DNA from: Knoellia sinensis KCTC 19936
GTDB lineage: Bacteria > Actinomycetota > Actinomycetes > Actinomycetales > Dermatophilaceae
Length of the DNA stretch: 64,000 nucleotides
Assembly (NCBI RefSeq): GCF_000768705.1
Contig: NZ_AVPJ01000007.1
Location: 1 to 64,000 of the forward strand
Direction: 5' to 3'
Part shown: in pieces, positions 1-64,000 of the stretch
Layout of the letters: each line of letters opens with the position of its first letter
Numbering within the stretch: position 1 is the stretch's first letter
Notes under the pieces: model-generated
What the model was told of the DNA's origin: nothing
Databases searched by the model: none
The model's input: the letters and a program-made list of their open reading frames with translations, nothing else
Translations under genes and position numbers: made by a program

Positions 1-457
1 ACGCCTTGTCCCCCAACGACCCGAGCTTCGGTGCGAGGTCGGCGTCGACCTGCGCCCGATGCTCCCGCGACAGGCACGCCGTTTCGCGGACCATGATCAT
101 CGCCCGCCGCTCACTGATCTCCCCCGAGGTCAACGCGGCCAGGGTGTGTGGCATCTCCTCCACCAATGCCCGCGCGACCCCGACGTGCTGGTCCGCCACC
201 GTCGGCGAGCACTTCCTGGCCAGCGCGATCTCGGCACGGACGCTGCGAGAGTCCTCACCCAACGCCTCCCGGTCCACGACCGCGGCCTGCGTCAGCCGGG
301 CCTGCGCCGCGGCCGCGGCACCCTTGATCGCCTCCAACGCCGACACCGTCGCGACCCGCTCGGCCTCGGTCAACCCCTCCGGGTTCACGTCGGCCAACGA
401 GGACACCACCGAGCGCACCTGCGCTTCACGTGTGGTCGTCACCGGTGTCGTTCCCAT
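1..457 (-). CDS. DUF222 / 13E12-repeat family protein, N-terminal part, cut by window edge
   Basis: The complement reads from ATG at 457 off the left edge without a stop, giving about 152 residues. They begin MGTTPVTTTREAQ and are almost entirely Ala/Arg/Glu-rich helix. The sequence has the DUF222 pattern of actinobacterial 13E12-repeat proteins (GLTEAERVATVSALEAIKG, then TLAALTSGEISERRAMIMV). Full-length members usually end in an HNH nuclease domain, but that part would lie outside the window, so nuclease activity cannot be claimed. An in-frame TGA just upstream of the ATG fixes the start. These genes are often multicopy, and their role is not settled. Both plus-strand reading frames over this stretch are shadows. 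Confidence 0.8.
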   Translation of the reverse strand, partial: MGTTPVTTTREAQVRSVVSSLADVNPEGLTEAERVATVSALEAIKGAAAAAQARLTQAAVVDREALGEDSRSVRAEIALARKCSPTVADQHVGVARALVEEMPHTLAALTSGEISERRAMIMVRETACLSREHRAQVDADLAPKLGSLGDKA

Positions 458-618
458 GCCTCAAATCGTACACGCGTTCGGTGACGCGCTGTGGGCTGTC
501 CACAGGCGAATTCCATTGGGACACAACAGCACTGGCACAGATCAGGGCATCCCGAACAAGCCCCATGACCGGGCCACGAACACAGTGCACCACCCACCAC
601 CGACAGCGATGCTGGCAC

Positions 619-636
619 GGTGCGCGGACGGCATAC
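619..636 (-). repeat. Extended GTATGCCGT repeat, single copy
   Basis: On the complement this reads GTATGCCGTCCGCGCACC, the 18-bp extended form of the word that recurs through the window. It lies in the gap between arfB and the DUF222 gene, next to the near-palindrome GAAACCGGTTTTC at 638-650. No function is assigned. Confidence 0.5.
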
Positions 637-648
637 GGAAACCGGTTT

Positions 649-1131
649 TCAGTCCGGAATCACGCGACCCCGGCCGGACTTGAGTTCGCCACGGCGCTTC
701 TTGAACTCAAGCCGGCGGCGCTGTGACCCCTTGGTCGGACGGGTCGGCCGCCTCGCCGGTGGCGCTGGCGCGAGTGCATCGCGCAACAGGTTTCCCAAGC
801 GCTCCCGCGCCGCCGCGCGATTTCGGAGTTGGGAGCGGTGCTCGGTCGCCACCACCACGATCCGGCCCTGCACCAGGCTCGTTGCGAGTACTTCGAGAAC
901 CCGCTCGACCTGTGTGGGCCGCAACGACGTCGAGGCCCCCGGATCGAAGGTGAGCTCGACGCGACTGTCAGTCGTGTTGACCCCTTGACCACCTGGACCG
1001 GACGAGCGACTGAACCGCTCGGCCAACTCACTCGCATCGATGACGAGACCACCCGGGAGCCCCGGGCCGGGACGGACGACGAGGTCGCCGGTGCCAGAGC
1101 TCACAGCAGAGAGGCGGCTCGCGCCGCCCAC
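649..1131 (-). CDS. arfB: Alternative ribosome-rescue peptidyl-tRNA hydrolase ArfB
   Basis: This is a 160-residue class I release-factor-like protein. The segment SRSSGPGGQGVNTTDSRVEL (about residues 41-60) carries the GGQ motif (47-49) that triggers peptidyl-tRNA hydrolysis. The protein lacks the codon-recognition domain of RF1/RF2 and ends in a basic tail (EFKKRRGELKSGRGR) of the kind ArfB/YaeJ inserts into the empty mRNA channel of stalled ribosomes. Length and architecture match ArfB. The start is uncertain: GTG at 1131 gives the longest form, and GTG at 1104 (MSSGTGDLVV) would begin closer to the usual family start. The next gene upstream on this strand is the GNAT gene ending at 1213. 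Confidence 0.88.
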   Translation of the reverse strand: MGGASRLSAVSSGTGDLVVRPGPGLPGGLVIDASELAERFSRSSGPGGQGVNTTDSRVELTFDPGASTSLRPTQVERVLEVLATSLVQGRIVVVATEHRSQLRNRAAARERLGNLLRDALAPAPPARRPTRPTKGSQRRRLEFKKRRGELKSGRGRVIPD

Positions 1132-1212
1132 AGCTCGGCCATGGAACTCCCCCTGGTCGTCGAACCGGCGCCGTCGACGACACCCTCGTCAATGTCCATG
1201 TCGTGGCCCACC

Positions 1213-1725
1213 TCAGCGGATCCAATAGCGACGCGTGCCCTGGCGACTGTCTTCATAGACACCCCCGTTGGCTTCGATGACCGCTCGCGACGATGGGTTG
1301 CCCTCGTCGCACGTGACCAGCACCGGGCTGACCTCCACTGCGTGAGCCAACGCCACTGCCTGGCGCAGTGCCTCCGTGGCGATCCCCTCACCGCGCCGGC
1401 TCGGCCTCACGGAGTGGCCGATGTGACCGCCCTGTTCCAACAGGAAGTCATCGAGGTCGTGCCGGACGGCGACGAAACCCACGAGCTCATCACCATCGGC
1501 AATCCAGCGAAAGGAGCACGGAACGTGACCCTCGGGGCGCGGCCCGTCCGGCAGCTCCTGCGCGCGCCGGTCGACGACGATCTCCGCCATCGTGTCGACG
1601 TCCAACTCATGGTCGACCGCCGCGAAATAGCCGCTGCCGTCCATCGGCCCACTCCCGAACTCCTCGATCATGTCCTTCCACGACTGGTGGAATCGGACGT
1701 CCGGCAGTTCCAGCGAAATCGGCAT
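1213..1725 (-). CDS. GNAT family N-acetyltransferase
   Basis: This 170-residue protein is a single GNAT domain. The acetyl-CoA binding signature is GGHIGHSVRPSRRGEGIATE (R-x-x-G-x-G/A type), followed by EALRQAVALAHAVEVSPVLVTCDEGNPSS and a C-terminal IEANGG segment, the usual beta5-alpha5 region of small-molecule acetyltransferases. The N-terminal half (DGSGYFAAVDHELDVDTMAE) resembles members that carry a variable acceptor-recognition segment. The acceptor cannot be inferred from sequence or neighbours. It lies between arfB and cimA on the same strand with ordinary spacing. Start ATG at 1725. Confidence 0.85.
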   Translation of the reverse strand: MPISLELPDVRFHQSWKDMIEEFGSGPMDGSGYFAAVDHELDVDTMAEIVVDRRAQELPDGPRPEGHVPCSFRWIADGDELVGFVAVRHDLDDFLLEQGGHIGHSVRPSRRGEGIATEALRQAVALAHAVEVSPVLVTCDEGNPSSRAVIEANGGVYEDSRQGTRRYWIR

Positions 1726-1780
1726 TGGCCCAGTCTCGCTGACGGCACACGGCGTGCTCCACCGACTTTGGCCGCGGACG

Positions 1781-3409
1781 TCAGCGCGCTGGCACCCCAG
1801 CCCGCAACAACCCGTAGGTCACGCTCTCAACGAGTGCCATCCAACTGGCCTCGAGGATGTTGGGTGCGACGCCGATGGTCTCCCACGTCGTCTCCCCGTC
1901 ACTGGTCTCGATGAGGACCCGCGTCACCGCATCGGTGCCGTGCGCTGCATCGAGGATGCGCACGCGGAAGTCGATGAGTTCGAGGTGCTCGATCTCCGGG
2001 TAGGCCGTCGCGAGCGCCAGCCGCAACGCCTGGTCCAAGGCATTGACTGGACCGTTTCCCTCGCCGGTGCGGAGCACGCGCTTGCCACCTGCACTGAGCT
2101 TGACGGTCGCCTCCGACAGCGCGTCGCCGTCCGGTCGGGAGTCGGTGATGACCCGCCACGACTCGATGTCGAAGAAGGTCGGCAGCGCCCCCGCGATCTC
2201 ACGGCGCAGCAGCAGTTCGAAGCTCGCGTCGGCGGCGTCGAAAGTGTAGCCGCGCAATTCGAGTTCCTTGACCCGGGCGAGGACCTTCTGCACGAGCGCG
2301 CTGTCCTCCTCGTCCTCCGGGTCGAGGTCGAAGCCGAGTTCGCGCGACTTGAGCTCGATCGACGCGCGACCGGCCATGTCGGAGATGAGCATCCGCATGT
2401 CGTTGCCGACGTGCTTGGGGTCGAGGTGCTGGTAGAGATCCGGGTCGACCTTGATCGCGCTTGCGTGGAGGCCTGCCTTGTGCGCGAACGCGCTCGCCCC
2501 GGTGTAGGGCTGGCGCGAATAGGCAGGCACGTTCGTGATCTCGCTGATCGCGTGACTGATCCGCGTCGACTCCTGGAGCAGGTGCGGGTCCATCACCTCA
2601 CGCCCCTCCTTGAGCTGGAGATTCGCGATGACGGTGACGAGGTTGGCGTTGCCGGTGCGCTCGCCGTAGCCGTTGATCGTGCCCTGGACGTGTGTCGCGC
2701 CGGCGCCGACGGCGGCCATCGAGTTGGCGACCGCGCAGCCGGTGTCGTTGTGGCAGTGGATGCCCAGGCGTGCGTCTCCCGACGCCCCGCCGCCCGGCCC
2801 CGATCCGAGAGCAAGGGCTGCCACGACGTCGGTGACGACGTCCCAGACCTGCCCGGGGAGCATCCCGCCGTTGGTGTCGCACAGCGCAGCCACCTCGGCA
2901 CCGGACTCGAACGCGGCGCGCAACGCTTCGAGAGCGTAGGCGCGGTCCACGGCATACCCGTCGAAGAAGTGCTCCGCGTCGAGGAAGACGCGCCGCCCCT
3001 CCCCGCGCAGGAACGACACCGTGTCGCGGATCATCGCGAGGTTTTCCTCGCGGGTCGTCCGGAGCGCGCGCTCGACGTGACCGATGTGCGACTTCGCGAC
3101 GAGGGTGACCACCGGCGCCCCGCTGTCGACGAGCGCCCGGACGAGCGGATCGGTCGCGGCCTTCCCACCGACTCTGCGGGTCGCACCGAACGCCGCGAGC
3201 GTCGCGTTCTTGAGCCTGAGGTCGGTGGCGGCCCGGGCAAAGAACTCGGTGTCCTTGGGATTCGCGCCGGGCCAGCCACCTTCGATGAAGCCGACGCCGA
3301 GGTCGTCGAGGTGCGAGGCGATGGCGAGCTTGTCCGCGACGGAGAGGTTGAGCCCCTCCTGTTGGGCACCATCGCGCAGCGTGGTGTCGTAGACGTGCAG
3401 GTCACTCAT
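1781..3409 (-). CDS. cimA: (R)-citramalate synthase
   Basis: This 542-residue protein of the isopropylmalate/homocitrate synthase family begins MSDLHVYDTTLRDGAQQEG, the metal- and substrate-binding DTTLRDG motif of the TIM-barrel domain. The metal-ligand HCHNDTG motif lies near residue 220, and GNANLVTVIANLQLK follows. The C-terminal third is a LeuA-type allosteric dimerisation domain. FIEGGWPGANPKDTEFF near residue 42 is characteristic of citramalate synthases rather than LeuA. The enzyme condenses pyruvate and acetyl-CoA, giving a threonine-independent route to 2-ketobutyrate and isoleucine. Its 5' region carries a leader peptide and terminator (3556-3647), so expression is probably attenuated by branched-chain amino acid supply. 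The long plus-strand frame opposite is a shadow. Confidence 0.93.
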   Translation of the reverse strand: MSDLHVYDTTLRDGAQQEGLNLSVADKLAIASHLDDLGVGFIEGGWPGANPKDTEFFARAATDLRLKNATLAAFGATRRVGGKAATDPLVRALVDSGAPVVTLVAKSHIGHVERALRTTREENLAMIRDTVSFLRGEGRRVFLDAEHFFDGYAVDRAYALEALRAAFESGAEVAALCDTNGGMLPGQVWDVVTDVVAALALGSGPGGGASGDARLGIHCHNDTGCAVANSMAAVGAGATHVQGTINGYGERTGNANLVTVIANLQLKEGREVMDPHLLQESTRISHAISEITNVPAYSRQPYTGASAFAHKAGLHASAIKVDPDLYQHLDPKHVGNDMRMLISDMAGRASIELKSRELGFDLDPEDEEDSALVQKVLARVKELELRGYTFDAADASFELLLRREIAGALPTFFDIESWRVITDSRPDGDALSEATVKLSAGGKRVLRTGEGNGPVNALDQALRLALATAYPEIEHLELIDFRVRILDAAHGTDAVTRVLIETSDGETTWETIGVAPNILEASWMALVESVTYGLLRAGVPAR

Positions 3410-3555
3410 CGTGTCTCGCCTCGATCGGTCTCGTGCATCGGTTCGGTACTGCTGGTCTCTCAGGTGCCATTGTCGAGGAGCGCTGCCGTTCGGGGGCCGG
3501 GGTGTGGCCGACTGAACGTTTGTCCGGGCGACTCCGGCGCACCGTCATCGACCAA

Positions 3556-3585
3556 ACAAAAAGACCCCCCGGGTGTGGGAGGTCT
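3556..3585 (-). terminator. Attenuator terminator in the cimA leader
   Basis: Read on the minus strand, AGACCTCCC and GGGGGGTCT form a stem (outer arms 3581-3585 and 3562-3566), followed immediately by TTTTTGTTTGG. It lies about 150 nt upstream of the cimA ATG, between the leader peptide and the gene. That is the position of an intrinsic terminator in a leader-peptide attenuator, not of a terminator for an upstream gene. The gene at 3774 is on the other strand. Confidence 0.7.
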
Positions 3586-3612
3586 GCGCGACGAACTGTG
3601 TGTTCGTCGCGC
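3586..3612 (-). promoter_or_regulatory. Perfect 11-bp hairpin overlapping the cimA leader stop codon
   Basis: GCGCGACGAAC (3586-3596) and GTTCGTCGCGC (3602-3612) pair perfectly around a 5-nt loop. The first base of the stem on the minus RNA is within the last codon of the leader peptide at 3612. A ribosome stopped at the leader terminus would mask this stem and change which downstream structure can form. This is the geometry expected of the pause or anti-antiterminator stem in a classical attenuator. Confidence 0.6.
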
Positions 3613-3647
3613 TAGTCGATAATGACGGTGGCGGTGGCCACGGACAT
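3612..3647 (-). CDS. cimA leader peptide (MSVATATVIID)
   Basis: An 11-codon frame runs ATG TCC GTG GCC ACC GCC ACC GTC ATT ATC GAC TAG. Six of ten codons after Met are Val, Thr or Ile, ending in two consecutive Ile codons just before the stop, and a hairpin and terminator follow at once. GTG at 3656 is an in-frame alternative start that adds three residues. I saw no convincing Shine-Dalgarno sequence or promoter. Codon content, position and downstream structures are the evidence. The likely role is to sense charged Ile/Val/Thr tRNA and control read-through into cimA. Confidence 0.6.
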   Translation of the reverse strand: MSVATATVIID

Positions 3648-3732
3648 GAGAGTCACGGGGAGAGCGTGGCACGCGCCGGCACAGGCCGGGAAGGACTGTC
3701 CACATCGCGGTCATCGCGAGTGTTGTTCTTCT

Positions 3733-3750
3733 GTATGCCGTCCGCCCGCC
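3733..3750 (+). repeat. Extended GTATGCCGT repeat, single copy
   Basis: GTATGCCGTCCGCCCGCC lies in the cimA/DUF1905 intergenic region, upstream of the ATG at 3774. It is the same 18-bp form as the copies at 619, 33819, 46933 and 54201. Confidence 0.5.
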
Positions 3751-3773
3751 TCCCGTGGCTAGGCTCGACTTCC

Positions 3774-4235
3774 ATGGGAGAGACGTTGCACCTCACCGCT
3801 GTCCTCGAGCCGATGGGCCCCGCCGGCGGCTTCGCCTTCACCGACGAGCAGGTCGCGGCGATGGGTGAAGGGGCCAAGGTCTTCCCCGTCATCGTGACGA
3901 TCAAGGGCAAGGAGATCCCACTGCGATTGGCACGCATGGGCGGCGAGAACATCGTGGGCTTCAGCAAGGCCAACCGCGCCGCAGCCGGGGTCGAGATCGG
4001 CGACGAGGTGACCTTCGACATCGTGGCGGACCTCAAGCCGCGCACCGTCGAGGTGCCCGACGACCTTGCTGCGGGTCTGGCGGCGGATCCCGCGGCGGAG
4101 AAGGCGTTCGAGGCCTTGGCCTACTCGCATCGCAAGGAGTACGTCCGCTGGGTCACCGAGGCCAAACGAGAGCAGACCCGGACTGATCGGATTGCCAAGA
4201 CGGTCGCCATGGTGCGAGCCGGGAAGACCCGCTGA
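3774..4235 (+). CDS. DUF1905 / YdeI-OmpD-associated domain protein
   Basis: This 153-residue protein has two parts. An N-terminal DUF1905 beta-barrel-like segment covers about residues 1-95 (GGFAFTDEQVAAMGEGAKVFPVIVTI ... IPLRLARMGGENIVGFSKANR ... IGDEVTFDIVADLKPRTVEVP). A C-terminal YdeI-type helical tail follows (AAEKAFEALAYSHRKEYVRWVTEAKREQTRTDRIAKTVAMVRAGK). The tail is linked to bacteriocin protection in some families, but the biochemical role is unknown. ATG at 3774 is chosen because residues upstream in the open frame do not resemble the family. TAGGCT at 3760-3765, 8 nt before the ATG, could be a -10 box. It is transcribed divergently from cimA. Confidence 0.82.
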   Translation: MGETLHLTAVLEPMGPAGGFAFTDEQVAAMGEGAKVFPVIVTIKGKEIPLRLARMGGENIVGFSKANRAAAGVEIGDEVTFDIVADLKPRTVEVPDDLAAGLAADPAAEKAFEALAYSHRKEYVRWVTEAKREQTRTDRIAKTVAMVRAGKTR

Positions 4236-4238
4236 CCC

Positions 4239-5567
4239 TCAGCCCGTGCGTCGTCGTCCCACCCGGTCTCGAGGTGCTGTCCCGTCGAGGCTCGCCTGAT
4301 CTGCCGCAGCTCGTCCGATGTGCCACCCCTCGGCGTCACGCACCGGCTGAGTCCGCCTCCGTGTCAGTGAGGGGAACCACTCACCCACGGTCTGCTCGAC
4401 CTTCTTGTTGCGCGCCGCCAGGAGCGGCACGAGCGCCTGCCCCTTCGAACTCGCCTCCGGGGCCGCCGACTCCATCTCGGCCTTGGCGACCTCGCGGAGA
4501 CGCTCGCCGATGCGGTGGGCGTAGGCCGTGAGGAAGCTCGACCGGAAGGCCCGCGTGCGGCTCCGCCCGCGGAAGTCGGCGCGCTTGCCCTCGGCGAGCA
4601 TGCGTGCATTCGCCTGCACGAGCAGCGAAGTGAAGAGCAACTCGACCGACTCCAGGTCTGCCTCGTAGCCGATCACCGTCCCGAAGCCGAGTTCCTTGGT
4701 CCACACCGTCCGGCACCGGTTGGCCGACGCCACAGCGCTGAGGAGGGACGCCTTCGGCCCCTCATAGGGCGACTCGATCCCGATTCGGCGCCCCTGCGGC
4801 CCATCCTCGGCGCTCTCCTCTCCGGCCGACGCCGCGAGCAGTGCGGCATCGATGCTGTGCCGCGCCATCAGTGCCTGAGCTCCCGCAGTGAAGGTCTCTG
4901 CCTCGGCCTCGAAGGTGGTCGACTCCGCCTTGGCGAGCAACATCCGCACGCGCTCGAGAACCCGCACGTCGACGCTCGCGAGCGTCGCGCGGCGGTCGCC
5001 AGCAGATCCGTTGCCATCCTGGGCAGGTCGGACCTCCCCGGGGAGCGGTGTCAGCCGTTCGATGCTCGGGAGCGTCTGCACGAGGTGCAGGACGGCCATC
5101 GACTGGGTCACCAGCGTGAGCCAGTCGGTCCCACTGCGACGTCGGGCATCGAGCCATGTCTGAGAGCGCTGCCACCAGATCCGGCTCTCGATCGCTGTGA
5201 GCTGGCCGAGCCAGCGCGGGTCGACCGTCTGCGCGGCGTAGCGATCGAGCTCGTCGGCCATCACGTCCCGTGCCACCTCCTGCTCAGGCGCCGTCAACGT
5301 CCTTGCGCCCATCCGCTGGATGTCGCTCGGCTGCCAACCGCGCTCCCACGCCGCCCGCACGGCGTCCCGCATCAGCGTGACCACTGTGGCCACGACCGCG
5401 TGGGCGCCGACGCCCGTGGCACATCGAGTGGCGAGTTCCACCGTGACGTCGTCGAAAAGGCGCGGCCGGTGGCTCCCCAAGGCGTGGACGGCTCGCGCGA
5501 CAAGTTCGGACTCGGAGCCTCTGGTCGGCTCGGTGTTGTGGTGCATGGTCTCCCCCACTGGATGCAT
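4239..5567 (-). CDS. DUF2786 domain protein
   Basis: This 442-residue protein has a central DUF2786 segment, ERVRMLLAKAESTTFEAEAE followed by TFTAGAQALMARHSIDAALL (about residues 205-245). A basic C-terminal part follows (GKRADFRGRSRTRAFRSSFLTAYAHRIGERL), as usual for this family. The N-terminal 200 residues are helical and may be specific to the lineage. Function is unknown. The family is common in actinobacteria and phages. It converges on the DUF1905 gene with a 3-nt gap and is divergent from the promoter at 5680. ATG at 5567 gives MHPVGETMHHNTEP; the second Met, at 5546, is an alternative start. Confidence 0.78.
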   Translation of the reverse strand: MHPVGETMHHNTEPTRGSESELVARAVHALGSHRPRLFDDVTVELATRCATGVGAHAVVATVVTLMRDAVRAAWERGWQPSDIQRMGARTLTAPEQEVARDVMADELDRYAAQTVDPRWLGQLTAIESRIWWQRSQTWLDARRRSGTDWLTLVTQSMAVLHLVQTLPSIERLTPLPGEVRPAQDGNGSAGDRRATLASVDVRVLERVRMLLAKAESTTFEAEAETFTAGAQALMARHSIDAALLAASAGEESAEDGPQGRRIGIESPYEGPKASLLSAVASANRCRTVWTKELGFGTVIGYEADLESVELLFTSLLVQANARMLAEGKRADFRGRSRTRAFRSSFLTAYAHRIGERLREVAKAEMESAAPEASSKGQALVPLLAARNKKVEQTVGEWFPSLTRRRTQPVRDAEGWHIGRAAADQASLDGTAPRDRVGRRRTG

Positions 5568-5665
5568 CGACGAAGGGCATCAGCATGGCAGCGCCCTCGG
5601 ACGGCGCGCCCCGCCGCAGGGCGATCTGTGGATGACCACGGTGCAATCCAGCATCTGTGCACACG

Positions 5666-5712
5666 GTGTCAACGTTCAGTTGACACGCTCGTTCTGTCAA
5701 CCTACGGTTGAC
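5666..5712. promoter_or_regulatory. Two palindromic operators overlapping the 5715 promoter
   Basis: Palindrome 1 is GTGTCAAC-gttca-GTTGACAC (5666-5686), a perfect 8+5+8 inverted repeat whose right arm contains the -35 hexamer. Palindrome 2 is GTCAACC-tac-GGTTGAC (5696-5712), a perfect 7+3+7 repeat that contains the -10 hexamer. Both share the GTCAAC/GTTGAC core and their centres are 28 bp apart. Occupancy by a dimer would block polymerase. The HTH protein encoded at 5977 is the obvious candidate ligand (inference). Confidence 0.65.
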
Positions 5713-5714
5713 GC
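5680..5714 (+). promoter_or_regulatory. Promoter of the 5715-6504 gene pair, probably leaderless
   Basis: TTGACA (5680-5685), a 17-bp spacer and TACGGT (5703-5708) make a near-consensus sigma-A-type promoter. The ATG at 5715 follows the -10 box after 6 nt, so transcription should begin at or within a base or two of the start codon. Confidence 0.7.
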
Positions 5715-5990
5715 ATGGCAAAGACTCTGGGTCTCCGAACCTCCAAGGCGACCGACCTCACCTCCGGCACCCTCTGCGTCGTGCTGGGGTTCGCCGCCTT
5801 CCTCCTGTCGCGCGGCAGGGACGGCTTCGACAAGGGGCTGTTCCAGGGCGCCACCGTCGCGCTCATGGTCCTCGGCGCCTACCTCCTCGGGTCAGCGATG
5901 TGGGCGCGACGCGAGACCCCCGACCCCGACTCCGAGCACGAGCGCCCCGGCGACGACGACCTCTGGCTGCCGAGCCGTGACGACCGCTGA
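5715..5990 (+). CDS. Small two-helix membrane protein
   Basis: This 91-residue protein has two hydrophobic segments, TSGTLCVVLGFAAFLLS (about residues 16-32) and FQGATVALMVLGAYLLGSAM (about 43-62). They are joined by a short charged loop (RGRDGFDKGL) and followed by an acidic cytoplasmic-type tail (RRETPDPDSEHERPGDDDLW). No family is recognised. Its last 14 nt overlap the next gene, which encodes an HTH protein, so the two are probably translated together. The strongest recognisable promoter in the window precedes it and is covered by two operators. Confidence 0.7.
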   Translation: MAKTLGLRTSKATDLTSGTLCVVLGFAAFLLSRGRDGFDKGLFQGATVALMVLGAYLLGSAMWARRETPDPDSEHERPGDDDLWLPSRDDR

Positions 5991-6504
5991 GACCGGCCCG
6001 GACGCCGAGCTTGTCGAGGCCATCGGCACCGCGATCCTCAGGGCAGCACCACAAGACGACCCCCTCGCTCTCGTCCGGCATGCCGCGTCGGCTGAGAGCG
6101 CCGCTCGTGACCTCCTGCAGCAGGCGGTCGGCGCCGCTCGCTCAGGTGGCCACAGCTGGGCCGCCATCGGAACGGAGCTCGGCATGAGTCGTCAGGCCGT
6201 CCAGCAGCGCTTCGGCGATCGAAGCGGCGCAGACGCCCCCTCCGCGGAACAGCGGTGGCTCGGCCCCGTCACTGCCTTCGACGAGATGGCCGAGCTCGAG
6301 ATCGCCGGTCGTCGGGGGTGGCACACCATCCGCGCCGGGATGCTCCGCCACCTCATGGTGCACACACCCACGCAGTGGGAGCACAAGCGTGTCGTCTGGA
6401 CCGGCTCCCTCAAGCGTTACGAGCAGGACGGCTGGGTCGTCGGCTGCCGCGCACTCCCGTGGATCTACCTCGTCCGCGACACGGGCATTCCAGCCGAGAG
6501 CTGA
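5977..6504 (+). CDS. Helix-turn-helix protein, possibly the local repressor
   Basis: The start is GTG at 5977, overlapping the end of the membrane-protein gene, and gives 175 residues. The stretch LQQAVGAARSGGHSWAAIGTELGMSRQAVQQRFGD (about residues 41-75) is a clear helix-turn-helix of the region-4/MarR-like type. The C-terminal 90 residues (WLGPVTAFDEMAELEIAGRR and YEQDGWVVGCRALPWIYLVR) may be a ligand-sensing or partner domain and match nothing I recognise. Translational coupling to a membrane protein and the palindromes in the shared promoter suggest autoregulation. Because the frame is open far upstream, earlier starts are possible but would overlap most of the previous gene. Confidence 0.72.
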   Translation: MTTAETGPDAELVEAIGTAILRAAPQDDPLALVRHAASAESAARDLLQQAVGAARSGGHSWAAIGTELGMSRQAVQQRFGDRSGADAPSAEQRWLGPVTAFDEMAELEIAGRRGWHTIRAGMLRHLMVHTPTQWEHKRVVWTGSLKRYEQDGWVVGCRALPWIYLVRDTGIPAES

Positions 6505-6511
6505 CTCAGCC

Positions 6512-7639
6512 TCAGGTGACCGAGCGCCACCAGAAACTCGGCCCATCCGGCAGCGCCGACACGTCGACTGGCTCCCCCGGCCGCGGCACCACGACCCGCA
6601 TCCCGTGCCTCTCGGCCTCGACCAGGACCCGTTCGATGGGCTCGCTCCACGGGTGGAACGCGAGGTTGAACGTGCCCCAGTGCACCGGCACCATCGCCGC
6701 GGCACCCACGTCCATGGCTGCTTCGACACCGTGCTCAGGCGTCATGTGGATCGTCGGCCAGCCCGTGTCATAGGCACCGACCTGCACCAGCGCCAGGTCG
6801 AAGGGGCCGTAGCGCTCGCCGATCTGCGCGAATCCCACGAAGTAGCCGGTGTCACCCGAATAGAAGACCTTGCTGGTCTCGCCCTCGAGCACCCACGAGG
6901 CCCACAGCGTCCCATCGCGCGACAGGCCGCGACCCGAGAAGTGCTGTGCAGGAGTCGCGACGAGACGCACGCCCGCAACCTTGGTGTCCTCATGCCAGTC
7001 GAGTTCGTCGATCCGGTCGGCGGGCACACCCCACTTCTCGAGGTGGGCGCCGATGCCGAGCGGGACGACGAACCGCGTCTCGTGTCGCAGTCGCGCGAGG
7101 TCCTTGATGGAGTCCATGTCCAAGTGGTCGTAGTGGTCGTGCGAGATCACGACGGCGTCGACCGGCGGCAGGTCGCGAAGCGCAACCGGCACGGGGTGCA
7201 ACCGGCGCGGACCCACCTGCTGCGATGGCGAGCAGCGGTCACTCCACACGGGGTCGAGCAGGACGACCGCACCGTCGATCTGGACCAGCACCGTCGAGTG
7301 CCCCAGCCACGTGACGCGCGTTCCCTCGGGCAGCGCCCCCAGAGCGCCTCGGACCAAGGGCACGTCACCGACGGGATGCCGACTCTGACGTCCGGAGACG
7401 AAGTCCTTCAGACCACCCGCGAGCGACCGCGACGACGGCTCGAACCGCAACTGCTGGTTGTGGAACCTCCCGTTCGACCATTCGGGCGAAGCCGCCATGC
7501 GCGCTGCCCGCGCTCCTGTGGCGCGGCCACCCATGGCTTCCGGCACGGGGCGCCCTGCCTTGATGAGCCAGGCGGCGAGCCCGACACCTCCAGCGGCGAT
7601 CGCGATTCCAGGTGCTCTCACGGCATCAGTGTCACTCAC
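6512..7639 (-). CDS. NAPE-PLD-like MBL-fold metallo-hydrolase
   Basis: The start is GTG at 7639, overlapping the upstream hydrolase gene by 8 nt, and gives 375 residues. The N-terminus has a hydrophobic helix (GIAIAAGGVGLAAWLI, about residues 11-26). The metallo-beta-lactamase motif SHDHYDHLD is near 166-174. Later motifs PAQHFSGRG, GTLWASWVL, YSGDTGYF, YGPFDLALVQVGAYD and PVHWGTFNLA follow the order seen in N-acylphosphatidylethanolamine-hydrolysing phospholipase D. The known NAPE-PLD reaction releases N-acylethanolamine from phospholipid. Substrate here is unproven; UlaG-type lactonases share the fold. It is the last gene of the gamma-glutamyl catabolic operon, which may be relevant to the choice of substrate. 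Confidence 0.8.
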   Translation of the reverse strand: MSDTDAVRAPGIAIAAGGVGLAAWLIKAGRPVPEAMGGRATGARAARMAASPEWSNGRFHNQQLRFEPSSRSLAGGLKDFVSGRQSRHPVGDVPLVRGALGALPEGTRVTWLGHSTVLVQIDGAVVLLDPVWSDRCSPSQQVGPRRLHPVPVALRDLPPVDAVVISHDHYDHLDMDSIKDLARLRHETRFVVPLGIGAHLEKWGVPADRIDELDWHEDTKVAGVRLVATPAQHFSGRGLSRDGTLWASWVLEGETSKVFYSGDTGYFVGFAQIGERYGPFDLALVQVGAYDTGWPTIHMTPEHGVEAAMDVGAAAMVPVHWGTFNLAFHPWSEPIERVLVEAERHGMRVVVPRPGEPVDVSALPDGPSFWWRSVT

Positions 7640-8360
7640 GACCGCCGATCGCGCCGCACGACGCCACGAACGCTTCGAAGAGTCGTCCGTCGTCCCCCGC
7701 CTCCGGGTGCCACTGGACGGCCAGACGGAACGGGTATGCCGTGTCCTCCATCGCTTCCACCGTCCCGTCCTCGTGCCACGCCGTTGCGACATATCCGGGA
7801 TGGGCAGCCACCGCTTGATGGTGATAGGTCGGCACCACGTGGGCCCCGGCACCGAGGATGTCCGCGAGCCGACTGCCCTCCGCGACCGTCACCGGATGCG
7901 ACGCGTAGGCCCCCGGGGAGGGGCTGTGCTCGTCGTGCCCGACGCGATCGGGCACGTGCTGCTCGAGCGTCCCGCCAGCAGCCACAGCCATGACCTGCAT
8001 CCCGCGACAGATCCCCAGCAACGGCAGGCGACTCTCCGCCGTCACCCGCGCCACGGCCAGTTCGAAAGCGTCCCGGTCCGGGCGAGGTGACTGGACCCGG
8101 GAGTCGGGGACGGCGGCATACCGGCTGGGTTCGACGTCGGCGCCGCCAGCGATGACGACACCGTCGAGTCGCGCGAGCAGGCCTGCAACGAGGGCGTCGT
8201 CAGCATCCAGCCGCGGCGGCAACACCACCACCGACGCACCAGCGCGCTCGAGGTGCTCGACGTAGTTGTGCGGCAGGACGGTGCTCGGCTGCCCGTCCCA
8301 GTCACCGCGCACGACGGGTTCGACGTAGGACGTGACGCCGATGACGGGACGGGCAGCCAT
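7632..8360 (-). CDS. Gamma-glutamyl amide hydrolase (PuuD / peptidase C26 type)
   Basis: This 242-residue class I glutamine-amidotransferase-like hydrolase has the nucleophile in LLGICRGMQ (Cys118) and the His-Glu pair in QWHPEAGD near residue 218. It matches the PuuD group that cleaves gamma-glutamyl-GABA and related gamma-glutamyl acids. It stands alone and is not fused to a synthase. Start ATG at 8360 (MAARPVIGVTSYVE) is 4 nt after the SDR stop, and its end overlaps the NAPE-PLD-like gene, so the genes are co-transcribed and coupled. In the proposed pathway it releases glutamate and the oxidised amine product. Confidence 0.87.
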   Translation of the reverse strand: MAARPVIGVTSYVEPVVRGDWDGQPSTVLPHNYVEHLERAGASVVVLPPRLDADDALVAGLLARLDGVVIAGGADVEPSRYAAVPDSRVQSPRPDRDAFELAVARVTAESRLPLLGICRGMQVMAVAAGGTLEQHVPDRVGHDEHSPSPGAYASHPVTVAEGSRLADILGAGAHVVPTYHHQAVAAHPGYVATAWHEDGTVEAMEDTAYPFRLAVQWHPEAGDDGRLFEAFVASCGAIGGRE

Positions 8361-8364
8361 GACG

Positions 8365-9132
8365 TCAGAGGGGCGTGACGTAGGCGCCGGAGATGCCGCC
8401 GTCGACGAGGAACGTGTTGGCCGTGATGAAGCTCGACTCGTCGGACGCGAGGAAGAGGACCGCGTTGGCCATCTCCTCGGGCTCACCGAAGCGCCCCATC
8501 GGCACGTGCACCAGGCGGCGCGCCGCGCGCTCCTCGTCCTTGGCGAACAACTCACGCAGCAGCGGCGTGTTCACCGGCCCCGGGCACAGGGCGTTGACCC
8601 GCACGCCCTGGCGGGCGAACTGCACACCGAGCTCACGCGACATCGACAGGACGCCACCCTTGGACGCGCTGTAGGAGATCTGCGACGTCGCCGCGCCCAT
8701 CACCGCAACGAACGAGGCCGTGTTGATGATCGAGCCCTTGCCCTGCTCGAGCATGTAGGGGATCGCGGCCTTGCAGCAGAGGTAGACCGAGGTGAGGTTG
8801 ACCTCCTGCACCTTGCGCCACGCATCGAGATCGGTGTCGAGGATCGAGTCGTCTTCGGGTGGGCTGATCCCGGCGTTGTTGAAGGCGATGTCGACGCTGC
8901 CGAACTTCTCCTTGGCGGTCGCGAAGAGCGCGTCGACCTCCTCCTTGGAGGTCACGTCGCAGTGGACGTAGGCACCGCCGACCTCCTCGGCAATGCGCTC
9001 ACCGTTCGCGTCGTCGAGGTCGCCGATGACGACCTTGGCACCCTCCTCCGCGAAGCGGCGGACGGTCGCGAGTCCGATGCCGGAGCACCCTCCGGTGACG
9101 ACCGCGACCTTGCCCTCAAGACGAGTTCCCAT
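8365..9132 (-). CDS. Short-chain dehydrogenase/reductase
   Basis: This 255-residue classical SDR has a nucleotide-binding TGGCSGIG at residues 13-20, the active-site YSASKGG near 155-161 with the upstream catalytic Ser, and the NNAG motif (AFNNAGISPPED) near 88. Such enzymes are often labelled 3-oxoacyl-ACP reductase, but they oxidise many alcohols. Within this operon an alcohol-to-aldehyde step just before the aldehyde dehydrogenase would make chemical sense if the gamma-glutamylated substrate carries a hydroxyl, as an amino alcohol does. The C-terminal VDGGISGAYVTPL is typical. Confidence 0.87.
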   Translation of the reverse strand: MGTRLEGKVAVVTGGCSGIGLATVRRFAEEGAKVVIGDLDDANGERIAEEVGGAYVHCDVTSKEEVDALFATAKEKFGSVDIAFNNAGISPPEDDSILDTDLDAWRKVQEVNLTSVYLCCKAAIPYMLEQGKGSIINTASFVAVMGAATSQISYSASKGGVLSMSRELGVQFARQGVRVNALCPGPVNTPLLRELFAKDEERAARRLVHVPMGRFGEPEEMANAVLFLASDESSFITANTFLVDGGISGAYVTPL

Positions 9133-9147
9133 GTGTGGTGATACCTC

Positions 9148-10521
9148 TCAGTTGTCCGTGCTGATGAAGACGTTCTTGACCTCGGTGAACGCGTCGAGTG
9201 CGTCCGGTCCGAGTTCGCGTCCGATCCCGCTCGCCTTGAATCCCCCGAAAGGGGTCGAGTAGCGGACGCTGCTGTGGCTGTTGACGCTCAGGTTTCCCGC
9301 TTCGACCGCGCGCGAGACGCGGATCGCTCGCCCGACGTCGCGGGTCCAGATCGAACCCGACAGCCCGTATGCCGTGTCGTTGGCCTTGGCGATCGCATCG
9401 GCTTCGTCGTCGAAGGGCATGACCCCCACGACCGGACCGAAGATCTCGTCCTGCCAGACGCGGTCCTTGGTGGAGGTCGGGAGGACGACGGTCGGTGGGT
9501 ACCAGTAGCCATCGCCCTCGGGAGCGCTGCCGCGGAAGGCGACGTCGACGGTCTCGTCGGAGTTCTCGACGAAGCCTCGGACCGTCTCTCGCTGACCAGC
9601 GCTCACCAGTGGCCCCATCTGGGTGGCCTCGTCACCAGGGTCGCCGACTCGGACGTCCCTCATCGCGGCCTCGAAACGCTCCATGAACGCGTCAAAGACG
9701 TTGCGCTGCACGAGGATTCGCGTGCGGGCACAGCAGTCCTGTCCGGCGTTGTCGAGGAAGGACATCGGCGCGGCGGCGGCAGCGGCGTCGAGGTCGGAGT
9801 CGTCGAAGACGATGTTTGCCGACTTGCCGCCGAGCTCGAGCGTCACCCGCTTGAGCTGGTCCGCGGCCTTGCGCATGATCCCCTGGCCGACGGCCGTCGA
9901 GCCGGTGAAGCAGACCTTGCGGACATCGGGGTGGGTGACGAACCGCTCCCCCACGACCGACCCCTTGCCGGGGAGGACGGTGAAGACGCCTTCGGGGATG
10001 CCGGCCTCCAGCGCGAGTTCGCCGAGGCGCATTGCCGTGAGCGGCGTGAGCTCGGCGGGCTTGAGGAGGACCGTGTTGCCGGCCGCGAGCGCGGGTGCGA
10101 AACCCCAGCCTGCAATGGGCATCGGGAAGTTCCACGGCACGATCACGGAGACCACGCCGAGCGGCTCCTTGAAGGTGACGTCGAGGCCGCCCGCGACGGG
10201 GATCTGCTTGCCGAACAAGCGTTCCGGCGCCGCCGAGTAGTAGGCCAGGACGTCACGGACGTTCCCTGCCTCCCACCGCGCGTTGCCGATGGTGTGTCCG
10301 GCGTTCTCGACCTCGAGGAGGGCGAGTTCCTCGAGGTGGTCGTCGACGACAGCACTGAAGCGCCGCAGCAGACGGCCGCGGTCGGCGGGAGCAAGACCAC
10401 GCCATTGGGGGCCGACCTCGACCGCGCGGGCCACAGCCTCGTCGGTCTCCTCGACACCGACGAGGTCGATGCTGCGCACCGTCTCCTCGGTCGCCGGGTT
10501 GATCACGTCATGCGTGCTCAC
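9148..10521 (-). CDS. Aldehyde dehydrogenase, gamma-glutamyl-aldehyde type
   Basis: From GTG at 10521 the protein has 457 residues. It contains the cofactor-binding PWNFPMPIAGWGFAPALAAG (from about 129), the general-base Glu in TLELGGKS (Glu229) and the nucleophile in NAGQDCCAR (Cys263), with EIFGPVVGVM and the FGGFKASGIGRELG tail. It oxidises an aldehyde to the acid with NAD(P). In PuuC/GlnA4-type operons the substrate is a gamma-glutamylated aminoaldehyde. The open frame runs upstream into the ligase gene, but those residues do not belong to the family. It lies 25 nt downstream of the ligase gene. Confidence 0.9.
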   Translation of the reverse strand: MSTHDVINPATEETVRSIDLVGVEETDEAVARAVEVGPQWRGLAPADRGRLLRRFSAVVDDHLEELALLEVENAGHTIGNARWEAGNVRDVLAYYSAAPERLFGKQIPVAGGLDVTFKEPLGVVSVIVPWNFPMPIAGWGFAPALAAGNTVLLKPAELTPLTAMRLGELALEAGIPEGVFTVLPGKGSVVGERFVTHPDVRKVCFTGSTAVGQGIMRKAADQLKRVTLELGGKSANIVFDDSDLDAAAAAAPMSFLDNAGQDCCARTRILVQRNVFDAFMERFEAAMRDVRVGDPGDEATQMGPLVSAGQRETVRGFVENSDETVDVAFRGSAPEGDGYWYPPTVVLPTSTKDRVWQDEIFGPVVGVMPFDDEADAIAKANDTAYGLSGSIWTRDVGRAIRVSRAVEAGNLSVNSHSSVRYSTPFGGFKASGIGRELGPDALDAFTEVKNVFISTDN

Positions 10522-10546
10522 TGCAGGGATGTCCTTTCCGAAGTGT

Positions 10547-11932
10547 TCAGAGCCGCTCGAAACCGCGAATGCGTTCCCAGTCGGTGACCGCTGCGTCGTA
10601 GGCCTTGAGCTCGACGTCGGCGGCGTTGACGTAGTGGTCGACGACGTCGTCGCCGAAGACCTCGCGGGCGATCGAGCTGCCCGAGAGGAGGTCGCGGGCC
10701 TCGCGGAGGGTCGAGGGGACGGTGGCGACGTCGGAGTTGTAGGCGTTGCCCTCGAAGGCGGGCTCGAGCTCCAGCTCGTTCTCGATCCCGTAGAGGCCAC
10801 CAGCGAGCATCGCCGCGACGGCGAGGTAGGGGTTGACGTCACCGCCGGGCACGCGGTTCTCCATGCGCAGCCCGGCACCATGACCGACCACGCGAAGCGC
10901 ACAGGTGCGGTTGTCCCGTCCCCACGCGATGGCCGTGGGTGCGAAGGACCCTGGCTGAAACCGCTTGTAGGAGTTGATGTTCGGCGCATAGAAGTAGGTG
11001 AATTCCCGCATGGTCGCGAGAACCCCGGCGAGGAATTGGTCGTGCAGGACGCTTTGCCCACCGTCGCGTTCCTTGTCGGAGAACACCGTCTCCCCGTCGA
11101 GCCCACGCAGCGACAGGTGGATGTGGCACGAGTTGCCCTCGCGCTCGTCGTACTTCGCCATGAACGTCAGCGACATCCCGTGCCTTGCGGCGAGCTCCTT
11201 GGCCGCAGTCTTGTAGATGACGTGGTTGTCACAGGTGCGCACGACCTCGTCGTAGAGGAAGCCGATCTCGTGCTGCCCGAAGTTGCACTCCCCCTTGGCA
11301 CCCTCGACGGTGACGCCCGCGGCATACAGCTCGTTGCGGATGTCCCGGAGCAGGGGCTCGACGACGGTCCCTCCAGTGATCGAGTAGTCGACGTTGTAGC
11401 GGTTCGCTCCGGTGAGTCCGACGTAGCGGCGGTCCCAGGCCGACTCGTAGCTGTCCTCGAAGACGATGAACTCGAGTTCGGTCCCGGCGAGCGCCTGCCA
11501 CCCCCGCTCGGCAGCGCGTTCCACCTGGTCCCTGAGGATGCCTCGGGGGGACTGTCGGACCGGCCCCGAGCCGTCGAGCCACGCGAGGTCGCACTGGATC
11601 GTCACGGAGTTGGGCGCGCCCGGCGTCCGCCGCAGGGTGTCGAGGTCGAGGACGAACTCGAAGTCGCCGTAGCCCTTCTCCCACGAGGACATCGCGTAGC
11701 CGTCGACCGTGTTCATGTCGACGTCGACGGCGAGGAGGTAGTTGCAGCCCTCGACCCCGCCCTCGAGGACATGCTCGAGGAAGTATGCCGCGTGCAACCG
11801 TTTGCCCGTGAGCCTCCCCTGCATGTCGGTGAAGGCCACGATGACGGTGTCGATCTCGCCGCTCGAGGTGCCCCTTCGCAGGTCGTTGAGGGTCAGGTGC
11901 TTCGGTCCCCCGGTGTGGATGGATCCGCTCAT
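10547..11932 (-). CDS. Glutamine-synthetase-like gamma-glutamyl amine ligase (PuuA/GlnA3/GlnA4 type)
   Basis: This 461-residue member of the glutamine synthetase fold has recognisable parts in order: DMQGRLTGKRL in the beta-grasp domain, the metal-ligand ELEF (GTELEFIVFEDSY), GECNFGQHEI, the HIHLSL strand, FAPTAIAWGRDNRTCALR and ENRVPGGDVNPYLAVAAMLA. Adenylylation-type features of true GlnA are not evident. Context (permease, FadR regulator, aldehyde dehydrogenase, amidohydrolase) points to ATP-dependent attachment of glutamate to an amine. The substrate is ambiguous: putrescine-type polyamine (PuuA/GlnA3) or ethanolamine (GlnA4). The SDR in the operon and the absence of an amine oxidase favour an amino alcohol. 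Confidence 0.85.
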   Translation of the reverse strand: MSGSIHTGGPKHLTLNDLRRGTSSGEIDTVIVAFTDMQGRLTGKRLHAAYFLEHVLEGGVEGCNYLLAVDVDMNTVDGYAMSSWEKGYGDFEFVLDLDTLRRTPGAPNSVTIQCDLAWLDGSGPVRQSPRGILRDQVERAAERGWQALAGTELEFIVFEDSYESAWDRRYVGLTGANRYNVDYSITGGTVVEPLLRDIRNELYAAGVTVEGAKGECNFGQHEIGFLYDEVVRTCDNHVIYKTAAKELAARHGMSLTFMAKYDEREGNSCHIHLSLRGLDGETVFSDKERDGGQSVLHDQFLAGVLATMREFTYFYAPNINSYKRFQPGSFAPTAIAWGRDNRTCALRVVGHGAGLRMENRVPGGDVNPYLAVAAMLAGGLYGIENELELEPAFEGNAYNSDVATVPSTLREARDLLSGSSIAREVFGDDVVDHYVNAADVELKAYDAAVTDWERIRGFERL

Positions 11933-11948
11933 GCGTCGATCTCCTTGG

Positions 11949-12683
11949 TCATCCGATGAGTCCTCTGAGCAGGGCTGAGGTGGCGTCGCAGTGTTCCTCC
12001 ATGGCCGCCCGGGCGGCTTCGGCGTCGCCGCCGAGGATCGCGGTCACGACGGCGTCGTGTTGTTGGCACGAATGCTCGATGTTGCGTGGCAGCACCGGGA
12101 TCGCGCCGAGCATCTCGCCCAGTGCGGCCTGGGCGCGCGTCACCGACTCGATGAGCATCGGCGATCCCGACACGGTCGCCACCGCAAGGTGGAAGCGGCT
12201 GTCGGCGATGCGGTGTGAACCCGCATCCGGAGCGGTGCGCACCGCTTCAGCGGACTCGACGAGCCACGACCGCTGGTCTCCCGAGAGAGACTGCTTGGCC
12301 GCCAGCCAGGCGGCGCCCGGCTCGACGATCCGCCGGAAGTCGAGCGCGTCGGCCATGGCCGCACCCCGGCGGACGGGGGCCGTCGACGACCCCGGCTGAG
12401 GCGGGACGTGGGTGACGACGGTCCCGCCGCCACGCCCACGTCGAGTCTCGACGAGGCCGCTGTCACGCAGTGCAGCAATGGCATCGCGCAACGTGTTGCG
12501 CGAGACACCAAGTCGCTCCGCCAGTTCGCGCTCCGGAGGCAGTTGTTCGCCGTCGACGAGGACACCGAGACGAATGGCCGTGGCCAGCTGCTCAACCGCC
12601 GACTCGAAGACGTTGGAGGTCGCGGGACGAAGGACGGCGTCGGAGAGCCGCCCTTCGTCCTGCGGGTGTGCGGTCACGCTCAC
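11949..12683 (-). CDS. GntR-family regulator, FadR/FCD type
   Basis: This 244-residue regulator has an N-terminal winged helix at about residues 25-95 (AVEQLATAIRLGVLVDGEQL, PPERELAERLGVSRNTLRDA, LVETRRGRGGGTVV), followed by an all-helical FCD ligand domain (RRIVEPGAAWLAAK, SRFHLAVATVSGSPMLIESV and an HDAVVTAILGGD... metal-site region). Its start overlaps the permease stop in an ATGA arrangement. It probably controls this operon. Two similar 16-bp inverted repeats at 14254 and 14329, upstream of the first gene, are candidate binding sites. Confidence 0.88.
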   Translation of the reverse strand: MSVTAHPQDEGRLSDAVLRPATSNVFESAVEQLATAIRLGVLVDGEQLPPERELAERLGVSRNTLRDAIAALRDSGLVETRRGRGGGTVVTHVPPQPGSSTAPVRRGAAMADALDFRRIVEPGAAWLAAKQSLSGDQRSWLVESAEAVRTAPDAGSHRIADSRFHLAVATVSGSPMLIESVTRAQAALGEMLGAIPVLPRNIEHSCQQHDAVVTAILGGDAEAARAAMEEHCDATSALLRGLIG

Positions 12684-14236
12684 TCGAAGATCTCGGCGGC
12701 CGGCTTCGTGTCGTGGCCCGAGGGCACGTCGACCATGAAGTGCTTGCGTCCCCGCACGAACCAGAAGATCGTGGCGAAGAGCAGCACCGCGCCGACCGCG
12801 ACCGGGGCGTAGTTGAACGTCGCGTCACCCCAGGTTCCGGGGGCGTAGGCCGGGAGCATGAAGAGCACGACGATGATCGCAACCCACACGATGGCGATCC
12901 AGCCGATCGGGGCGCTCCACTTGCCGAGGTTCCAGCGGCCGACACGGAAGTCGGGGTGGGTGCGGCGCAGGTAGACCGGGATGACGTAGGCGATGTAGAG
13001 CCCGATGACGGCGATCGAGGTCACCGCTGCGTAGGCCACGATGCTCCACAGCGCAGGCAGGGCGACGAGGATCGAGCCAGCGACGCACAGCCAGATGGAG
13101 TTGGTCGGGGTTCCGGTGCGCGGGTTCACCTGCGACCAGAGCTTCGAGCCCGGCAGAGCGTTGTCCCGCGAGAACGCATAGGACATGCGCGAGTTCGCCG
13201 TCACCGACGCCATGCCGCAGAAGAACTGGGCGACGGCGCAGATGAAGAGAAGCGTCTTGCCGAGTCCAGCGCCAGCGGCGTCGATGAAGATCTGCGCCGG
13301 CGGAAGACCGGTCTCGGTGGCGCGCTGTGCGTCGTAGTCCTGGATCGCCGCCGTGACGGACACGAGGAGGACCCAACCGGCAAGGATCGAGACCCAGACG
13401 GAACGCACGATGCCCTTCGGCGCCTCGACCGACGCGTTCATCGTCTCCTCGGCCACATGGGCCGAGGCGTCGTAGCCGGTGTAGGTGTACTGCGCCATGA
13501 GCAGACCGACAAGGAACGCGTACGGCAGGATCCCGAAGATCGTGCCCTCGAAGCCGGTGGCGTTCCGGTATTCCGTGAACGTCCACTCGAGCGTCTGGTG
13601 CTGGTCGGGGACGAGCCACAGGACGGCCACGATGATCGCGACACCGACCAGGTGCCACCAAGCGCTGACGTTGGAGAGCACCTTGACGAGGTTGACGCCG
13701 AAGGTGTTGAGGAGCCCGTGGAGGGCGATGATGACGACGAAGGCCACAAAGGTCGACGCGAGCGTGACCTCGACGCCGAAGACGAGGTTGAGCAACGCCA
13801 TCCAGGTCACTGCGGCGCCGTAGTCGATGGCCGCCGTGACGGCGACCTCGCCGAGGAAGTTGAACCAGCCGACGTACCAGGCCCAGATGCGCTTGTTGCG
13901 ACGGGCGAGCTTGCCGGCCCAGAAGTAGAGCCCACCAGCCGTGGGGTAGACCGAGCAGACCTCGGCCATGGCCAGGGCCACGCACAGGACGAAGATGCCG
14001 ACGAGTGGCCAGCCGATCGAGATGGCGATCGGGCCGCCGGCATCCATCGCCAGGTAGTAGGTCGTGATGCAGCCCGCGAGGATCGAGATGATCGAGAAGG
14101 ACACGGCGAAGTTGCTGAAGCCGCTCATCCCACGATGGAGCTCCTGCTTGTAGCCGAGCTCGGCCAGCATGGCCTCGTCGTCATGGTGCCCACCCGGGCC
14201 GCCCTGCTGTGTGCCGCTACCTACCTCTGTCGCCAT
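12680..14236 (-). CDS. APC-superfamily amine / amino acid permease
   Basis: This protein of about 518 residues has roughly 12 hydrophobic segments. GYKQELHRGMSGFSNFAVSF leads into TM1 and ISILAGCITTYYLAMDAGGP follows, typical of the amino acid/choline/GABA branch of the APC superfamily. It is the first gene of the minus-strand operon and presumably imports the amine that the ligase uses. ATG at 14236 is preferred because GGGGAG lies 5 nt upstream. GTG at 14242 is also in frame and adds two residues. The gene ends in an ATGA overlap with the FadR-type regulator. Confidence 0.88.
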   Translation of the reverse strand: MATEVGSGTQQGGPGGHHDDEAMLAELGYKQELHRGMSGFSNFAVSFSIISILAGCITTYYLAMDAGGPIAISIGWPLVGIFVLCVALAMAEVCSVYPTAGGLYFWAGKLARRNKRIWAWYVGWFNFLGEVAVTAAIDYGAAVTWMALLNLVFGVEVTLASTFVAFVVIIALHGLLNTFGVNLVKVLSNVSAWWHLVGVAIIVAVLWLVPDQHQTLEWTFTEYRNATGFEGTIFGILPYAFLVGLLMAQYTYTGYDASAHVAEETMNASVEAPKGIVRSVWVSILAGWVLLVSVTAAIQDYDAQRATETGLPPAQIFIDAAGAGLGKTLLFICAVAQFFCGMASVTANSRMSYAFSRDNALPGSKLWSQVNPRTGTPTNSIWLCVAGSILVALPALWSIVAYAAVTSIAVIGLYIAYVIPVYLRRTHPDFRVGRWNLGKWSAPIGWIAIVWVAIIVVLFMLPAYAPGTWGDATFNYAPVAVGAVLLFATIFWFVRGRKHFMVDVPSGHDTKPAAEIFE

Positions 14237-14253
14237 GAACACTCCCCATCAAA

Positions 14254-14344
14254 GGTCTGTTTCAGAACCTCTTTGTCCCGAAACGTCAATGACGGACAGC
14301 AAACACCACCACGGCATACGCCGTCAATGGTTCTGGACTGAACC
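14254..14344. promoter_or_regulatory. Two related 16-bp inverted repeats upstream of the permease operon
   Basis: The minus strand reads GGTTCTGAAACAGACC at 14254-14269. The plus strand reads GGTTCTGGACTGAACC at 14329-14344, which contains a perfect GGTTC-6-GAACC palindrome. Both start GGTTCTG, and their centres are 75 bp apart, about seven helical turns. They frame the only space in which the operon promoter can lie. They are candidate operators for the FadR-type regulator at 11949. A copy of CGGCATAC lies between them. Confidence 0.45.
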
Positions 14345-14351
14345 TTTTGGA

Positions 14352-15449
14352 TCAGGCCAGCTGGGTCATCCAGCCGCGGGTGTCCTCGGAGCGGCCGTAC
14401 TGGATGTCGAGGAGGCGCGAGCGGATCGCGCGCGTCACCTCTCCACCCTCGGGGCCGCCCACGGCCGGCGCGGAGCCGCCCGCCCAGCGCAGCTCACCGA
14501 CAGGCGTGATGACGGCGGCCGTGCCGCAGGCGAAGATCTCGACGATGTCGCCCGAGGCGACGCCGTCCTTCCACTCCTGGATCGGCACCTTGCGCTCGAC
14601 CGGGCTGAGGTCGAGGTCCTTGGCCAGCTCCAGGATCGAGCTGCGGGTGATGCCCTCGAGGATCGAGCCGGAGAGCTCGGGCGTGATCAGCTCGTTGTCC
14701 TTGGTGAGGAAGAAGAGGTTCATGCCCCCGAGCTCCTCGATGTACTCGTGGGTCCCCGAGTCGAGGAACACGGCCTGGTCGCACCCGTTCTCGATGCCCT
14801 CGAGCTGGCCGGCGAGTGAGGAGGCGTAGTTGCCACCACACTTCGCGTTGCCCGTGCCACCCGCACCTGCGCGAGCGTAGTCCTGCGAGATCCACAGCTT
14901 GACGGGCTTGAGACCGCCCGCAAAGTAGGGACCAGCCGGTGAGGCGATCACCGAGTAGGTCACCTCGTTGGCCGGGCGCACGCCGAGGAACGCCTCCGAC
15001 GCATACATGAAGGGACGCAGATAGAGACTGGCCTCGCTGCCGTCGGCCGGCGGCACCCAGGCCTCGTCGACGGCCAGGAGAGCCTTGAGGGAGCCGATGA
15101 AGTCGGCCTCGGAGATCTCGGGCAGGGCCAGCCGGCGGGCGCTGCGGGCCATCCGCGCCGCGTTGGCCTCGGGACGGAAGGTCCACACCGAACCGTCCTC
15201 GTGTCGGTAGGCCTTCATGCCCTCGAAGATCTCCTGCGCGTAGTGCAGCACCGCCGCGCTGGGCATGATCTGGATCGGACCGTAGGCGGTGACGCGCCCG
15301 TCGTGCCAGCCGCCGTCCTTGGTCCACGTCGCCGAGACCATGTGGTCGGTGAAATGGACACCGAAGCCGGGGTTGGCGTGGATCTCGGCGCGACGCTCGT
15401 CGGTGGCCGGGTCCGGACGTCGCTCGACGCTGAACGAGAGGTCGGTCAT
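14352..15449 (-). CDS. ilvE: Branched-chain amino acid aminotransferase
   Basis: This 365-residue class IV PLP aminotransferase has the PLP lysine in GGTGNAKCGGNYAS (about Lys203). EIFEGMKAYRHEDG and the FFLTKDNELITPELSGSILEG region match the longer bacterial/mitochondrial BCAT group. It transfers the amino group from glutamate to the keto acids of Leu, Ile and Val. It lies 39 nt downstream of leuB on the same strand, so the two are probably co-transcribed. Start ATG at 15449 (MTDLSFSVERR). Confidence 0.94.
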   Translation of the reverse strand: MTDLSFSVERRPDPATDERRAEIHANPGFGVHFTDHMVSATWTKDGGWHDGRVTAYGPIQIMPSAAVLHYAQEIFEGMKAYRHEDGSVWTFRPEANAARMARSARRLALPEISEADFIGSLKALLAVDEAWVPPADGSEASLYLRPFMYASEAFLGVRPANEVTYSVIASPAGPYFAGGLKPVKLWISQDYARAGAGGTGNAKCGGNYASSLAGQLEGIENGCDQAVFLDSGTHEYIEELGGMNLFFLTKDNELITPELSGSILEGITRSSILELAKDLDLSPVERKVPIQEWKDGVASGDIVEIFACGTAAVITPVGELRWAGGSAPAVGGPEGGEVTRAIRSRLLDIQYGRSEDTRGWMTQLA

Positions 15450-15488
15450 CTCAGGGTCCTTCCAAGGCTGCGGGGGCTCTGCTCGAGC

Positions 15489-16568
15489 CTATGACAGGCG
15501 TGCTGCGACGGCGTCACCGATGGCGCTCGTCGTGCGTACCTGCCCACCGCGCTCGGCGAGATCCGCCGCAACAGCCGCCTCGACCCGCGCCGCCTCGTCC
15601 GTCCGACCGAGGTGCTCGAGGAGCATCGCGACCGAGAGGATCGTCGCCGTCGGGTCGGCCTTGCCCTGGCCGGCGATGTCCGGCGCGGAGCCGTGGACCG
15701 GCTCGAACATGCTGGGGGCTTCACCTGTCGGATTAATGTTGCCGCTCGCGGCGAGACCGATCCCACCCGCGATCGCAGCCGCGATGTCGGTGATGATGTC
15801 GCCGAAGAGGTTGTCCGTGACGATGACGTCGAAGCGCCCCGGGTCCGTGGCGAGGAAGATCGTCGCCGCGTCGACGTGCTGGTAGGCCGTCTCGACGTCG
15901 GGGAACTCAGCACCGACCTCCTCGACCGTCCGCCGCCACAGGTGGCCGGCGTGCGTGAGGACGTTGTGCTTGTGGACCAGGGTGAGGTGCTTGCGCGGGC
16001 GCGCCTGGGCGCGAGCGAAGGCTTCGCGAACGACGCGCTCGACGCCGAACCGCGTGTTGACGCTCACCTCGGTCGCGATCTCGTGCGGGGTGCCGGTGCG
16101 CAGCGAACCGCCGTTCCCGACGTAGGGACCCTCGGTGCCCTCGCGCACGACGACGAAGTCGATGCCGTTCGGGGCGACGCGCTCGACGGCGAGCGGGCTC
16201 TCGACACCGGGGAAGAGCTTGGCCGGGCGGAGGTTGACGAAGTGGTCGAGGGCGAAGCGCAGCGGCAGGAGGATGCCGCGCTCGAGGACACCGCTCGGGA
16301 CGCTCGGGTCGCCGATGGCGCCGAGCAGGATGACGTCGTGGCCGCGCACCTCGTCGAGGACGCTGTCAGGCAGGGTCTCGCCCGTCGCGTTCCAGCGCTT
16401 CGCGCCGAGATCGTATGCCGTGCTGCTCACCTTGGTACCGCTGCCGGCGGTGGCAGCCTCGAGGACCTTGAGCCCCTCGTCGACGACCTCGGGCCCAATG
16501 CCGTCACCCGCGATGACCGCGAGGTTGATGTCCGTCGAGGGGGTGTCCGCTGCAGTGCGATCCGTCAT
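15489..16568 (-). CDS. leuB: 3-isopropylmalate dehydrogenase
   Basis: This 359-residue beta-decarboxylating dehydrogenase begins with [20 protein letters not shown]. The substrate and metal residues lie in [15 protein letters not shown] and in [20 protein letters not shown], and the NAD-binding [19 protein letters not shown] is present. It catalyses the third committed step of leucine synthesis. It precedes ilvE on the same strand. A bidirectional hairpin (16622) and a small ORF lie just upstream. No leucine-rich leader is directly adjacent, but see the candidate leader peptide at 16856. Confidence 0.94.
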
Positions 16569-16621
16569 GGCATCACCTTAGAAACTCATCTCGTCATGCG
16601 GGACTGCGGTCCCACAATGCG

Positions 16622-16653
16622 AAACCCCGCCGTGCGCATGCTCGGCGGGGTTT
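16622..16653. terminator. Hairpin between the 26-residue ORF and leuB
   Basis: AAACCCCGCCG (16622-16632) pairs with CGGCGGGGTTT (16643-16653) around a 10-nt loop, with a short T run on each side. It ends the small minus-strand ORF (stop at 16667) and lies 50 nt before leuB. It could therefore also act as an attenuator for leuB. Confidence 0.65.
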
Positions 16654-16666
16654 TCGCTGGTGCTGG

Positions 16667-16747
16667 TCAGGCGTCCGTGTGGTCCTGGTCGCGCAGGTCC
16701 AGCGACTCCTGCAGGGCGCGCTGCGCCTGCTTGGCTTCTTCGCTCAT
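16667..16747 (-). CDS. 26-residue small protein of unknown function
   Basis: ATG at 16747 to TGA at 16667 encodes MSEEAKQAQRALQESLDLRD followed by QDHTDA, a very hydrophilic, probably single-helix peptide. AAGGA lies 9 nt upstream of the ATG and a hairpin follows 14 nt after the stop, so it has its own expression signals and is not simply a gap. I do not recognise a family. It could be a free small protein or the translated part of a long leuB leader. Confidence 0.45.
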   Translation of the reverse strand: MSEEAKQAQRALQESLDLRDQDHTDA

Positions 16748-16838
16748 GGTGTTCCGTCCTTGTGACATGTGGCAGGTGGAGGTCGGTCGGCTCGAGCCCG
16801 TCGTGTGGGCGAACCGGTCAGCGGCGTCGCGGGGTCTC

Positions 16839-16873
16839 CGCGGCGAGGGAGCTGACTACCGGACCTCGCCGCG
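16839..16873 (-). promoter_or_regulatory. 10-bp hairpin overlapping the end of a candidate leader peptide
   Basis: CGCGGCGAGG (16839-16848) and CCTCGCCGCG (16864-16873) pair perfectly around 15 nt. On the minus RNA the 5' arm covers the last codons of the MQRQVLLIASRGEVR frame, and the loop contains its stop codon. This gap (16748-17003) otherwise holds only a TGAGA-tgtcg-TCTCA inverted repeat near 16957 and no other gene. Confidence 0.4.
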
Positions 16874-16903
16874 GCTGGCGATGAGGAGTACCTGCCGCTG
16901 CAT
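16856..16903 (-). CDS. Candidate leader peptide MQRQVLLIASRGEVR
   Basis: A 15-codon frame runs from ATG at 16903 to TAG at 16856, with the run Val-Leu-Leu-Ile and a hairpin across its end. It lies on the same strand and upstream of the 26-residue ORF and leuB. Position and codon content suggest a leucine-responsive leader. The distance to leuB (about 290 nt) and a weak ribosome site (GAAGG one base before the ATG) are arguments against. Confidence 0.35.
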   Translation of the reverse strand: MQRQVLLIASRGEVR

Positions 16904-17003
16904 GCCTTCGAGGTTAGGAGGACGTCCAACTATCGGGAAGTGGCCTTCCACGTTGTGAGATGTCGTCTCACGTGCACATTCGGAGCCGCTCAGGCTCCAC
17001 ACG

Positions 17004-17050
17004 CACGTATGCCGTGCGCTCACCGAGAGGGTGAGCACACGGCATACGTG
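17004..17050 (-). terminator. GTATGCCGT-type hairpin, probable hup terminator
   Basis: CACGTATGCCGTGCGCTCACC (17004-17024) and its near-complement (17030-17050) form a 21-bp stem around GAGAG. The single non-Watson-Crick position is C/A as plus RNA but G-U as minus RNA, which favours transcription in the hup direction. It begins 15 nt past the hup stop. There is no T tract, so it may be a terminator-like or RNA-stabilising repeat rather than a classical terminator. Confidence 0.6.
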
Positions 17051-17064
17051 AAAGGCGTGAAGCC

Positions 17065-17343
17065 TCAGGCCTTGGCGAGCTTGCGCTTGAGCTCGGCGCC
17101 CGGCTTGAAGGCGGCCGACGTGCTGGCCGCGATCTCGAGGGCCTCACCGGTCTGCGGGTTGCGGCCGGTGCGAGCCGCGCGGCTGCGCGTCTCGAAGATG
17201 CCGAAGCCAGGCAGCGAGACCTTGTCGCCGTCGACGAGCGCGTCGGTGATGGCGCCGATCACGGCGTCGATGGCGCGGTCGGCGTCGGCGGCGCTGACCT
17301 CAGCGCGCTCGGCAACCTTGTTCTTGAGCTCCGTACGGTTCAA
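17065..17343 (-). CDS. hup: HU-family nucleoid protein
   Basis: From TTG at 17343 the product has 92 residues: MNRTELKNKVAERAEVSAAD, then the arm region LPGFGIFETRSRAARTGRNP and QTGEALEIAASTSAAFKPGAEL. These are the diagnostic beta-arm (RNPQTG) and dimer core of HU. It lacks the long Lys/Ala/Pro-rich tail found on mycobacterial and streptomycete HupB/HupS, so it is the short form. TTG is accepted as the start because AGGAGG lies exactly 5 nt upstream. The GTG at 17394 would place this SD inside the coding region. AATTGC-gt-GCAATT, just upstream, is a perfect inverted repeat. Confidence 0.92.
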   Translation of the reverse strand: MNRTELKNKVAERAEVSAADADRAIDAVIGAITDALVDGDKVSLPGFGIFETRSRAARTGRNPQTGEALEIAASTSAAFKPGAELKRKLAKA

Positions 17344-17420
17344 CGAACCCTCCTGAATTGCGTGCAATTGACGCCCAACCCTAAGCACAGACACCGACAG
17401 TCCTCACAACTGCCCAGACA

Positions 17421-17468
17421 CACGTATGCCGTGCGCTCCCCACGAGAGGTGAGCACACGGCATACGTG
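17421..17468 (-). terminator. GTATGCCGT-type hairpin, probable serA terminator
   Basis: CACGTATGCCGTGCGCTC (17421-17438) pairs with GAGCACACGGCATACGTG (17451-17468) around 12 nt, again with one position that is G-U only as minus RNA. It lies 34 nt past the serA stop. Its stem is nearly identical to the one after hup. Confidence 0.6.
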
Positions 17469-17501
17469 AATCGCGTCAAAGACGCTGTGTCACAAGCGAA
17501 T

Positions 17502-19085
17502 TCAGTCCACCAGATCGACTGTCTGAACCTCTGCGTCGACCTCGGAGGCGATCGCCTTGACGACGTCGGCAGGGATCTTGTTGTCGACGGTGAGGACGAC
17601 GAGGGCGGTGCCGGAGTCGTCGCGGTCGACCTGCATGCCGCCGATGTTGACATCGGCATCGCCGAGCAGTCGGCCGATGACACCGACGACGCCGGGGCGG
17701 TCCTTGTAGGAGAAGAAGGCCATGTGGTCGCTGATCGGGACCTCGAGGTCGAAGCCGTCGATGCCGATGACCTTCTGGACCATCTTGGGGCCGGTCAGGG
17801 TGCCAGCGACCGAGATCGTCGTGCCGTCGGCCAGGGTGCCACGCAGGGTGGTGGTGTTGCGGAACTCCTCGGACACGGCGTCGGTGAGCAGGCGCACCTC
17901 GCAGCCGCGGTCCTTGGCGAGCAGGGGCGCGTTGACGTAGGTGACCGGGTCCTCGCTGATGTCCGTGAAGATCCCCTTGAGCGCCGCGAGCTCCCACACG
18001 GAGACGTCGTGCTCGGTGATCTCGCCGCGCACGTCGACGTCGAGCTGGACCGGGACCGACCCGGCCAGACCGGTGAAGATGCGGCCGAGCTTCTCGACGA
18101 GGTCGATGCCCGGACGGACCTCCTCGGCGACGACGCCGCCCGAGACGTTGACGGCGTCCGGGACGAGGTCACCACCGAGCGCGAGGCGCACGGACTTCGC
18201 GACGGCGACGCCGGCCTTCTCCTGGGCCTCCTCGGTGGAGGCGCCGAGGTGCGGCGTGACGACGACGGACTCGTGCTCGAAGAGCGGGCTCTCGGTCGTC
18301 GGCTCGGTGGCGAAGACGTCGATGCCGGCGCCGGCGACACGGCCGTCGCGCAGGGCCTCGGCGAGCGCCTCCTCGTCGACGATCCCGCCACGGGCGGCGT
18401 TGATGACGCGCACCGACGGCTTGACCTTGGTGAAGGCCTCCTTGCCGAGCAGACCTGCGGTCTCGGGGGTCTTGGGGAGGTGCACCGTGATGAAGTCGGA
18501 CTCGGCGAGGAGCTCGTCCAGGGTGACGAGGCGGGCGCCGAGCTGGCCGGCCTTCTGCGCGGAGACGTAGGGGTCGTAGGCGAGGATCTCCATGCCGAAG
18601 CCCTTGAGGCGCTCGGCGACGAGCTGGCCGATGCGACCGAAGCCCACGACACCGACCTTCTTGTCGAGCAGCTCGACACCGCCGTACTTGCTGCGCTTCC
18701 ACGCGCCACCCTTGAGCGCCTGGTTGGCCGGGGCGATGTTGCGGGCAGTGGCAAGGAGGAGGCCGACCGCGAGCTCGGCGGCACTCGTGATGTTGGAGGT
18801 CGGGGCGTTGACGACCATGACGCCGGCCTGGGTGGCGGCGGGCACGTCGACGTTGTCGAGGCCGACGCCCGCGCGGGCGATGACCTTGAGGTTCTTGGCC
18901 GCGGCGATGGCCTCGGCGTCCATCTTGGTCGCCGAGCGGATGAGCACGGCGTCGACATCGGCCAGCGCGGGAAGCAGCTGGGAGCGGTCGGACCCATCCG
19001 TGTTGCGGACCTCGAAGTCGGGTCCGAGGGCGTCGATGGTGGCGGGGCTGAGTTCCTCGGCGATCAGGACGATCGGCTTGCTCAC
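17502..19085 (-). CDS. serA: D-3-phosphoglycerate dehydrogenase
   Basis: This 527-residue protein has the long, type I SerA layout: an N-terminal substrate/NAD region (MSKPIVLIAEELSPATIDAL), a Rossmann segment VGVVGFGRIGQLVAERLKGF near 145-165, catalytic Arg/Glu/His region (NAARGGIVDEEAL ... TPHLGASTEEAQEKAG), an intervening ASB-type domain, and a C-terminal ACT domain (MAFFSYKDRPGVVGVIGRLL) that binds serine in related enzymes. It oxidises 3-phosphoglycerate, the first step of serine synthesis. It appears to be transcribed alone, ending in a GTATGCCGT hairpin. Confidence 0.95.
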   Translation of the reverse strand: MSKPIVLIAEELSPATIDALGPDFEVRNTDGSDRSQLLPALADVDAVLIRSATKMDAEAIAAAKNLKVIARAGVGLDNVDVPAATQAGVMVVNAPTSNITSAAELAVGLLLATARNIAPANQALKGGAWKRSKYGGVELLDKKVGVVGFGRIGQLVAERLKGFGMEILAYDPYVSAQKAGQLGARLVTLDELLAESDFITVHLPKTPETAGLLGKEAFTKVKPSVRVINAARGGIVDEEALAEALRDGRVAGAGIDVFATEPTTESPLFEHESVVVTPHLGASTEEAQEKAGVAVAKSVRLALGGDLVPDAVNVSGGVVAEEVRPGIDLVEKLGRIFTGLAGSVPVQLDVDVRGEITEHDVSVWELAALKGIFTDISEDPVTYVNAPLLAKDRGCEVRLLTDAVSEEFRNTTTLRGTLADGTTISVAGTLTGPKMVQKVIGIDGFDLEVPISDHMAFFSYKDRPGVVGVIGRLLGDADVNIGGMQVDRDDSGTALVVLTVDNKIPADVVKAIASEVDAEVQTVDLVD

Positions 19086-19307
19086 GTGCAGTCCTTAGGG
19101 GTTCACGGGATGGGGTCCGTAGGGGGTCACGGGAAAGGGCGGCACGACGCTGTGCGCAGCCCCGAGTCTAGGGCCGCGTTCAGTATGTGGATGGTGCCGA
19201 CCGGTATGTGACACGACACAACGCCGGCTCGCTGCACGGGTCCGCGATGTGATGCCTGCCTCGTCGCCCAGTGAGTTGAGGCGTCGTGGGGGGAGCAGGA
19301 TGTCTTC

Positions 19308-20090
19308 ATGCGCATCGTCGTGACAGGTGGATCGGGCGACCTCGGTGGTCGCGTCGTCAGGGTGCTGAGGGCGAGGGGGCACGAAGCGGTCTCGGCGAGC
19401 CGACGGTCCGGGGTCGACCTGTCGACCGGCGCGGGGCTTGAAGCCGTGCTCGACGGGGCAGACGCCGTCGTCCACGCGGCAGGCTCCTATGTGAAGCCCC
19501 AGAGCGTTGACGTCGCAGGGGCCCGGCGAATCGGTGAGTCGCTGAGCCGACTCGGGTCCGCTGCCCATGTCGTCTCGATCTCCATCGTCGGGGCGGACCT
19601 CACGCACTACCCGTTGTACCGGGCCAAGGTCGATTCGGAGACGGCTCTCGAGGTCGCAGGCGTGCCCGCGACCATCGTGCGGGCCACCCAGTTCCACCCC
19701 GTGGCTGCCCTCGTCGGCGGCGCTCCGCGTGTGGGGCCGGTGGCCTTCCGCCTCGGGGACATGCGCATCCAACCGGTCGACATCGACTGGGTGGCCGAGC
19801 GCCTCGCCGACCACGTCACTGGACCCACGCCCAGCGGGTTCACGCGCGCCACAGACCTCGCCGGCCCCACGGCATACGACCTCTCGACGATCTCGGCGCT
19901 CATCGCGGCGCACGACGGACGCAAGCCCCCGCGGATGGTTCGGGTACCCCCCATCGGCGGGGTGATGCGCGGCTTCTCCGAAGGAAACAACCTCCCTCGC
20001 CCAGACGTCGAGACCGGCGGGAAAACCTTCGAGGAGTGGCTCGACGCGCAGCCGCGCCCACTCCCCCGGGCGATGCACACAGCGATCTGA
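19308..20090 (+). CDS. NAD(P)-binding atypical SDR (NmrA-like)
   Basis: This 260-residue protein begins MRIVVTGGSGDLGGRVVRVL, the TGGxGxxG nucleotide-binding motif of extended/atypical SDRs. ADAVVHAAGS and VVSISIVGADLTHYPLYRAK follow; the catalytic Tyr-x-x-x-Lys is replaced by YRAK, spaced Y-x-x-K. The C-terminal part (VDIDWVAERLADHV) resembles NAD(P)H-binding NmrA-type proteins that act on quinones or as redox sensors. The substrate is unknown. It is convergent with the VTT-domain gene and divergent from serA. Confidence 0.82.
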   Translation: MRIVVTGGSGDLGGRVVRVLRARGHEAVSASRRSGVDLSTGAGLEAVLDGADAVVHAAGSYVKPQSVDVAGARRIGESLSRLGSAAHVVSISIVGADLTHYPLYRAKVDSETALEVAGVPATIVRATQFHPVAALVGGAPRVGPVAFRLGDMRIQPVDIDWVAERLADHVTGPTPSGFTRATDLAGPTAYDLSTISALIAAHDGRKPPRMVRVPPIGGVMRGFSEGNNLPRPDVETGGKTFEEWLDAQPRPLPRAMHTAI

Positions 20091-20099
20091 CGGGCAGGG

Positions 20100-20576
20100 T
20101 CAGACTGTCGAGTTGGATCGGCGCTTCGCGGCCCGGCTGAGCCACTCGGTCGCTGCGGCCACCAGCCCCAGCACCGCCAGTGCCACGAGCAGCCACCACC
20201 AGGAGCCTCCGGTCAGCGCCGCCCACAGGGCGGCCCCCACGGAGGTGTAGAGGGTGGCCCAGAGCAGGGAGCCGACGGCCGTCGCGGGCAGGTAGTGCGG
20301 AAGCGGCATCCGGAGGGCGCCGGCGGCAGCATTGATGAGGGTCTGGACCCCGACGGTGAGGAAACTGATGGCCACCACCGGGGCTCCCCAGCGATCCACG
20401 AAAGCCTCGGTCCGGTGGACCGCTGGACGGTCGAGGGTTGCGGCCAGCCGGGTGTGCCCACCCCCGGCGCGCAGCCCACGGCCGGCCCAGTAGGTCGCGT
20501 TCGAGCGCAGCATGGCGATGACCCAGAACGCCACGAAGACCGCCCACAAAGGCCAGTCGTCGATGAAGTCAGTCAC
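20100..20576 (-). CDS. VTT/DedA-type small membrane protein
   Basis: This 158-residue protein is shorter than typical DedA (about 200). The segment FWVIAMLRSNATYWAGRGLR followed by RWGAPVVAISFLTVGVQTLINAAAGALRMP matches the conserved core of the VTT (SNARE-associated/DedA) family, which handles lipid flipping and envelope homeostasis. Three to four hydrophobic segments are visible. The GTG start at 20576 is preceded 6 nt upstream by TAGAGT (20583-20588 on the complement), so the mRNA may be leaderless. Confidence 0.75.
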   Translation of the reverse strand: MTDFIDDWPLWAVFVAFWVIAMLRSNATYWAGRGLRAGGGHTRLAATLDRPAVHRTEAFVDRWGAPVVAISFLTVGVQTLINAAAGALRMPLPHYLPATAVGSLLWATLYTSVGAALWAALTGGSWWWLLVALAVLGLVAAATEWLSRAAKRRSNSTV

Positions 20577-20582
20577 GGGGAC

Positions 20583-20588
20583 ACTCTA
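20583..20588 (-). promoter_or_regulatory. -10 box (TAGAGT) 6 nt before the GTG of the VTT gene
   Basis: The spacing implies a leaderless transcript. No clear -35 was seen. Confidence 0.4.
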
Positions 20589-20621
20589 GGTAAGGCCACC
20601 CTCACTGCCACCCTGGGGCTA

Positions 20622-23600
20622 CTACTTCGGGCACGTCTTCCGGTACGGGATTGACTCGCCGAAGATGCCCCGCCACTCGTCGGTCGTCAGGTTGCGACCC
20701 GCCCGGGCACAGGCAAACTCAACCCAGGTCCGCGGGTCAGTGTCCCAGCGCCGGACAGTGCCATCGGCCGCCGCCAGGAGCAGGGTCCGACTGTCCGGAA
20801 GGAAGACTGCCGACGCGGCCGTGCGTACTCGTGAGACGAGGATGGACTCGCTCTGGTCACCCGTCAGGCCGTCCCAGACCCGTACCCATCCGTCGTGTCC
20901 GGTCGTGACGATCCGGGCGCCGTCGGGCGAGAAGTACACCCGGCCGATCGAGTCCTGGTGCTCGGTCGTTGGCTCCCTCAGCCAGTCCCCGGTGGCGAGG
21001 TGGACGATGCCGAACGCCCCCTTTGTGCCGCCGATGGCGAGAAGACGCCCATCGGGGGAAACGTCGGCATGGCCAGCGTCGAAGCCGAGATCCTGCTGCC
21101 GGACGACACGACCGGCCTCGACGTCCACGAGCGCGAAGCCGTAGCTCTGATCGCGTTCGAGGAAGACCACCGCCCGCCCCGGTCCACCCCACACCACCTC
21201 GCGCAGGTCGCCGTCCACGTGGACACGGGGGCCGACGGGGACGAGCGTGTCGGCGTCCACTTCGTAGACCCACCCGGCACGTTCCCCGACGACGAGACCG
21301 CGCCCATCGGGCGTGTAGGCCAGGGCCTCGATGGCTCCGACTCCGACGTCCTTCTCCATGACGCGAGTACTGCTGCGCCAGTCCCAGACGCGAATCGTCC
21401 GGTCACCAGGCACCGCAAGCTGGTCGAAGTCAGGTGGTCGCCAGACACCCCAGTTCTGGTAGATGCCCTCAAGGGGCGGGAGCATCTTGCCGGCGACAAC
21501 GTCGAGGAGCTGAATGGTCTCCGCACGATCCCCTGATCCGGGAGTCGGGGAGGAGAACGCGACGACCTCTCCGTCGGGCGACGGAACGACAAGGTCCCCA
21601 TGGCTCTCCGGTCCCCCCGGAACGACCGGTTGGAGCAGGCGACGCTCGCCGCTGACGTCCCAGGCGCTCAGCCGGTCGAGAGTGACCGTGTAGAGCGTCG
21701 AGCCGTCCGGGCTGAACGCCATACTCGACAGGTCCTCCGAGAACCCTGAGATGCGCTCGCGCCCGGCCCCCTCGACGTCCCACACCGTGACGGTCAAGTC
21801 CTCGGCGCCACCGGCGAGCTTGGAGCCGTCCGGGGAAAAGGCCAGGCTGCGGGTGAAGTCGGTGGGGTTCGGCAGGCGCCTCGTGACCTTGAGGGACGAC
21901 GCATCGATGACGAGGACCTCGTCACCACCGAGGGCGAGGCTGCGGCCGTCGGGACTGATCGCCAAGGGCCCGTGGACCACGCCGTCCACGACGCCCTTCC
22001 CCAATGCGGCGGCGGTGGCCGTCCCGATCGTGCGTCCACTCCCCACGTCGAAAGCGAAGAGTGCCGGCGGCGACTCGACCCATGCGTAAAGGGTGGCGCC
22101 GTCGGGGCTCAACAGCCCTGCCCCGATCCGCTGCGGGGGGAAGGTTCGCACGAGCCGCGTTCCTTGCCACACGGACAGGCGACTCTCGTCCGTCGAGGCC
22201 TGCCAGCCCGCGGCCCCCAGAACCGTGCCGTCGCCACTCGCCGAGAGGCCCCAGAATCCATCAGCCGACATGCCTGTGAAGGGTTCGCGTGCCCTGGTGG
22301 CCAGATTCACGACGCCAAGGTCCCCGTCCCAGGTATTGATGGCCACCTCGTCACCCCGGCCGAGGAAGGCGACGCCGTTCGCAGGATGCGCGACGCGTGC
22401 GGTCTCGGCAAGGGAGGCAGGGTCCCGGATCGAGACGTGCGTTCCCTCCGCCAGAGCCAGAGAGCCGTCCGCCCCCACGGCGATCTCGAAGGCTTGCGGC
22501 ACGCGCACCGACGTGATCAGGGCGGGCCATCGCTGCAGGGCCGCCAGGAGTGCGCTCCGCGTCTCTGCACCGTCACTGAGGCCGATCGCCTCGACCCCGG
22601 CCAAGGCGGCAACGGCCGGGTCCTTGCCGTCGTGGGCGGCGGCAATCGTTCGGGCTGCGGCGGCTGCTCGGGCAGCCTCGTCCCGCTGGCGAACCCCGAA
22701 GGCCACGGTCACGGCGGCCACGATGGCGAGGGTCGTCAGCCCCGCGACGAGACCGCGCGTCGTCATGACATGCCTGCGCCGTCGGCGAGCAGCCGCGGTC
22801 TCCCGGGAGAGTTCCTCGGCGTCGCGGCGTTCCGAATCGGTCAGGAACACCTCTTCAACAGGAGTGAGCTTCGCCGCCGACCGCCGCCTCCACTCCAGGG
22901 CTCGGCTGAGCCGGACACCGCGATAGAGCTCGCTCTCGGGTCGGCCGAGGCTGTCCCAACTGTCGGCCGCGCCGGCGAGGTGACGCAGGACCCGCTGGCC
23001 CTCGATGTCGTCGTCGAGCCACTCCTTGAGGCGAGGCCAGGCCCGGACCAGGGATTCGTGGGCGACTGCGACGGCCCCGTCCGCAACCGTGACGAGCCGG
23101 GCCCGCACGAGCACCTCGACGAGTTCCTGCACCTCCCCCGCCCCGAGGACACGCGCCGGGATCCAGTTCCGGACCGGCTCTCCGTCGGGTGCCACGGACA
23201 CCAGGCGAAGCAGCAGGTCGTGCAGTGCCGCGCGTTGGTCCTCACCGAGACTTTCGTGGACGCGCTCTGCCGATCGCGCGACGGCTCCTCGGATGCCGCC
23301 GGACGCGCGGTATCCGTCGACGGTCAGGGTGCGACCCTCGCGGCCCTTCCAGGTCTGGTGGAGAGCATGCGCCATCATCGGCAGGCCCCCCGGCTCGTCG
23401 AACACGTCGCCCACGAGCACGTCGACGAGGCCTGGCTCGACCACGAGGGCCGCTTCTGCCGCCGGGCCCTCGATTGCGGCCCGGAGGGACGCCTCGTCCA
23501 TCGGGCCCAGCAGGAAGAGGCCGCGTTCGACGAGTCTGGCCAGGGCGGAAGGTTCGGCGACGTCGCCCACGTGGTCGGCGCGAATCGCGAGGACCAGGCT

Positions 23601-24737
23601 CCCCGTGTCGGCGAACTCGACCAGGCCCGAGTTGAAGGTGGCCTGCTCGCGGTCGTCGCTGCACGAAGCCACGACCTCCTCGAACTGGTCGACGACCAAC
23701 GTGCGTCCGGGTGGCCCGGCCAATACGGAGTGCAACGCCTCGACCGGCCTGTCGCGCACCGGCAGGAGTTCGACCCGACGCCCGTCACGACGCAACGAGG
23801 CGATGATGCCCGCTCGGACCAGGGAGGACTTGCCGCAACCAGACGGCCCCACGAGCACGAGCACACCGGACTCGTGGAGTCGGCGAAGACACTCGTCGAG
23901 CTCCTTCTCCCTCCCGAAGAAGTACTCCCCGTCGTCAACGTCAAAAGCTCGGAGACCCGGGTACGGGTTCTCGGGTCGGGGCTCCGGTAGGGCGACGGCT
24001 GCGACGAGCGAGGCATCCTGCCGCAGGATCGCGTCCTCCAGCTGGGCGAGCTCAGGACCAGGATCAAGCCCGAGTTCCTCCGCCACGTGACGGCGTGCGT
24101 CCCGGAGCGTCTGGAGGGCATCTCCCTGCTCCCCCGAGAGGTATTGGGCCACTGCCAGCAGGGCCCAGCGACGCTCTCGCAGCGGTTCCTGCGCCACCCT
24201 GGCCCGCGCCTCCGCGATCACCTCGGCATGCAGGCCCGCACGCAGGCTTGCATCGAGCACCGCTTCTTCTGCGTTTCGGCGCATCTCGTCGAGCCGTTCC
24301 GCCTCGAAGCGGCCGGGCTCCCAGTCCGCGAGTTCGGCCAGCGCTCGACCTCGCCACAGCCCCAGGGCCTCCCTCAGCACGTGGCGCGCTCGGTCAGCAT
24401 CACCGGCTGCCAAGAGGGAGTGACCACGGTCCACCAGGCGCACGAAGCGCACCGCGTCGACCGCATCACCGTGGGCGGTCAGGCGGTAGCCGTGGGACGT
24501 CGTCTCGATGGAGTCGGAACCGAGGAGCTTGCGGATGCGCAGGATGCTGCTCGGGATGAGTTTCTTCCACGACGCGGGAAGAACCTCGCCCCACAGGGCC
24601 TCGGCCAAGCTTTCCGCACTCAGCGCCTGACCGCCGGCAGCGACGAGTGCCTCGAGGACCACTTGGTCGCGCGGAGACAGTGCGTAGTGGTCATCGACGA
24701 GGAGCGGACCGAGCACGGCTATGCCCATGGTGCTCAA
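20622..24737 (-). CDS. Transmembrane BTAD-nSTAND1-WD40 transcriptional regulator (AfsR/SARP-like)
   Basis: This 1371-residue protein has, in order: an OmpR-type winged helix (about 1-95, LSPRDQVVLEALVAAGGQAL to LRIRKLLGSDSIETTSHGYR), a BTAD helical repeat (about 100-245), an nSTAND1 NTPase (about 255-650) opening NPYPGLRAFDVDDGEYFFGR with Walker A VGPSGCGKSS and Walker B TLVVDQFEEV, and one hydrophobic helix (GLVAGLTTLAIVAAVTVAFG, about 665) preceded by ARRRRRH. A WD40 propeller of about 600 residues with repeated FSPDG units closes the protein. The positive-inside rule puts the DNA-binding half in the cytoplasm and the propeller outside, so it reads as a one-component membrane sensor. It is divergent from a small exported-protein gene whose promoter contains SARP-like phased heptamers. 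Confidence 0.85.
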   Translation of the reverse strand: MSTMGIAVLGPLLVDDHYALSPRDQVVLEALVAAGGQALSAESLAEALWGEVLPASWKKLIPSSILRIRKLLGSDSIETTSHGYRLTAHGDAVDAVRFVRLVDRGHSLLAAGDADRARHVLREALGLWRGRALAELADWEPGRFEAERLDEMRRNAEEAVLDASLRAGLHAEVIAEARARVAQEPLRERRWALLAVAQYLSGEQGDALQTLRDARRHVAEELGLDPGPELAQLEDAILRQDASLVAAVALPEPRPENPYPGLRAFDVDDGEYFFGREKELDECLRRLHESGVLVLVGPSGCGKSSLVRAGIIASLRRDGRRVELLPVRDRPVEALHSVLAGPPGRTLVVDQFEEVVASCSDDREQATFNSGLVEFADTGSLVLAIRADHVGDVAEPSALARLVERGLFLLGPMDEASLRAAIEGPAAEAALVVEPGLVDVLVGDVFDEPGGLPMMAHALHQTWKGREGRTLTVDGYRASGGIRGAVARSAERVHESLGEDQRAALHDLLLRLVSVAPDGEPVRNWIPARVLGAGEVQELVEVLVRARLVTVADGAVAVAHESLVRAWPRLKEWLDDDIEGQRVLRHLAGAADSWDSLGRPESELYRGVRLSRALEWRRRSAAKLTPVEEVFLTDSERRDAEELSRETAAARRRRRHVMTTRGLVAGLTTLAIVAAVTVAFGVRQRDEAARAAAAARTIAAAHDGKDPAVAALAGVEAIGLSDGAETRSALLAALQRWPALITSVRVPQAFEIAVGADGSLALAEGTHVSIRDPASLAETARVAHPANGVAFLGRGDEVAINTWDGDLGVVNLATRAREPFTGMSADGFWGLSASGDGTVLGAAGWQASTDESRLSVWQGTRLVRTFPPQRIGAGLLSPDGATLYAWVESPPALFAFDVGSGRTIGTATAAALGKGVVDGVVHGPLAISPDGRSLALGGDEVLVIDASSLKVTRRLPNPTDFTRSLAFSPDGSKLAGGAEDLTVTVWDVEGAGRERISGFSEDLSSMAFSPDGSTLYTVTLDRLSAWDVSGERRLLQPVVPGGPESHGDLVVPSPDGEVVAFSSPTPGSGDRAETIQLLDVVAGKMLPPLEGIYQNWGVWRPPDFDQLAVPGDRTIRVWDWRSSTRVMEKDVGVGAIEALAYTPDGRGLVVGERAGWVYEVDADTLVPVGPRVHVDGDLREVVWGGPGRAVVFLERDQSYGFALVDVEAGRVVRQQDLGFDAGHADVSPDGRLLAIGGTKGAFGIVHLATGDWLREPTTEHQDSIGRVYFSPDGARIVTTGHDGWVRVWDGLTGDQSESILVSRVRTAASAVFLPDSRTLLLAAADGTVRRWDTDPRTWVEFACARAGRNLTTDEWRGIFGESIPYRKTCPK

Positions 24738-24769
24738 TGTCCGCCCCTCTCAGAACCCTGTCAATTGCC

Positions 24770-24829
24770 CCGATATCGAGCCGATATCGAGACAGCGAGG
24801 GCAGCCGACATCCGGCATCAGACCGGTAT
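24770..24829. promoter_or_regulatory. 11-bp-phased heptamer repeats between the regulator and small exported protein A
   Basis: CCGATAT occurs at 24770 and 24781, inside two perfect tandem copies of CCGATATCGAG. CCGGCAT (24812) and CCGGTAT (24823) form a second 11-bp-spaced pair, and CCGACAT is at 24805. Direct heptamers on an 11-bp pitch are the established recognition pattern of SARP/AfsR-type winged helices. The block lies in the 178-bp divergent region and could serve both genes. Confidence 0.6.
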
Positions 24830-24914
24830 CTGCCTGCACTCGAATGGTGCACAAGCCGCACCCGCCCGGGGCGGTTCCGGACCGACCAAGCCGGTCACCA
24901 GGAAGGAGCGCGTC

Positions 24915-25256
24915 ATGCGCACTGACAACCGCAGGACCACTCGCCGCGTCGCAGCGGCACTCGCCACGATGGCCCTCACCGGGCTCATCACCATGACCCC
25001 GGCCCACGCCGAGACCGACCTCAACGGCGACGGAACCATCTCCCCCGCCGAGATGAAGATCTGGGAGAACCAGCAGGGCACCACCACCCCGGTCGTGCCA
25101 GCACCTGCCCCAGGTACCGGCTCGCTGGTCCCCACCGACGACAACGCCATCGAGTACCTGCAGGTCGCGCTCGGCGTCGTGGGCGGCATGGTCGTGGTCG
25201 GCAGCGTCATCGCAGCCACCTCCGCCCGCCACCGTCACCAGGCCCACCCCGCATGA
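24915..25256 (+). CDS. Small exported protein A with an EF-hand loop and C-terminal membrane anchor
   Basis: This 113-residue protein has a Sec-type signal (MRTDNRRTTRR, then VAAALATMALTGLITMTPAHA, cleavage near AHA-ET). It continues with DLNGDGTISPAE, a textbook 12-residue EF-hand calcium loop, then a Pro/Thr/Gly linker and a hydrophobic segment YLQVALGVVGGMVVVGSVIA with the basic tail RHRHQAHPA. It would therefore be anchored in the membrane with the loop outside. GGAAGGAGCGCGTC precedes the ATG. It is a paralogue of the gene at 26222, including the 5' untranslated region and tail. No database family is recognised. Confidence 0.7.
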   Translation: MRTDNRRTTRRVAAALATMALTGLITMTPAHAETDLNGDGTISPAEMKIWENQQGTTTPVVPAPAPGTGSLVPTDDNAIEYLQVALGVVGGMVVVGSVIAATSARHRHQAHPA

Positions 25257-25279
25257 GCGCGCGTGAGGGCGCGGTCAGC

Positions 25280-25310
25280 ACGTTCCCCCGGAGACGCTCC
25301 GGGGGAACGT
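25280..25310. terminator. Strong hairpin after small exported protein A
   Basis: ACGTTCCCCCGGAG (25280-25293) and CTCCGGGGGAACGT (25297-25310) pair perfectly over 14 bp around ACG, 23 nt past the stop. The T tract is weak. Confidence 0.65.
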
Positions 25311-25346
25311 CGCGTTAATGGCCTCGCGCGTGTCGGTGCCCAGACC

Positions 25347-25352
25347 TAGGGT
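25347..25352 (+). promoter_or_regulatory. -10 box (TAGGGT) 7 nt before the alpha/beta hydrolase ATG
   Basis: The spacing implies a leaderless transcript for the gene at 25360. Confidence 0.4.
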
Positions 25353-25359
25353 CGAAAAC

Positions 25360-26076
25360 ATGGACACCACCACCTTGCCCAGCATCGTTCTCGTCCCCGG
25401 ACATTGGCTGAGCGCTTGGGCGTGGGCGGACGTCGAAGCCAGGCTCACCGACCTCGGGTTCACCGTCGACGCTGTCTCGCTCCCGGGCACGTCCCCCGGC
25501 GACGGCGACGGCGAAGACACGACGCTCGACGATCAGATCGATGCGCTGTCGGACGCTGTTGCCCGACAGCCCACTCCCCCGGTGCTCGTCGCGCACAGCG
25601 GCGCAGGTCGCGTCGCTACGGGTGTCAGCGACCGGGCGCCCGAGTCCGTGCGCCGCGTCGTCTACGTGGACAGCGGTCCCGCTGCCGACGGGTCGGCTTT
25701 CGACGAGTCCGCTGGGGACACCCCGGGCGAGTTACCGGAGTTCGCTGACCTCGAGGCCGGGGGCGCGAGCCTCGAGGGCATCAGCCCGGCTGCCCTCGAG
25801 GAGTTCCGGACACGGGCCGTGCCCGTGCCGCCGGGGGTTCTCATGGGAGTGCTTGAGCTGACCAACGAGGCCCGGCTCGACGTGCCGAGCACGATCATCG
25901 CCAGTTCGATCCCGTCGGAGGCCATGATGGGCCTCGCCCAGCAGGGGCACCCCATGTTCGCCGAAGTGGCCCGGTTCCGTGACCTCGGCCTGGTCGACCT
26001 CCCCACCGGCCACTGGCCGATGTGGAGCCGGCCGCAGGACCTCGCCGACGCGATCGCCGCCGCCGCGCAGGGTTGA
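25360..26076 (+). CDS. Alpha/beta hydrolase
   Basis: This 238-residue protein opens with SIVLVPGHWLSAWAWADVEA, the HGxW-like oxyanion region of small esterases related to plant salicylate/methyl-ester hydrolases. VLVAHSGAGRVATG holds the nucleophile (Ser in HSGAG), and the C-terminal DLPTGHWPMWSRPQDLADAI supplies the catalytic His. The substrate is unknown. It lies between the two paralogous small exported proteins but has its own -10 box, and the hairpin at 25280 separates it from the first. The region between the paralogues suggests that this gene was captured by their duplication or was present before it. Confidence 0.82.
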   Translation: MDTTTLPSIVLVPGHWLSAWAWADVEARLTDLGFTVDAVSLPGTSPGDGDGEDTTLDDQIDALSDAVARQPTPPVLVAHSGAGRVATGVSDRAPESVRRVVYVDSGPAADGSAFDESAGDTPGELPEFADLEAGGASLEGISPAALEEFRTRAVPVPPGVLMGVLELTNEARLDVPSTIIASSIPSEAMMGLAQQGHPMFAEVARFRDLGLVDLPTGHWPMWSRPQDLADAIAAAAQG

Positions 26077-26097
26077 CCCCGGCGTCACGGGCGCCTG

Positions 26098-26137
26098 CCG
26101 ATACCAGACGGATACCGGCAGAGCACCGCCCCGATAC
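26098..26137 (+). promoter_or_regulatory. Phased heptamer repeats upstream of small exported protein B
   Basis: CCGATAC (26098), CGGATAC (26109) and CCGATAC (26131) are spaced 11 and 22 bp apart, one and two helical turns. This is the same heptamer and pitch as at 24770, so the same regulator probably binds. The last copy ends about 85 bp before the ATG at 26222. Confidence 0.6.
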
Positions 26138-26221
26138 CCCTGAGGAGTCCAGTAGTGGGTGCCAGACCCGACCGGGTCCGGTCTCCGATCGGTCCGCCGG
26201 TCACCCACGAAAGGACGCGTC

Positions 26222-26623
26222 ATGCGCACCAGCACCACTACCCGGCGGGCAGCCGGGATCCTCGCCACCACCGCCGTTGCCGGACTGCTCACCGTGAGCC
26301 CGGCCTTCGCCAAGCCGGATTCTGGAGGGCCGATCCAGCCGGGCGGCACCACGTCGACTCTCTCACCGGCAGACGTCAAGGTCCACGACAGTTCGAGTGA
26401 ACGGAGGGTCTTCGAGAGCGAGATCATCCAGAAGAACCTCGACGACCTCCGCAAGGACAAGGGGTCGGCGCCGGCACCAGGCCCGGCCGCGATCACCCTC
26501 CCCGACAGCGGTGTCAACTACCTCCAAATCGGTCTCGGCGCCCTGGGCGGCATGGCAGCCGCCGGCGCCCTGGCAGCAGCAGTATCGGTCCGCCACCACC
26601 GCCACGCGGCCCACCCCGCGTGA
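26222..26623 (+). CDS. Small exported protein B, paralogue of protein A
   Basis: This 133-residue protein has the signal MRTSTTTRRAAGILATTAVA followed by GLLTVSPAFA. It has a hydrophilic middle without the EF-hand loop (TLSPADVKVHDSSSERRVFE), and a membrane segment YLQIGLGALGGMAAAGALAA with the tail RHHRHAAHPA. Start, signal, YLQxxLGxxGGM core and the RHxHxAHPA end match protein A (24915). The upstream CGCGTCATGCGCAC and GGTCACC segments are also shared, so promoter and gene were duplicated together. A 17-bp hairpin ends it. Confidence 0.7.
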   Translation: MRTSTTTRRAAGILATTAVAGLLTVSPAFAKPDSGGPIQPGGTTSTLSPADVKVHDSSSERRVFESEIIQKNLDDLRKDKGSAPAPGPAAITLPDSGVNYLQIGLGALGGMAAAGALAAAVSVRHHRHAAHPA

Positions 26624-26649
26624 GGGCTGCATGCTGCCGGAGGTCAACT

Positions 26650-26686
26650 GAAGGGTCCGGAGGGAAATGTTCCCTCCGGACCCTTC
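26650..26686. terminator. 17-bp perfect hairpin between convergent genes
   Basis: GAAGGGTCCGGAGGGAA (26650-26666) and TTCCCTCCGGACCCTTC (26670-26686) pair around ATG. It serves small protein B on the plus strand and ilvC on the minus strand. Confidence 0.75.
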
Positions 26687-26717
26687 ACGTTCCCTCATGG
26701 GGAGCAAAAGTTGAGGC

Positions 26718-28371
<1,654 letters not shown>

Positions 28372-28372
28372 C

Positions 28373-30244
28373 TCAGTTCTCCTCGCTGTTGTCGGCGTCT
28401 TCGTCCTGCTCGAGCGCCTCGGAGTCCTCGCGGTCCCACTGCGGCGCAGTGTCCTTGGCGACCTGGATGGCGTCATTGCTCACGCCCGCCGGGACCATGG
28501 GCCACACCATCGCGTCACGGTGGACGACGAAGTCGACGACGACGGGGCGGTCGTTGATCGCCATCGCCTGACGGATCGTCTCGTCGACGTCCTCGGGTCG
28601 CTCGCATCGCAGCCCGGCGCAGCCGTAGGCATCCGCGAGCTTGACGAAGTCGGGGATGCGCGACCCGTCCGCGGACGTGTGCAGGTCGGTGTTGGAGTAG
28701 CGCTCGTTGTAGAAGAGCGACTGCCACTGGCGCACCATGCCGAGGCTGCTGTTGTTGATGACAGCAACCTTGATCGGGATGTTGTTGATGACGCAGGTCG
28801 CGAGCTCCTGGTTGGTCATCTGGAAGCAGCCGTCACCGTCGATCGCCCACACGGTGCGGTCGGCCTCGCCGACCTGGGCACCCATGGCGGCGGGCACGGC
28901 ATACCCCATCGTCCCGAGACCACCGGAGTTGAGCCACGCACGCGGACGTTCGTACTGCACGAACTGTGCCGCCCACATCTGGTGCTGCCCGACGCCCGCG
29001 ACGTAGACCGCCTCTGGACCGGCGATCGCGCTGAGTCGTTCGATGACGTACTGCGGGGCGAGGGTGCTGCCTTCGGGCTCGGTGTAGCCGACCGGGAAGT
29101 CGCGCTTCCAGCCGGCAGTGCGCTCCCGCCACTCGGCGTAGTCACCGGCGCGGCCGGCGTCGATGTCGGAGTCGACCGACTCGATGAGGTCGATGAGGAC
29201 GTCCTTGCAGGAGCCCACGATCGGCACGTCGGCCTTGCGGTTCTTGGAGATCTCGGCCGGGTCGATGTCGGCGTGGATGACCTTGGCCTCGGGCGCGAAC
29301 GACGCGAGCTGGCCGGTGACGCGGTCGTCGAAGCGGGCGCCGAGCGTGATGAGCAGGTCGGACTTCTGCAGGGCCGTCACCGCGGCGACCGAGCCGTGCA
29401 TACCCGGCATGCCGAGGTGCAGTTCGTGACTGTCGGGCAGCGCGCCGCGCGCCATGAGCGTCGTGACGACCGGAATCTGGGTGAGTTCGACGAACTGGCG
29501 CAACTCCTCGCTCGCGTCGGCCCGGATGACGCCGCCGCCGACGTAGAGCACAGGACGGCGAGCAGCCGCGATGAGCTTGGATGCCTCGCGGATCTGCTTG
29601 GTGTGCGGACGGGTCACTGGGTGGTAGCCGGGCAACTCGATCCGCGGTGGCCACGAGAACGTCGTCTTCGCCTGGAGCGCGTCCTTGCTGATGTCCACGA
29701 GCACCGGACCCGGGCGGCCCGTCGAGGCGATGTGGAACGCCTCGGCGATGACGCGTGGGATGTCGGCCGCATTGGTGACGAGGTAGTTGTGCTTCGTGAT
29801 CGGCATGGTGATGCCCCGAATGTCGGCCTCCTGGAAGGCGTCCGTGCCGATGGAGGCACTCGCCACCTGACCGGTGATGGCGACGATCGGGACCGAGTCC
29901 ATGTGGGCGTCCGCGAGCGCAGTGACGAGGTTCGTCGCGCCGGGTCCGGAGGTCGCCATGCAGACGCCGACCTTGCCCGTCGCGGAGGCGTAGCCCTCGG
30001 CCGCGTGCCCAGCGCCTTGCTCGTGACGGACGAGGATGTGCCGCACCTTGACCGAGTCGAGGAGCGGGTCATAGGCCGGGAGGATCGCACCGCCCGGGAT
30101 GCCGAAGACCGTGTCGACCTCCATGGCCTCGAGGGAGAGTACGAGGCTCTGGGCTCCGGTCACCTCGAGTGGAGCCTTGGCTCTGGCCTGCTCGGCGAGC
30201 CGCGCCGGTGTGGGCGCTGGGGAGGCTGCGTGGGTCTCGCTCAC
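28373..30244 (-). CDS. ilvB: Acetolactate synthase large (catalytic) subunit
   Basis: From GTG at 30244 the protein has 623 residues. It contains the TPP-enzyme PYR domain with the catalytic Glu ([17 protein letters not shown] ... [18 protein letters not shown]), a central FAD domain, and the PP domain with the ThDP motif [19 protein letters not shown]. It makes acetolactate or acetohydroxybutyrate. GTG at 30295 and an ATG/GTG-type start at 30316 are in frame, but they lie in or next to the leader terminator hairpin, so 30244 is preferred. Expression is governed by the leader at 30356-30400. Confidence 0.95.
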
Positions 30245-30295
30245 GTCGTCACCATCTTCGGTCGTGGGTGCTTGCTGGGTCCTGCGTGTGGCCAC

Positions 30296-30336
30296 AAAAA
30301 AACCCTCCCGTCCCACGTGGTGGGGACGATGGAGGG
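30296..30336 (-). terminator. Attenuator terminator in the ilvB leader
   Basis: On the minus RNA, CCCTCC...CGTCCCC pairs with TGGGACGGGAGGG, followed by seven U residues (complement of 30296-30302). It lies between the ilvB leader peptide and the ilvB start, where an attenuator terminator is expected. Confidence 0.8.
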
Positions 30337-30355
30337 AGGCGCCTGGCCGGTCCTG

Positions 30356-30400
30356 TCAGAGGAGGCCGGGCGCCGGGGGAAGTACGAGAATTCGGGACAC
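30356..30400 (-). CDS. ilvB leader peptide (MSRILVLPPAPGLL)
   Basis: Fourteen codons run from GTG at 30400 to TGA at 30356, including the run Ile-Leu-Val-Leu and ending Leu-Leu, followed by the terminator at 30296. Leader-peptide attenuation of ilvB operons is established in other actinobacteria. GGGGGAGAG lies upstream. If GAGAGT at 30407-30412 is a -10 box instead of part of an SD, the leader would be translated from a leaderless RNA. Confidence 0.75.
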   Translation of the reverse strand: MSRILVLPPAPGLL

Positions 30401-30406
30401 GTGATG

Positions 30407-30435
30407 ACTCTCCCCCGCCGTGGACACCGTGTCAA
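30407..30435 (-). promoter_or_regulatory. Putative ilvB operon promoter
   Basis: Complement of 30430-30435 reads TTGACA. A 17-bp spacer leads to GAGAGT (30407-30412), and the leader GTG follows 6 nt later. The -35 is consensus and the -10 is weak (A2 and T6 conserved). The spacing agrees with the leaderless promoters elsewhere in the window. Confidence 0.5.
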
Positions 30436-30444
30436 TGTGTGAGA

Positions 30445-30484
30445 CGCCACGTCCCACGATGCGGTCGCGTCGTGGGACGTGGCG
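30445..30484 (-). terminator. ilvD terminator hairpin
   Basis: CGCCACGTCCCACGA (30445-30459) and TCGTGGGACGTGGCG (30470-30484) pair perfectly over 15 bp, 5 nt past the ilvD stop. It insulates the ilvB leader region from ilvD read-through. Confidence 0.75.
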
Positions 30485-30489
30485 GTGCA

Positions 30490-32190
30490 TCAGTCGCAGA
30501 CGGCGCCGTTGCTCGCGGAGCCGACGAGCTTGCGGTACTTCGCGAGCACGCCGCGCGTGTACTTCGGCTCGGGGTGCGTGACACCGGCACCCCGGCGGCG
30601 CTGGAGCTCGGCCTCGTCGACGAGAAGATCGAGGGTGCCGTTCGCCACGTCGAGGCGGATTCCGTCGCCGTCCTGCACGAACGCGATCGGGCCCTCGTCG
30701 ACCGCCTCGGGCGCGACGTGACCGACGCACAACCCGGTCGTGCCGCCGGAGAAACGGCCATCGGTCAGCAACAAGACGTCCTTGCCCAGGCCCGCGCCCT
30801 TGATGGCACCGGTGACGGCGAGCATCTCGCGCATGCCGGGTCCCCCCTTGGGGCCCTCGTAGCGAATGACCACGACGTCCTGCGGCTTGAGCTGACCCTG
30901 CTCGACGGCATCCATGGCCGCGCGCTCACCGTTGAAGACGCGGGCAGTGCCCTCGAAGACATCGGTGTCGAAGCCGGCCGACTTCACGACCGCGCCTTCC
31001 GGAGCCAGCGACCCCGAGAGGATCGTCAGGCCGCCCGTCTTGTGGATCGGCTCGGCCATGGCCCGCACGACGTTGCCGTCAGGGTCGGGCGGGCGGATGT
31101 CGGCGAGGTTCTCGGCCACGGTGCGACCGGTGACCGTGAGGGCGTCGCCGTGAAGCAGTCCGGCGTCGAGGAGCGCCTTCATGACGACCGGCACACCGCC
31201 GACCCGGTCGATGTCCGTCATGACGAACTGGCCGAAGGGCTTCACGTCCGCCAGGTGCGGGACCTTCGCGCCGATCCGCTGGAAGTCGCCGATCGACAGG
31301 TCGACCTCGGCCTCGTGCGCGATCGCGAGGAGGTGGAGCACCGCATTCGTCGAGCCACCGAAGGCCATGACGACGGCAATGGCGTTCTCGAACGCCTCCT
31401 TGGTCATGATCTGACGCGCGGTGATGCCGCGCCGCAGCAACTCGACAACCGCCTCACCGGACTTGCGGGCGAACCCGTCACGGCGGCGGTCGGTGGCGGG
31501 CGGGGCGGCCGATCCGGGCAGGGACATGCCCATCGCCTCGGCGACCGACGCCATGGTGTTGGCGGTGTACATGCCGCCACACGCGCCCTCGCCGGGACAG
31601 ATCGCACGCTCGATGGCGTCGACGTCCTCGCGCGACATCTTCCCCGCGGCGCATGCACCCACAGCCTCGAACGCGTCGATGATCGTCACGGTCTTCTCGG
31701 AGCCGTCCGAGAGCTTCGCGATCCCGGGAAGGATGGACCCGGCATACAGGAAGACCGACGAGAGGTCGAGACGCGCGGCGGCCATGAGCATGCCCGGCAA
31801 GGACTTGTCGCAGCCGGCCAGGAGGACGGAGCCGTCGAGGCGCTCGGCATTCATGACCGTCTCGACCGAGTCGGCGATGATCTCGCGCGAGACGAGCGAG
31901 AAGTGCATGCCCTCGTGGCCCATCGAGATGCCGTCGGACACGGAGATCGTGCCGAACTCGAGGGGGTAGCCGCCGCCCGCGTGCACGCCGTCCTTGACGG
32001 CCTTGGCGAGGCGGTCGAGCGAGAGGTTGCAGGGAGTGATCTCGTTCCAGGAACTCGCGACACCGACCTGCGGCTTGACCCAGTCGTCGTCGCCCATGCC
32101 TACGGCCCGGAGCATGCCTCGAGCGGCGGTCTTCTCCAGGCCGTCGGTGACGTCGCGTGAACGGGGCTTGATGTCGGGCTGGTCGCTCAT
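30490..32190 (-). CDS. ilvD: Dihydroxy-acid dehydratase
   Basis: This 566-residue protein has Fe-S and metal motifs in [36 protein letters not shown] and [20 protein letters not shown], with the C-terminal [20 protein letters not shown] typical of the IlvD/Edd family. It dehydrates the dihydroxy acids made by IlvC. It has its own promoter (TAGAGT 6 nt before the ATG at 32190, probably leaderless) and its own terminator, so it is a separate unit from the adjacent ilvBNC operon. Confidence 0.96.
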
Positions 32191-32196
32191 GGGGTC

Positions 32197-32202
32197 ACTC
32201 TA
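32197..32202 (-). promoter_or_regulatory. -10 box (TAGAGT) 6 nt before the ilvD ATG
   Basis: The complement of ACTCTA. The spacing implies a leaderless ilvD mRNA. Confidence 0.45.
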
Positions 32203-32245
32203 GGACCCGTGTCCACGGGGTGGGACGCCGATCTCACTCTCCGGC

Positions 32246-32794
32246 TCAGGCCTCGGCGGACTCGCGGTCGTCGGCCCGCGCGACATGGAAGCGGTCGAGG
32301 CGCGCGACGCCTGCAGCAAGGTCGGACCAGTGACCGGAGAAGCGGAGCACCGCCACTCCCGCCGTCGGGTAGCCCTCGCTGAGGGCATCGTGCGCCCGCT
32401 CGCTTCCCTGGCCTTCGGCCAGAATCGACGCAAGGGCCGGTATGCCGGGTGCGTGCCCGACGATCATCACGACATTGGCGTCCTGGTCGGCTTCACGGGC
32501 GACCTCGAGCAGCCGCTCGGCAGAAGCGTTGTAGATACGGCGGTCGTGGTGGACGTCCGCCTCCGAGCACCCGGCCTGCCACACGCCCTCGCAGGTCTGC
32601 TGGGTGCGCGCGGACGTGGAGCACAGGACCTCGTCGACCCCGATGCCCTGGTCACAGAGCCACCGGCCCACCTCGCGAGCGTCACGCATCCCGCGCTTGG
32701 TGAGTTCGCGCTCGTGGTCGTTGTCATAGCCGCCCTGCTCGGCCTTGGCATGGCGCACGAGCACGAGCGTCCTGTCCTCAGCAGCAGCCGTCAT
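32246..32794 (-). CDS. Histidine phosphatase family protein (SixA-like)
   Basis: From ATG at 32794 the protein has 182 residues. RTLVLVRHAKAEQGGYDNDH has the RHG-type catalytic His in the RHAK form of SixA phosphohistidine phosphatases, with STSARTQQTCEGV and the second catalytic His in VVMIVGHAPGIPAL. The substrate is unknown; SixA acts on phosphohistidine domains in E. coli. The open frame continues upstream but adds low-quality residues. It lies between ilvD and a hydroxyacid dehydrogenase gene, all on the minus strand. Confidence 0.88.
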   Translation of the reverse strand: MTAAAEDRTLVLVRHAKAEQGGYDNDHERELTKRGMRDAREVGRWLCDQGIGVDEVLCSTSARTQQTCEGVWQAGCSEADVHHDRRIYNASAERLLEVAREADQDANVVMIVGHAPGIPALASILAEGQGSERAHDALSEGYPTAGVAVLRFSGHWSDLAAGVARLDRFHVARADDRESAEA

Positions 32795-32825
32795 GCCTTG
32801 AGTCTGCCCCGCCCCGGCGAGGTTG

Positions 32826-33755
32826 TCAGGTCTTGACAATCGGCCTGACGAGGTGGCGTGGTTCGTGTCCCTGGGCCAGCCCACCGAGCTGTTCGCGCAG
32901 CAAGGCGGCCATCATCGGCACGAGCGCGTCGGTGTTGCCGCCCGCGTGCGGAGTGATGAGGACGTCGGGGGCCGACCAGAGCGGATGGCCGTCGGGCAGC
33001 GGCTCAGGATCGGTCACGTCGAGGGCGAGTCGGAGACGTCCGGCATGCCTCACGAGAGCGTCGGTGTCGGCGACCGGGCCACGGGCGACGTTGACGAGGA
33101 GAGCCCCGTCCGGCATCGCCGAGAGGAAGTCGTCGTCGACGAGCGCTGAGGTCGAGTCGTTGAGCGGGACGATGACCACGACCACGTCCTGGTGGGGCAG
33201 GAGGTCGGGTAACTCCTCGATGCCGTGGATGGTGTCGACGATGTCGTCGCCGGCCCTTGCGCGTGACGCCGCGGCGGTCAGCCTCACGTCAAAAGCGTTG
33301 AAACGATGGGCGATCGCCTTCCCGACCGCTCCGTAGCCGACGACGAGCACGCGACGTCCGACCAAGGACGTGCGCTGCCCGAGCGGCACCCACTGAGCCT
33401 GGTCCCCCCGCCGCACCGCGTCAGGGATTCCGCGCAGGGAGGCGATGGTCAGCCCTACGGCGAGCTCCGCCGTCACCGCGTCATAGACCCCTGCTGCGTT
33501 GGCCACGGGGACGTGTTCCGGGACGACCTCGAGCACCCCGTCGAACCCGGCCGACTGGAGCTGGACGAGTCGCACGTTCGGCAGGTCGGCGACGGGCGCG
33601 AGCTTCTCCGCCGCCCCCAGATAGGGGGCAACGACGACCTCGATGCGGTCGTCCGGCGCCGGGCCCGAGCCCGGATCCCACAGGACCGCCTCGATGCCGC
33701 CGACCTCACCGACGGCATCACGCAGGACAGGGTCCGGGAACGACACGACGAGCAT
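32826..33755 (-). CDS. D-isomer-specific 2-hydroxyacid dehydrogenase
   Basis: This 309-residue protein has an N-terminal substrate domain and a NAD domain with VLVVGYGAVGKAIAHRFNAF near residue 137. The catalytic Arg is in LLVNVARGPVADTDALV, the Glu in DVTDPEPLPDGHPLW, and the His in LITPHAGGNTDALV. It is close to glyoxylate/hydroxypyruvate-type reductases, but the substrate is unspecified. Start ATG at 33755 has TAGATT 6 nt upstream, consistent with a leaderless mRNA. Confidence 0.88.
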   Translation of the reverse strand: MLVVSFPDPVLRDAVGEVGGIEAVLWDPGSGPAPDDRIEVVVAPYLGAAEKLAPVADLPNVRLVQLQSAGFDGVLEVVPEHVPVANAAGVYDAVTAELAVGLTIASLRGIPDAVRRGDQAQWVPLGQRTSLVGRRVLVVGYGAVGKAIAHRFNAFDVRLTAAASRARAGDDIVDTIHGIEELPDLLPHQDVVVVIVPLNDSTSALVDDDFLSAMPDGALLVNVARGPVADTDALVRHAGRLRLALDVTDPEPLPDGHPLWSAPDVLITPHAGGNTDALVPMMAALLREQLGGLAQGHEPRHLVRPIVKT

Positions 33756-33761
33756 GGCCCG

Positions 33762-33767
33762 AATCTA
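33762..33767 (-). promoter_or_regulatory. -10 box (TAGATT) 6 nt before the hydroxyacid dehydrogenase ATG
   Basis: The complement of AATCTA. It probably gives a leaderless transcript. Confidence 0.4.
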
Positions 33768-33818
33768 GGCGACGGCGGCGTTCCCATGGAGTTCCGGGCT
33801 GTTTCACGACAGGATCGG

Positions 33819-33836
33819 GTATGCCGTCCGCTCACC
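33819..33836 (+). repeat. GTATGCCGT extended repeat overlapping a start codon
   Basis: GTATGCCGTCCGCTCACC covers the ATG of the sugar dehydrogenase gene, so the repeat supplies the first residues MPSAH. Confidence 0.5.
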
Positions 33837-34996
33837 TCGCGCTCCCCGCCCGCCGTGGCATCGTCCCCACCGGAGTCGGCCTGACCCTCGCCCTGGTGCT
33901 GGTGGGGTGCGGCGGATCCGGCGATGGGACTGAACCGCCATCGACCTCTCCCCCGGCCTCCGCGAGTTCCACGGCACCGTCGCCCACTCCAACCTCAACG
34001 TCGACCGGCACACCCACTGGACCCATCCCGACCGGGGCGCCCACCGACGTGTCGACGGGCCTGGACGTGCCGTGGGGGATCGCCTTCCTTCCTGACGGCG
34101 ATGCACTGGTCACCCTGCGCGACCGCGCCGAGGTCGTCCGGGTCGCCCCCGACGGCAGCCGCACCAGCCTCGGGAACATCGCAGGCGTCGATGCCAGCGG
34201 AGAGGGCGGCCTTCTCGGCGTTGCCGTGTCACCGACGTTCGCCACGGACTCGACCGTGCACCTCTACTTCACCGCCGAGGGCGACAACCGCGTCGTGCGC
34301 ACGACCCTCGGGGCAGATGGGTTCGGTTCTGTGACACCGGTGCTCACCGGCATACCGAAGGCTGGGAACCACAACGGCGGGCGCATCGCGTGGGGTCCGG
34401 ACAGGTTCCTCTACGTCGCGACGGGAGACGCTGCCGAGCCGTCGCGTTCACAGGACCGGGCCAACCTGGGCGGCAAGATTCTTCGGATCACGGCGGATGG
34501 ATCGCCCGCGCCGGGGAACCCGTTCGCTGGGAGCCGCGTCTGGAGCCTGGGGCATCGCAACGTCCAGGGCTTGGCCTGGGCCGAGGACGGGACGATGTAT
34601 GCCAGTGAGTTCGGTCAGAACAGCTGGGACGAGCTCAACGCCATCGAGCCCGGCAAGAACTACGGCTGGCCCGAGGTCGAGGGCATCGAGAGCGGTGGGG
34701 ACTTCGTCGCCCCGATCGCGCAATGGGCAACGTCTGACGCCTCCCCCAGCGGAATCGTCGTCGGTCCCGATGGCGCCGTCTATCTCGCAGCCCTGAGGGG
34801 CGAGTCGCTCTGGAAGGTTCCCGTGGATGCAGGACGGCGCACGGGCGAGCCGGTTCGCTTGTTGCAGAGCCGGTTCGGGCGGATCCGGGACGTCGTGACG
34901 GCACCGGACAGGAGTCTGTGGATCCTGAGCAACAACACCTTCCGCGGCGACCCGCGGCCCGGCGACGACCGCATCGTGCGGGTTCCGGTCGGCTGA
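33821..34996 (+). CDS. Lipoprotein PQQ-dependent sugar dehydrogenase-like protein
   Basis: This 391-residue protein has a lipoprotein signal (GVGLTLALVLVGC, lipobox LVGC with Cys about 30), a long Ser/Thr/Pro linker to about residue 75, then a glucose/sorbosone dehydrogenase beta-propeller. Motifs are LDVPWGIAFLPDGDALVTLR, GEGGLLGVAVSPTF, GNHNGGRIAWGPDRFLYVAT, GKILRITADGS, VWSLGHRNVQGLAW and GKNYGWPEVEG, the order seen in Asd/YliI proteins. It would be anchored outside the membrane and oxidise sugars if PQQ is available. AGGA lies 7 nt before the ATG at 33821. Confidence 0.88.
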   Translation: MPSAHLALPARRGIVPTGVGLTLALVLVGCGGSGDGTEPPSTSPPASASSTAPSPTPTSTSTGTPTGPIPTGAPTDVSTGLDVPWGIAFLPDGDALVTLRDRAEVVRVAPDGSRTSLGNIAGVDASGEGGLLGVAVSPTFATDSTVHLYFTAEGDNRVVRTTLGADGFGSVTPVLTGIPKAGNHNGGRIAWGPDRFLYVATGDAAEPSRSQDRANLGGKILRITADGSPAPGNPFAGSRVWSLGHRNVQGLAWAEDGTMYASEFGQNSWDELNAIEPGKNYGWPEVEGIESGGDFVAPIAQWATSDASPSGIVVGPDGAVYLAALRGESLWKVPVDAGRRTGEPVRLLQSRFGRIRDVVTAPDRSLWILSNNTFRGDPRPGDDRIVRVPVG

Positions 34997-35109
34997 GGGG
35001 TTGGCTCGCCGATCGGAGCGAACTCCCCGCTCACGGCGGCGTGGTGGTTAAGTTGAGTGCAGTGGTGGGCGCCGAAGCCCACCGGACCCACGAGAGGTGG
35101 CACCACACG

Positions 35110-35724
35110 ATGGCCGCAGTTGACGAGATCCTTCAGAACCTTCCCATCGACCAGCTCGCGCAGCAGGTCGGCGCCGACCCGCAAGAGGTGCAGCAGGCCG
35201 CCCAGTCGGCCCTGCCCGCGCTCCTCGGCGGTCTCCAGGCGAACGCACAGGACCCGGGTGGCGCGAGCTCGCTCCTCGAGGCACTCGGCCAGCACAACGA
35301 CGACATGCTCCAGGGTGGCGTCGACCTCGGTCAGGTCGATGAGGCAGATGGCCAGAAGATCGCCTCGCACATCTTCGGGTCCAACGAGGAGCAGGTCTAC
35401 TCCGCGCTCGGTGGCACCGGCGCCGGCGGTGGCCTGGTCAAGAGGCTCATCCCGATCCTCGCCCCGATCGTCCTGTCCTACATCGCCAACAAGGTCCTCA
35501 AGGGTGGCGGCGGCGGCCTCGGCGGTGGCGGTGCCGCGCCGGCCCCCGGTGGCACGGACAACACGGCCCAGGGTGGTCCGGGCTCGCTGGACTCGATGCT
35601 GCAGGACGTGCTCGGCGGAGCAGTCGGTGGCGGGACGACGCAGACCCAGCAGGCACCGCAGCAGCAGGCTGGAGGCTCGATCCTCGACGTGCTCGGTGGC
35701 CTCCTTGGCGGCGGCCGCCGCTGA
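35110..35724 (+). CDS. DUF937 domain protein
   Basis: From ATG at 35110 the protein has 204 residues. The DUF937 region (MAAVDEILQNLPIDQLAQQV, ALPALLGGLQANA, KIASHIFGSNEEQVYSALGG) fills the first 110 residues, and LVKRLIPILAPIVLSYIANK is a hydrophobic helix. The rest is Gly/Gln-rich (KGGGGGLGGGG, QTQQAPQQQAGG), ending SILDVLGGLLGGGRR. The family's function is unknown, and the glycine-rich tail is common in actinobacterial members. It converges on the GAPDH gene with a 27-bp perfect inverted repeat between them. Confidence 0.85.
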   Translation: MAAVDEILQNLPIDQLAQQVGADPQEVQQAAQSALPALLGGLQANAQDPGGASSLLEALGQHNDDMLQGGVDLGQVDEADGQKIASHIFGSNEEQVYSALGGTGAGGGLVKRLIPILAPIVLSYIANKVLKGGGGGLGGGGAAPAPGGTDNTAQGGPGSLDSMLQDVLGGAVGGGTTQTQQAPQQQAGGSILDVLGGLLGGGRR

Positions 35725-35751
35725 AGGTGAGTCGCCTCGGCTGAGAAGCAG

Positions 35752-35810
35752 TCGAGAGTAGAAGAAGTCCCGCCCCGGTACGCCCGGGGCGGGACTTCTT
35801 CTACTCTCGA
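35752..35810. terminator. 27-bp perfect inverted repeat, bidirectional terminator
   Basis: The arms are 35752-35778 and 35784-35810 with a 5-nt loop TACGC. The arms start TCGAGAGTAGAAGAAGTCCC, so each strand ends in a pyrimidine-rich CTTCTTCTACTCTCGA run instead of a T tract. It lies between the convergent DUF937 and GAPDH genes. Confidence 0.75.
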
Positions 35811-35847
35811 CCGGGCGTGGGGCCCGTCGGCGGCGCGGTGGCGCGGA

Positions 35848-37305
35848 TCAGACGCGGGGGAAGGCCGGGGGGTGGACCTTCGCCATCTCCTCAAGGACGC
35901 GCACGACCTGGCAGGAGTAGCCGAACTCGTTGTCGTACCAGACATAGAGCACGCAGCGATCGCCGGACGTGATGGTGGCGCGGCCGTCGACGATGCCGGC
36001 GTGACGGTTGCCCACGAAGTCGGTCGAGACGACGTCGGGGCTGTCGATGAAGTCGAGCTGCTTGTGCATGTCACCGTAGAGCGACGTGTGGCGGAGGTAG
36101 TCGTTGAGCGACTCGCGCTCGACCGCCTTGTCGAGGGTGAGGTTGAGGATCGCCATCGACACGTCCGGGGTGGGGACCCGGATGGAGTTGCCGGTGAGCT
36201 TGCCCTCGAGCTCAGGGAGCGCCTTGGCGACGGCCTTGGCGGCACCCGTCTCGGTGAGGACCATGTTGAGCGCGGCGGACCGACCGCGGCGCTCGCCCTT
36301 GTGGAAGTTGTCGATGAGGTTCTGGTCGTTGGTGAACGAGTGGACCGTCTCGACGTGGCCGCCGACGATGCCGTACTCGTCGTTGATCGCCTTGAGGGCC
36401 GGCACGATGGCGTTCGTGGTGCATGACGCCGCCGTGACGATGCGGTCGTCGTCGCCGATCGCGTCGTCGTTGATGCCGCTGACGATGTTGGGCAGGTCGC
36501 CCTTGCCCGGCGCGGTGAGGAGGACGCGCGCGACGCCGGGGCACTCGAGGTGCTGGGCGAGCCCCGCCTCGTCGCGCCAGCGACCCGTGTTGTCGACGAC
36601 GATCGCGTCGTTGATCCCGTATGCCGTGTAGTCGACGGTTGCGGGGTTGTCCGAGTAGATGACCTGGATGAGCGTGCCGTTGGCGAAGATCGTGTTGTTC
36701 TCCTCGTCGACGGTGATCGTGCCGGCGAAGGAGCCGTGGACCGAGTCGCGGCGCAGCAGGCTGGCCCGCTTGGCGAGGTCGTCGTCGGAGCCCTTGCGCA
36801 CGACGATGGCGCGCAGCTTCAGGCCGTGGCCGCCGCCTGCGTGCTCGATGAGGATGCGTGCCAGCAGTCGGCCGATGCGACCGAACCCATAGAGCACGAC
36901 ATCGGTGCTGGGGCGAGCGTCGCCGCCACCCTGACCGACGACGTCACCGAGCTCATTGCGGAGGAACTCCTCGAGGGCAACGCCATCACCGGCCTCGAGG
37001 CGACGGCGGTGCAGGCGGGCGATGTCGATCGACGCCGGGCCGAGGTCGAGCGTCGCGAGCGCCTCGAGCACGGGAAGCGTGTCGACCACGTCGAGCTCGA
37101 CGTCGACACGACGCGCGAACCGGTGGGCCTTGAGGATGTCGGTCGTGGACTGGCCGAGAAGGGGACGGCCGTGGATCGAGGTGACCACGCCGTTCTCACG
37201 GTAGAGGCGGCCCACGAGGGGGATCATCGCCTCGGCCTTGGCCTGCCGGTCGGCCCACTCGGCCAGGTGCTCGTCTGCTGGGGTGCTCTGTTGCGTCATC
37301 GTCAC
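35848..37305 (-). CDS. Glyceraldehyde-3-phosphate dehydrogenase, long form
   Basis: This 485-residue protein is much longer than the usual 335. The first 130 residues (MTMTQQSTPADEHLAEWADR ... HRRRLEAGDGVALEEFLRNE) are an extra helical domain. The NAD domain begins DVVLYGFGRIGRLLARILIE near residue 138, and the catalytic Cys is in ASCTTNAIVPALKAIND near 290. The C-terminal WYDNEFGYSCQVVRVLEEMA is standard. Similar long GAPDHs occur in other actinobacteria alongside a normal-length Gap. Whether this one works in glycolysis or gluconeogenesis cannot be read from the sequence. Confidence 0.9.
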   Translation of the reverse strand: MTMTQQSTPADEHLAEWADRQAKAEAMIPLVGRLYRENGVVTSIHGRPLLGQSTTDILKAHRFARRVDVELDVVDTLPVLEALATLDLGPASIDIARLHRRRLEAGDGVALEEFLRNELGDVVGQGGGDARPSTDVVLYGFGRIGRLLARILIEHAGGGHGLKLRAIVVRKGSDDDLAKRASLLRRDSVHGSFAGTITVDEENNTIFANGTLIQVIYSDNPATVDYTAYGINDAIVVDNTGRWRDEAGLAQHLECPGVARVLLTAPGKGDLPNIVSGINDDAIGDDDRIVTAASCTTNAIVPALKAINDEYGIVGGHVETVHSFTNDQNLIDNFHKGERRGRSAALNMVLTETGAAKAVAKALPELEGKLTGNSIRVPTPDVSMAILNLTLDKAVERESLNDYLRHTSLYGDMHKQLDFIDSPDVVSTDFVGNRHAGIVDGRATITSGDRCVLYVWYDNEFGYSCQVVRVLEEMAKVHPPAFPRV

Positions 37306-37395
37306 GAGCGTTCAGTCTAATGTCCCCGTGGACCACCTCTTGACACGACAGAGGCCGGGGTGGCTGACCTCACCCCGGCCTCACAGCGTCGAGCC

Positions 37396-38922
37396 TCAGC
37401 TCGTGAGCTTGGCGAGGATGATCTCGCGGGCCTTGCCGGCGTCGGCCTGGCCCTTCATCTCCTTCATGACCTGACCGATGAGCGCACCTGCGGCCTGCAC
37501 CTTGCCGTCACGGACCTTCTGAGCCACATCGGCATTGGCCTCGATGACCTTGTCGACCGCCGCCTCGAGGGCGCCGTCGTCCTGGACGAGTTCAAGTCCG
37601 CGGGCGTCGGCCACGGCGGTCGGGGTGCCCTCACCGTCGAGGACGCCCTCCCACGCCTGACGCGCCATGGAGTCGTTGAGACGACCCGCCTTCACGAGGC
37701 CCTCGAGCTCGACGACGTGGGCCGGCGTGATGGAGCGCTCCGCGGCATACGACGCAACATCGGTCGCGCCCTCGGCGTTGGCGCGGCGGGCGATCTCACC
37801 GGACCACCACTTGCGCGCGCCGGCCGGGGTCGCGCCCGCATCGACGGTCTCGCCGATGAGGTCGACGAGGCCGGCGTTGAGGACGTCGCGCATCTCGAGG
37901 TCGCTGAAGCCCCAGTCGGACTGGAGGCGCTTGCGGCGCTGCGCCGGCGGCTCGGGGAGCGTGGCGCGCAGTGACTCAACGGTCTCGCGCGACGGCGCGA
38001 CCGGAACGAGGTCGGGCTCGGGGAAGTAGCGGTAGTCGTCGGCGTCGGACTTCGGGCGACCGGACGTCGTGGCGCCGGTGTCCTCGTGCCAGTGGCGCGT
38101 CTCCTGGAGGATCGAGCCGCCAGCCTGCAGGACTGCTCCGTGGCGGCACATCTCGTAGCGCACGGCGCGCTCGACCGAGCGCAGCGAGTTGACGTTCTTG
38201 GTCTCGGTCCGGGTGCCGAGGGTCGTCGAGCCCTTGGGCATGAGTGAGAGGTTGACGTCGCAGCGCATCGAGCCCTGCTCCATCTTCACGTCGGACACGT
38301 CGAGCGCCTTGAGCAGGTCACGCAGGGTGGCAACATAGGCACGCGCGACCTCTGGCGCCCGCTCCCCCGCGCCGAGCATCGGCTTCGTGACGATCTCGAT
38401 GAGCGGGATCCCGGCACGGTTGTAGTCGACGAGCGAGTGCGTCGCACCGTGGATGCGACCGGTCGAGCCACCGACGTGCAGCGACTTGCCCGTGTCCTCC
38501 TCCATGTGGGCGCGCTCGATCTCCACGCGGTAGGTCGTGCCGTCATCGAGTTCGACGTCGAGGAAGCCGTTGAACGCAATCGGCTCGTCGTACTGCGACG
38601 TCTGGAAGTTCTTGGGCATGTCCGGATAGAAGTAGTTCTTCCGGGCAAACCGGCACCACTCCGCGATCTCGCAGTTGAGCGCGAGACCGATCCGGATCGC
38701 CGACTCGACCGCCGTCTCGTTGACGACGGGGAGCGCTCCGGGCAGGCCGAGGCAGACCGGGCAGACCTGGGTGTTGGGCTCGGCGCCGAACTCGGTCGCG
38801 CAGCCACAGAACATCTTGGTGTTCGTGCCGAGCTCGACGTGCACCTCAAGACCCATGACCGGGTCGAAGGAGGCGAGGACGTCGTCGTAGGAGATCGTTG
38901 CTTCGGTGTCCACAACAGTCAT
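37396..38922 (-). CDS. gatB: Aspartyl/glutamyl-tRNA amidotransferase subunit B
   Basis: From ATG at 38922 the protein has 508 residues: [20 protein letters not shown], then [16 protein letters not shown], a zinc-type CxC...CxxC arrangement, and the ATP/tRNA regions [20 protein letters not shown] and [16 protein letters not shown]. The C-terminal YqeY-like domain follows ([20 protein letters not shown]). It phosphorylates misacylated Glu-tRNA(Gln)/Asp-tRNA(Asn) and transfers ammonia delivered from GatA. The start lies 1 nt past the gatA stop, so the two are coupled. Confidence 0.96.
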
Positions 38923-38923
38923 G

Positions 38924-40456
38924 TCAGGCCCCCATCGAGGTCGAGCGTGCAGCGGAGAGTTCGGGTGCGCGGCCGAGCAGTGGACCGCCCCACGACGCGA
39001 GCAAGCGCTGCTCGAGAGCTGCGCCCACGGCATACAGGCGCTCGTCAGCAGCGGCGGGCGCGAGGATCTGGCAGCCGGCCGGAAGGCCGTCCTCGTCGGC
39101 GAGGCCGCTGGGCAGCGACATCCCGGGGACGCCCGCGAGGTTGGCGGGGATGGTCGCGACGTCGTTGAGGTACATCGCCATGGGGTCGTCGATCTTGTCG
39201 CCGAACTTGAACGCGGTCGTCGGCGCGGTCGGTGAGACGAGCACGTCGGCGGCCTCGAACGCACGGTTGAAGTCGTCGGCGATGAGGCGACGCACCTTCT
39301 GGGCCGAGCCGTAGTAGGCGTCGTAGTAGCCCGACGACAGCGCATAGGTGCCGAGGATGATGCGGCGCTTGACCTCGTCACCGAAGCCGGCGTCACGCGT
39401 GGCCGCCATGACCTGCTCGGCGCTCGGGTCGTCGAGGCCCTCGGGGAGCACACGAAGGCCGTAGCGCATGGCGTCGAACTTCGCGAGGTTCGACGACGCC
39501 TCGCTCGGGAGGATCAGGTAGTAGGCCGCGAGGGCCGCCGTGAAGCTCGGGCACGAGACCTCGACGACCTCGGCTCCGGCATCGACGAGGTGCTGAACCG
39601 ACTCGTCGAAGCGTGCCTGGACACCGGCCTGGAAGCCCTCACCGGTGAGCTCGCGGACGATGCCGATCTTCATGCCCTTGACGTCGGCGCGGCGAGCAGC
39701 CTCGACGACGGCCGGGACGGGCGCATTGATCGACGTCGAGTCCAGCGGGTCGTGCCCACCCATGACCTCGTGGAGGAGGGCGGCATCGAGCACGGTGCGG
39801 GTGCACGGGCCGGCCTGGTCGAGCGAGGACGCAAGCGCCACGAGGCCGTAGCGCGAGACACCGCCATAGGTCGGCTTGGTGCCGACGGTGCCCGTGACGG
39901 CCGCAGGCTGCCGGATCGAGCCACCGGTGTCGGTGCCGATGGCGAGCGGCGCCTGGAACGACGCGACGACTGCGCTGGAGCCACCGCCGGAACCGCCGGG
40001 GATGCGCTCGAGGTCCCAGGGGTTGCGGGTCGGGCCATAGGCGGAGTGCTCCGTCGACGACCCCATCGCGAACTCGTCCATGTTGGTCTTGCCCAGGATC
40101 GGCATACCGGCCTGCTTGAGGCGCGTCACGACCGTCGCGTCGTAGGGCGGGATCCAGCCCTCGAGGATTTTGCTGCCGCACGTCGTCGGCAGGCCCTGGG
40201 TCGCCATGACGTCCTTGACCGCGATCGGCACACCGGCGAGCTGGTGCAGCTGCTCCCCCGCCTGACGGCGCGCGTCGATGTCACGCGCGGTCGCGAGGGC
40301 GCCCTCACGGTCGACGTGGAGGTAGGCGTGGACGTCGCCGTCGACGGCGTCGGTCCGGTTCAGCAGCGCCTGGGTCACCTCGACCGAACTCGTCTCACCC
40401 TTGGAGAGGAGGTCGGCAAGATCGGCGGCGCTGGCGCGGGTCAGATCGGTGGTCAC
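38924..40456 (-). CDS. gatA: Aspartyl/glutamyl-tRNA amidotransferase subunit A
   Basis: This 510-residue amidase-signature protein has the catalytic Lys in [20 protein letters not shown], cis-Ser and nucleophile Ser in [20 protein letters not shown] and [13 protein letters not shown], completing the Ser-cisSer-Lys triad. It releases ammonia from glutamine for GatB. It lies downstream of gatC with an 88-nt gap holding a GTATGCCGT hairpin, and directly upstream of gatB. Confidence 0.96.
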
Positions 40457-40506
40457 GTCGGTCCTTGCGGTCTTGAGTCTGTGGCGGTGCGGGGAAGAAC
40501 GGTGAG

Positions 40507-40535
40507 GTATGCCGTGTGCTCACCACACGGCATAC
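40507..40535 (-). terminator. GTATGCCGT-type hairpin between gatC and gatA
   Basis: GTATGCCGTGTG (40507-40518) pairs perfectly with CACACGGCATAC (40524-40535) around CTCAC. It begins 10 nt past the gatC stop. Being inside an operon and lacking a T tract, it may be a processing or stability element rather than a full terminator. Confidence 0.55.
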
Positions 40536-40544
40536 GCGCGGCTT

Positions 40545-40841
40545 TCAGTCCTCGTCGAGGATGCGGGGAACGGAGAAGCGCTGCTGGTCGGCCTCGGGGG
40601 CGCCCGCGAGGGCGGCCTCGGCGCCGAGGCTCGGGCGCACGACGTCGGGGCGGGTGACGTTGACGAGCGGCATCGGGTGGCTCATCGGCTCGACACCCTC
40701 GATCGGCGACTGCTGCACGGTTGCCACGGACTCGAGGATGACGCCCAGCTCGCCGACCATCTTGTCGAGCTCGGCGTCGGAGAGGTCGATACGGGCGAGA
40801 CCGGCGAGGTGCGCCACGTCGTCGCGGGAGAGTTCAGCCAT
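40545..40841 (-). CDS. gatC: Aspartyl/glutamyl-tRNA amidotransferase subunit C
   Basis: From ATG at 40841 the protein has 98 residues: MAELSRDDVAHLAGLARIDL, SDAELDKMVGELGVILESVA, then PMPLVNVTRPDVVRPSLG, the belt-like GatC sequence that wraps GatA and GatB. TAGACT lies 7 nt before the ATG, suggesting a leaderless first message of the gatCAB operon. Longer in-frame starts overlap the divergent YbaB gene and are rejected. Confidence 0.95.
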   Translation of the reverse strand: MAELSRDDVAHLAGLARIDLSDAELDKMVGELGVILESVATVQQSPIEGVEPMSHPMPLVNVTRPDVVRPSLGAEAALAGAPEADQQRFSVPRILDED

Positions 40842-40848
40842 GCGCGCC

Positions 40849-40854
40849 AGTCTA
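40849..40854 (-). promoter_or_regulatory. -10 box (TAGACT) 7 nt before the gatC ATG
   Basis: The complement of AGTCTA. It is back-to-back with the promoter at 40917. Confidence 0.4.
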
Positions 40855-40916
40855 GGCGGGATCCGAGGCAGGCCTTGCCGCGGTCCGACCGTCCGCTGAC
40901 CCTTGTGGCACGTGGG

Positions 40917-40922
40917 TAGGGT
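40917..40922 (+). promoter_or_regulatory. -10 box (TAGGGT) 7 nt before the first YbaB-like gene
   Basis: It probably gives a leaderless transcript starting at 40930. Confidence 0.4.
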
Positions 40923-40929
40923 GCTCGCC

Positions 40930-41364
40930 ATGTCCACGACTCCAGAGGAAGACCGGCGTCGCGCGCGCCGGTGGGACGATCCGGACGGCGCCGTCGAAGC
41001 GGCACAGGAACGTGCCAGACTCGCGACCGACTGGAGTGCCCAGATGATGGCATTGACCGGGACAGGCGAGGCCGAGCGAGGTGGGATCTCCGTCGAAGTG
41101 GACGCCGAGGGAGTGCTGCGGCGACTGAGCGTGACCGACGTCGTGGCCTCCAAGGGCGGCCGAGTGGTCGAGCTCGGCGTTCTCACCGCGGTTCGCGCCG
41201 CGCAGTCCGACGTCGTGCAGCAGGCCGAGGCGCTGACCGCCCAGGCCTGGGGAGCCGACTCGCGCACCGCGCAGATCGTCAGCCAGGAGTACGGCGCGAA
41301 CCTCACGGCCCCCAGCACTCAGGCGCTGCCCAACACCTCTGGTCCGGACGGAGGCACCTGGTGA
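40930..41364 (+). CDS. YbaB/EbfC-like protein of a type VII secretion cassette (copy 1)
   Basis: From ATG at 40930 the protein has 144 residues. After a charged N-terminus (EEDRRRARRWDDPDGAVEAA) comes the YbaB/EbfC-like fold: GISVEVDAEGVLRRLSVTDV, then VVELGVLTAVRAAQSDVVQQ and a C-terminal helix. In actinobacteria, such proteins often sit beside EspC/WXG100 secretion genes, separate from the recR-linked nucleoid YbaB; DNA binding is possible but unproven. The stop overlaps the next start (GTGA), so the two YbaB-like proteins are coupled and may form a heterodimer. Confidence 0.72.
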   Translation: MSTTPEEDRRRARRWDDPDGAVEAAQERARLATDWSAQMMALTGTGEAERGGISVEVDAEGVLRRLSVTDVVASKGGRVVELGVLTAVRAAQSDVVQQAEALTAQAWGADSRTAQIVSQEYGANLTAPSTQALPNTSGPDGGTW

Positions 41365-41741
41365 GCGCCCCCGGATCACGTGACGGCGGCCTCGAAGGCG
41401 ACATCCCCGCTCAGGGAGACCTCGACCGTGCCGTCGCCAAGGCCCGCGCGGCCTTCGCCTGGCGCGCCGAGGTCGACAGCCTCTCCGGAGAAGGAGTCGC
41501 GGACGGAGTACGCGCCGAGGTGACCGGGTCGGGAGGGCTCCGGGCTCTGACCGTGCCCACAGCAGCCTGCCGGGAAGGTGGGGACGCGGTGGCACGCAGC
41601 ATCATGGCTGCAGTCGGCGAGGCGCAGAGGGACGTGTCTCGCCAGATCCGTCAGAGCGCCGCGGCGACCTTTGGCGAGGACTCGGGAGAGGTCACGTCGA
41701 TCAGCTCGTCGCTGGCCACGAAGTTCGGCTTCGTCGAATAG
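41361..41741 (+). CDS. YbaB/EbfC-like protein (copy 2)
   Basis: From GTG at 41361 the protein has 126 residues. VRAEVTGSGGLRALTVPTAA, then AVARSIMAAVGEAQRDVSRQ, repeats the beta-hairpin/helix plan of copy 1, preceded by LDRAVAKARAAFAWRAEVDS. The C-terminus (GEVTSISSSLATKFGFVE) is distinct. It overlaps copy 1 by 4 nt and converges on a membrane-protein gene. It is probably a partner of copy 1 in the same cassette. Confidence 0.68.
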   Translation: MSAPGSRDGGLEGDIPAQGDLDRAVAKARAAFAWRAEVDSLSGEGVADGVRAEVTGSGGLRALTVPTAACREGGDAVARSIMAAVGEAQRDVSRQIRQSAAATFGEDSGEVTSISSSLATKFGFVE

Positions 41742-41768
41742 GTCCGACGCCTGGTCCGCCACCGCGCC

Positions 41769-42137
41769 TCAGGACCAGGCGCGCACGACCAGCCGGGCCA
41801 ACTGCCACACCGCTCGGGCCATCCCCAGCGTCAGCCCGATGGACACCATGGTCCAGAACCCCCATCGGATGAGGAGACCCCCGCTGCTCCCGGGTTGCGG
41901 GGCTCGCATCGCGCTCCACCAGTGGTTCTCGGCGAGCGGCCCATAACCCCCGTCCGACTGGGGAAGAAAGGGCAACCACCAGTCCCCCGCCTCACGCGCC
42001 CGCAAGGCCTCCGCGATGACGGGTCGGACGATGACCCACCACACGGCGGCCAAGATGGCCGCGACGCCGAGGAGTGCGAGGAGTGCGAAAACGCGCGCGC
42101 CCCACACAAGGAAGTCAGTGTCGGTCTCGGTTGGCAC
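41769..42137 (-). CDS. Small membrane protein, paralogue of the one at 44360
   Basis: This 122-residue protein has TM1 VFALLALLGVAAILAAVWWV and TM2 RWGFWTMVSIGLTLGMARAV, separated by a soluble loop with LRAREAGDWWLPFLPQ, GGYGPLAENHWW and RAPQP. The gene at 44360 encodes the same pattern (LRAGEWWRPFEQ, GRYGILANSRSL, RAPAP, TRWLIWTYVVAG), so the two are paralogues. No family name is known to me. Both copies bracket the EspC/substrate genes, suggesting a role in that secretion cassette. Confidence 0.7.
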   Translation of the reverse strand: MPTETDTDFLVWGARVFALLALLGVAAILAAVWWVIVRPVIAEALRAREAGDWWLPFLPQSDGGYGPLAENHWWSAMRAPQPGSSGGLLIRWGFWTMVSIGLTLGMARAVWQLARLVVRAWS

Positions 42138-42253
42138 GCAGCGACCCTAACTCGGCCAGGCCATGCTCCTGCGATGGGGAGTGCTCCCCATCGCCGCACC
42201 GCCGACGGCTCCCTAGGATGACTCCGCACACTGTCCATGGGAGGGGCTCAGAC

Positions 42254-42556
42254 ATGCAGTTTCACGTACGACCGGACGACATCGGCGGTCACGCCAAGGA
42301 GGTCGGCGGTTACACGACTCGGCTGAGCGCGGCTGCCTCCGCGGGGGAGACCACGCTCGATTCCCAGGCGTTCGGCCTCATCAACGTCTTCCTGGCAAGC
42401 GCGGCGACGGCGATCGCGGGCGCGGCGCAGCGTGGCGTCGAGAACAGTTCCAAGGACATGACCGAGACCATGAGGAACCTCAAGCAGGTCGTCAGGCAGT
42501 ACGACAGCGACGACGACTCTGCCAAGAGTCGTGTCAGCAAGGCGGCAGAGAAGTGA
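42254..42556 (+). CDS. EspC-like type VII secretion protein
   Basis: This 100-residue helical protein begins MQFHVRPDDIGGHAKEVGGY, with QAFGLINVFLASAATAIAG and a long C-terminal helix (DMTETMRNLKQVVRQYDSDD). The pattern of an initial V-x-P-x-x-I/L, a helix pair and F-G follows the EspC/DUF2580 group of ESX secretion partners. GGGAGGGG lies 9 nt before the ATG, and TAGGAT about 40 nt upstream may be its -10. It overlaps the next gene by 4 nt (GTGA), as co-secreted partner genes do. No EccC ATPase is encoded nearby. Confidence 0.72.
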   Translation: MQFHVRPDDIGGHAKEVGGYTTRLSAAASAGETTLDSQAFGLINVFLASAATAIAGAAQRGVENSSKDMTETMRNLKQVVRQYDSDDDSAKSRVSKAAEK

Positions 42557-43590
42557 GCAACAACCCGTTCGTCGTCAACCCGGAGGCCCGCAGCTGGCAC
42601 AGTGGAGCCGGCCTGCTCGACTCCGGCATGGGCGTGGTGAACGCCATCAACGACGAGAGCTGGGTCGACTTCGCCCTCTCGGGTGTGGCCGCCGGCTTCG
42701 ACGTCGCGGCCACGATCTCAGACCCCCTCGGAAGCCTTTTCGCTGCCGGGATCGGTTGGATTATCGACCACCTCGACCCGATCAAGGGGTGGTTCGACGA
42801 CCTCACCGGCAACCCCGAAGCCGTCAAGGCCTTCGCCGGCACGTGGCTCAACGTCTCCATTGGTGTGGGTGGTGTTCGGGACGACTTCAGGGAGGAGTCG
42901 AACAGGAGCCTGGAGGGCATGACCGGCCCCAACATCGAGGCCTATCGCGAGCATGTGCGAAATGAGCTCCGCAAGCTCAAACTGCTCGAGGTCGGCACCG
43001 GTGCCGTATCCGTCGGGTTCGAGGCCTGCGCCGTCATCGTCGCCTTCGTCCACGGGTTGCTTCGTGACGCGCTCTCGCAGATCGTGGGGGCGATCTGCAG
43101 CTACGTCGCCGAGCTCGTCATCACCTTGGGCGCCGCAACCCCACTCGTCATCCACCAGGCAACGACGCGCGTATCCGCTCTCGCGTCCGAGATCATCCCG
43201 AAAATCAAGGGGCTGAAGAACTCGGTGCGTGACCTCGACGACCTCGTGAGCCAGCTCAAGGACATCCTCAACGACATCCCGCGGTTCTTGGGTGACCGCT
43301 ACAGCGTCCCGAACCACCCGAACCTCAAGTGGCGCTCTGTGCTCAACGAGGATGGCGGCTGGCTCAAGAAGATCCCCGGCATCGACAAGGCCACCGTCAG
43401 CGAGCAGTGGGCAGTCGTCCAGGCGCGCCAGCAGTACCAGTGGCTCATCAACCGCGACCCGGCACTCTTCGACAAGGCAGTCGCAGAAGCGCTCACGAAT
43501 GCGAAGCCGACCAATGTCATGGACGCACTGAAGGCCATCTCGGCAGCGGTCGACCGTCAGACGAACCGGGAGCCGGTCACGAGCGGCTGA
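42553..43590 (+). CDS. Putative type VII secretion substrate
   Basis: This 345-residue protein has the N-terminal region of actinobacterial secreted toxins: SWHSGAGLLDSGMGVVNAIN, then LGSLFAAGIGWIIDHLDPIK, GWFDDLTGNPEAVKAFAGTW and LNVSIGVGGVRDDF. It continues with long amphipathic helices including two hydrophobic stretches (FEACAVIVAFVHGLLRD, IVGAICSYVAELVITLGAAT). The last 100 residues (LKWRSVLNEDGGWLKKIPGI, QARQQYQWLINRDPALFDKA) are soluble and match no toxin I recognise. It could be a toxin with an unfamiliar warhead, a scaffold or an effector. No immunity gene is evident on the same strand. Confidence 0.65.
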   Translation: MSNNPFVVNPEARSWHSGAGLLDSGMGVVNAINDESWVDFALSGVAAGFDVAATISDPLGSLFAAGIGWIIDHLDPIKGWFDDLTGNPEAVKAFAGTWLNVSIGVGGVRDDFREESNRSLEGMTGPNIEAYREHVRNELRKLKLLEVGTGAVSVGFEACAVIVAFVHGLLRDALSQIVGAICSYVAELVITLGAATPLVIHQATTRVSALASEIIPKIKGLKNSVRDLDDLVSQLKDILNDIPRFLGDRYSVPNHPNLKWRSVLNEDGGWLKKIPGIDKATVSEQWAVVQARQQYQWLINRDPALFDKAVAEALTNAKPTNVMDALKAISAAVDRQTNREPVTSG

Positions 43591-43615
43591 GGACTGAGAA
43601 AGCCCGATGCCGCGC

Positions 43616-43657
43616 ATGACGGGGATGACGGGGATGACGGGGATGACGGGGATGACG
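43616..43657 (+). repeat. 9-bp tandem repeat (ATGACGGGG)
   Basis: Four full copies plus ATGACG begin at 43616, 43625, 43634, 43643 and 43652, in the 126-bp gap between the putative substrate and the convergent membrane-protein gene. A 9-bp unit preserves reading frame, but the frame across it (repeating Met-Thr-Gly) has no ribosome site and is not called as a gene. Confidence 0.85.
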
Positions 43658-43716
43658 TCAAGGGTCGTGACGAGCACCAAAGGCCAAGAGCGCAAGGGGA
43701 CGTTCCACGTCAGTCG

Positions 43717-44295
43717 TCAGTCCAGTCGGTCGTGTCCAGCGTTCGAGACCAGCTCCACGCCCAGGACCGCGGCCGTCGACTCATCTCGGACCACCTGAGG
43801 GCGTATCGACGCCCAATGACGCAACATCGCCACCGCGGCATCCCAGTCGGCCTCAGCACGAGTCACTCGGGCGATGAGTCCTGACGCCTCGGAAAGCACC
43901 TCGAACCGCTCTGGGCGGTTCGCGGCATTGACCGGCCCTCCTTGAGGCACCCAACGAACCGTCTCGATCTCGGGGAGGTCGAAGCGGCCACGACCGAAGG
44001 GTGCCTCGACACCGTTGACGTCCAGGACAGAGCGATACGTGAGGAGCACCTTGATGCTGGGTGGGAGGATCAGGAGGAAGAACAGGACGATGACCCACCC
44101 GACGATTGCCCCGACCACGCCGAGCCCCGAGTCACGCACAGGAGCCATCCAGTCGCGCTCACGGAAGGCGAAGACCACGACAGACATCATCGCCAGCCAC
44201 ACCCCAAGAAGGAGGATGGGCCCGAACCAACGCATCCACCCCGGCGGTCCGATGATCACGGGCGCAGGATGACTGTCTCGGTCCTGCTGCTCCAT
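43717..44295 (-). CDS. Membrane protein of the type VII-like cassette
   Basis: From ATG at 44295 the protein has 192 residues. Two TM segments (WFGPILLLGVWLAMMSVVVFA and LGVVGAIVGWVIVLFFLLIL) are followed by a PH-like soluble domain (VLLTYRSVLDVNGVEAPFGR, FDLPEIETVRWVPQGG, ERFEVLSEASGLIARVTRAE). GTG at 44304 is an alternative start. Function is unknown. It is convergent with the putative substrate and adjacent to the second small membrane paralogue, so I place it in the cassette. Confidence 0.68.
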   Translation of the reverse strand: MEQQDRDSHPAPVIIGPPGWMRWFGPILLLGVWLAMMSVVVFAFRERDWMAPVRDSGLGVVGAIVGWVIVLFFLLILPPSIKVLLTYRSVLDVNGVEAPFGRGRFDLPEIETVRWVPQGGPVNAANRPERFEVLSEASGLIARVTRAEADWDAAVAMLRHWASIRPQVVRDESTAAVLGVELVSNAGHDRLD

Positions 44296-44359
44296 GTCCT
44301 CCACCCCACCCAGTCTGCCGGACGGTCCGTGGGTCACGGCGCTCAGGCTGCTCCACCTC

Positions 44360-46962
<2,603 letters not shown>

Positions 46963-47053
46963 TCACGGTTGCGTTTCGTTGCACCAATACACCCCCGACA
47001 TACCGAGTATGTGTCACAGTTCTTCCCACTGCTCGTTCAAGCCAGGGGGCTCG

Positions 47054-47908
47054 ATGACGGATCCATATCGCGACGCCATGACACCGCACCAGGTGTCGGT
47101 CGCCGACTTCCTCGCCTCGTTCGGCGGTGACGTCGACGCGGCCATCGCGGCCCTGCGAGCGCACCATCCCGCGCCGGCGCCGGCGCCCATCCCGCGACGG
47201 CCGCGACGGGAGCGGTCGGGGGACCACATCATCACCGTCACCGACCTGCACAAGACCTATCGGATGGGGCGGCAGAAAGTCGCCGCCCTGGGCGGGGTGT
47301 CCCTCGAGATCGACCGAGGAGAGTTCGTCGCCCTCACGGGGGCCAGTGGCAGCGGCAAGAGCACGTTGCTGCAGCTCATTGGCGGCCTCGACAAGCCCAG
47401 CGGCGGGACCGTCATGGTCGACGGGGTCAACATCGGCAAGCTCAGTGACGCCAAGCTGTCGCGGTTCCGCAACCGGACGATCGGCTTCGTCTTCCAGTTC
47501 TTCTACCTGCAGCCGTTCCTGCGGCTGACGACCAACACCGAGGTGCCGGGCATGTTTGCCCGAACGCCCCGCAAGGAGCGCCGCGCACACGCGGGCGACC
47601 TCATCGAAGCGGTGGGCCTCGCGGACCGCTCGAAGCACTTGCCCCGCGAGATGTCCGGAGGCCAGATGCAGCGCGCCGCCATCGCTCGCGCCCTGCTCAA
47701 TCGGCCGCCCCTGCTGCTCGCGGACGAGCCGACCGGCAACCTCGACAGCGCCACCGGCGCCTCGATCATCGAGCTCTTCGAGCGAATTCGTGACGAGTTC
47801 GGGACCACCATCGTCATCGTCACCCACGATGACGACCTCGCCCGGCGGGCAGACCGCACGATCCGGCTCAGCGATGGCCGCATCGTCCCCGAGGGCGTGG
47901 TCGCATGA
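47054..47908 (+). CDS. ABC transporter ATP-binding protein (MacB/LolD type)
   Basis: From ATG at 47054 the protein has 284 residues. A 55-residue extension (MTPHQVSVADFLASFGGDVD ... PAPAPAPIPRRPRRERSG) precedes the ATPase domain: Walker A GASGSGKSTLLQLIGGLDKP, signature MSGGQMQRAAIARALLNRPP and Walker B LLLADEPTGNLDSATG. It is the MacB/LolD class that drives FtsX-like permeases. AGGGGG precedes the ATG. Its stop overlaps the permease start (ATGA). The Ala/Pro-rich extension is unusual, and its role is unknown. Confidence 0.9.
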   Translation: MTDPYRDAMTPHQVSVADFLASFGGDVDAAIAALRAHHPAPAPAPIPRRPRRERSGDHIITVTDLHKTYRMGRQKVAALGGVSLEIDRGEFVALTGASGSGKSTLLQLIGGLDKPSGGTVMVDGVNIGKLSDAKLSRFRNRTIGFVFQFFYLQPFLRLTTNTEVPGMFARTPRKERRAHAGDLIEAVGLADRSKHLPREMSGGQMQRAAIARALLNRPPLLLADEPTGNLDSATGASIIELFERIRDEFGTTIVIVTHDDDLARRADRTIRLSDGRIVPEGVVA

Positions 47909-49896
47909 TCGGCTTCCGCGACTCGATCACGTTGGCGCGAACCAAAGTCCGCTCGAAGCGCATCCGGCTCCTCGTCACGACCATCGTCTCGGGGCTGCTC
48001 TTCGGCATCATCGGTGGCGGAGTCCTGCTCTTCTACGGAACCTCCGCCAGTGTCGACCGCTTCGCCGACCAGAACCTCGGCGGCCGCTACCTCGTGCAGG
48101 CCACGCCCGTCATCCCGTCCGAGCAGCTCTACCCCTTCCCCGAGGACCCCAAACTCGTGAAGGAAATGGCAGCAGCGCACACGGCATACCTTGCTGAGCG
48201 CAAGGCCGCCGCGAAGAAGTACGGCATCGACGACTACGACGAGAAGAGCGAGACTCCGGCGGTCGTGGACAACCCCTACGGCGACCCGAGCATCCCCGCC
48301 TCCGAGCGGAAGATGGTCAACCAGGAGTCGGTCGTGTGGAAGCGCCGCATGGTCGAGGTGGTGGCGAACGCCCAGAAGAACTCGAAGAGCACCCCCGAGG
48401 CGTTCACGGCTGCCGCCCGTGGCGCCGGCGCCACGGACACCTACAGCCCCAAGCACCTGCAGACCTTGGGGCTGAAGTACCTCAAGGACGGGCGGGAGGA
48501 CCTCACCAAGACCGCTGACACGACGGCGGTGAGCGACGGGTCGGTGCCCGAAGAGGCCATGGACTCGAGCATCGCCTCATCCAGCTTCACGATCATGGAC
48601 GACGACCTCGTCCGCGCGTTCATCGCCGAGCCCAATGCGGCTCGGGCCACCCCCAAGGGCATCCCGGTCCTCGTGCCTGTCGACGACGTCGTCACCACCT
48701 TGGGCAAGAGCCTCGACCTCTCAAAACGCCCGCGGGACAGTGCGGGCCAGATCGACTGGTATCGCGGAGTCCGCGACAAGGCCAATGGCGTGACCTTCAC
48801 GGCCTGCTACCGCAACGACGCCGAGCACGCACGGATCGATGAGGCGCGACAGCAGGCCGCCGATGCCGCTGCCAACGCGAAGACGCCTGGCTGGGTCAAG
48901 CCCGCGCGCACCCTCCAACTGCCCAAGACACCCTGCGGTGAGGTCACGGTCGCGTCCGACCGCCGCACCGAACGTGAGAAGAGGGCCGATGCCAATCGCG
49001 CGGCCTTCGACGCCGAGGTCTCGCCAACCGTCGAACCTCGCGCCGAACTCCTCACGTTCCAGATCGTCGGCGTCCTCCCGACGCAGCAGTCCGGTGGCAG
49101 CACCTTGGACGCCGTGATCTCCGGGATCGTCGGCACGAACTACGGCTACGGGTCCCTCATCCCCGCAGACCTGCTGGCCGCCGTTCCGGCGCAGCTTCGG
49201 CATGCCGACCTGCTCCAGACGCCTCCCCCGCAGACCCCCGAGCAGCTCATGATGTTCGGGCCCATGGGCCCGGAGGCTGCCCACATCGCGTCGTTCCCCA
49301 CGGTCGAGGGAGCCAAGGCGTTCATCCAGTCCCAGGCCTGCCCGGGCAGCTCGAGCGGTTTCGGCGGCGACTTCTACACCGAGTGCGGCAAGCCCTTCTC
49401 CGTGGGCACGTACGGCACGAGCTACCTCGTCGTGGACGACATCGCACGCGAGGCACGTCCGTTCCTCATCGGCATCCTCGGGGTGCTCTTCGGAGTGGCC
49501 ACGATCATCATCTGGGCCATGATGGGCCGCGTCATCGCCGACTCCCGCCGCGAGACGGCCGTCTTCCGCGCGATCGGTGCCAAGCGCACCGACATCATCA
49601 AGGTCTATGTCCTGTACTCCATCTGGGTCGCGCTCAGGATCGCCCTGTTCGCTGGCTTGCTGGCGGCAGCAATCGTCGTCGCCATCGAGGTGCTGTTCAC
49701 CCAGAGCGCGACTCGGGCCGCGCAACTCGCCTATGGCGTCTTCGACGGCGACGCGCGCTTCCACTTCCTCGGGGTGCCTGGGCCGGTGTTCTGGGCGATT
49801 CTGGCGGGGATCCTCCTGATGTCGCTCGTGGCGATCACCCCGCCGCTGCTGCGCAACATCCGCCGCAACCCCATCCGGGACATGCGCGACGAGTGA
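47905..49896 (+). CDS. FtsX-like permease with a large extracytoplasmic domain
   Basis: This 663-residue protein has an N-terminal TM (LLVTTIVSGLLFGIIGGGVL), about 470 residues of soluble extracytoplasmic sequence, then three TMs in the last 150 residues (PFLIGILGVLFGVATIIIWA, IALFAGLLAAAIVVAIEVLF, FWAILAGILLMSLVAITPPL). RETAVFRAIGAKRTDIIKVY is the conserved coupling segment of FtsX/MacB permeases. The soluble domain contains coiled regions and no recognised enzyme. It works with the adjacent ATPase in mechanotransmission-type export or envelope signalling; the substrate is unknown. Confidence 0.87.
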   Translation: MIGFRDSITLARTKVRSKRIRLLVTTIVSGLLFGIIGGGVLLFYGTSASVDRFADQNLGGRYLVQATPVIPSEQLYPFPEDPKLVKEMAAAHTAYLAERKAAAKKYGIDDYDEKSETPAVVDNPYGDPSIPASERKMVNQESVVWKRRMVEVVANAQKNSKSTPEAFTAAARGAGATDTYSPKHLQTLGLKYLKDGREDLTKTADTTAVSDGSVPEEAMDSSIASSSFTIMDDDLVRAFIAEPNAARATPKGIPVLVPVDDVVTTLGKSLDLSKRPRDSAGQIDWYRGVRDKANGVTFTACYRNDAEHARIDEARQQAADAAANAKTPGWVKPARTLQLPKTPCGEVTVASDRRTEREKRADANRAAFDAEVSPTVEPRAELLTFQIVGVLPTQQSGGSTLDAVISGIVGTNYGYGSLIPADLLAAVPAQLRHADLLQTPPPQTPEQLMMFGPMGPEAAHIASFPTVEGAKAFIQSQACPGSSSGFGGDFYTECGKPFSVGTYGTSYLVVDDIAREARPFLIGILGVLFGVATIIIWAMMGRVIADSRRETAVFRAIGAKRTDIIKVYVLYSIWVALRIALFAGLLAAAIVVAIEVLFTQSATRAAQLAYGVFDGDARFHFLGVPGPVFWAILAGILLMSLVAITPPLLRNIRRNPIRDMRDE

Positions 49897-49898
49897 CC

Positions 49899-49933
49899 CA
49901 GCTGCGTCCTCCTACTTTGGATGGACGCAGCTG
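49899..49933 (+). terminator. Hairpin after the FtsX-like permease
   Basis: CAGCTGCGTCC (49899-49909) pairs with GGACGCAGCTG (49923-49933), starting 3 nt past the stop. There is no T tract. Confidence 0.55.
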
Positions 49934-49960
49934 CGGTGACCGGAGTCGTACCGTGAAAGC

Positions 49961-51130
49961 GTGAGCCGAGCCACGGCCTTCCTCGCGAGACACGGCCTCG
50001 ACCTGCTGGTCGTGGTCATCGCCGTGGTGACCGCGGTGTGGACCGTGGTTCGTGACGACCTCGAGCACCCAAGCGGGCCCCGGTTCGTGCTCGGCCTCGT
50101 CGGAATCACGGCGGCGGTACTGGGGCTGCTGGCCCGGGGGCGCTTCCCCTTCGCGGCGCCGGCATCGCTCTGGCTGGGGTGCACCGCGCTCTCCTTCCTC
50201 GACGGACAACTGATCGTCAACGGAGCCGGCATCCTCGTCGCTGGCATGGGCGCCGCAGTCCTGCTCGGGTCTCAGCGCAAGGTGTGGCTCTCCCGCCTGG
50301 GATTGGTGATCGTCCTGGCGGGGGCCGTGACCGTGGTGCGCAACGGACCCGGTTCCACCACCGACGACCTGATCTCCGTCCCTGTCACGTTCGGGATCGG
50401 GTGGCTCGTCGGGTGGGCCTTGCGCGAACGCACCGAACGAACCGAAGCCGCCGAGGAACGTGCCGTCCGCGCGGAGCGGGAACGGGAGGCTGCGGCGCGG
50501 GTGGCCGTCGCCGAGGAACGCGGCCGGATCGCACGCGAGTTGCACGACATCGTCGCGCACAGCCTGAGCGTGATCATGCTGCAGGTCGGAGCCGTTCGGC
50601 ACCGGATGCCAGACAGCGCCGAGGCAGACCGGGAGGCGCTCAAGAATGTCGAGGAGGCGGGCCGGACGGCACTGATGGAGATGCGCCGCCTGCTCAACGC
50701 GATGAGGGAGGACGGCGACCCGGCGGAGCTGATGCCCCATCCCGGACTGGCCGACGTGAATCGCCTGGTGCACGACGTCGAAGCAGCCGGTCTGGCAGTG
50801 CGGCTTCGGATCGTCGGCGAGCCGTCTGCGTTGCCACCGGGCCTCGACCTTTCGGCGTACCGCATCCTGCAGGAAGGTCTCACCAACAGCCTCAGGCACT
50901 CAGGGTCCGGCGCGGCAGACGTCACCGTGGACTACGGCGACGACGAGCTTCGTCTGGAGGTCCTCGACTCGGGCGCCGGAGAGACGGTTTCGGGTGACGT
51001 ACGAGGACACGGTCTCGTCGGCATCCGGGAGCGGGTCAAGCTCTTCGGCGGTGAGATGACGGCCGGACCAGCCCCGGGCGGCGGGTTCCTCGTCCGGGCA
51101 CGGCTCCCGTTGGGCGGCGATCCGCCATGA
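49961..51130 (+). CDS. NarL-type sensor histidine kinase
   Basis: From GTG at 49961 the protein has 389 residues. About five TM segments fill residues 10-150 and form a simple membrane sensor. A coiled linker (RTERTEAAEERAVRAERERE) leads to the HisKA_3 box ARELHDIVAHSLSVIMLQVG with the phospho-acceptor His, then a HATPase_c region (YRILQEGLTNSLRHSGSGAA ... GHGLVGIRERVKLFGGEM). It overlaps its response regulator by 4 nt. The downstream ABC exporter suggests control of drug or peptide efflux. Confidence 0.92.
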   Translation: MSRATAFLARHGLDLLVVVIAVVTAVWTVVRDDLEHPSGPRFVLGLVGITAAVLGLLARGRFPFAAPASLWLGCTALSFLDGQLIVNGAGILVAGMGAAVLLGSQRKVWLSRLGLVIVLAGAVTVVRNGPGSTTDDLISVPVTFGIGWLVGWALRERTERTEAAEERAVRAEREREAAARVAVAEERGRIARELHDIVAHSLSVIMLQVGAVRHRMPDSAEADREALKNVEEAGRTALMEMRRLLNAMREDGDPAELMPHPGLADVNRLVHDVEAAGLAVRLRIVGEPSALPPGLDLSAYRILQEGLTNSLRHSGSGAADVTVDYGDDELRLEVLDSGAGETVSGDVRGHGLVGIRERVKLFGGEMTAGPAPGGGFLVRARLPLGGDPP

Positions 51131-51777
51131 CCATCCGGGTGCTCGTCGTCGACGACCAGTCCATGGTGCGCGCAGGCTTTCGGCTGCTGCTCGCCGACGA
51201 GACCGACATCGACGTCGTCGCCGAGGCGGGCAACGGTCGTGAGGCGATCGCCCAGGCAGCGCGCTTCCACCCGGACGTCATCCTGATGGACATCCGCATG
51301 CCCGAACTCGACGGGCTCGAGGCCACCCGCCGCATTCTGGGGACCGACACGACCGCCCGCATCCTGATCCTCACGACCTTCGACCTCGACGACTACGTGT
51401 TCGAGGCGCTGCGCGCCGGGGCCAGCGGCTTCGTCCTCAAGGACGACCCTCCCGAGCAACTGCTCGCCGCCGTTCGCACCGTCGCGGCCGGCGAGGCCCT
51501 GCTCTCACCTGCCGTCACCACGCGGGTCATCCGGCACTTCACCAGCGCCCGCCACCAGGCACCTCCGGCGGGGTTCTCCGAGCTCACCGCTCGCGAGGTC
51601 GAGGTGTTCGAGCTCATCGCGCGCGGGCTGTCCAACGCCGAGATCGGCGAGGAGCTGTTCATCAGCGACACCACCGTGAAGACCCACGTCACGCGGCTGC
51701 TCCAGAAGCTCAGCCTGCGGGATCGAGCCCAGGCGATCGTGCTCGCCTACCAGAGCGGACTGTTCGAGCAGTCCTGA
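51127..51777 (+). CDS. NarL/LuxR-type response regulator
   Basis: This 216-residue protein has a receiver domain with VLVVDDQSMVRAGFRLLLAD and the phospho-acceptor Asp in VILMDIRMPELDGLEA (about Asp55), then a LuxR-type HTH (LTAREVEVFELIARGLSNAE, IGEELFISDTTVKTHVTRLL). It is translated together with the kinase (ATGA overlap). It likely controls the ABC genes 124 nt downstream. Confidence 0.93.
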   Translation: MTIRVLVVDDQSMVRAGFRLLLADETDIDVVAEAGNGREAIAQAARFHPDVILMDIRMPELDGLEATRRILGTDTTARILILTTFDLDDYVFEALRAGASGFVLKDDPPEQLLAAVRTVAAGEALLSPAVTTRVIRHFTSARHQAPPAGFSELTAREVEVFELIARGLSNAEIGEELFISDTTVKTHVTRLLQKLSLRDRAQAIVLAYQSGLFEQS

Positions 51778-51900
51778 GTCACACCCGAGGACGACTCCCC
51801 CTCCTGCTTTTGTCGCACCACGGACACGACGTCTCGACGACGCGCCCGGGCGGCGACGTCCCTAGCGTCGATGGCATCCCTTCCAGAAAGGAATCAGCAC

Positions 51901-52797
51901 ATGATCACCATCGACAACCTGTCGAAGAAGTACCGCTCCACCGTCGCCGTCGACCACGTCAGCTTCACCGCCAAGGAGGGCCGAGTCACCGGCTTCCTGG
52001 GCCCGAACGGAGCCGGCAAGTCGACTTCCATGCGGATGATGGTCGGCCTCACCAAGCCCACGACGGGGACGGCGACGATCGCCGGACGCCGGTTCGCGGA
52101 CCTCCCCAACCCCGGTCTCGAAGTGGGGGTCATGCTGGACGCCTCAGCCCAGCACGCCGGCCGCACGGGCCGGGAGATCCTCACCATCGCCCAGCAGACG
52201 ATGGGCGTGCCGGCCCGGCGCGTCGACGAGATGCTCGACCTCGTCAGCCTGACCGCGACCGAGGCCGAGCGCCGGGTCGGCAACTACTCACTCGGAATGC
52301 GCCAGCGCCTCGGGATCGCCACCGCCCTCATCGGGAACCCGGGCGTCCTCATCCTCGACGAACCTGCCAACGGGCTCGACCCCGCAGGCATCCGCTGGAT
52401 GCGAGACCTCCTCCGCGACTTCGCGGACCGGGGCGGGACGGTTCTGCTGTCCTCGCACCTGCTCAGCGAGGTCGAGATCATCGCCGACGACATCGTGATG
52501 ATCGGCGCCGGCCGGATCGTCGCCGAGGGCTCCAAGGCCGACCTGCTCCGCGGTGTCGGCAGCCTCGTCGGAACCGCGGACCTCGGCGCGTTGCGGCGGG
52601 CGCTCCACGCCGCGGGACATGACACGTCGGTGTCCACGGACGGCACCGTCAGCACCGACGCCGAACCCGCCGTGGTCGGGCAACTCGCCTTGGCTGCGGG
52701 CGTGCCTCTCACTCACCTGCGCACGGCCGAGGGCGGCCTCGAGGACAGGTTCCTCGAGCTCACCGCAGACACAGCACGAGAAAGGACAGCAGCATGA
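51901..52797 (+). CDS. ABC-2 type exporter ATP-binding protein
   Basis: This 298-residue protein has Walker A GFLGPNGAGKSTSMRMMVGL, signature NYSLGMRQRLGIATALIGNP and Walker B LILDEPANGLDPAGIRWM. The C-terminal 80 residues form the substrate-specific tail seen in drug and lantibiotic-immunity exporters. AGAAAGGA lies before the ATG at 51901. It overlaps the permease gene (ATGA). Confidence 0.92.
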   Translation: MITIDNLSKKYRSTVAVDHVSFTAKEGRVTGFLGPNGAGKSTSMRMMVGLTKPTTGTATIAGRRFADLPNPGLEVGVMLDASAQHAGRTGREILTIAQQTMGVPARRVDEMLDLVSLTATEAERRVGNYSLGMRQRLGIATALIGNPGVLILDEPANGLDPAGIRWMRDLLRDFADRGGTVLLSSHLLSEVEIIADDIVMIGAGRIVAEGSKADLLRGVGSLVGTADLGALRRALHAAGHDTSVSTDGTVSTDAEPAVVGQLALAAGVPLTHLRTAEGGLEDRFLELTADTARERTAA

Positions 52798-53594
52798 CCG
52801 CCACCGCACTCACCCACGTTCGCGAGGAGCATCAGGCACGACTCGCACCGGTCCCACTGGCCCGCGTCGTGCGGGTCGAACTGCGCAAGATGTTCAACAC
52901 CCGCTCAGGGTTCTGGCTGATGGCCAGCATGGTGATTCTGGGCGTGCTCGCCACCATCGCGACGGTCCTCTTCGCGCCCGACGAGCAACTCACTCACAAC
53001 ACCTTCGCCAAGGCGATCGGCTTCCCGATGACCATCCTGCTCCCGATCATCGCAATCCTGTCGATCACCGGAGAGTGGAGTCAGCGCACCGGGCTCACCA
53101 CGTTCACGCTGGTCCCGCACCGGCGGCGCGTGATCCTGGCCAAGACGATCTCCTCGGTGATAGTGGGCATCGCCGCGATGCTGGTCGCGCTCGTCGTGGG
53201 AGTGCTCGGCAATGTCGCCGGCACGGCCATCGCCGGCACCGATCTCGTCTGGGACGTCTCGGTTGCGGAGTTCGGCACCATCATCATCGGCAGCCTGCTG
53301 TGCCTGCTGACCGGAACGATGCTGGGCCTGCTTTTCCGGAGCACGCCCGTCGCACTGGTGACCTACTTCGTGATCACCCTGGTGCTCCCGACGATCTTCG
53401 GGATCCTGGCCAGCAACGCACCGGACTTCGCGGATGTCCGCCCCTGGGTCGACGCCGAGCTCGCCCGGTCGTTCCTCTTCGAAGGACCACCGGTCGGCGA
53501 ACAGTGGGCACAGGTCGCCACCACCGCGGGCCTGTGGCTCGCCCTCCCGGCACTGCTCGGCCTGCGGTTCGTCATGAGGTCTGAGGTGAAGTAG
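52794..53594 (+). CDS. ABC-2 type permease
   Basis: This 266-residue protein has six hydrophobic segments, beginning with LARVVRVELRKMFNTRSGFW, then ASMVILGVLATIATVLF, and TTFTLVPHRRRVILAKTISS before TM3, the usual plan of small ABC-2 exporters. With the ATPase at 51901 it forms a full exporter, and with the kinase/regulator pair upstream it forms an antibiotic-sensing-type module. The exported compound cannot be inferred. Confidence 0.9.
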   Translation: MTATALTHVREEHQARLAPVPLARVVRVELRKMFNTRSGFWLMASMVILGVLATIATVLFAPDEQLTHNTFAKAIGFPMTILLPIIAILSITGEWSQRTGLTTFTLVPHRRRVILAKTISSVIVGIAAMLVALVVGVLGNVAGTAIAGTDLVWDVSVAEFGTIIIGSLLCLLTGTMLGLLFRSTPVALVTYFVITLVLPTIFGILASNAPDFADVRPWVDAELARSFLFEGPPVGEQWAQVATTAGLWLALPALLGLRFVMRSEVK

Positions 53595-53612
53595 TCACCA
53601 CACCACAACGAC

Positions 53613-53647
53613 CCGGCCGGGACGTCGCACTCGCGAGTCCCGGCCGG
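53613..53647. terminator. Hairpin between the exporter permease and a convergent membrane-protein gene
   Basis: CCGGCCGGGAC (53613-53623) pairs with GTCCCGGCCGG (53637-53647), 19 nt past the permease stop and 20 nt before the convergent gene's stop. Confidence 0.7.
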
Positions 53648-53666
53648 TGTCGTCTGTGCGCATGCA

Positions 53667-54077
53667 TCACGACCTGGGGCGCGGCGGCATGAAGTCCGCC
53701 GGGTCGTAGGCCAGTGGGTCGTCGGACGACCGATCTGCCGCCGACGACGGCTCTTCAGCCCCGACCGCCTCTGGGCCGTTGCTGCGCCCTGCGAGGAGCG
53801 CCGCAATCACGAAGCCCCACGCAATCAGGGTCAGGAACACGAGGGCCGACGACACGGACCCGACCAGAGTCCCGAGCCCCTGAGCACTCTGGTCGGTCGA
53901 GGTGAACACCACAGCATTCAGGGCCATCTGAGCGACCCCGCACACGGCCCAGAGACCGAAGCCGACGAGGGCCCACGTGCGCCAGCGCCCCCGGCCCGGA
54001 TGGCGCAGGACGAGTGCAAGTCCGACCGCGCCTGGGGCCACTTGCAACACGATGCCGTAGAGCCAGAACCAGCCCAT
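53667..54077 (-). CDS. Small membrane protein of unknown function
   Basis: This 136-residue protein has four hydrophobic segments (WLYGIVLQVAPGAVGLALVL, TWALVGFGLWAVCGVAQMAL, LGTLVGSVSSALVFLTLIAW, GFVIAALLAG) and an acidic C-terminal tail (EEPSSAADRSSDDPLAYDPA). No family is recognised. Its ATG overlaps the stop of the DinB-like gene by 1 nt, so it is co-expressed with it. Confidence 0.7.
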   Translation of the reverse strand: MGWFWLYGIVLQVAPGAVGLALVLRHPGRGRWRTWALVGFGLWAVCGVAQMALNAVVFTSTDQSAQGLGTLVGSVSSALVFLTLIAWGFVIAALLAGRSNGPEAVGAEEPSSAADRSSDDPLAYDPADFMPPRPRS

Positions 54078-54574
54078 CAGAGATCTCGTCCGTCGGCGTG
54101 GGCCTCCGAGGCAAGGACGGCGTCGCGCGTGATCTCGAGGTGGCCGAGGTGCTGGGCCAGCTCCTCATAGACGTGCACGAGGACGGCACCCTGCGTCGCG
54201 TATGCCGTCCGCCCACCTTCCGTGGGCGGGTTCACCGGCGCTGCGGCCAGATCTGCGGCTCGCGCGTCCTCGTGGAAGCGAGTCCGCGCCATGTCCAGGA
54301 GGGCCAACGCCTCGTCGACCGTCCCGGTCGCCGTGAATTCGGCGTCGCGGTCACGCGGGACGACGATGCCTCGGTTGACGGTCCTCCCCCACCGGCCCAT
54401 GACACCGACGATGTGCGCCACGAGGGCGAAGGCCGAGTTCGACCCCTCAATCGCGGTCCCGTTGGAATCGGTGAGCGACGCGTTGACGTGAGCGTCGCCC
54501 AACTGACGGACGCACACGGCATACCCGTTCAAGGCCTTGTCGCAGAAGGCGAGGTACTCGTCGATCGTGATCAC
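54077..54574 (-). CDS. DinB-like / mycothiol-dependent-isomerase-fold protein
   Basis: This 165-residue four-helix protein has AFALVAHIVGVMGRWGRTVN, DEALALLDMARTRFHEDARA and GAVLVHVYEELAQHLGHLEI. The histidines at the VAHIVG and AQHLGHLE positions match the metal-binding pattern of the DinB/DUF664/maleylpyruvate-isomerase superfamily, many of which use mycothiol in actinobacteria. The reaction is unknown. One GTATGCCGT copy (54201) lies inside the coding sequence and forms a hairpin there. Confidence 0.78.
   Translation of the reverse strand: MITIDEYLAFCDKALNGYAVCVRQLGDAHVNASLTDSNGTAIEGSNSAFALVAHIVGVMGRWGRTVNRGIVVPRDRDAEFTATGTVDEALALLDMARTRFHEDARAADLAAAPVNPPTEGGRTAYATQGAVLVHVYEELAQHLGHLEITRDAVLASEAHADGRDL
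54201..54229 (+). repeat. GTATGCCGT extended repeat inside a coding region
   Basis: GTATGCCGTCCGCCCACC (54201-54218) occurs within the DinB-like gene, and CCGCCCAC/GTGGGCGG (54209-54216 and 54222-54229) forms a hairpin. It encodes part of NPPTEGGRTAYATQG, where the TATGCC core is the Thr-Ala-Tyr-Ala stretch on the opposite strand. Confidence 0.5.
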
Positions 54575-54663
54575 CAGGTGAGTCTTTCAGGCGCACACCT
54601 CGCCAAGAGGCGATACCCGGGTCACAATGACCGCGACCCCGCCAGGCAAAGGAGCCAGTCACC

Positions 54664-56175
54664 ATGGGCAGCGCAGAGTCCAACCTCGCATCGAACCTCG
54701 TCCGCACCGCATCGGCCATGCCGGAGAAGCCGGCGCTCAAGATCAACGGACAGGACCTGAGCTATCAGCAACTGCACGGGATGGGCGCGAAGCTCGCGGG
54801 AGCGCTGCGCGCCAACGGGATCGAGCCCGGCGACCGCGTCGCGCTGATCCTTCCCAACGTTCCGGCGTTCCCCGTGGCGTTCTTCGGGACGCTCCTCGCC
54901 GGTGGCGTCGTCGTCCCGATGAACCCCCTGCTGAAGTCCGGCGAGATCGACTTCTTCTTCACCAACTCCGGGGCCAAGGTCGCGTTCGTGTGGCCGGACT
55001 TCGTCGAGGAGGCGACGAAGGGTGCCGAGAACTCGGGCACGCGCATCGTCGAGTGCGGTCCGCTTGGGCCGGTCGAGGGCTCCTTCGAAGGCGGCGAGCC
55101 GATCAGTGAGCCGACCGAACGCGATGGCGACGACACCGCGATCATCCTCTACACGTCAGGCACGACGGGCCGCCCGAAGGGCGCCGAGCTGACCCACGAC
55201 AACGTCAACCTCAACGCGAAGCGCTGCGCCGAGGTCATCCAGGAACTCACGTCTGACGACGTCATCATGGGCTGCCTGCCCCTCTTCCACGTCTTCGGCC
55301 TCGTGGTCGGACTCAACGCCGCTGTGCGGGTGGGCGCCTCGCTGGCGCTCATCCCTCGCTTCGACCCGGCCGCAGCCATCAAGGTCATCGGCGACGAAAA
55401 GGTCACAGTGATGCAGGGCGTGCCGACGATGTATGCCGCGATCCTCAACCACCCCGATGCCGACTCACTCGATGCGTCGTCCCTGCGCACGTGCGCCTCT
55501 GGCGGGTCGGCCATGCCGCTCGAGGTGATGAAGGCGTTCGAGGAGAAGTTCGGCTGCGTCATCCTCGAGGGCTACGGCCTGTCCGAGACGTCGCCCGTCG
55601 CGTCGTTCAACATGCCAGACCGCGAGCGCAAGCCCGGCACGATCGGGCTTGCCATCCCCGGCTGCGAGATGAAGGTCATCGACGTCGACGGCAACGAGGT
55701 CCCCCACGGCGAGGTCGGCGAGATCGCGATCCGCGGCGACAACATCATGAAGGGCTACTGGGCCAACCCCGAGGCGACTGCTGAGGCGATCCCCGACGGG
55801 TGGTTCCGGTCCGGAGACATGGCCACCCAGGACGACGAGGGCTACTTCACGATCGTCGATCGCAAGAAGGACATGATCCTGCGAGGCGGCATGAACGTCT
55901 ATCCGCGCGAGGTCGAGGAGGTCATCTACCAGCACCCGGACGTCCTCGAAGTGGCCGTCGTGGCCGTGCCCGACGATCTGCTCGGCGAACAGGTCGGGGC
56001 CGGAGTGGCTCTGCGGCCCGGCGCGACCGCGAGCGCCGACGACATCATCGAATTCACCAAGGAGCGGATCGCGGCGTACAAGTACCCACGGCAGGTGTGG
56101 TTCCTCGACGAACTCCCCAAGGGTCCGACGGGCAAGATCCTGCGGCGCGAGGTCAAGGCGCCAGCGGAGTCCTGA
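54664..56175 (+). CDS. Long-chain fatty-acid-CoA ligase (acyl-CoA synthetase)
   Basis: This 503-residue ANL-superfamily enzyme has the P-loop IILYTSGTTGRPKGAELTHD (about 160-180), LEGYGLSETSPVASFN, the hinge and adenylate-binding GWFRSGDMATQDDEGYFTIV and DRKKDMILRGGMNVYPREVE, and the C-terminal catalytic Lys in KGPTGKILRREVKA. It activates fatty acids with ATP and CoA. AAAGGAG lies 9 nt before the ATG. It appears monocistronic, ending in a long hairpin shared with the convergent EamA gene. Chain-length preference cannot be read. Confidence 0.9.
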   Translation: MGSAESNLASNLVRTASAMPEKPALKINGQDLSYQQLHGMGAKLAGALRANGIEPGDRVALILPNVPAFPVAFFGTLLAGGVVVPMNPLLKSGEIDFFFTNSGAKVAFVWPDFVEEATKGAENSGTRIVECGPLGPVEGSFEGGEPISEPTERDGDDTAIILYTSGTTGRPKGAELTHDNVNLNAKRCAEVIQELTSDDVIMGCLPLFHVFGLVVGLNAAVRVGASLALIPRFDPAAAIKVIGDEKVTVMQGVPTMYAAILNHPDADSLDASSLRTCASGGSAMPLEVMKAFEEKFGCVILEGYGLSETSPVASFNMPDRERKPGTIGLAIPGCEMKVIDVDGNEVPHGEVGEIAIRGDNIMKGYWANPEATAEAIPDGWFRSGDMATQDDEGYFTIVDRKKDMILRGGMNVYPREVEEVIYQHPDVLEVAVVAVPDDLLGEQVGAGVALRPGATASADDIIEFTKERIAAYKYPRQVWFLDELPKGPTGKILRREVKAPAES

Positions 56176-56198
56176 TCCGGGCTCCCGGCCAGTCGAAG

Positions 56199-56246
56199 TA
56201 GTACGAAACGCCGATCCGCAGGCTGCGGGGTCGGCGTTTCGTACTA
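56199..56246. terminator. Long imperfect hairpin between the CoA ligase and EamA genes
   Basis: TAGTACGAAACGCCGA pairs with TCGGCGTTTCGTACTA, with an inner CCGCA/TGCGG stem and small bulges. It lies between convergent genes and has the same purine-rich flanking style as the hairpin at 35752. Confidence 0.7.
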
Positions 56247-57254
56247 TCTCGACCCGGTCGGGGTCAGTTCGGCCGCGCCCGCAGGTGTGGCCACCCGCCG
56301 GGCCGGGGCGTTGATGACCGCCGCGGCGCCGAGGACGATGACGAAGCCCACGAGTTGCCAGACGCCCAGGGACTCACCGAGGACGAGAACGCCGAGCAGC
56401 ACCGACACGATGGGGATCAGATAGGTCAGCGTCGAGCCGACGATCGGACCCGCACCACGGATCACGTCGAAGTTGAGGATGTAGGCCGCGCCGGTGCCGA
56501 TGATCCCGAGCGCGAGGATGCAGAGGAGCGGCAGCCACGGCCAACCTCCGCCAGCACTGCCCGCCTCGATCCCTGACGTGCCGAGCCGCGCCTGGTCGTA
56601 GGCCCAGATGGACGAGATGCCGCGCGGCTGCAGCAGCCCCCACACGAGCGTCACGGGGATCATCAGGATGGTGCCCATGAGCAAGGTCGCAGCAGGCTGG
56701 CTCAGTCCGCCGAGGTCGGCGCTGGCCAGGAAGCGCCGGTTGTAGGTCCAGCCCAGGCCATAACAGGCACCACCGAGCACCGCCATGCCGAAGCCGAGCA
56801 GGTCGGGGCGACCTGCCGACCAGGGCTGCATGATCGTCACGACCCCCAGGAAGCCGATGACCACCGCGACGACCTTGGGGCGAGTCGTGCGTGCCCCGGG
56901 CAGGAAGGCGATCGTCGCGAGCACCGTGGCGATCGGGGTCGTCGAGTTGCCGATGCCGGCGAGGGCCGAGCTGACCCTGGTCTCCGAGAGGGCGAAGAGC
57001 GTGAAGGGCAGTGTGCCGAGGAGCAAGCCGGTCACGATGAGGTGGCCCCAGACCCAGTGCTCGCGTGGCAACGAACCACCACGGATCCAGAGCAGGACGA
57101 GGATCGTCGCTGCGCCCGTCACCAGACGCAGAGCAGAGATCTGGACCGCCGAAAGCGACTCGAGGCCGACCTTCATGAGCAGGAAGCTGGACCCCCAGAT
57201 GAGGACGAGGGCGAGGTACTTCGCCTGCCAGGGGACCCGCGGTGCCGGTGACAT
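56244..57254 (-). CDS. EamA-family drug/metabolite permease
   Basis: From ATG at 57254 the protein has 336 residues with ten hydrophobic helices and two EamA repeats: YLALVLIWGSSFLLMKVGLE with the repeat-1 pattern, and FGMAVLGGACYGLGWTYNRR opening repeat 2. GIGNSTTPIATVLATIAFLP and GPIVGSTLTYLIPIVSVLLG are the inner core. Such proteins export amino acids or metabolites. Its start overlaps the upstream stop by 1 nt (TGATG), linking it to the MetE-like gene. Substrate unknown. Confidence 0.87.
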   Translation of the reverse strand: MSPAPRVPWQAKYLALVLIWGSSFLLMKVGLESLSAVQISALRLVTGAATILVLLWIRGGSLPREHWVWGHLIVTGLLLGTLPFTLFALSETRVSSALAGIGNSTTPIATVLATIAFLPGARTTRPKVVAVVIGFLGVVTIMQPWSAGRPDLLGFGMAVLGGACYGLGWTYNRRFLASADLGGLSQPAATLLMGTILMIPVTLVWGLLQPRGISSIWAYDQARLGTSGIEAGSAGGGWPWLPLLCILALGIIGTGAAYILNFDVIRGAGPIVGSTLTYLIPIVSVLLGVLVLGESLGVWQLVGFVIVLGAAAVINAPARRVATPAGAAELTPTGSR

Positions 57255-58255
57255 CAGCCCTGCTCCTTGTCGGTGAGTTCTCGGGCGGTGTCCACCGCCA
57301 CACGGTGAACGGCGACGGCCCCCCGGGGTGTGAGTCCCGGGACGCCACATGCCGGTGTCACCGTGACGTCGGCGAGCAACGACACCGGCAGCCCGACGCG
57401 ACCGAACCCGTCCGCGACCCGTGAGACGGCCGCGCGGACGGCGTCTGCCGACGAGGTGGCTTCGGTCGTCGGGACCACTCCGGCCCACAGCCGGGTTCCG
57501 GACTCGACCGCGGCCGCAATCGCCTCCCACCGCTGCGGTGAGGCGTCGGTCAGGTCGAGCGAGAGAGCTGTGACTCCCGTGCCGGCGAGGAGTTCGACGG
57601 GCGCCGCGGGGTGGCACGCGTGCAGGACGACATCACCATCGTGCGAGTCACGAACTTCTTGTATGCCGCGTGCGACCTCCGCGCGGTCGACCGCGCGGAC
57701 GCGACCGTAGCCCGAGGCCGTGGGGAGTTCGCCGCGCAGGACGGACACGACGGAGGGCTCGTCAATCTGGAGGGTGACCGTGGCACTCGGCACAAGGCGT
57801 CGCACCTCGGCGACGTGCTGACGGACGCCCTCGGCGAGCGACCCGACGAGGTCCCGGCGGGCTCCCTCGTCGGTGACCGACCGCTCGCCCCGGTTGAGCT
57901 CGATCGACGCGGCGAGCGTCCACGGCCCGGCCACCTGGATCTTGAGCGGGCCGGCATACCCGTCGTAGGCCTCTGCGAGCTCGTCGAGGTCCTGGCGCCA
58001 GAACGACCGGGCCCGAGCGAGGTCTCGGCCGGGGCGGTCGGTGAACCGCCAGCCCGACGGTTGGAGGTCGACGGCAAGGTCGGCCAGCAGCGCCGCCGAT
58101 CGGCCGATCATGTCGGATCCCGGCCCGCGAGAAGGGGTTTCGGGAAGGTAGGGCATGCCCAGTCCGTCCGCGTCGACGAGAAGGTCTCGCACGGTGACGA
58201 CTGCTTCTCGTGCCGACTCGCCTGGCCAAGAGCCCACTCCGGATGCGTATGTCAC
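57254..58255 (-). CDS. Short MetE-like (cobalamin-independent methionine synthase core) protein
   Basis: From GTG at 58255 the protein has 333 residues. It corresponds to only the catalytic C-terminal barrel of MetE: VVLHACHPAAPVELL keeps the His-x-Cys zinc ligands, and VTPACGVPGLTPRG keeps the C-terminal Cys. The N-terminal half and parts of the folate site are absent, as in core-MetE proteins that may use other methyl donors. The acidic zinc ligand position is not obvious to me. It is translated from an overlapping GTGA start with the gene upstream. Activity as a methionine synthase is possible but not shown. Confidence 0.75.
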   Translation of the reverse strand: MTYASGVGSWPGESAREAVVTVRDLLVDADGLGMPYLPETPSRGPGSDMIGRSAALLADLAVDLQPSGWRFTDRPGRDLARARSFWRQDLDELAEAYDGYAGPLKIQVAGPWTLAASIELNRGERSVTDEGARRDLVGSLAEGVRQHVAEVRRLVPSATVTLQIDEPSVVSVLRGELPTASGYGRVRAVDRAEVARGIQEVRDSHDGDVVLHACHPAAPVELLAGTGVTALSLDLTDASPQRWEAIAAAVESGTRLWAGVVPTTEATSSADAVRAAVSRVADGFGRVGLPVSLLADVTVTPACGVPGLTPRGAVAVHRVAVDTARELTDKEQG

Positions 58256-58893
58256 GCCAGAACTCTCGCACCGGCGAAGTCGAGCACGGAACGGGGCACC
58301 TCTTCGGCGGTGGAGGTGGGTGCTGGGGCGGGGTCGAGCGCCACGGTCCGCAGCTCGACGACGCCGTGCCACGCGTCGGTGTGCTCGTCGGGTGGGCTCG
58401 CCGTCCCGGAACGGGTCTTGACGAGGAACTCGCCGTCGACGATGGGCATGGCCATGACGAGGGTCTTCGCCTGTTCCTGCCGGGTCATGGGGCGGACCTC
58501 CGCGTTCCGTCCGGGCAGGATCCGTTCGGAGAGGGCATCCAGTGCCTCCGCTCGCTCCCGATCGGGAAGCGGAGTGAGCGTGCCATGCACGACCGCTGAG
58601 CGATAGTTGGCGGACGAGTCGAACGTCGTGTGTCCGACGACGAGGGCGTCGACGGCGATCACGGCAAGTGCCGCCGGCGCACCTGCGGCGACGTGGCGCA
58701 GCGCCCCGGCACCGGTCGATCCGTGGAGCAGGATCCGGTCGCCCTGACGTGCGAAGAGCATCGGCACCACCCACGGCTTGCCGTCGACGACGGTGCTGAG
58801 CGTGCCGGCGAGGACATCGTCGAGGAGGGCGTCGAGCGCAGCACGTTCGGTGCTGCCGCGCTCACGGAGTCGGTTCAGGGCGAGCTGGGGCAT
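58252..58893 (-). CDS. Pyridoxamine-5'-phosphate-oxidase-like FMN-binding protein
   Basis: From ATG at 58893 the protein has 213 residues; ATG at 58926 would add 11. LDDVLAGTLSTVVDGKPWVV, PMLFARQGDRILLHGSTGAG and FDSSANYRSAVVHGTLTPLP are the split-barrel flavin/F420-binding strands, and GVVELRTVALDPAP ends the barrel. True PNPO activity is uncertain. The divergent neighbour is a MocR regulator, a pairing typical of vitamin B6-linked genes. Its stop overlaps the MetE-like start (GTGA). Confidence 0.82.
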   Translation of the reverse strand: MPQLALNRLRERGSTERAALDALLDDVLAGTLSTVVDGKPWVVPMLFARQGDRILLHGSTGAGALRHVAAGAPAALAVIAVDALVVGHTTFDSSANYRSAVVHGTLTPLPDRERAEALDALSERILPGRNAEVRPMTRQEQAKTLVMAMPIVDGEFLVKTRSGTASPPDEHTDAWHGVVELRTVALDPAPAPTSTAEEVPRSVLDFAGARVLA

Positions 58894-58910
58894 GGCTCCA
58901 TGATCGTCGC

Positions 58911-58938
58911 AAAGTGGATCACCCATGAGAACCACTAT
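58911..58938. promoter_or_regulatory. Inverted repeat in the PPOX/MocR divergent region
   Basis: AAAGTGG (58911-58917) faces CCACTAT (58932-58938) across 14 bp, and ACCACTAT is echoed by ACCAGTAT 22 bp further on (58931 and 58953). AAAGTGG-like words are reported for PdxR-type MocR regulators. This is a candidate operator for the regulator at 58971 that would also control the PPOX-like gene. Confidence 0.4.
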
Positions 58939-58958
58939 CGACAGACACACAGGACCAG

Positions 58959-58964
58959 TATTCT
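58959..58964 (+). promoter_or_regulatory. -10 box (TATTCT) 6 nt before the MocR GTG
   Basis: The spacing implies a leaderless mRNA. TCGACA at 58938 is a possible -35 with a short 15-bp spacer. The box lies at the edge of the candidate operator. Confidence 0.45.
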
Positions 58965-58970
58965 GGGGAC

Positions 58971-60389
58971 GTGCCTCGCGCTCCCCGCTCGGTCAGCCTG
59001 CCACTCACTCTCGACGGCGGCGACCGACCGCTGCGTCACCGGATCGCGGATGCCGTCGTGGCCGAGTTGCGTGAGGGTCGACTCCGACCCGGGGATCCAC
59101 TCCCTTCGACGCGAGTGCTCGCCACGGAACTGAAGGTGTCCCGCGGACCGGTCGTCGCGGCATACGACGAATTGGCTTCGGCTGGATTCATCGAGACGCG
59201 TCCGGGTTCGGGGGCGGAGATCGCGACGGGCGCGGATCGTGCCGCCCGCGCCGGGGCCCTGTCGTCCGTGGAGCCCATGGAGCCCTGCCCCACCGCGCCC
59301 ATTCGACCTCCGCGTCACGAAGTCCGGTTCGACCTGCGTCCCGGCCGACCGGACGTCGGCTTCCTCGACCAGGCGGCGTGGCGGCGGGCGTGGCGACACG
59401 CAGCCTCCCTCGTCCCGACGAACGACATGGACCAGGCCCCACGGCACAGTCGCTTGCGACAGGTGCTCGCGGACCACATCCGGCGCAGTCGCGGCATCGC
59501 CGTCGATCAGGACGACCTCCTCGTCACACCCGGTGTCAGCGCAACCTTGCAGGCGCTTCCGTCCGCCCTCAACCTCGCCGGTCGCACCGTGGCTCTCGAG
59601 GACCCGGGCTACGTCGAAGCGTGGACTGCCTTCTCCGACAACGGGGTTCGCACGCGCTCAGTGCCCGTGGACGACGACGGGCTGGACGCGGGCCAACTCC
59701 GGCCCACGGACGCCGCGGTCTATGTCACGCCTTCGCACCAGTACCCTCTCGGCGCCCGAATGCCGGTCGTCCGCCGGACGGCCATGCTCGACTGGGCGCA
59801 GGAGTCCGGGGGCCTCATCATCGAGGACGACTACGACGGCGAGTTCCGCTACGACGTCTCCCCGTTGCCGGCGCTGCGCTCACTCGAGGGTGCCGATGAC
59901 CACGTGCTCTACATGGGCACGGCCTCCAAGATCCTTGTCCCCACGCTGCGCGTCTCCTGGGTCGCTCCCCCGCGACATCTGCGCGATCAGGTGCGCCTCG
60001 AACTCGAGCGCCGCAACCTCGTCGTCAACGAGATGACCGGCGAGGCACTCGCCGAGTTCATCGCCAACGGGTCCCTGGCCGCTCACCATGCGCGCGCTGC
60101 GCGGACGTATGCCGGTCGGCGGGCTCGGCTGGTGACCGCCCTCGCGCGTCACCTCCCCCACCACGGCCTCAGCGGCGTTGACGCCGGACTGCACCTCGTC
60201 CTGATGCTGCCCGACGACGTCGACGACCACGAGGTCGCGACCTCACTCCTGCGTCACGGCGTCGCGGTGAACCCGTTGTCGGCCTATGCCGTGGAGTCGG
60301 ACCGTCGCGGACTGGTCATCGGCTATGCCGGCCTCCCCGAGTCGCGCGCAGAAGTCGCGGTGCGCGCCCTCGCCGCGGGGCTCGACTGA
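58971..60389 (+). CDS. MocR-type regulator (GntR winged helix fused to an aminotransferase fold)
   Basis: From GTG at 58971 the protein has 472 residues. The N-terminal GntR helix (about 15-80: RPLRHRIADAVVAELREGRL, PSTRVLATELKVSRGPVVAA, AGFIETRPGSG) joins an aspartate-aminotransferase-like domain: LEDPGYVEAWTAFSDNG, LIIEDDYDGEFRYDVS and the PLP Lys in MGTASKILVPTLRVSW (about Lys320). MocR proteins bind PLP or a PLP-substrate complex and act on DNA near themselves. The divergent PPOX-like gene is the natural target and suggests PdxR-like control of B6 metabolism (inference). Confidence 0.9.
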   Translation: MPRAPRSVSLPLTLDGGDRPLRHRIADAVVAELREGRLRPGDPLPSTRVLATELKVSRGPVVAAYDELASAGFIETRPGSGAEIATGADRAARAGALSSVEPMEPCPTAPIRPPRHEVRFDLRPGRPDVGFLDQAAWRRAWRHAASLVPTNDMDQAPRHSRLRQVLADHIRRSRGIAVDQDDLLVTPGVSATLQALPSALNLAGRTVALEDPGYVEAWTAFSDNGVRTRSVPVDDDGLDAGQLRPTDAAVYVTPSHQYPLGARMPVVRRTAMLDWAQESGGLIIEDDYDGEFRYDVSPLPALRSLEGADDHVLYMGTASKILVPTLRVSWVAPPRHLRDQVRLELERRNLVVNEMTGEALAEFIANGSLAAHHARAARTYAGRRARLVTALARHLPHHGLSGVDAGLHLVLMLPDDVDDHEVATSLLRHGVAVNPLSAYAVESDRRGLVIGYAGLPESRAEVAVRALAAGLD

Positions 60390-60481
60390 GATTGGCCCCG
60401 GTCGGCCCGCCACCGCGCATTTCTGCGCCGCTGGGGCGACCCGCGCAGACATTTGTCAGCCGCGCACACATGCGGAAGTTG

Positions 60482-61456
60482 TCAACCTGTCTTGGACAGA
60501 TTGATGCCAGTGGGGTCGGGGAGCTGGGGTGCTCTGGGTGCTTTGGCGTAGCGAGCCGGGTATGCCGTGTGGAGCTGGTCGAGGCGGGCTTGCCGTGTGT
60601 CGCGGACCTTGTGTGCCGTGCCGGTGAAGACGTCGTGCGGGGTGTGCCGGTTCAGGCCGACGTGACGGTGCTCGCGGCAGTAGTGGTCCAGGAACTGGGT
60701 CATCCACGCTCGGGCGTGCTCGATGGAGTCGAAGTGCTCGGGCATGCCGGGGTCGTACTTGATGGTCTTGAACAGGGCCTCCGAAAACGGGTTGTCGTCG
60801 CTGACGTTGGGCCGGGAGTACGAAGCGTCGACGACATCGGCCAGGAGGTTGCGTAGTTCGGTCGAGCGCATCTGGGTGCCGTTGTCGGCGTGCAGGACCT
60901 GCGGCAGGCCACAACGGCCGAACGCATCAGTGAACATGTCGACGGCGTGGTCGTGCAGGGAGCGGTGCTCGATTCGCCATGCCACGGGGTAGCGGGAGTA
61001 CACGTCGATGGCCAGGAACAGGTGGTAGCGGACCCGGCCCGGGCCGCGCAGCTCGCTGATGTCCCAGGACCACAGCTGGTTCACCTCGCCCGCGGCTGCG
61101 ACCGGTTTCGGGCGGCCCGGGCCGGTGCCACGCGGACGGCACGGGCGGCGGTCACCGACCAGGTCGCGGGTGCGAGCGATCCGATAGAACGCGCTCTGCG
61201 AGCACGTCAGGCGGCCGGCGTCGAACCCGATCCAGTACGCCTGACACACCGACGCGTCCGCGAGGTCGGGGTCGGTCATCACCTGCACGGCCGCGTCGAT
61301 CTCGTCCTGCGTCAACGCGTGCGGCTGCACCACGTGCCCGCGGGCGAAGGACGCAACACGGTCGGCGAGCGGGCCCTTGCTTTGGCGGTGATAGAACGTC
61401 GAACGAGGCACTCCCAACAGCTGACAGGCCCGCGACGTCGACCACGCCCGAGCCAC
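60482..61456 (-). CDS. IS3-family transposase OrfB (DDE integrase)
   Basis: From GTG at 61456 the protein has 324 residues. An HTH_21-like N-terminus (ACQLLGVPRSTFYHRQSKGP) is followed by the rve/DDE core: LWSWDISELRGPGRVRYHLF (first D), VLHADNGTQMRSTELRNLLA (second D) and ... NPFSEALFKTIKYDPGMPEH (the E), with the usual D-35-E spacing. It is intact. The frame starts 17 nt past the orfA stop, so translation may be independent or use re-initiation instead of frameshifting. Confidence 0.9.
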   Translation of the reverse strand: MARAWSTSRACQLLGVPRSTFYHRQSKGPLADRVASFARGHVVQPHALTQDEIDAAVQVMTDPDLADASVCQAYWIGFDAGRLTCSQSAFYRIARTRDLVGDRRPCRPRGTGPGRPKPVAAAGEVNQLWSWDISELRGPGRVRYHLFLAIDVYSRYPVAWRIEHRSLHDHAVDMFTDAFGRCGLPQVLHADNGTQMRSTELRNLLADVVDASYSRPNVSDDNPFSEALFKTIKYDPGMPEHFDSIEHARAWMTQFLDHYCREHRHVGLNRHTPHDVFTGTAHKVRDTRQARLDQLHTAYPARYAKAPRAPQLPDPTGINLSKTG

Positions 61457-61473
61457 AGTCGCGGCCGCGTCGG

Positions 61474-61908
61474 TCAGGAGGTCTTGTACCTGTCGAGCCA
61501 GGCCTGATACTCCTCGACGCTCATCAACGACACCGGGACCTCGTCCTGCCCGAGCGAACTCTTCAAGGTCCCGTCCAAGAGCTCGTGTGCTTTTCCCATG
61601 ATCACCAACGCCGCCTCAGCCGCCTCAACCTTGGCGCGCAACCGCTCGTTCTCCCGCTCCAACGCGACCAAGCGGGCCCGCTGCTCACTCCCCATGTTCA
61701 ACCGTTTCGTCGGTGCTGCAGGGCCCAAACGGCCCTCCTCGGCGGCCATGACCCACTGGCGACCCACCTCAGCATGCAGATTCCACCGACGCAACAGCTC
61801 CGTCTTCGCGCCCCACTCCACACACTCGTGGAACTCCTTCACGAACTGCTGCTTCTCAGCCAGAGTGTGCATCCGCAGACCCTTCGACGACCGACCCGGC
61901 ACGACCAC
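61474..61908 (-). CDS. IS3-family transposase OrfA
   Basis: This 144-residue protein has a helix-turn-helix region (KQQFVKEFHECVEWGAKTEL, LRRWNLHAEVGRQWVMAAEE) followed by a leucine-zipper-like coiled coil (RARLVALERENERLRAKVEA), as in IS3 OrfA. It ends SVEEYQAWLDRYKTS, ahead of orfB. It is intact. Confidence 0.85.
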   Translation of the reverse strand: MVVPGRSSKGLRMHTLAEKQQFVKEFHECVEWGAKTELLRRWNLHAEVGRQWVMAAEEGRLGPAAPTKRLNMGSEQRARLVALERENERLRAKVEAAEAALVIMGKAHELLDGTLKSSLGQDEVPVSLMSVEEYQAWLDRYKTS

Positions 61909-62034
61909 TCCTCACGTTGGAAACTGTCCAACGCGAGTCTGACAACGACCGCATGCCAGCGCGGCTGGTCACCCTGTGCGCGGCTGGCACCAACCGCGCA
62001 GGAACGGGCCTCAGGGGTCAGGCGTCGCCCTGGG

Positions 62035-62829
62035 TCAGAGGACGTCGTGGCCGGGATGTGGCTCCGTCGGGATCGTCCCGAGTCGCCCTGCCTGGAAGTC
62101 CTCGAACGCCTGCATGAGCTCAGCCCTCGTGTTCATCACGAAGGGGCCATAGGCCGCGACGGGCTCGCGGATGGGCTGCCCACCCATGATGTAGAGGTCG
62201 AGGCTGGGGCTGCGGCTCTCCTGCGTGTCGTCGGCAGCCACCTCGAGCACAGCACCGGCCCCGAGGACGGCAAGCTGACCCATGTGGATCGGGCGCCGTT
62301 CACTCCCCACGGTGCCCCGGCCGGCCAGCGCATAGACCAGGGCGTTGTAGCCGGGGTTCCACGGCAGGCGCACCTGCGCTCCCGGAGCGAGCGTGGCGTG
62401 CACGATGCAGATGGGCGTGTGCGTCACACCCGGGCCGCCGTGACCGTCGAGGTCGCCGGCGATGAGCCGCAGGAGCGCACCACCGTCGGGGCTCGACAGG
62501 AGGGCGACGTCGCCGCCTCGGATGTCCTGGTAGCGCGGTGGCGACATCTTGAGCGAGCTCGGGAGGTTGACCCACAGCTGGAGTCCGTGGAACAGGCCTC
62601 CGCTCAGGACCAACGACTCCGGCGGCGTCTCGATGTGGAGCAGTCCTGAACCTGCGGTCATCCACTGGGTGTCGCCATTGGTGATCTGCCCGCCACCACC
62701 GTGCGAGTCCCGGTGCACGAACGTCCCGTCGATGATGTAGGTCACCGTCTCGAACCCGCGGTGCGGGTTCCACGTTATCTGCATGATTCGAGGATCGGAT
62801 GGGCGGTGACCTCGGGTTTCATCGTTCAC
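62035..62829 (-). pseudogene. Pirin-family gene truncated at its 5' end
   Basis: The frame from GTG at 62829 encodes 264 residues. From about residue 20 it is a good pirin: PHRGFETVTYIIDGTFVHRD, GGQITNGDTQWMTAGSGLLH and IETPPESLVLSGGLFHGLQL, with the C-terminal cupin intact. A normal pirin has about 60 more residues, including the first metal-binding HPHPH of the N-terminal cupin. Here the family sequence breaks just before PHRG, and the preceding residues (MNDETRGHRPSDPRIMQITW) do not match. No ribosome site is evident. The truncation abuts an AT-richer gap next to the IS3 element, so I read it as a disrupted gene. Confidence 0.7.
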
Positions 62830-63025
62830 TCGCGTGGAGCCACGTGAGTCACGGGCCGATGAAAGTGGCCGGATGCGTTAAGGGCTTCGCTCGGGCAAGA
62901 GCTCATGGAGCAGGTAAAGGCAGAGTAAAAGTTCGCCGTTCAAGTTGCGGGAGAGCAACTCTTGCCTTCACTGTTCTCGCTAGTTGGCCCTGCTGGGGGG
63001 CTGTTCGTAGTTCAGGGGTTGGGCC
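62830..63025. other. AT-richer gap without genes
   Basis: It has visibly more A+T than the surroundings (for example 62915-62945) and no ORF, tRNA or clear hairpin. It lies between the truncated pirin and the exported toxin-like gene, so it is a likely rearrangement or transfer junction. AGGGGTTGGGCC precedes the ATG at 63026. Confidence 0.5.
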
Positions 63026-64000
63026 ATGACGGCTTCCTCAGGTTTCTTCGACCGGTTGTATGTCGGTGGCCTGTTCCGGCCGGCGTTGCGGGGTGTGGCG
63101 TATGCCGCGTCCGCGGCGCTGGTGGTGACGATCGCACCGATCGCGGACGCCACCCCCACGGCCACGGCTGCCGCGGCCCCGGCGGCGAAAGCCCCGGCGG
63201 CGACGGTGTCCTCGCGCCCGGACGCGGTGTCCGCGCGGGTCGCGGCGAAGGCACAAGGCAGCCGGGTCGAGGTCGAGGGGTTGCGGTCGGGGTCGTCGTC
63301 GACGTGGGTGAACCCGGACGGCACCTGGACCACGCAGCAGCATCAGGGCCCGATCCGGTTCAAGGACCCGAAGGCGAAGGACCCGAAGACCGCGGCCTGG
63401 GTGAACGTCAACCTCGATCTGGAGGGCAAGTCGGATGGCACCGCTGGCGCAGTGGGTCACCCGGCCGGGCTGTCCCTGGCCGGCAAGACCGCCGGCGCGG
63501 GCAAGGGTGCGAAGGCGGCGGCTGGGTCTGATGCGGTCGCGGTCGACGAGAAGTCCGGCCGGACCGTCTCCATGGCGTGGCCGGGCGCGTTGCCGACACC
63601 GGTGATCAAGGACGAGTCGGCGACGTACCCGGAGGTGCTGCCGGGGGTGGATTTCGTGGTGCACTCGCGCCGGTCCGGGTTCGAGTCCGATGTGGTCATC
63701 AAGACCGCCGCGGCGCGGGACGCCCTCGTCGCGAAGGCCGGCGAAGGACCGGTGTCGTTCAGCTTCCCGCTCAGGACCAAGGGTTTGATCGCCCGCGCGG
63801 AGAAGGACGGCAGCGTCTCGTTCGTCGACAACAAGGACGCGGTGGTGTCGTCGTTCGCGGCGCCGATGGCGTGGGACGCGAAGGTGGACGCGAAGTCGGG
63901 GAACCGGGTCAACGAGTCCCCGGTGACGATGACCGTGGCGCAGAAGAACCCCGGGAACGCGATGCTGACCGTGACGCCGGATCGGGAGTGGCTGACCGAC
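63026..64000 (+). CDS. Exported RHS-type/polymorphic-toxin-like protein, N-terminal part, cut by window edge
   Basis: From ATG at 63026 the frame stays open to the window end (325 residues). A signal peptide (MTASSGFFDRLYVGGLFRPA followed by LRGVAYAASAALVVTIAPIADA) leads into an Ala/Pro-rich linker. Then come WVNPDGTWTTQQHQGPIRFK and DPKTAAWVNVNLDLEGKSDG, with VGHPAGLSLAGKTAGAGKG and YPEVLPGVDFVVHSRRSGFE. This pattern is seen in the N-terminal beta-sandwich region of large secreted actinobacterial RHS/YD-repeat proteins. The repeat region, toxin domain and immunity gene would lie outside the window. An in-frame TATGCC of the abundant word is present. Confidence 0.65.
   Translation, partial: MTASSGFFDRLYVGGLFRPALRGVAYAASAALVVTIAPIADATPTATAAAAPAAKAPAATVSSRPDAVSARVAAKAQGSRVEVEGLRSGSSSTWVNPDGTWTTQQHQGPIRFKDPKAKDPKTAAWVNVNLDLEGKSDGTAGAVGHPAGLSLAGKTAGAGKGAKAAAGSDAVAVDEKSGRTVSMAWPGALPTPVIKDESATYPEVLPGVDFVVHSRRSGFESDVVIKTAAARDALVAKAGEGPVSFSFPLRTKGLIARAEKDGSVSFVDNKDAVVSSFAAPMAWDAKVDAKSGNRVNESPVTMTVAQKNPGNAMLTVTPDREWLTD

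Follow-up and report, generated by a model that had tools for sequence, protein, structure and literature searches.

A probable membrane-spanning SARP-STAND receptor in Knoellia sinensis, with an 11-bp heptamer array before genes for exported proteins

The window, that is, the whole stretch of 64,000 nucleotides of Knoellia sinensis KCTC 19936 DNA analysed here, carries a gene, P0001, whose product is probably a transmembrane one-component SARP-STAND receptor controlling exported-protein genes and itself. Work on SARPs has dealt with antibiotic regulators of the cytoplasm, and work on STAND proteins mainly with switches inside the cell. By analogy, the present protein would have the layout of ToxR, the domain order of Apaf-1 and the DNA end of AfsR. 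What the sequence itself shows is the architecture, the topology signals, an operator-like array (with its position and genome-wide rarity), an exported neighbour and a covariation between DNA-binding domain and heptamers. Along the chain, Pfam profiles, hydropathy and a structure model give the order winged helix, BTAD, nSTAND1, transmembrane (TM) helix and propellers, as follows.

20622..24728, minus strand: regulator gene P0001, 1368 aa, ATG start
24459..24728, minus strand: OmpR-type winged helix, about residues 1-90 (Trans_reg_C 24.0 bits, below the cut-off of 26.2; AfsR match)
24024..24461, minus strand: BTAD domain (118 bits)
22935..23966, minus strand: nSTAND1 NTPase, Walker A GPSGCGKSS and VVDQFEE (336 bits, cut-off 27.1)
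22692..22748, minus strand: the one clear TM helix of P0001 by hydropathy, residues 661-679, with RRRRR shortly before
20625..22676, minus strand: predicted external part, with helical neck, two beta-propellers and a C-terminal helical cap bearing Cys1340 and Cys1366 (AlphaFold, pLDDT 91.3, pTM 0.89)
24736..24741, minus strand: putative -10 of the regulator promoter, GACATT, by eye, the start codon lying near +1 (leaderless)
24759..24764, minus strand: putative -35 of the same promoter, TTGACA (TTGAC consensus among relatives)

A sequence-only reading of this DNA had proposed a protein of 1371 residues; the frame stands, with a better start at ATG 24728 (1368 aa) than at TTG 24737 (1371 aa), because the former lies 31 nt after the TTGAC -35-like element. 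The winged helix, BTAD and nSTAND1 domains that it had named are borne out by the profile scores listed above, Trans_reg_C falling just short of its cut-off, and by the match of residues 17-241 to the AfsR PDB chain 8hvr (1.5e-28). P0001 thus has the winged helix followed by BTAD that marks a SARP, and the nSTAND1 domain with P-loop that marks a STAND protein, where G299, K300, S301, S302, D347, Q348 and E350 are invariant in all nine aligned sequences. Judged by the sequence of its DNA-binding half the protein is a SARP, and the presence of BTAD argues for SARP rather than ToxR/CadC descent. The genome (3.99 Mb, 61 contigs) codes for five BTAD-domain proteins, P0001 included, and the four others could bind the heptamer array described below.

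The N-terminal winged helix and BTAD are common to P0001, AfsR and the large SARPs (AfsR chains were matched). AfsR presumably has a STAND-type ATPase, as P0001 does, and we take it to be cytoplasmic with a TPR sensor; unlike AfsR, P0001 has a TM helix and a predicted double propeller outside. ToxR, CadC and TcpP unite in a single chain a cytoplasmic winged helix, a single TM helix and an external sensor, as is predicted for P0001; they are not known to have an NTPase switch or BTAD, and their sensors are of other kinds, the comparison here being one of layout. Apaf-1 (3shf, 3sfz) has in common with P0001 the order of NTPase, helical neck and double propeller, whereas the relative orientation of the propellers differs in our model (rmsd 11.8). 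It is, we take it, soluble and signals by its CARD; P0001, unlike Apaf-1, is predicted to signal across the membrane to DNA. PkwA of Thermomonospora curvata (5yzv) is named a serine/threonine kinase, unlike P0001. A protein of Streptomyces sp. NBC_01016 (L127) has nSTAND1 (308 bits) and WD40, as P0001 has, but its match begins only at P0001 residue 251 and its strongest hydrophobic stretch lies before the NTPase; no SARP family is present among the 25 families listed out of its 48. In PimR-type SARP-LALs, a SARP is joined to a large ATPase (PMC3367932). Their C-terminal half is LuxR/guanylate-cyclase-like, as against the nSTAND1, TM helix and propellers of P0001. At the level of titles and abstracts, subscription papers being mostly outside that scope, no account was found of a protein combining SARP, nSTAND1, TM helix and propeller, and in the portion seen of a paper on nSTAND1, WD40 and transmembrane proteins (PMC10907252), neither SARP nor BTAD occurs.

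Topology was considered in 65 full-length relatives (closed frames of 1150 aa or more that begin near residue 1, six shorter ones being dropped). In all 65, the strongest hydrophobic segment begins at residues 642-677, its Kyte-Doolittle mean being 2.48 (range 2.09-2.88) while the runner-up segment averages 1.54 and nowhere exceeds 1.91, and 5.7 R/K precede the helix versus 2.5 that follow it. Both signal peptides and TM helices were called here by home-made hydropathy rules, not by SignalP or TMHMM. The number of cysteines after the helix is even (2, 4, 6, 8 or 10) in 63 of the 65 proteins, with 3 and 5 in one each, whereas the cytoplasmic part before it, which serves as an internal control, has an even number in 32 of 65; since the relatives are related, this and the other counts overstate the support. 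An even number is what would be expected of disulfide-bonded propellers outside the cell, and both C-terminal cysteines occur in every one of 29 aligned ectodomains. On such sequence signals P0001 has the ToxR-like layout of DNA-binding domain inside, single TM helix and sensor outside. The single helix with positive-inside bias and the outward-facing sensor of the earlier reading are supported in this way, and its single WD40 propeller gives place to a model with two propellers and a helical neck. WD40/propeller profiles match P0001; the second propeller comes from the AlphaFold model, from full-length double-propeller matches (TM-score about 0.35-0.41) and from Apaf-1, most structure-match rows covering model residues 52-344 only. 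Several WDR5-peptide complexes are among the structure matches to the ectodomain. In ten more distant ectodomains, propeller profiles match at E<=0.001 in eight, some weakly, and in neither L043 nor L104.

Further features lie beyond the start of the regulator gene.

24770..24787, plus strand: heptamer pair CCGATAT at 24770 and 24781, exact
24823..24829, plus strand: weak further heptamer CCGGTAT, one mismatch to CCGATAY, the same word in the Knoellia aerolata locus (G001)
24915..25256, plus strand: exported protein P0002, 113 aa, with signal peptide, DLNGDGTIS loop, TM helix near the C-terminus and HRHQAHPA tail
25318..26076, plus strand: alpha/beta hydrolase between the P0002 and P0003 genes
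26098..26137, plus strand: heptamer triple CCGATAC, CGGATAC, CCGATAC at 26098, 26109 and 26131 (0, 11, 33)
26222..26623, plus strand: exported protein P0003, 133 aa, with LPDSG, then TM helix and RHHRHAAHPA

Heptamers are present beyond chance at the P0002 and P0003 promoters. Five of the seven originally listed are good (24770, 24781, 26098, 26109 and 26131), whereas 24823 is weak, and the candidate at 24812 (CCGGCAT, two mismatches to CCGATAY) was rejected, lying 31 rather than 33 nt from 24781. The sequence CCGATAY that all were said to share holds for 24770, 24781, 26098 and 26131, and not for 26109 (CGGATAC), 24823 or 24812. Over all 3.99 Mb of the genome there are three GATAYN6GATAYC sites, with none for the reversed control. 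Two are the P0002 and P0003 promoters; the third, on contig C6, is 81 nt upstream of the gene start of a 412-aa signal-peptide protein, whose first 90 residues have no Pfam match, so that the 'local regulon of two' was too narrow a view. In a SARP review (PMC10972967), SARP operators are direct repeats, as in the present arrays. For PimR-type SARP-LALs it gives three heptamers with four-nucleotide spacers, another point in common, and it places the heptamers of SARP target promoters near the -35 region.

The same array recurs among relatives, taken from a list of the best 80 of 173. Of 115 matching frames, 28 without N-terminus or short and seven duplicates were dropped; among the 80 that remain are still tandem copies, some partial proteins and L125, a distant SARP. 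A GATAY-N6-GATAY pair, that is, an 11-bp pitch, lies upstream of 47 of the 80 regulators and in none of 200 shuffles, a repeat shuffle test of the strict pair giving 0.015 per 80. Spacings of GATAY pairs up to 40 nt in these regions are 11 (48 cases), 19 (2), 21 (15), 22 (16), 30 (2), 32 (16) and 33 (15). Array density is 3.0 per kb in the 80 upstream regions versus 0.029 per kb across both strands of loci L052-L128, a figure that includes the upstream regions of these loci. When variants are admitted (seven CATAC, three GACAC, ten mixed), 67 of the 80 have an array against a shuffle average of about 0.3; the reversed control is useless for CATAC, which is the same word read backwards. The remaining 13 upstream regions have none even then. 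Absence of heptamers next to orthologues had been named as what would speak against the proposal, and they are there in most cases; heptameric direct repeats at target promoters, as in SARPs, are thus present at sequence level. Five further regulators, of which four at most are less similar ones, have no strict pair (0/5), three having an 11-bp variant pair of GTTAC types and two none. As for promoters, TTGAC precedes the start of the regulator by 29-32 nt in 72 of 80 cases, with a GACAgT/GACATT-like -10, a spacing that would put the start codon near +1. In several Agromyces loci the partner gene, as judged by eye, lacks a ribosome site and opens about 28-29 nt past the first base of the third heptamer, which would place that heptamer near the -35 region.

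Genome-wide, the array is rare. In 11 further genomes, chosen because the regulator is present, there are 18 sites and none for the reversed control: 14 at known regulators (by coordinates), one at a second regulator (whose C-terminal part is already in L062), from which an exported gene diverges, one at a lone small exported gene, and two seemingly intragenic. Across twelve relatives of the window the array occurs at 16 sites, and the reversed control at one; seven are at regulators of the set already described, four before exported genes (G004 C26, G006 C32, G027 C22:345317, G027 C42), one (G006 C3) has a broken regulator copy on one side and a partner gene on the other, and four seem due to chance. 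Exact arrays set aside as seemingly chance are G006 C31, G027 C11, G027 C22:269872, G027 C33, L173 and L175. The G006 C3 site, near 33990 (L150) in a same-genus genome, keeps the heptamer pair and the partner gene although its regulator copy is broken. Separately, L149, L152 and L155 represent a secreted family (NVVFRDHFTF in two, a similar C-terminal end in the third) with an array upstream and no regulator nearby.

Column 65 of the DNA-binding domain (window residue 60) varies with the heptamer. All eight regulators that have two or more CATACC heptamers carry Ala there, as against none of the 47 that have GATAY pairs (G 36, S 5, I 4, N 2); over the 80, Ala occurs in ten, the eight plus L102 (one CATACC) and L125 (the distant SARP, no array), while L054 and L116 have one CATACC each and Gly at this column. 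Both kinds of heptamer occur within three Agromyces genomes (L105; L106/L107; L110), which argues that the covariation is not due to descent only. From OmpR anatomy, we take this region to be the DNA-reading helix.

The P0002 gene is divergent from the regulator and P0003 lies about 1.3 kb further on; the two proteins are homologous (38% over 136 columns), and the DLNGDGTIS loop of P0002 has a sub-threshold EF-hand match. Sortase anchoring of the two finds no support: P0003 has LPDSG but scores 15.9 bits for Gram_pos_anchor (cut-off 20), and P0002 is without match. There is no evidence that the intervening hydrolase belongs to the regulator system. Exported proteins beside the regulator, as first proposed, are the rule: with one fixed rule over the 80 regions, 47 of 52 callable divergent genes have a signal peptide or lipobox, versus 201 of 1000 random calls and 156 of 958 for frames of at least 250 aa. 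The five failures include a seemingly missed signal peptide (L094), a membrane anchor (L091) and the neighbour of the distant SARP L125. For 28 of the 80, no divergent gene was callable; 16 of these appear exported by eye without the ribosome-site rule, their start codons being picked by eye, and the rest do not. As to the five further regulators, the neighbour of L179 is a lipoprotein, those of L176 and L178 have a hydrophobic N-terminal part, and no exported neighbour was seen at L177 and L180. The data are compatible with exported proteins that are mere outputs and also with ones that are sensor partners as well.

The latter leads to the alternative that survives best, tentative as it is: the exported protein would be a ligand or membrane partner of the propellers, in a self-sensing (autocrine or kin-recognition) loop. 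Ectodomains diverge faster than cytoplasmic parts (mean identity 32% vs 56% over 1179 pairs, those with ectodomains alignable over more than 400 residues, more distant pairs being left out), a divergence that would also fit foreign ligands. Partners fall in unrelated-looking classes: small proteins with a C-terminal TM helix (often with the AHPA tail seen in the window), lipoproteins and small secreted proteins. Short duplicated motifs are found at p<=0.01 in 14 of 62 partners against 1 of 62 in the control (62 of 68 partners, five longer than 260 aa and one with fewer than 25 residues past position 28 being left out), but not in the remaining 48, and P0002 shows none (p 0.45). In the partners of L043, L053, L060, L066, L079, L100, L102, L105, L107, L110 and L113, two or three near-identical short motifs are present, and they differ between genera. 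The WDR5-peptide complexes noted above also speak for this reading. Partner similarity appears to track ectodomain more than cytoplasmic similarity, a weak signal: over 54 pairs, the partial Mantel correlation is 0.18 (p 0.01) with the ectodomain given the cytoplasm and 0.06 (p 0.17) the other way round, in a test that runs liberal on related sequences, with eye-picked partners among both the 62 and the 54.

Another alternative is unlikely, namely that P0001 is an NLR-like protein of defence or conflict, which on sensing foreign molecules would trigger a response through its SARP part, with the exported proteins as effectors. The nSTAND1 domain, the Apaf-1-like order of NTPase, neck and double propeller, tandem copies and a patchy distribution would fit it: close relatives (E<=1e-150) are present in 18 of 186 family genomes, own included, and in eight of 53 genera, and at the same threshold there is none in five of nine same-genus genomes. 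Against it, the array is tied to exported genes, and PADLOC gives only a 24-residue P-loop match to mad3 (residues 287-310, E 0.00065), short of what marks an anti-phage system. Beyond the family, loci among the best 80 of 173 relatives come from Nocardioides, Kribbella, Agromyces, Ornithinimicrobium, Arthrobacter, Nitriliruptorales and one Chloroflexota MAG; L074, L105-L108 and L110-L113 have at least two tandem regulators, several seemingly with their own arrays. The genome of the window itself holds a paralogue (L044, C55:31877-35753) without the first 294 residues; the break adjoins the mature part of an AHPA-type exported protein, a second AHPA-type gene follows, and it looks like a deletion of the promoter and SARP half. 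At G006:C32:194877-195026 (L048), what is left of a P0003-like protein is its C-terminal third alone; beside it stands a VTT-like gene similar to the one at window 20100-20576, and both the regulator and P0002 seem to be absent there.

It is quite improbable that the heptamers are an autoregulatory operator only, with the divergent exported gene a bystander. The array does abut the conserved regulator -35, but at seven sites that were read it precedes exported genes with no adjoining regulator (P0003, own C6, G004 C26, G006 C32, G027 C22:345317, G027 C42 and L158), the exported gene being on the side towards which the heptamers read and the opposite side scanned for long open frames only. That the propellers are cytoplasmic, with the hydrophobic stretch a buried helix of an ordinary large SARP, is hardly credible given the hydropathy gap, charge bias and cysteine parity, even though a term search of the SARP review finds neither 'transmembrane' nor 'membrane' (PMC10972967).

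The transmembrane receptor that we favour would work as follows. In the cytoplasm would lie the SARP DNA-binding half and the nSTAND1 NTPase, while beyond the TM helix, outside the cell, would lie the double beta-propeller with its disulfide cap. On feeling a ligand or a state of the envelope, the propellers would change the NTPase state, as in a STAND switch, whereupon the SARP domains of several copies may bind the 11-bp heptamer array in the common intergenic region. Binding would activate the gene of the exported protein, the heptamers being oriented towards it, and would also tune the leaderless promoter of the regulator, whose TTGAC -35 abuts the array. A broader reading, which we hold rather doubtful, makes of these proteins a widespread, diversifying actinobacterial receptor-ligand family: Apaf-1-like receptors across the membrane, each reading its own divergent exported protein and answering at DNA via the array. 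If true, it would provide a self-tuned signal of identity or density without kinases or diffusible second messengers, and the two or three motif copies in some genera might be one per propeller.

Rarity of the operator (18 sites in 11 genomes, none in the reversed control) makes it possible to propose regulons from sequence. If the receptor is what it appears to be, a STAND switch passed through the membrane, from an outside double propeller to a SARP at DNA, would add one more way of signalling from the envelope to those offered by two-component and anti-sigma systems. Many actinobacteria have the arrangement, its sensors and partners changing fast, and it may thus represent a kind of bacterial receptor that has hardly been studied.
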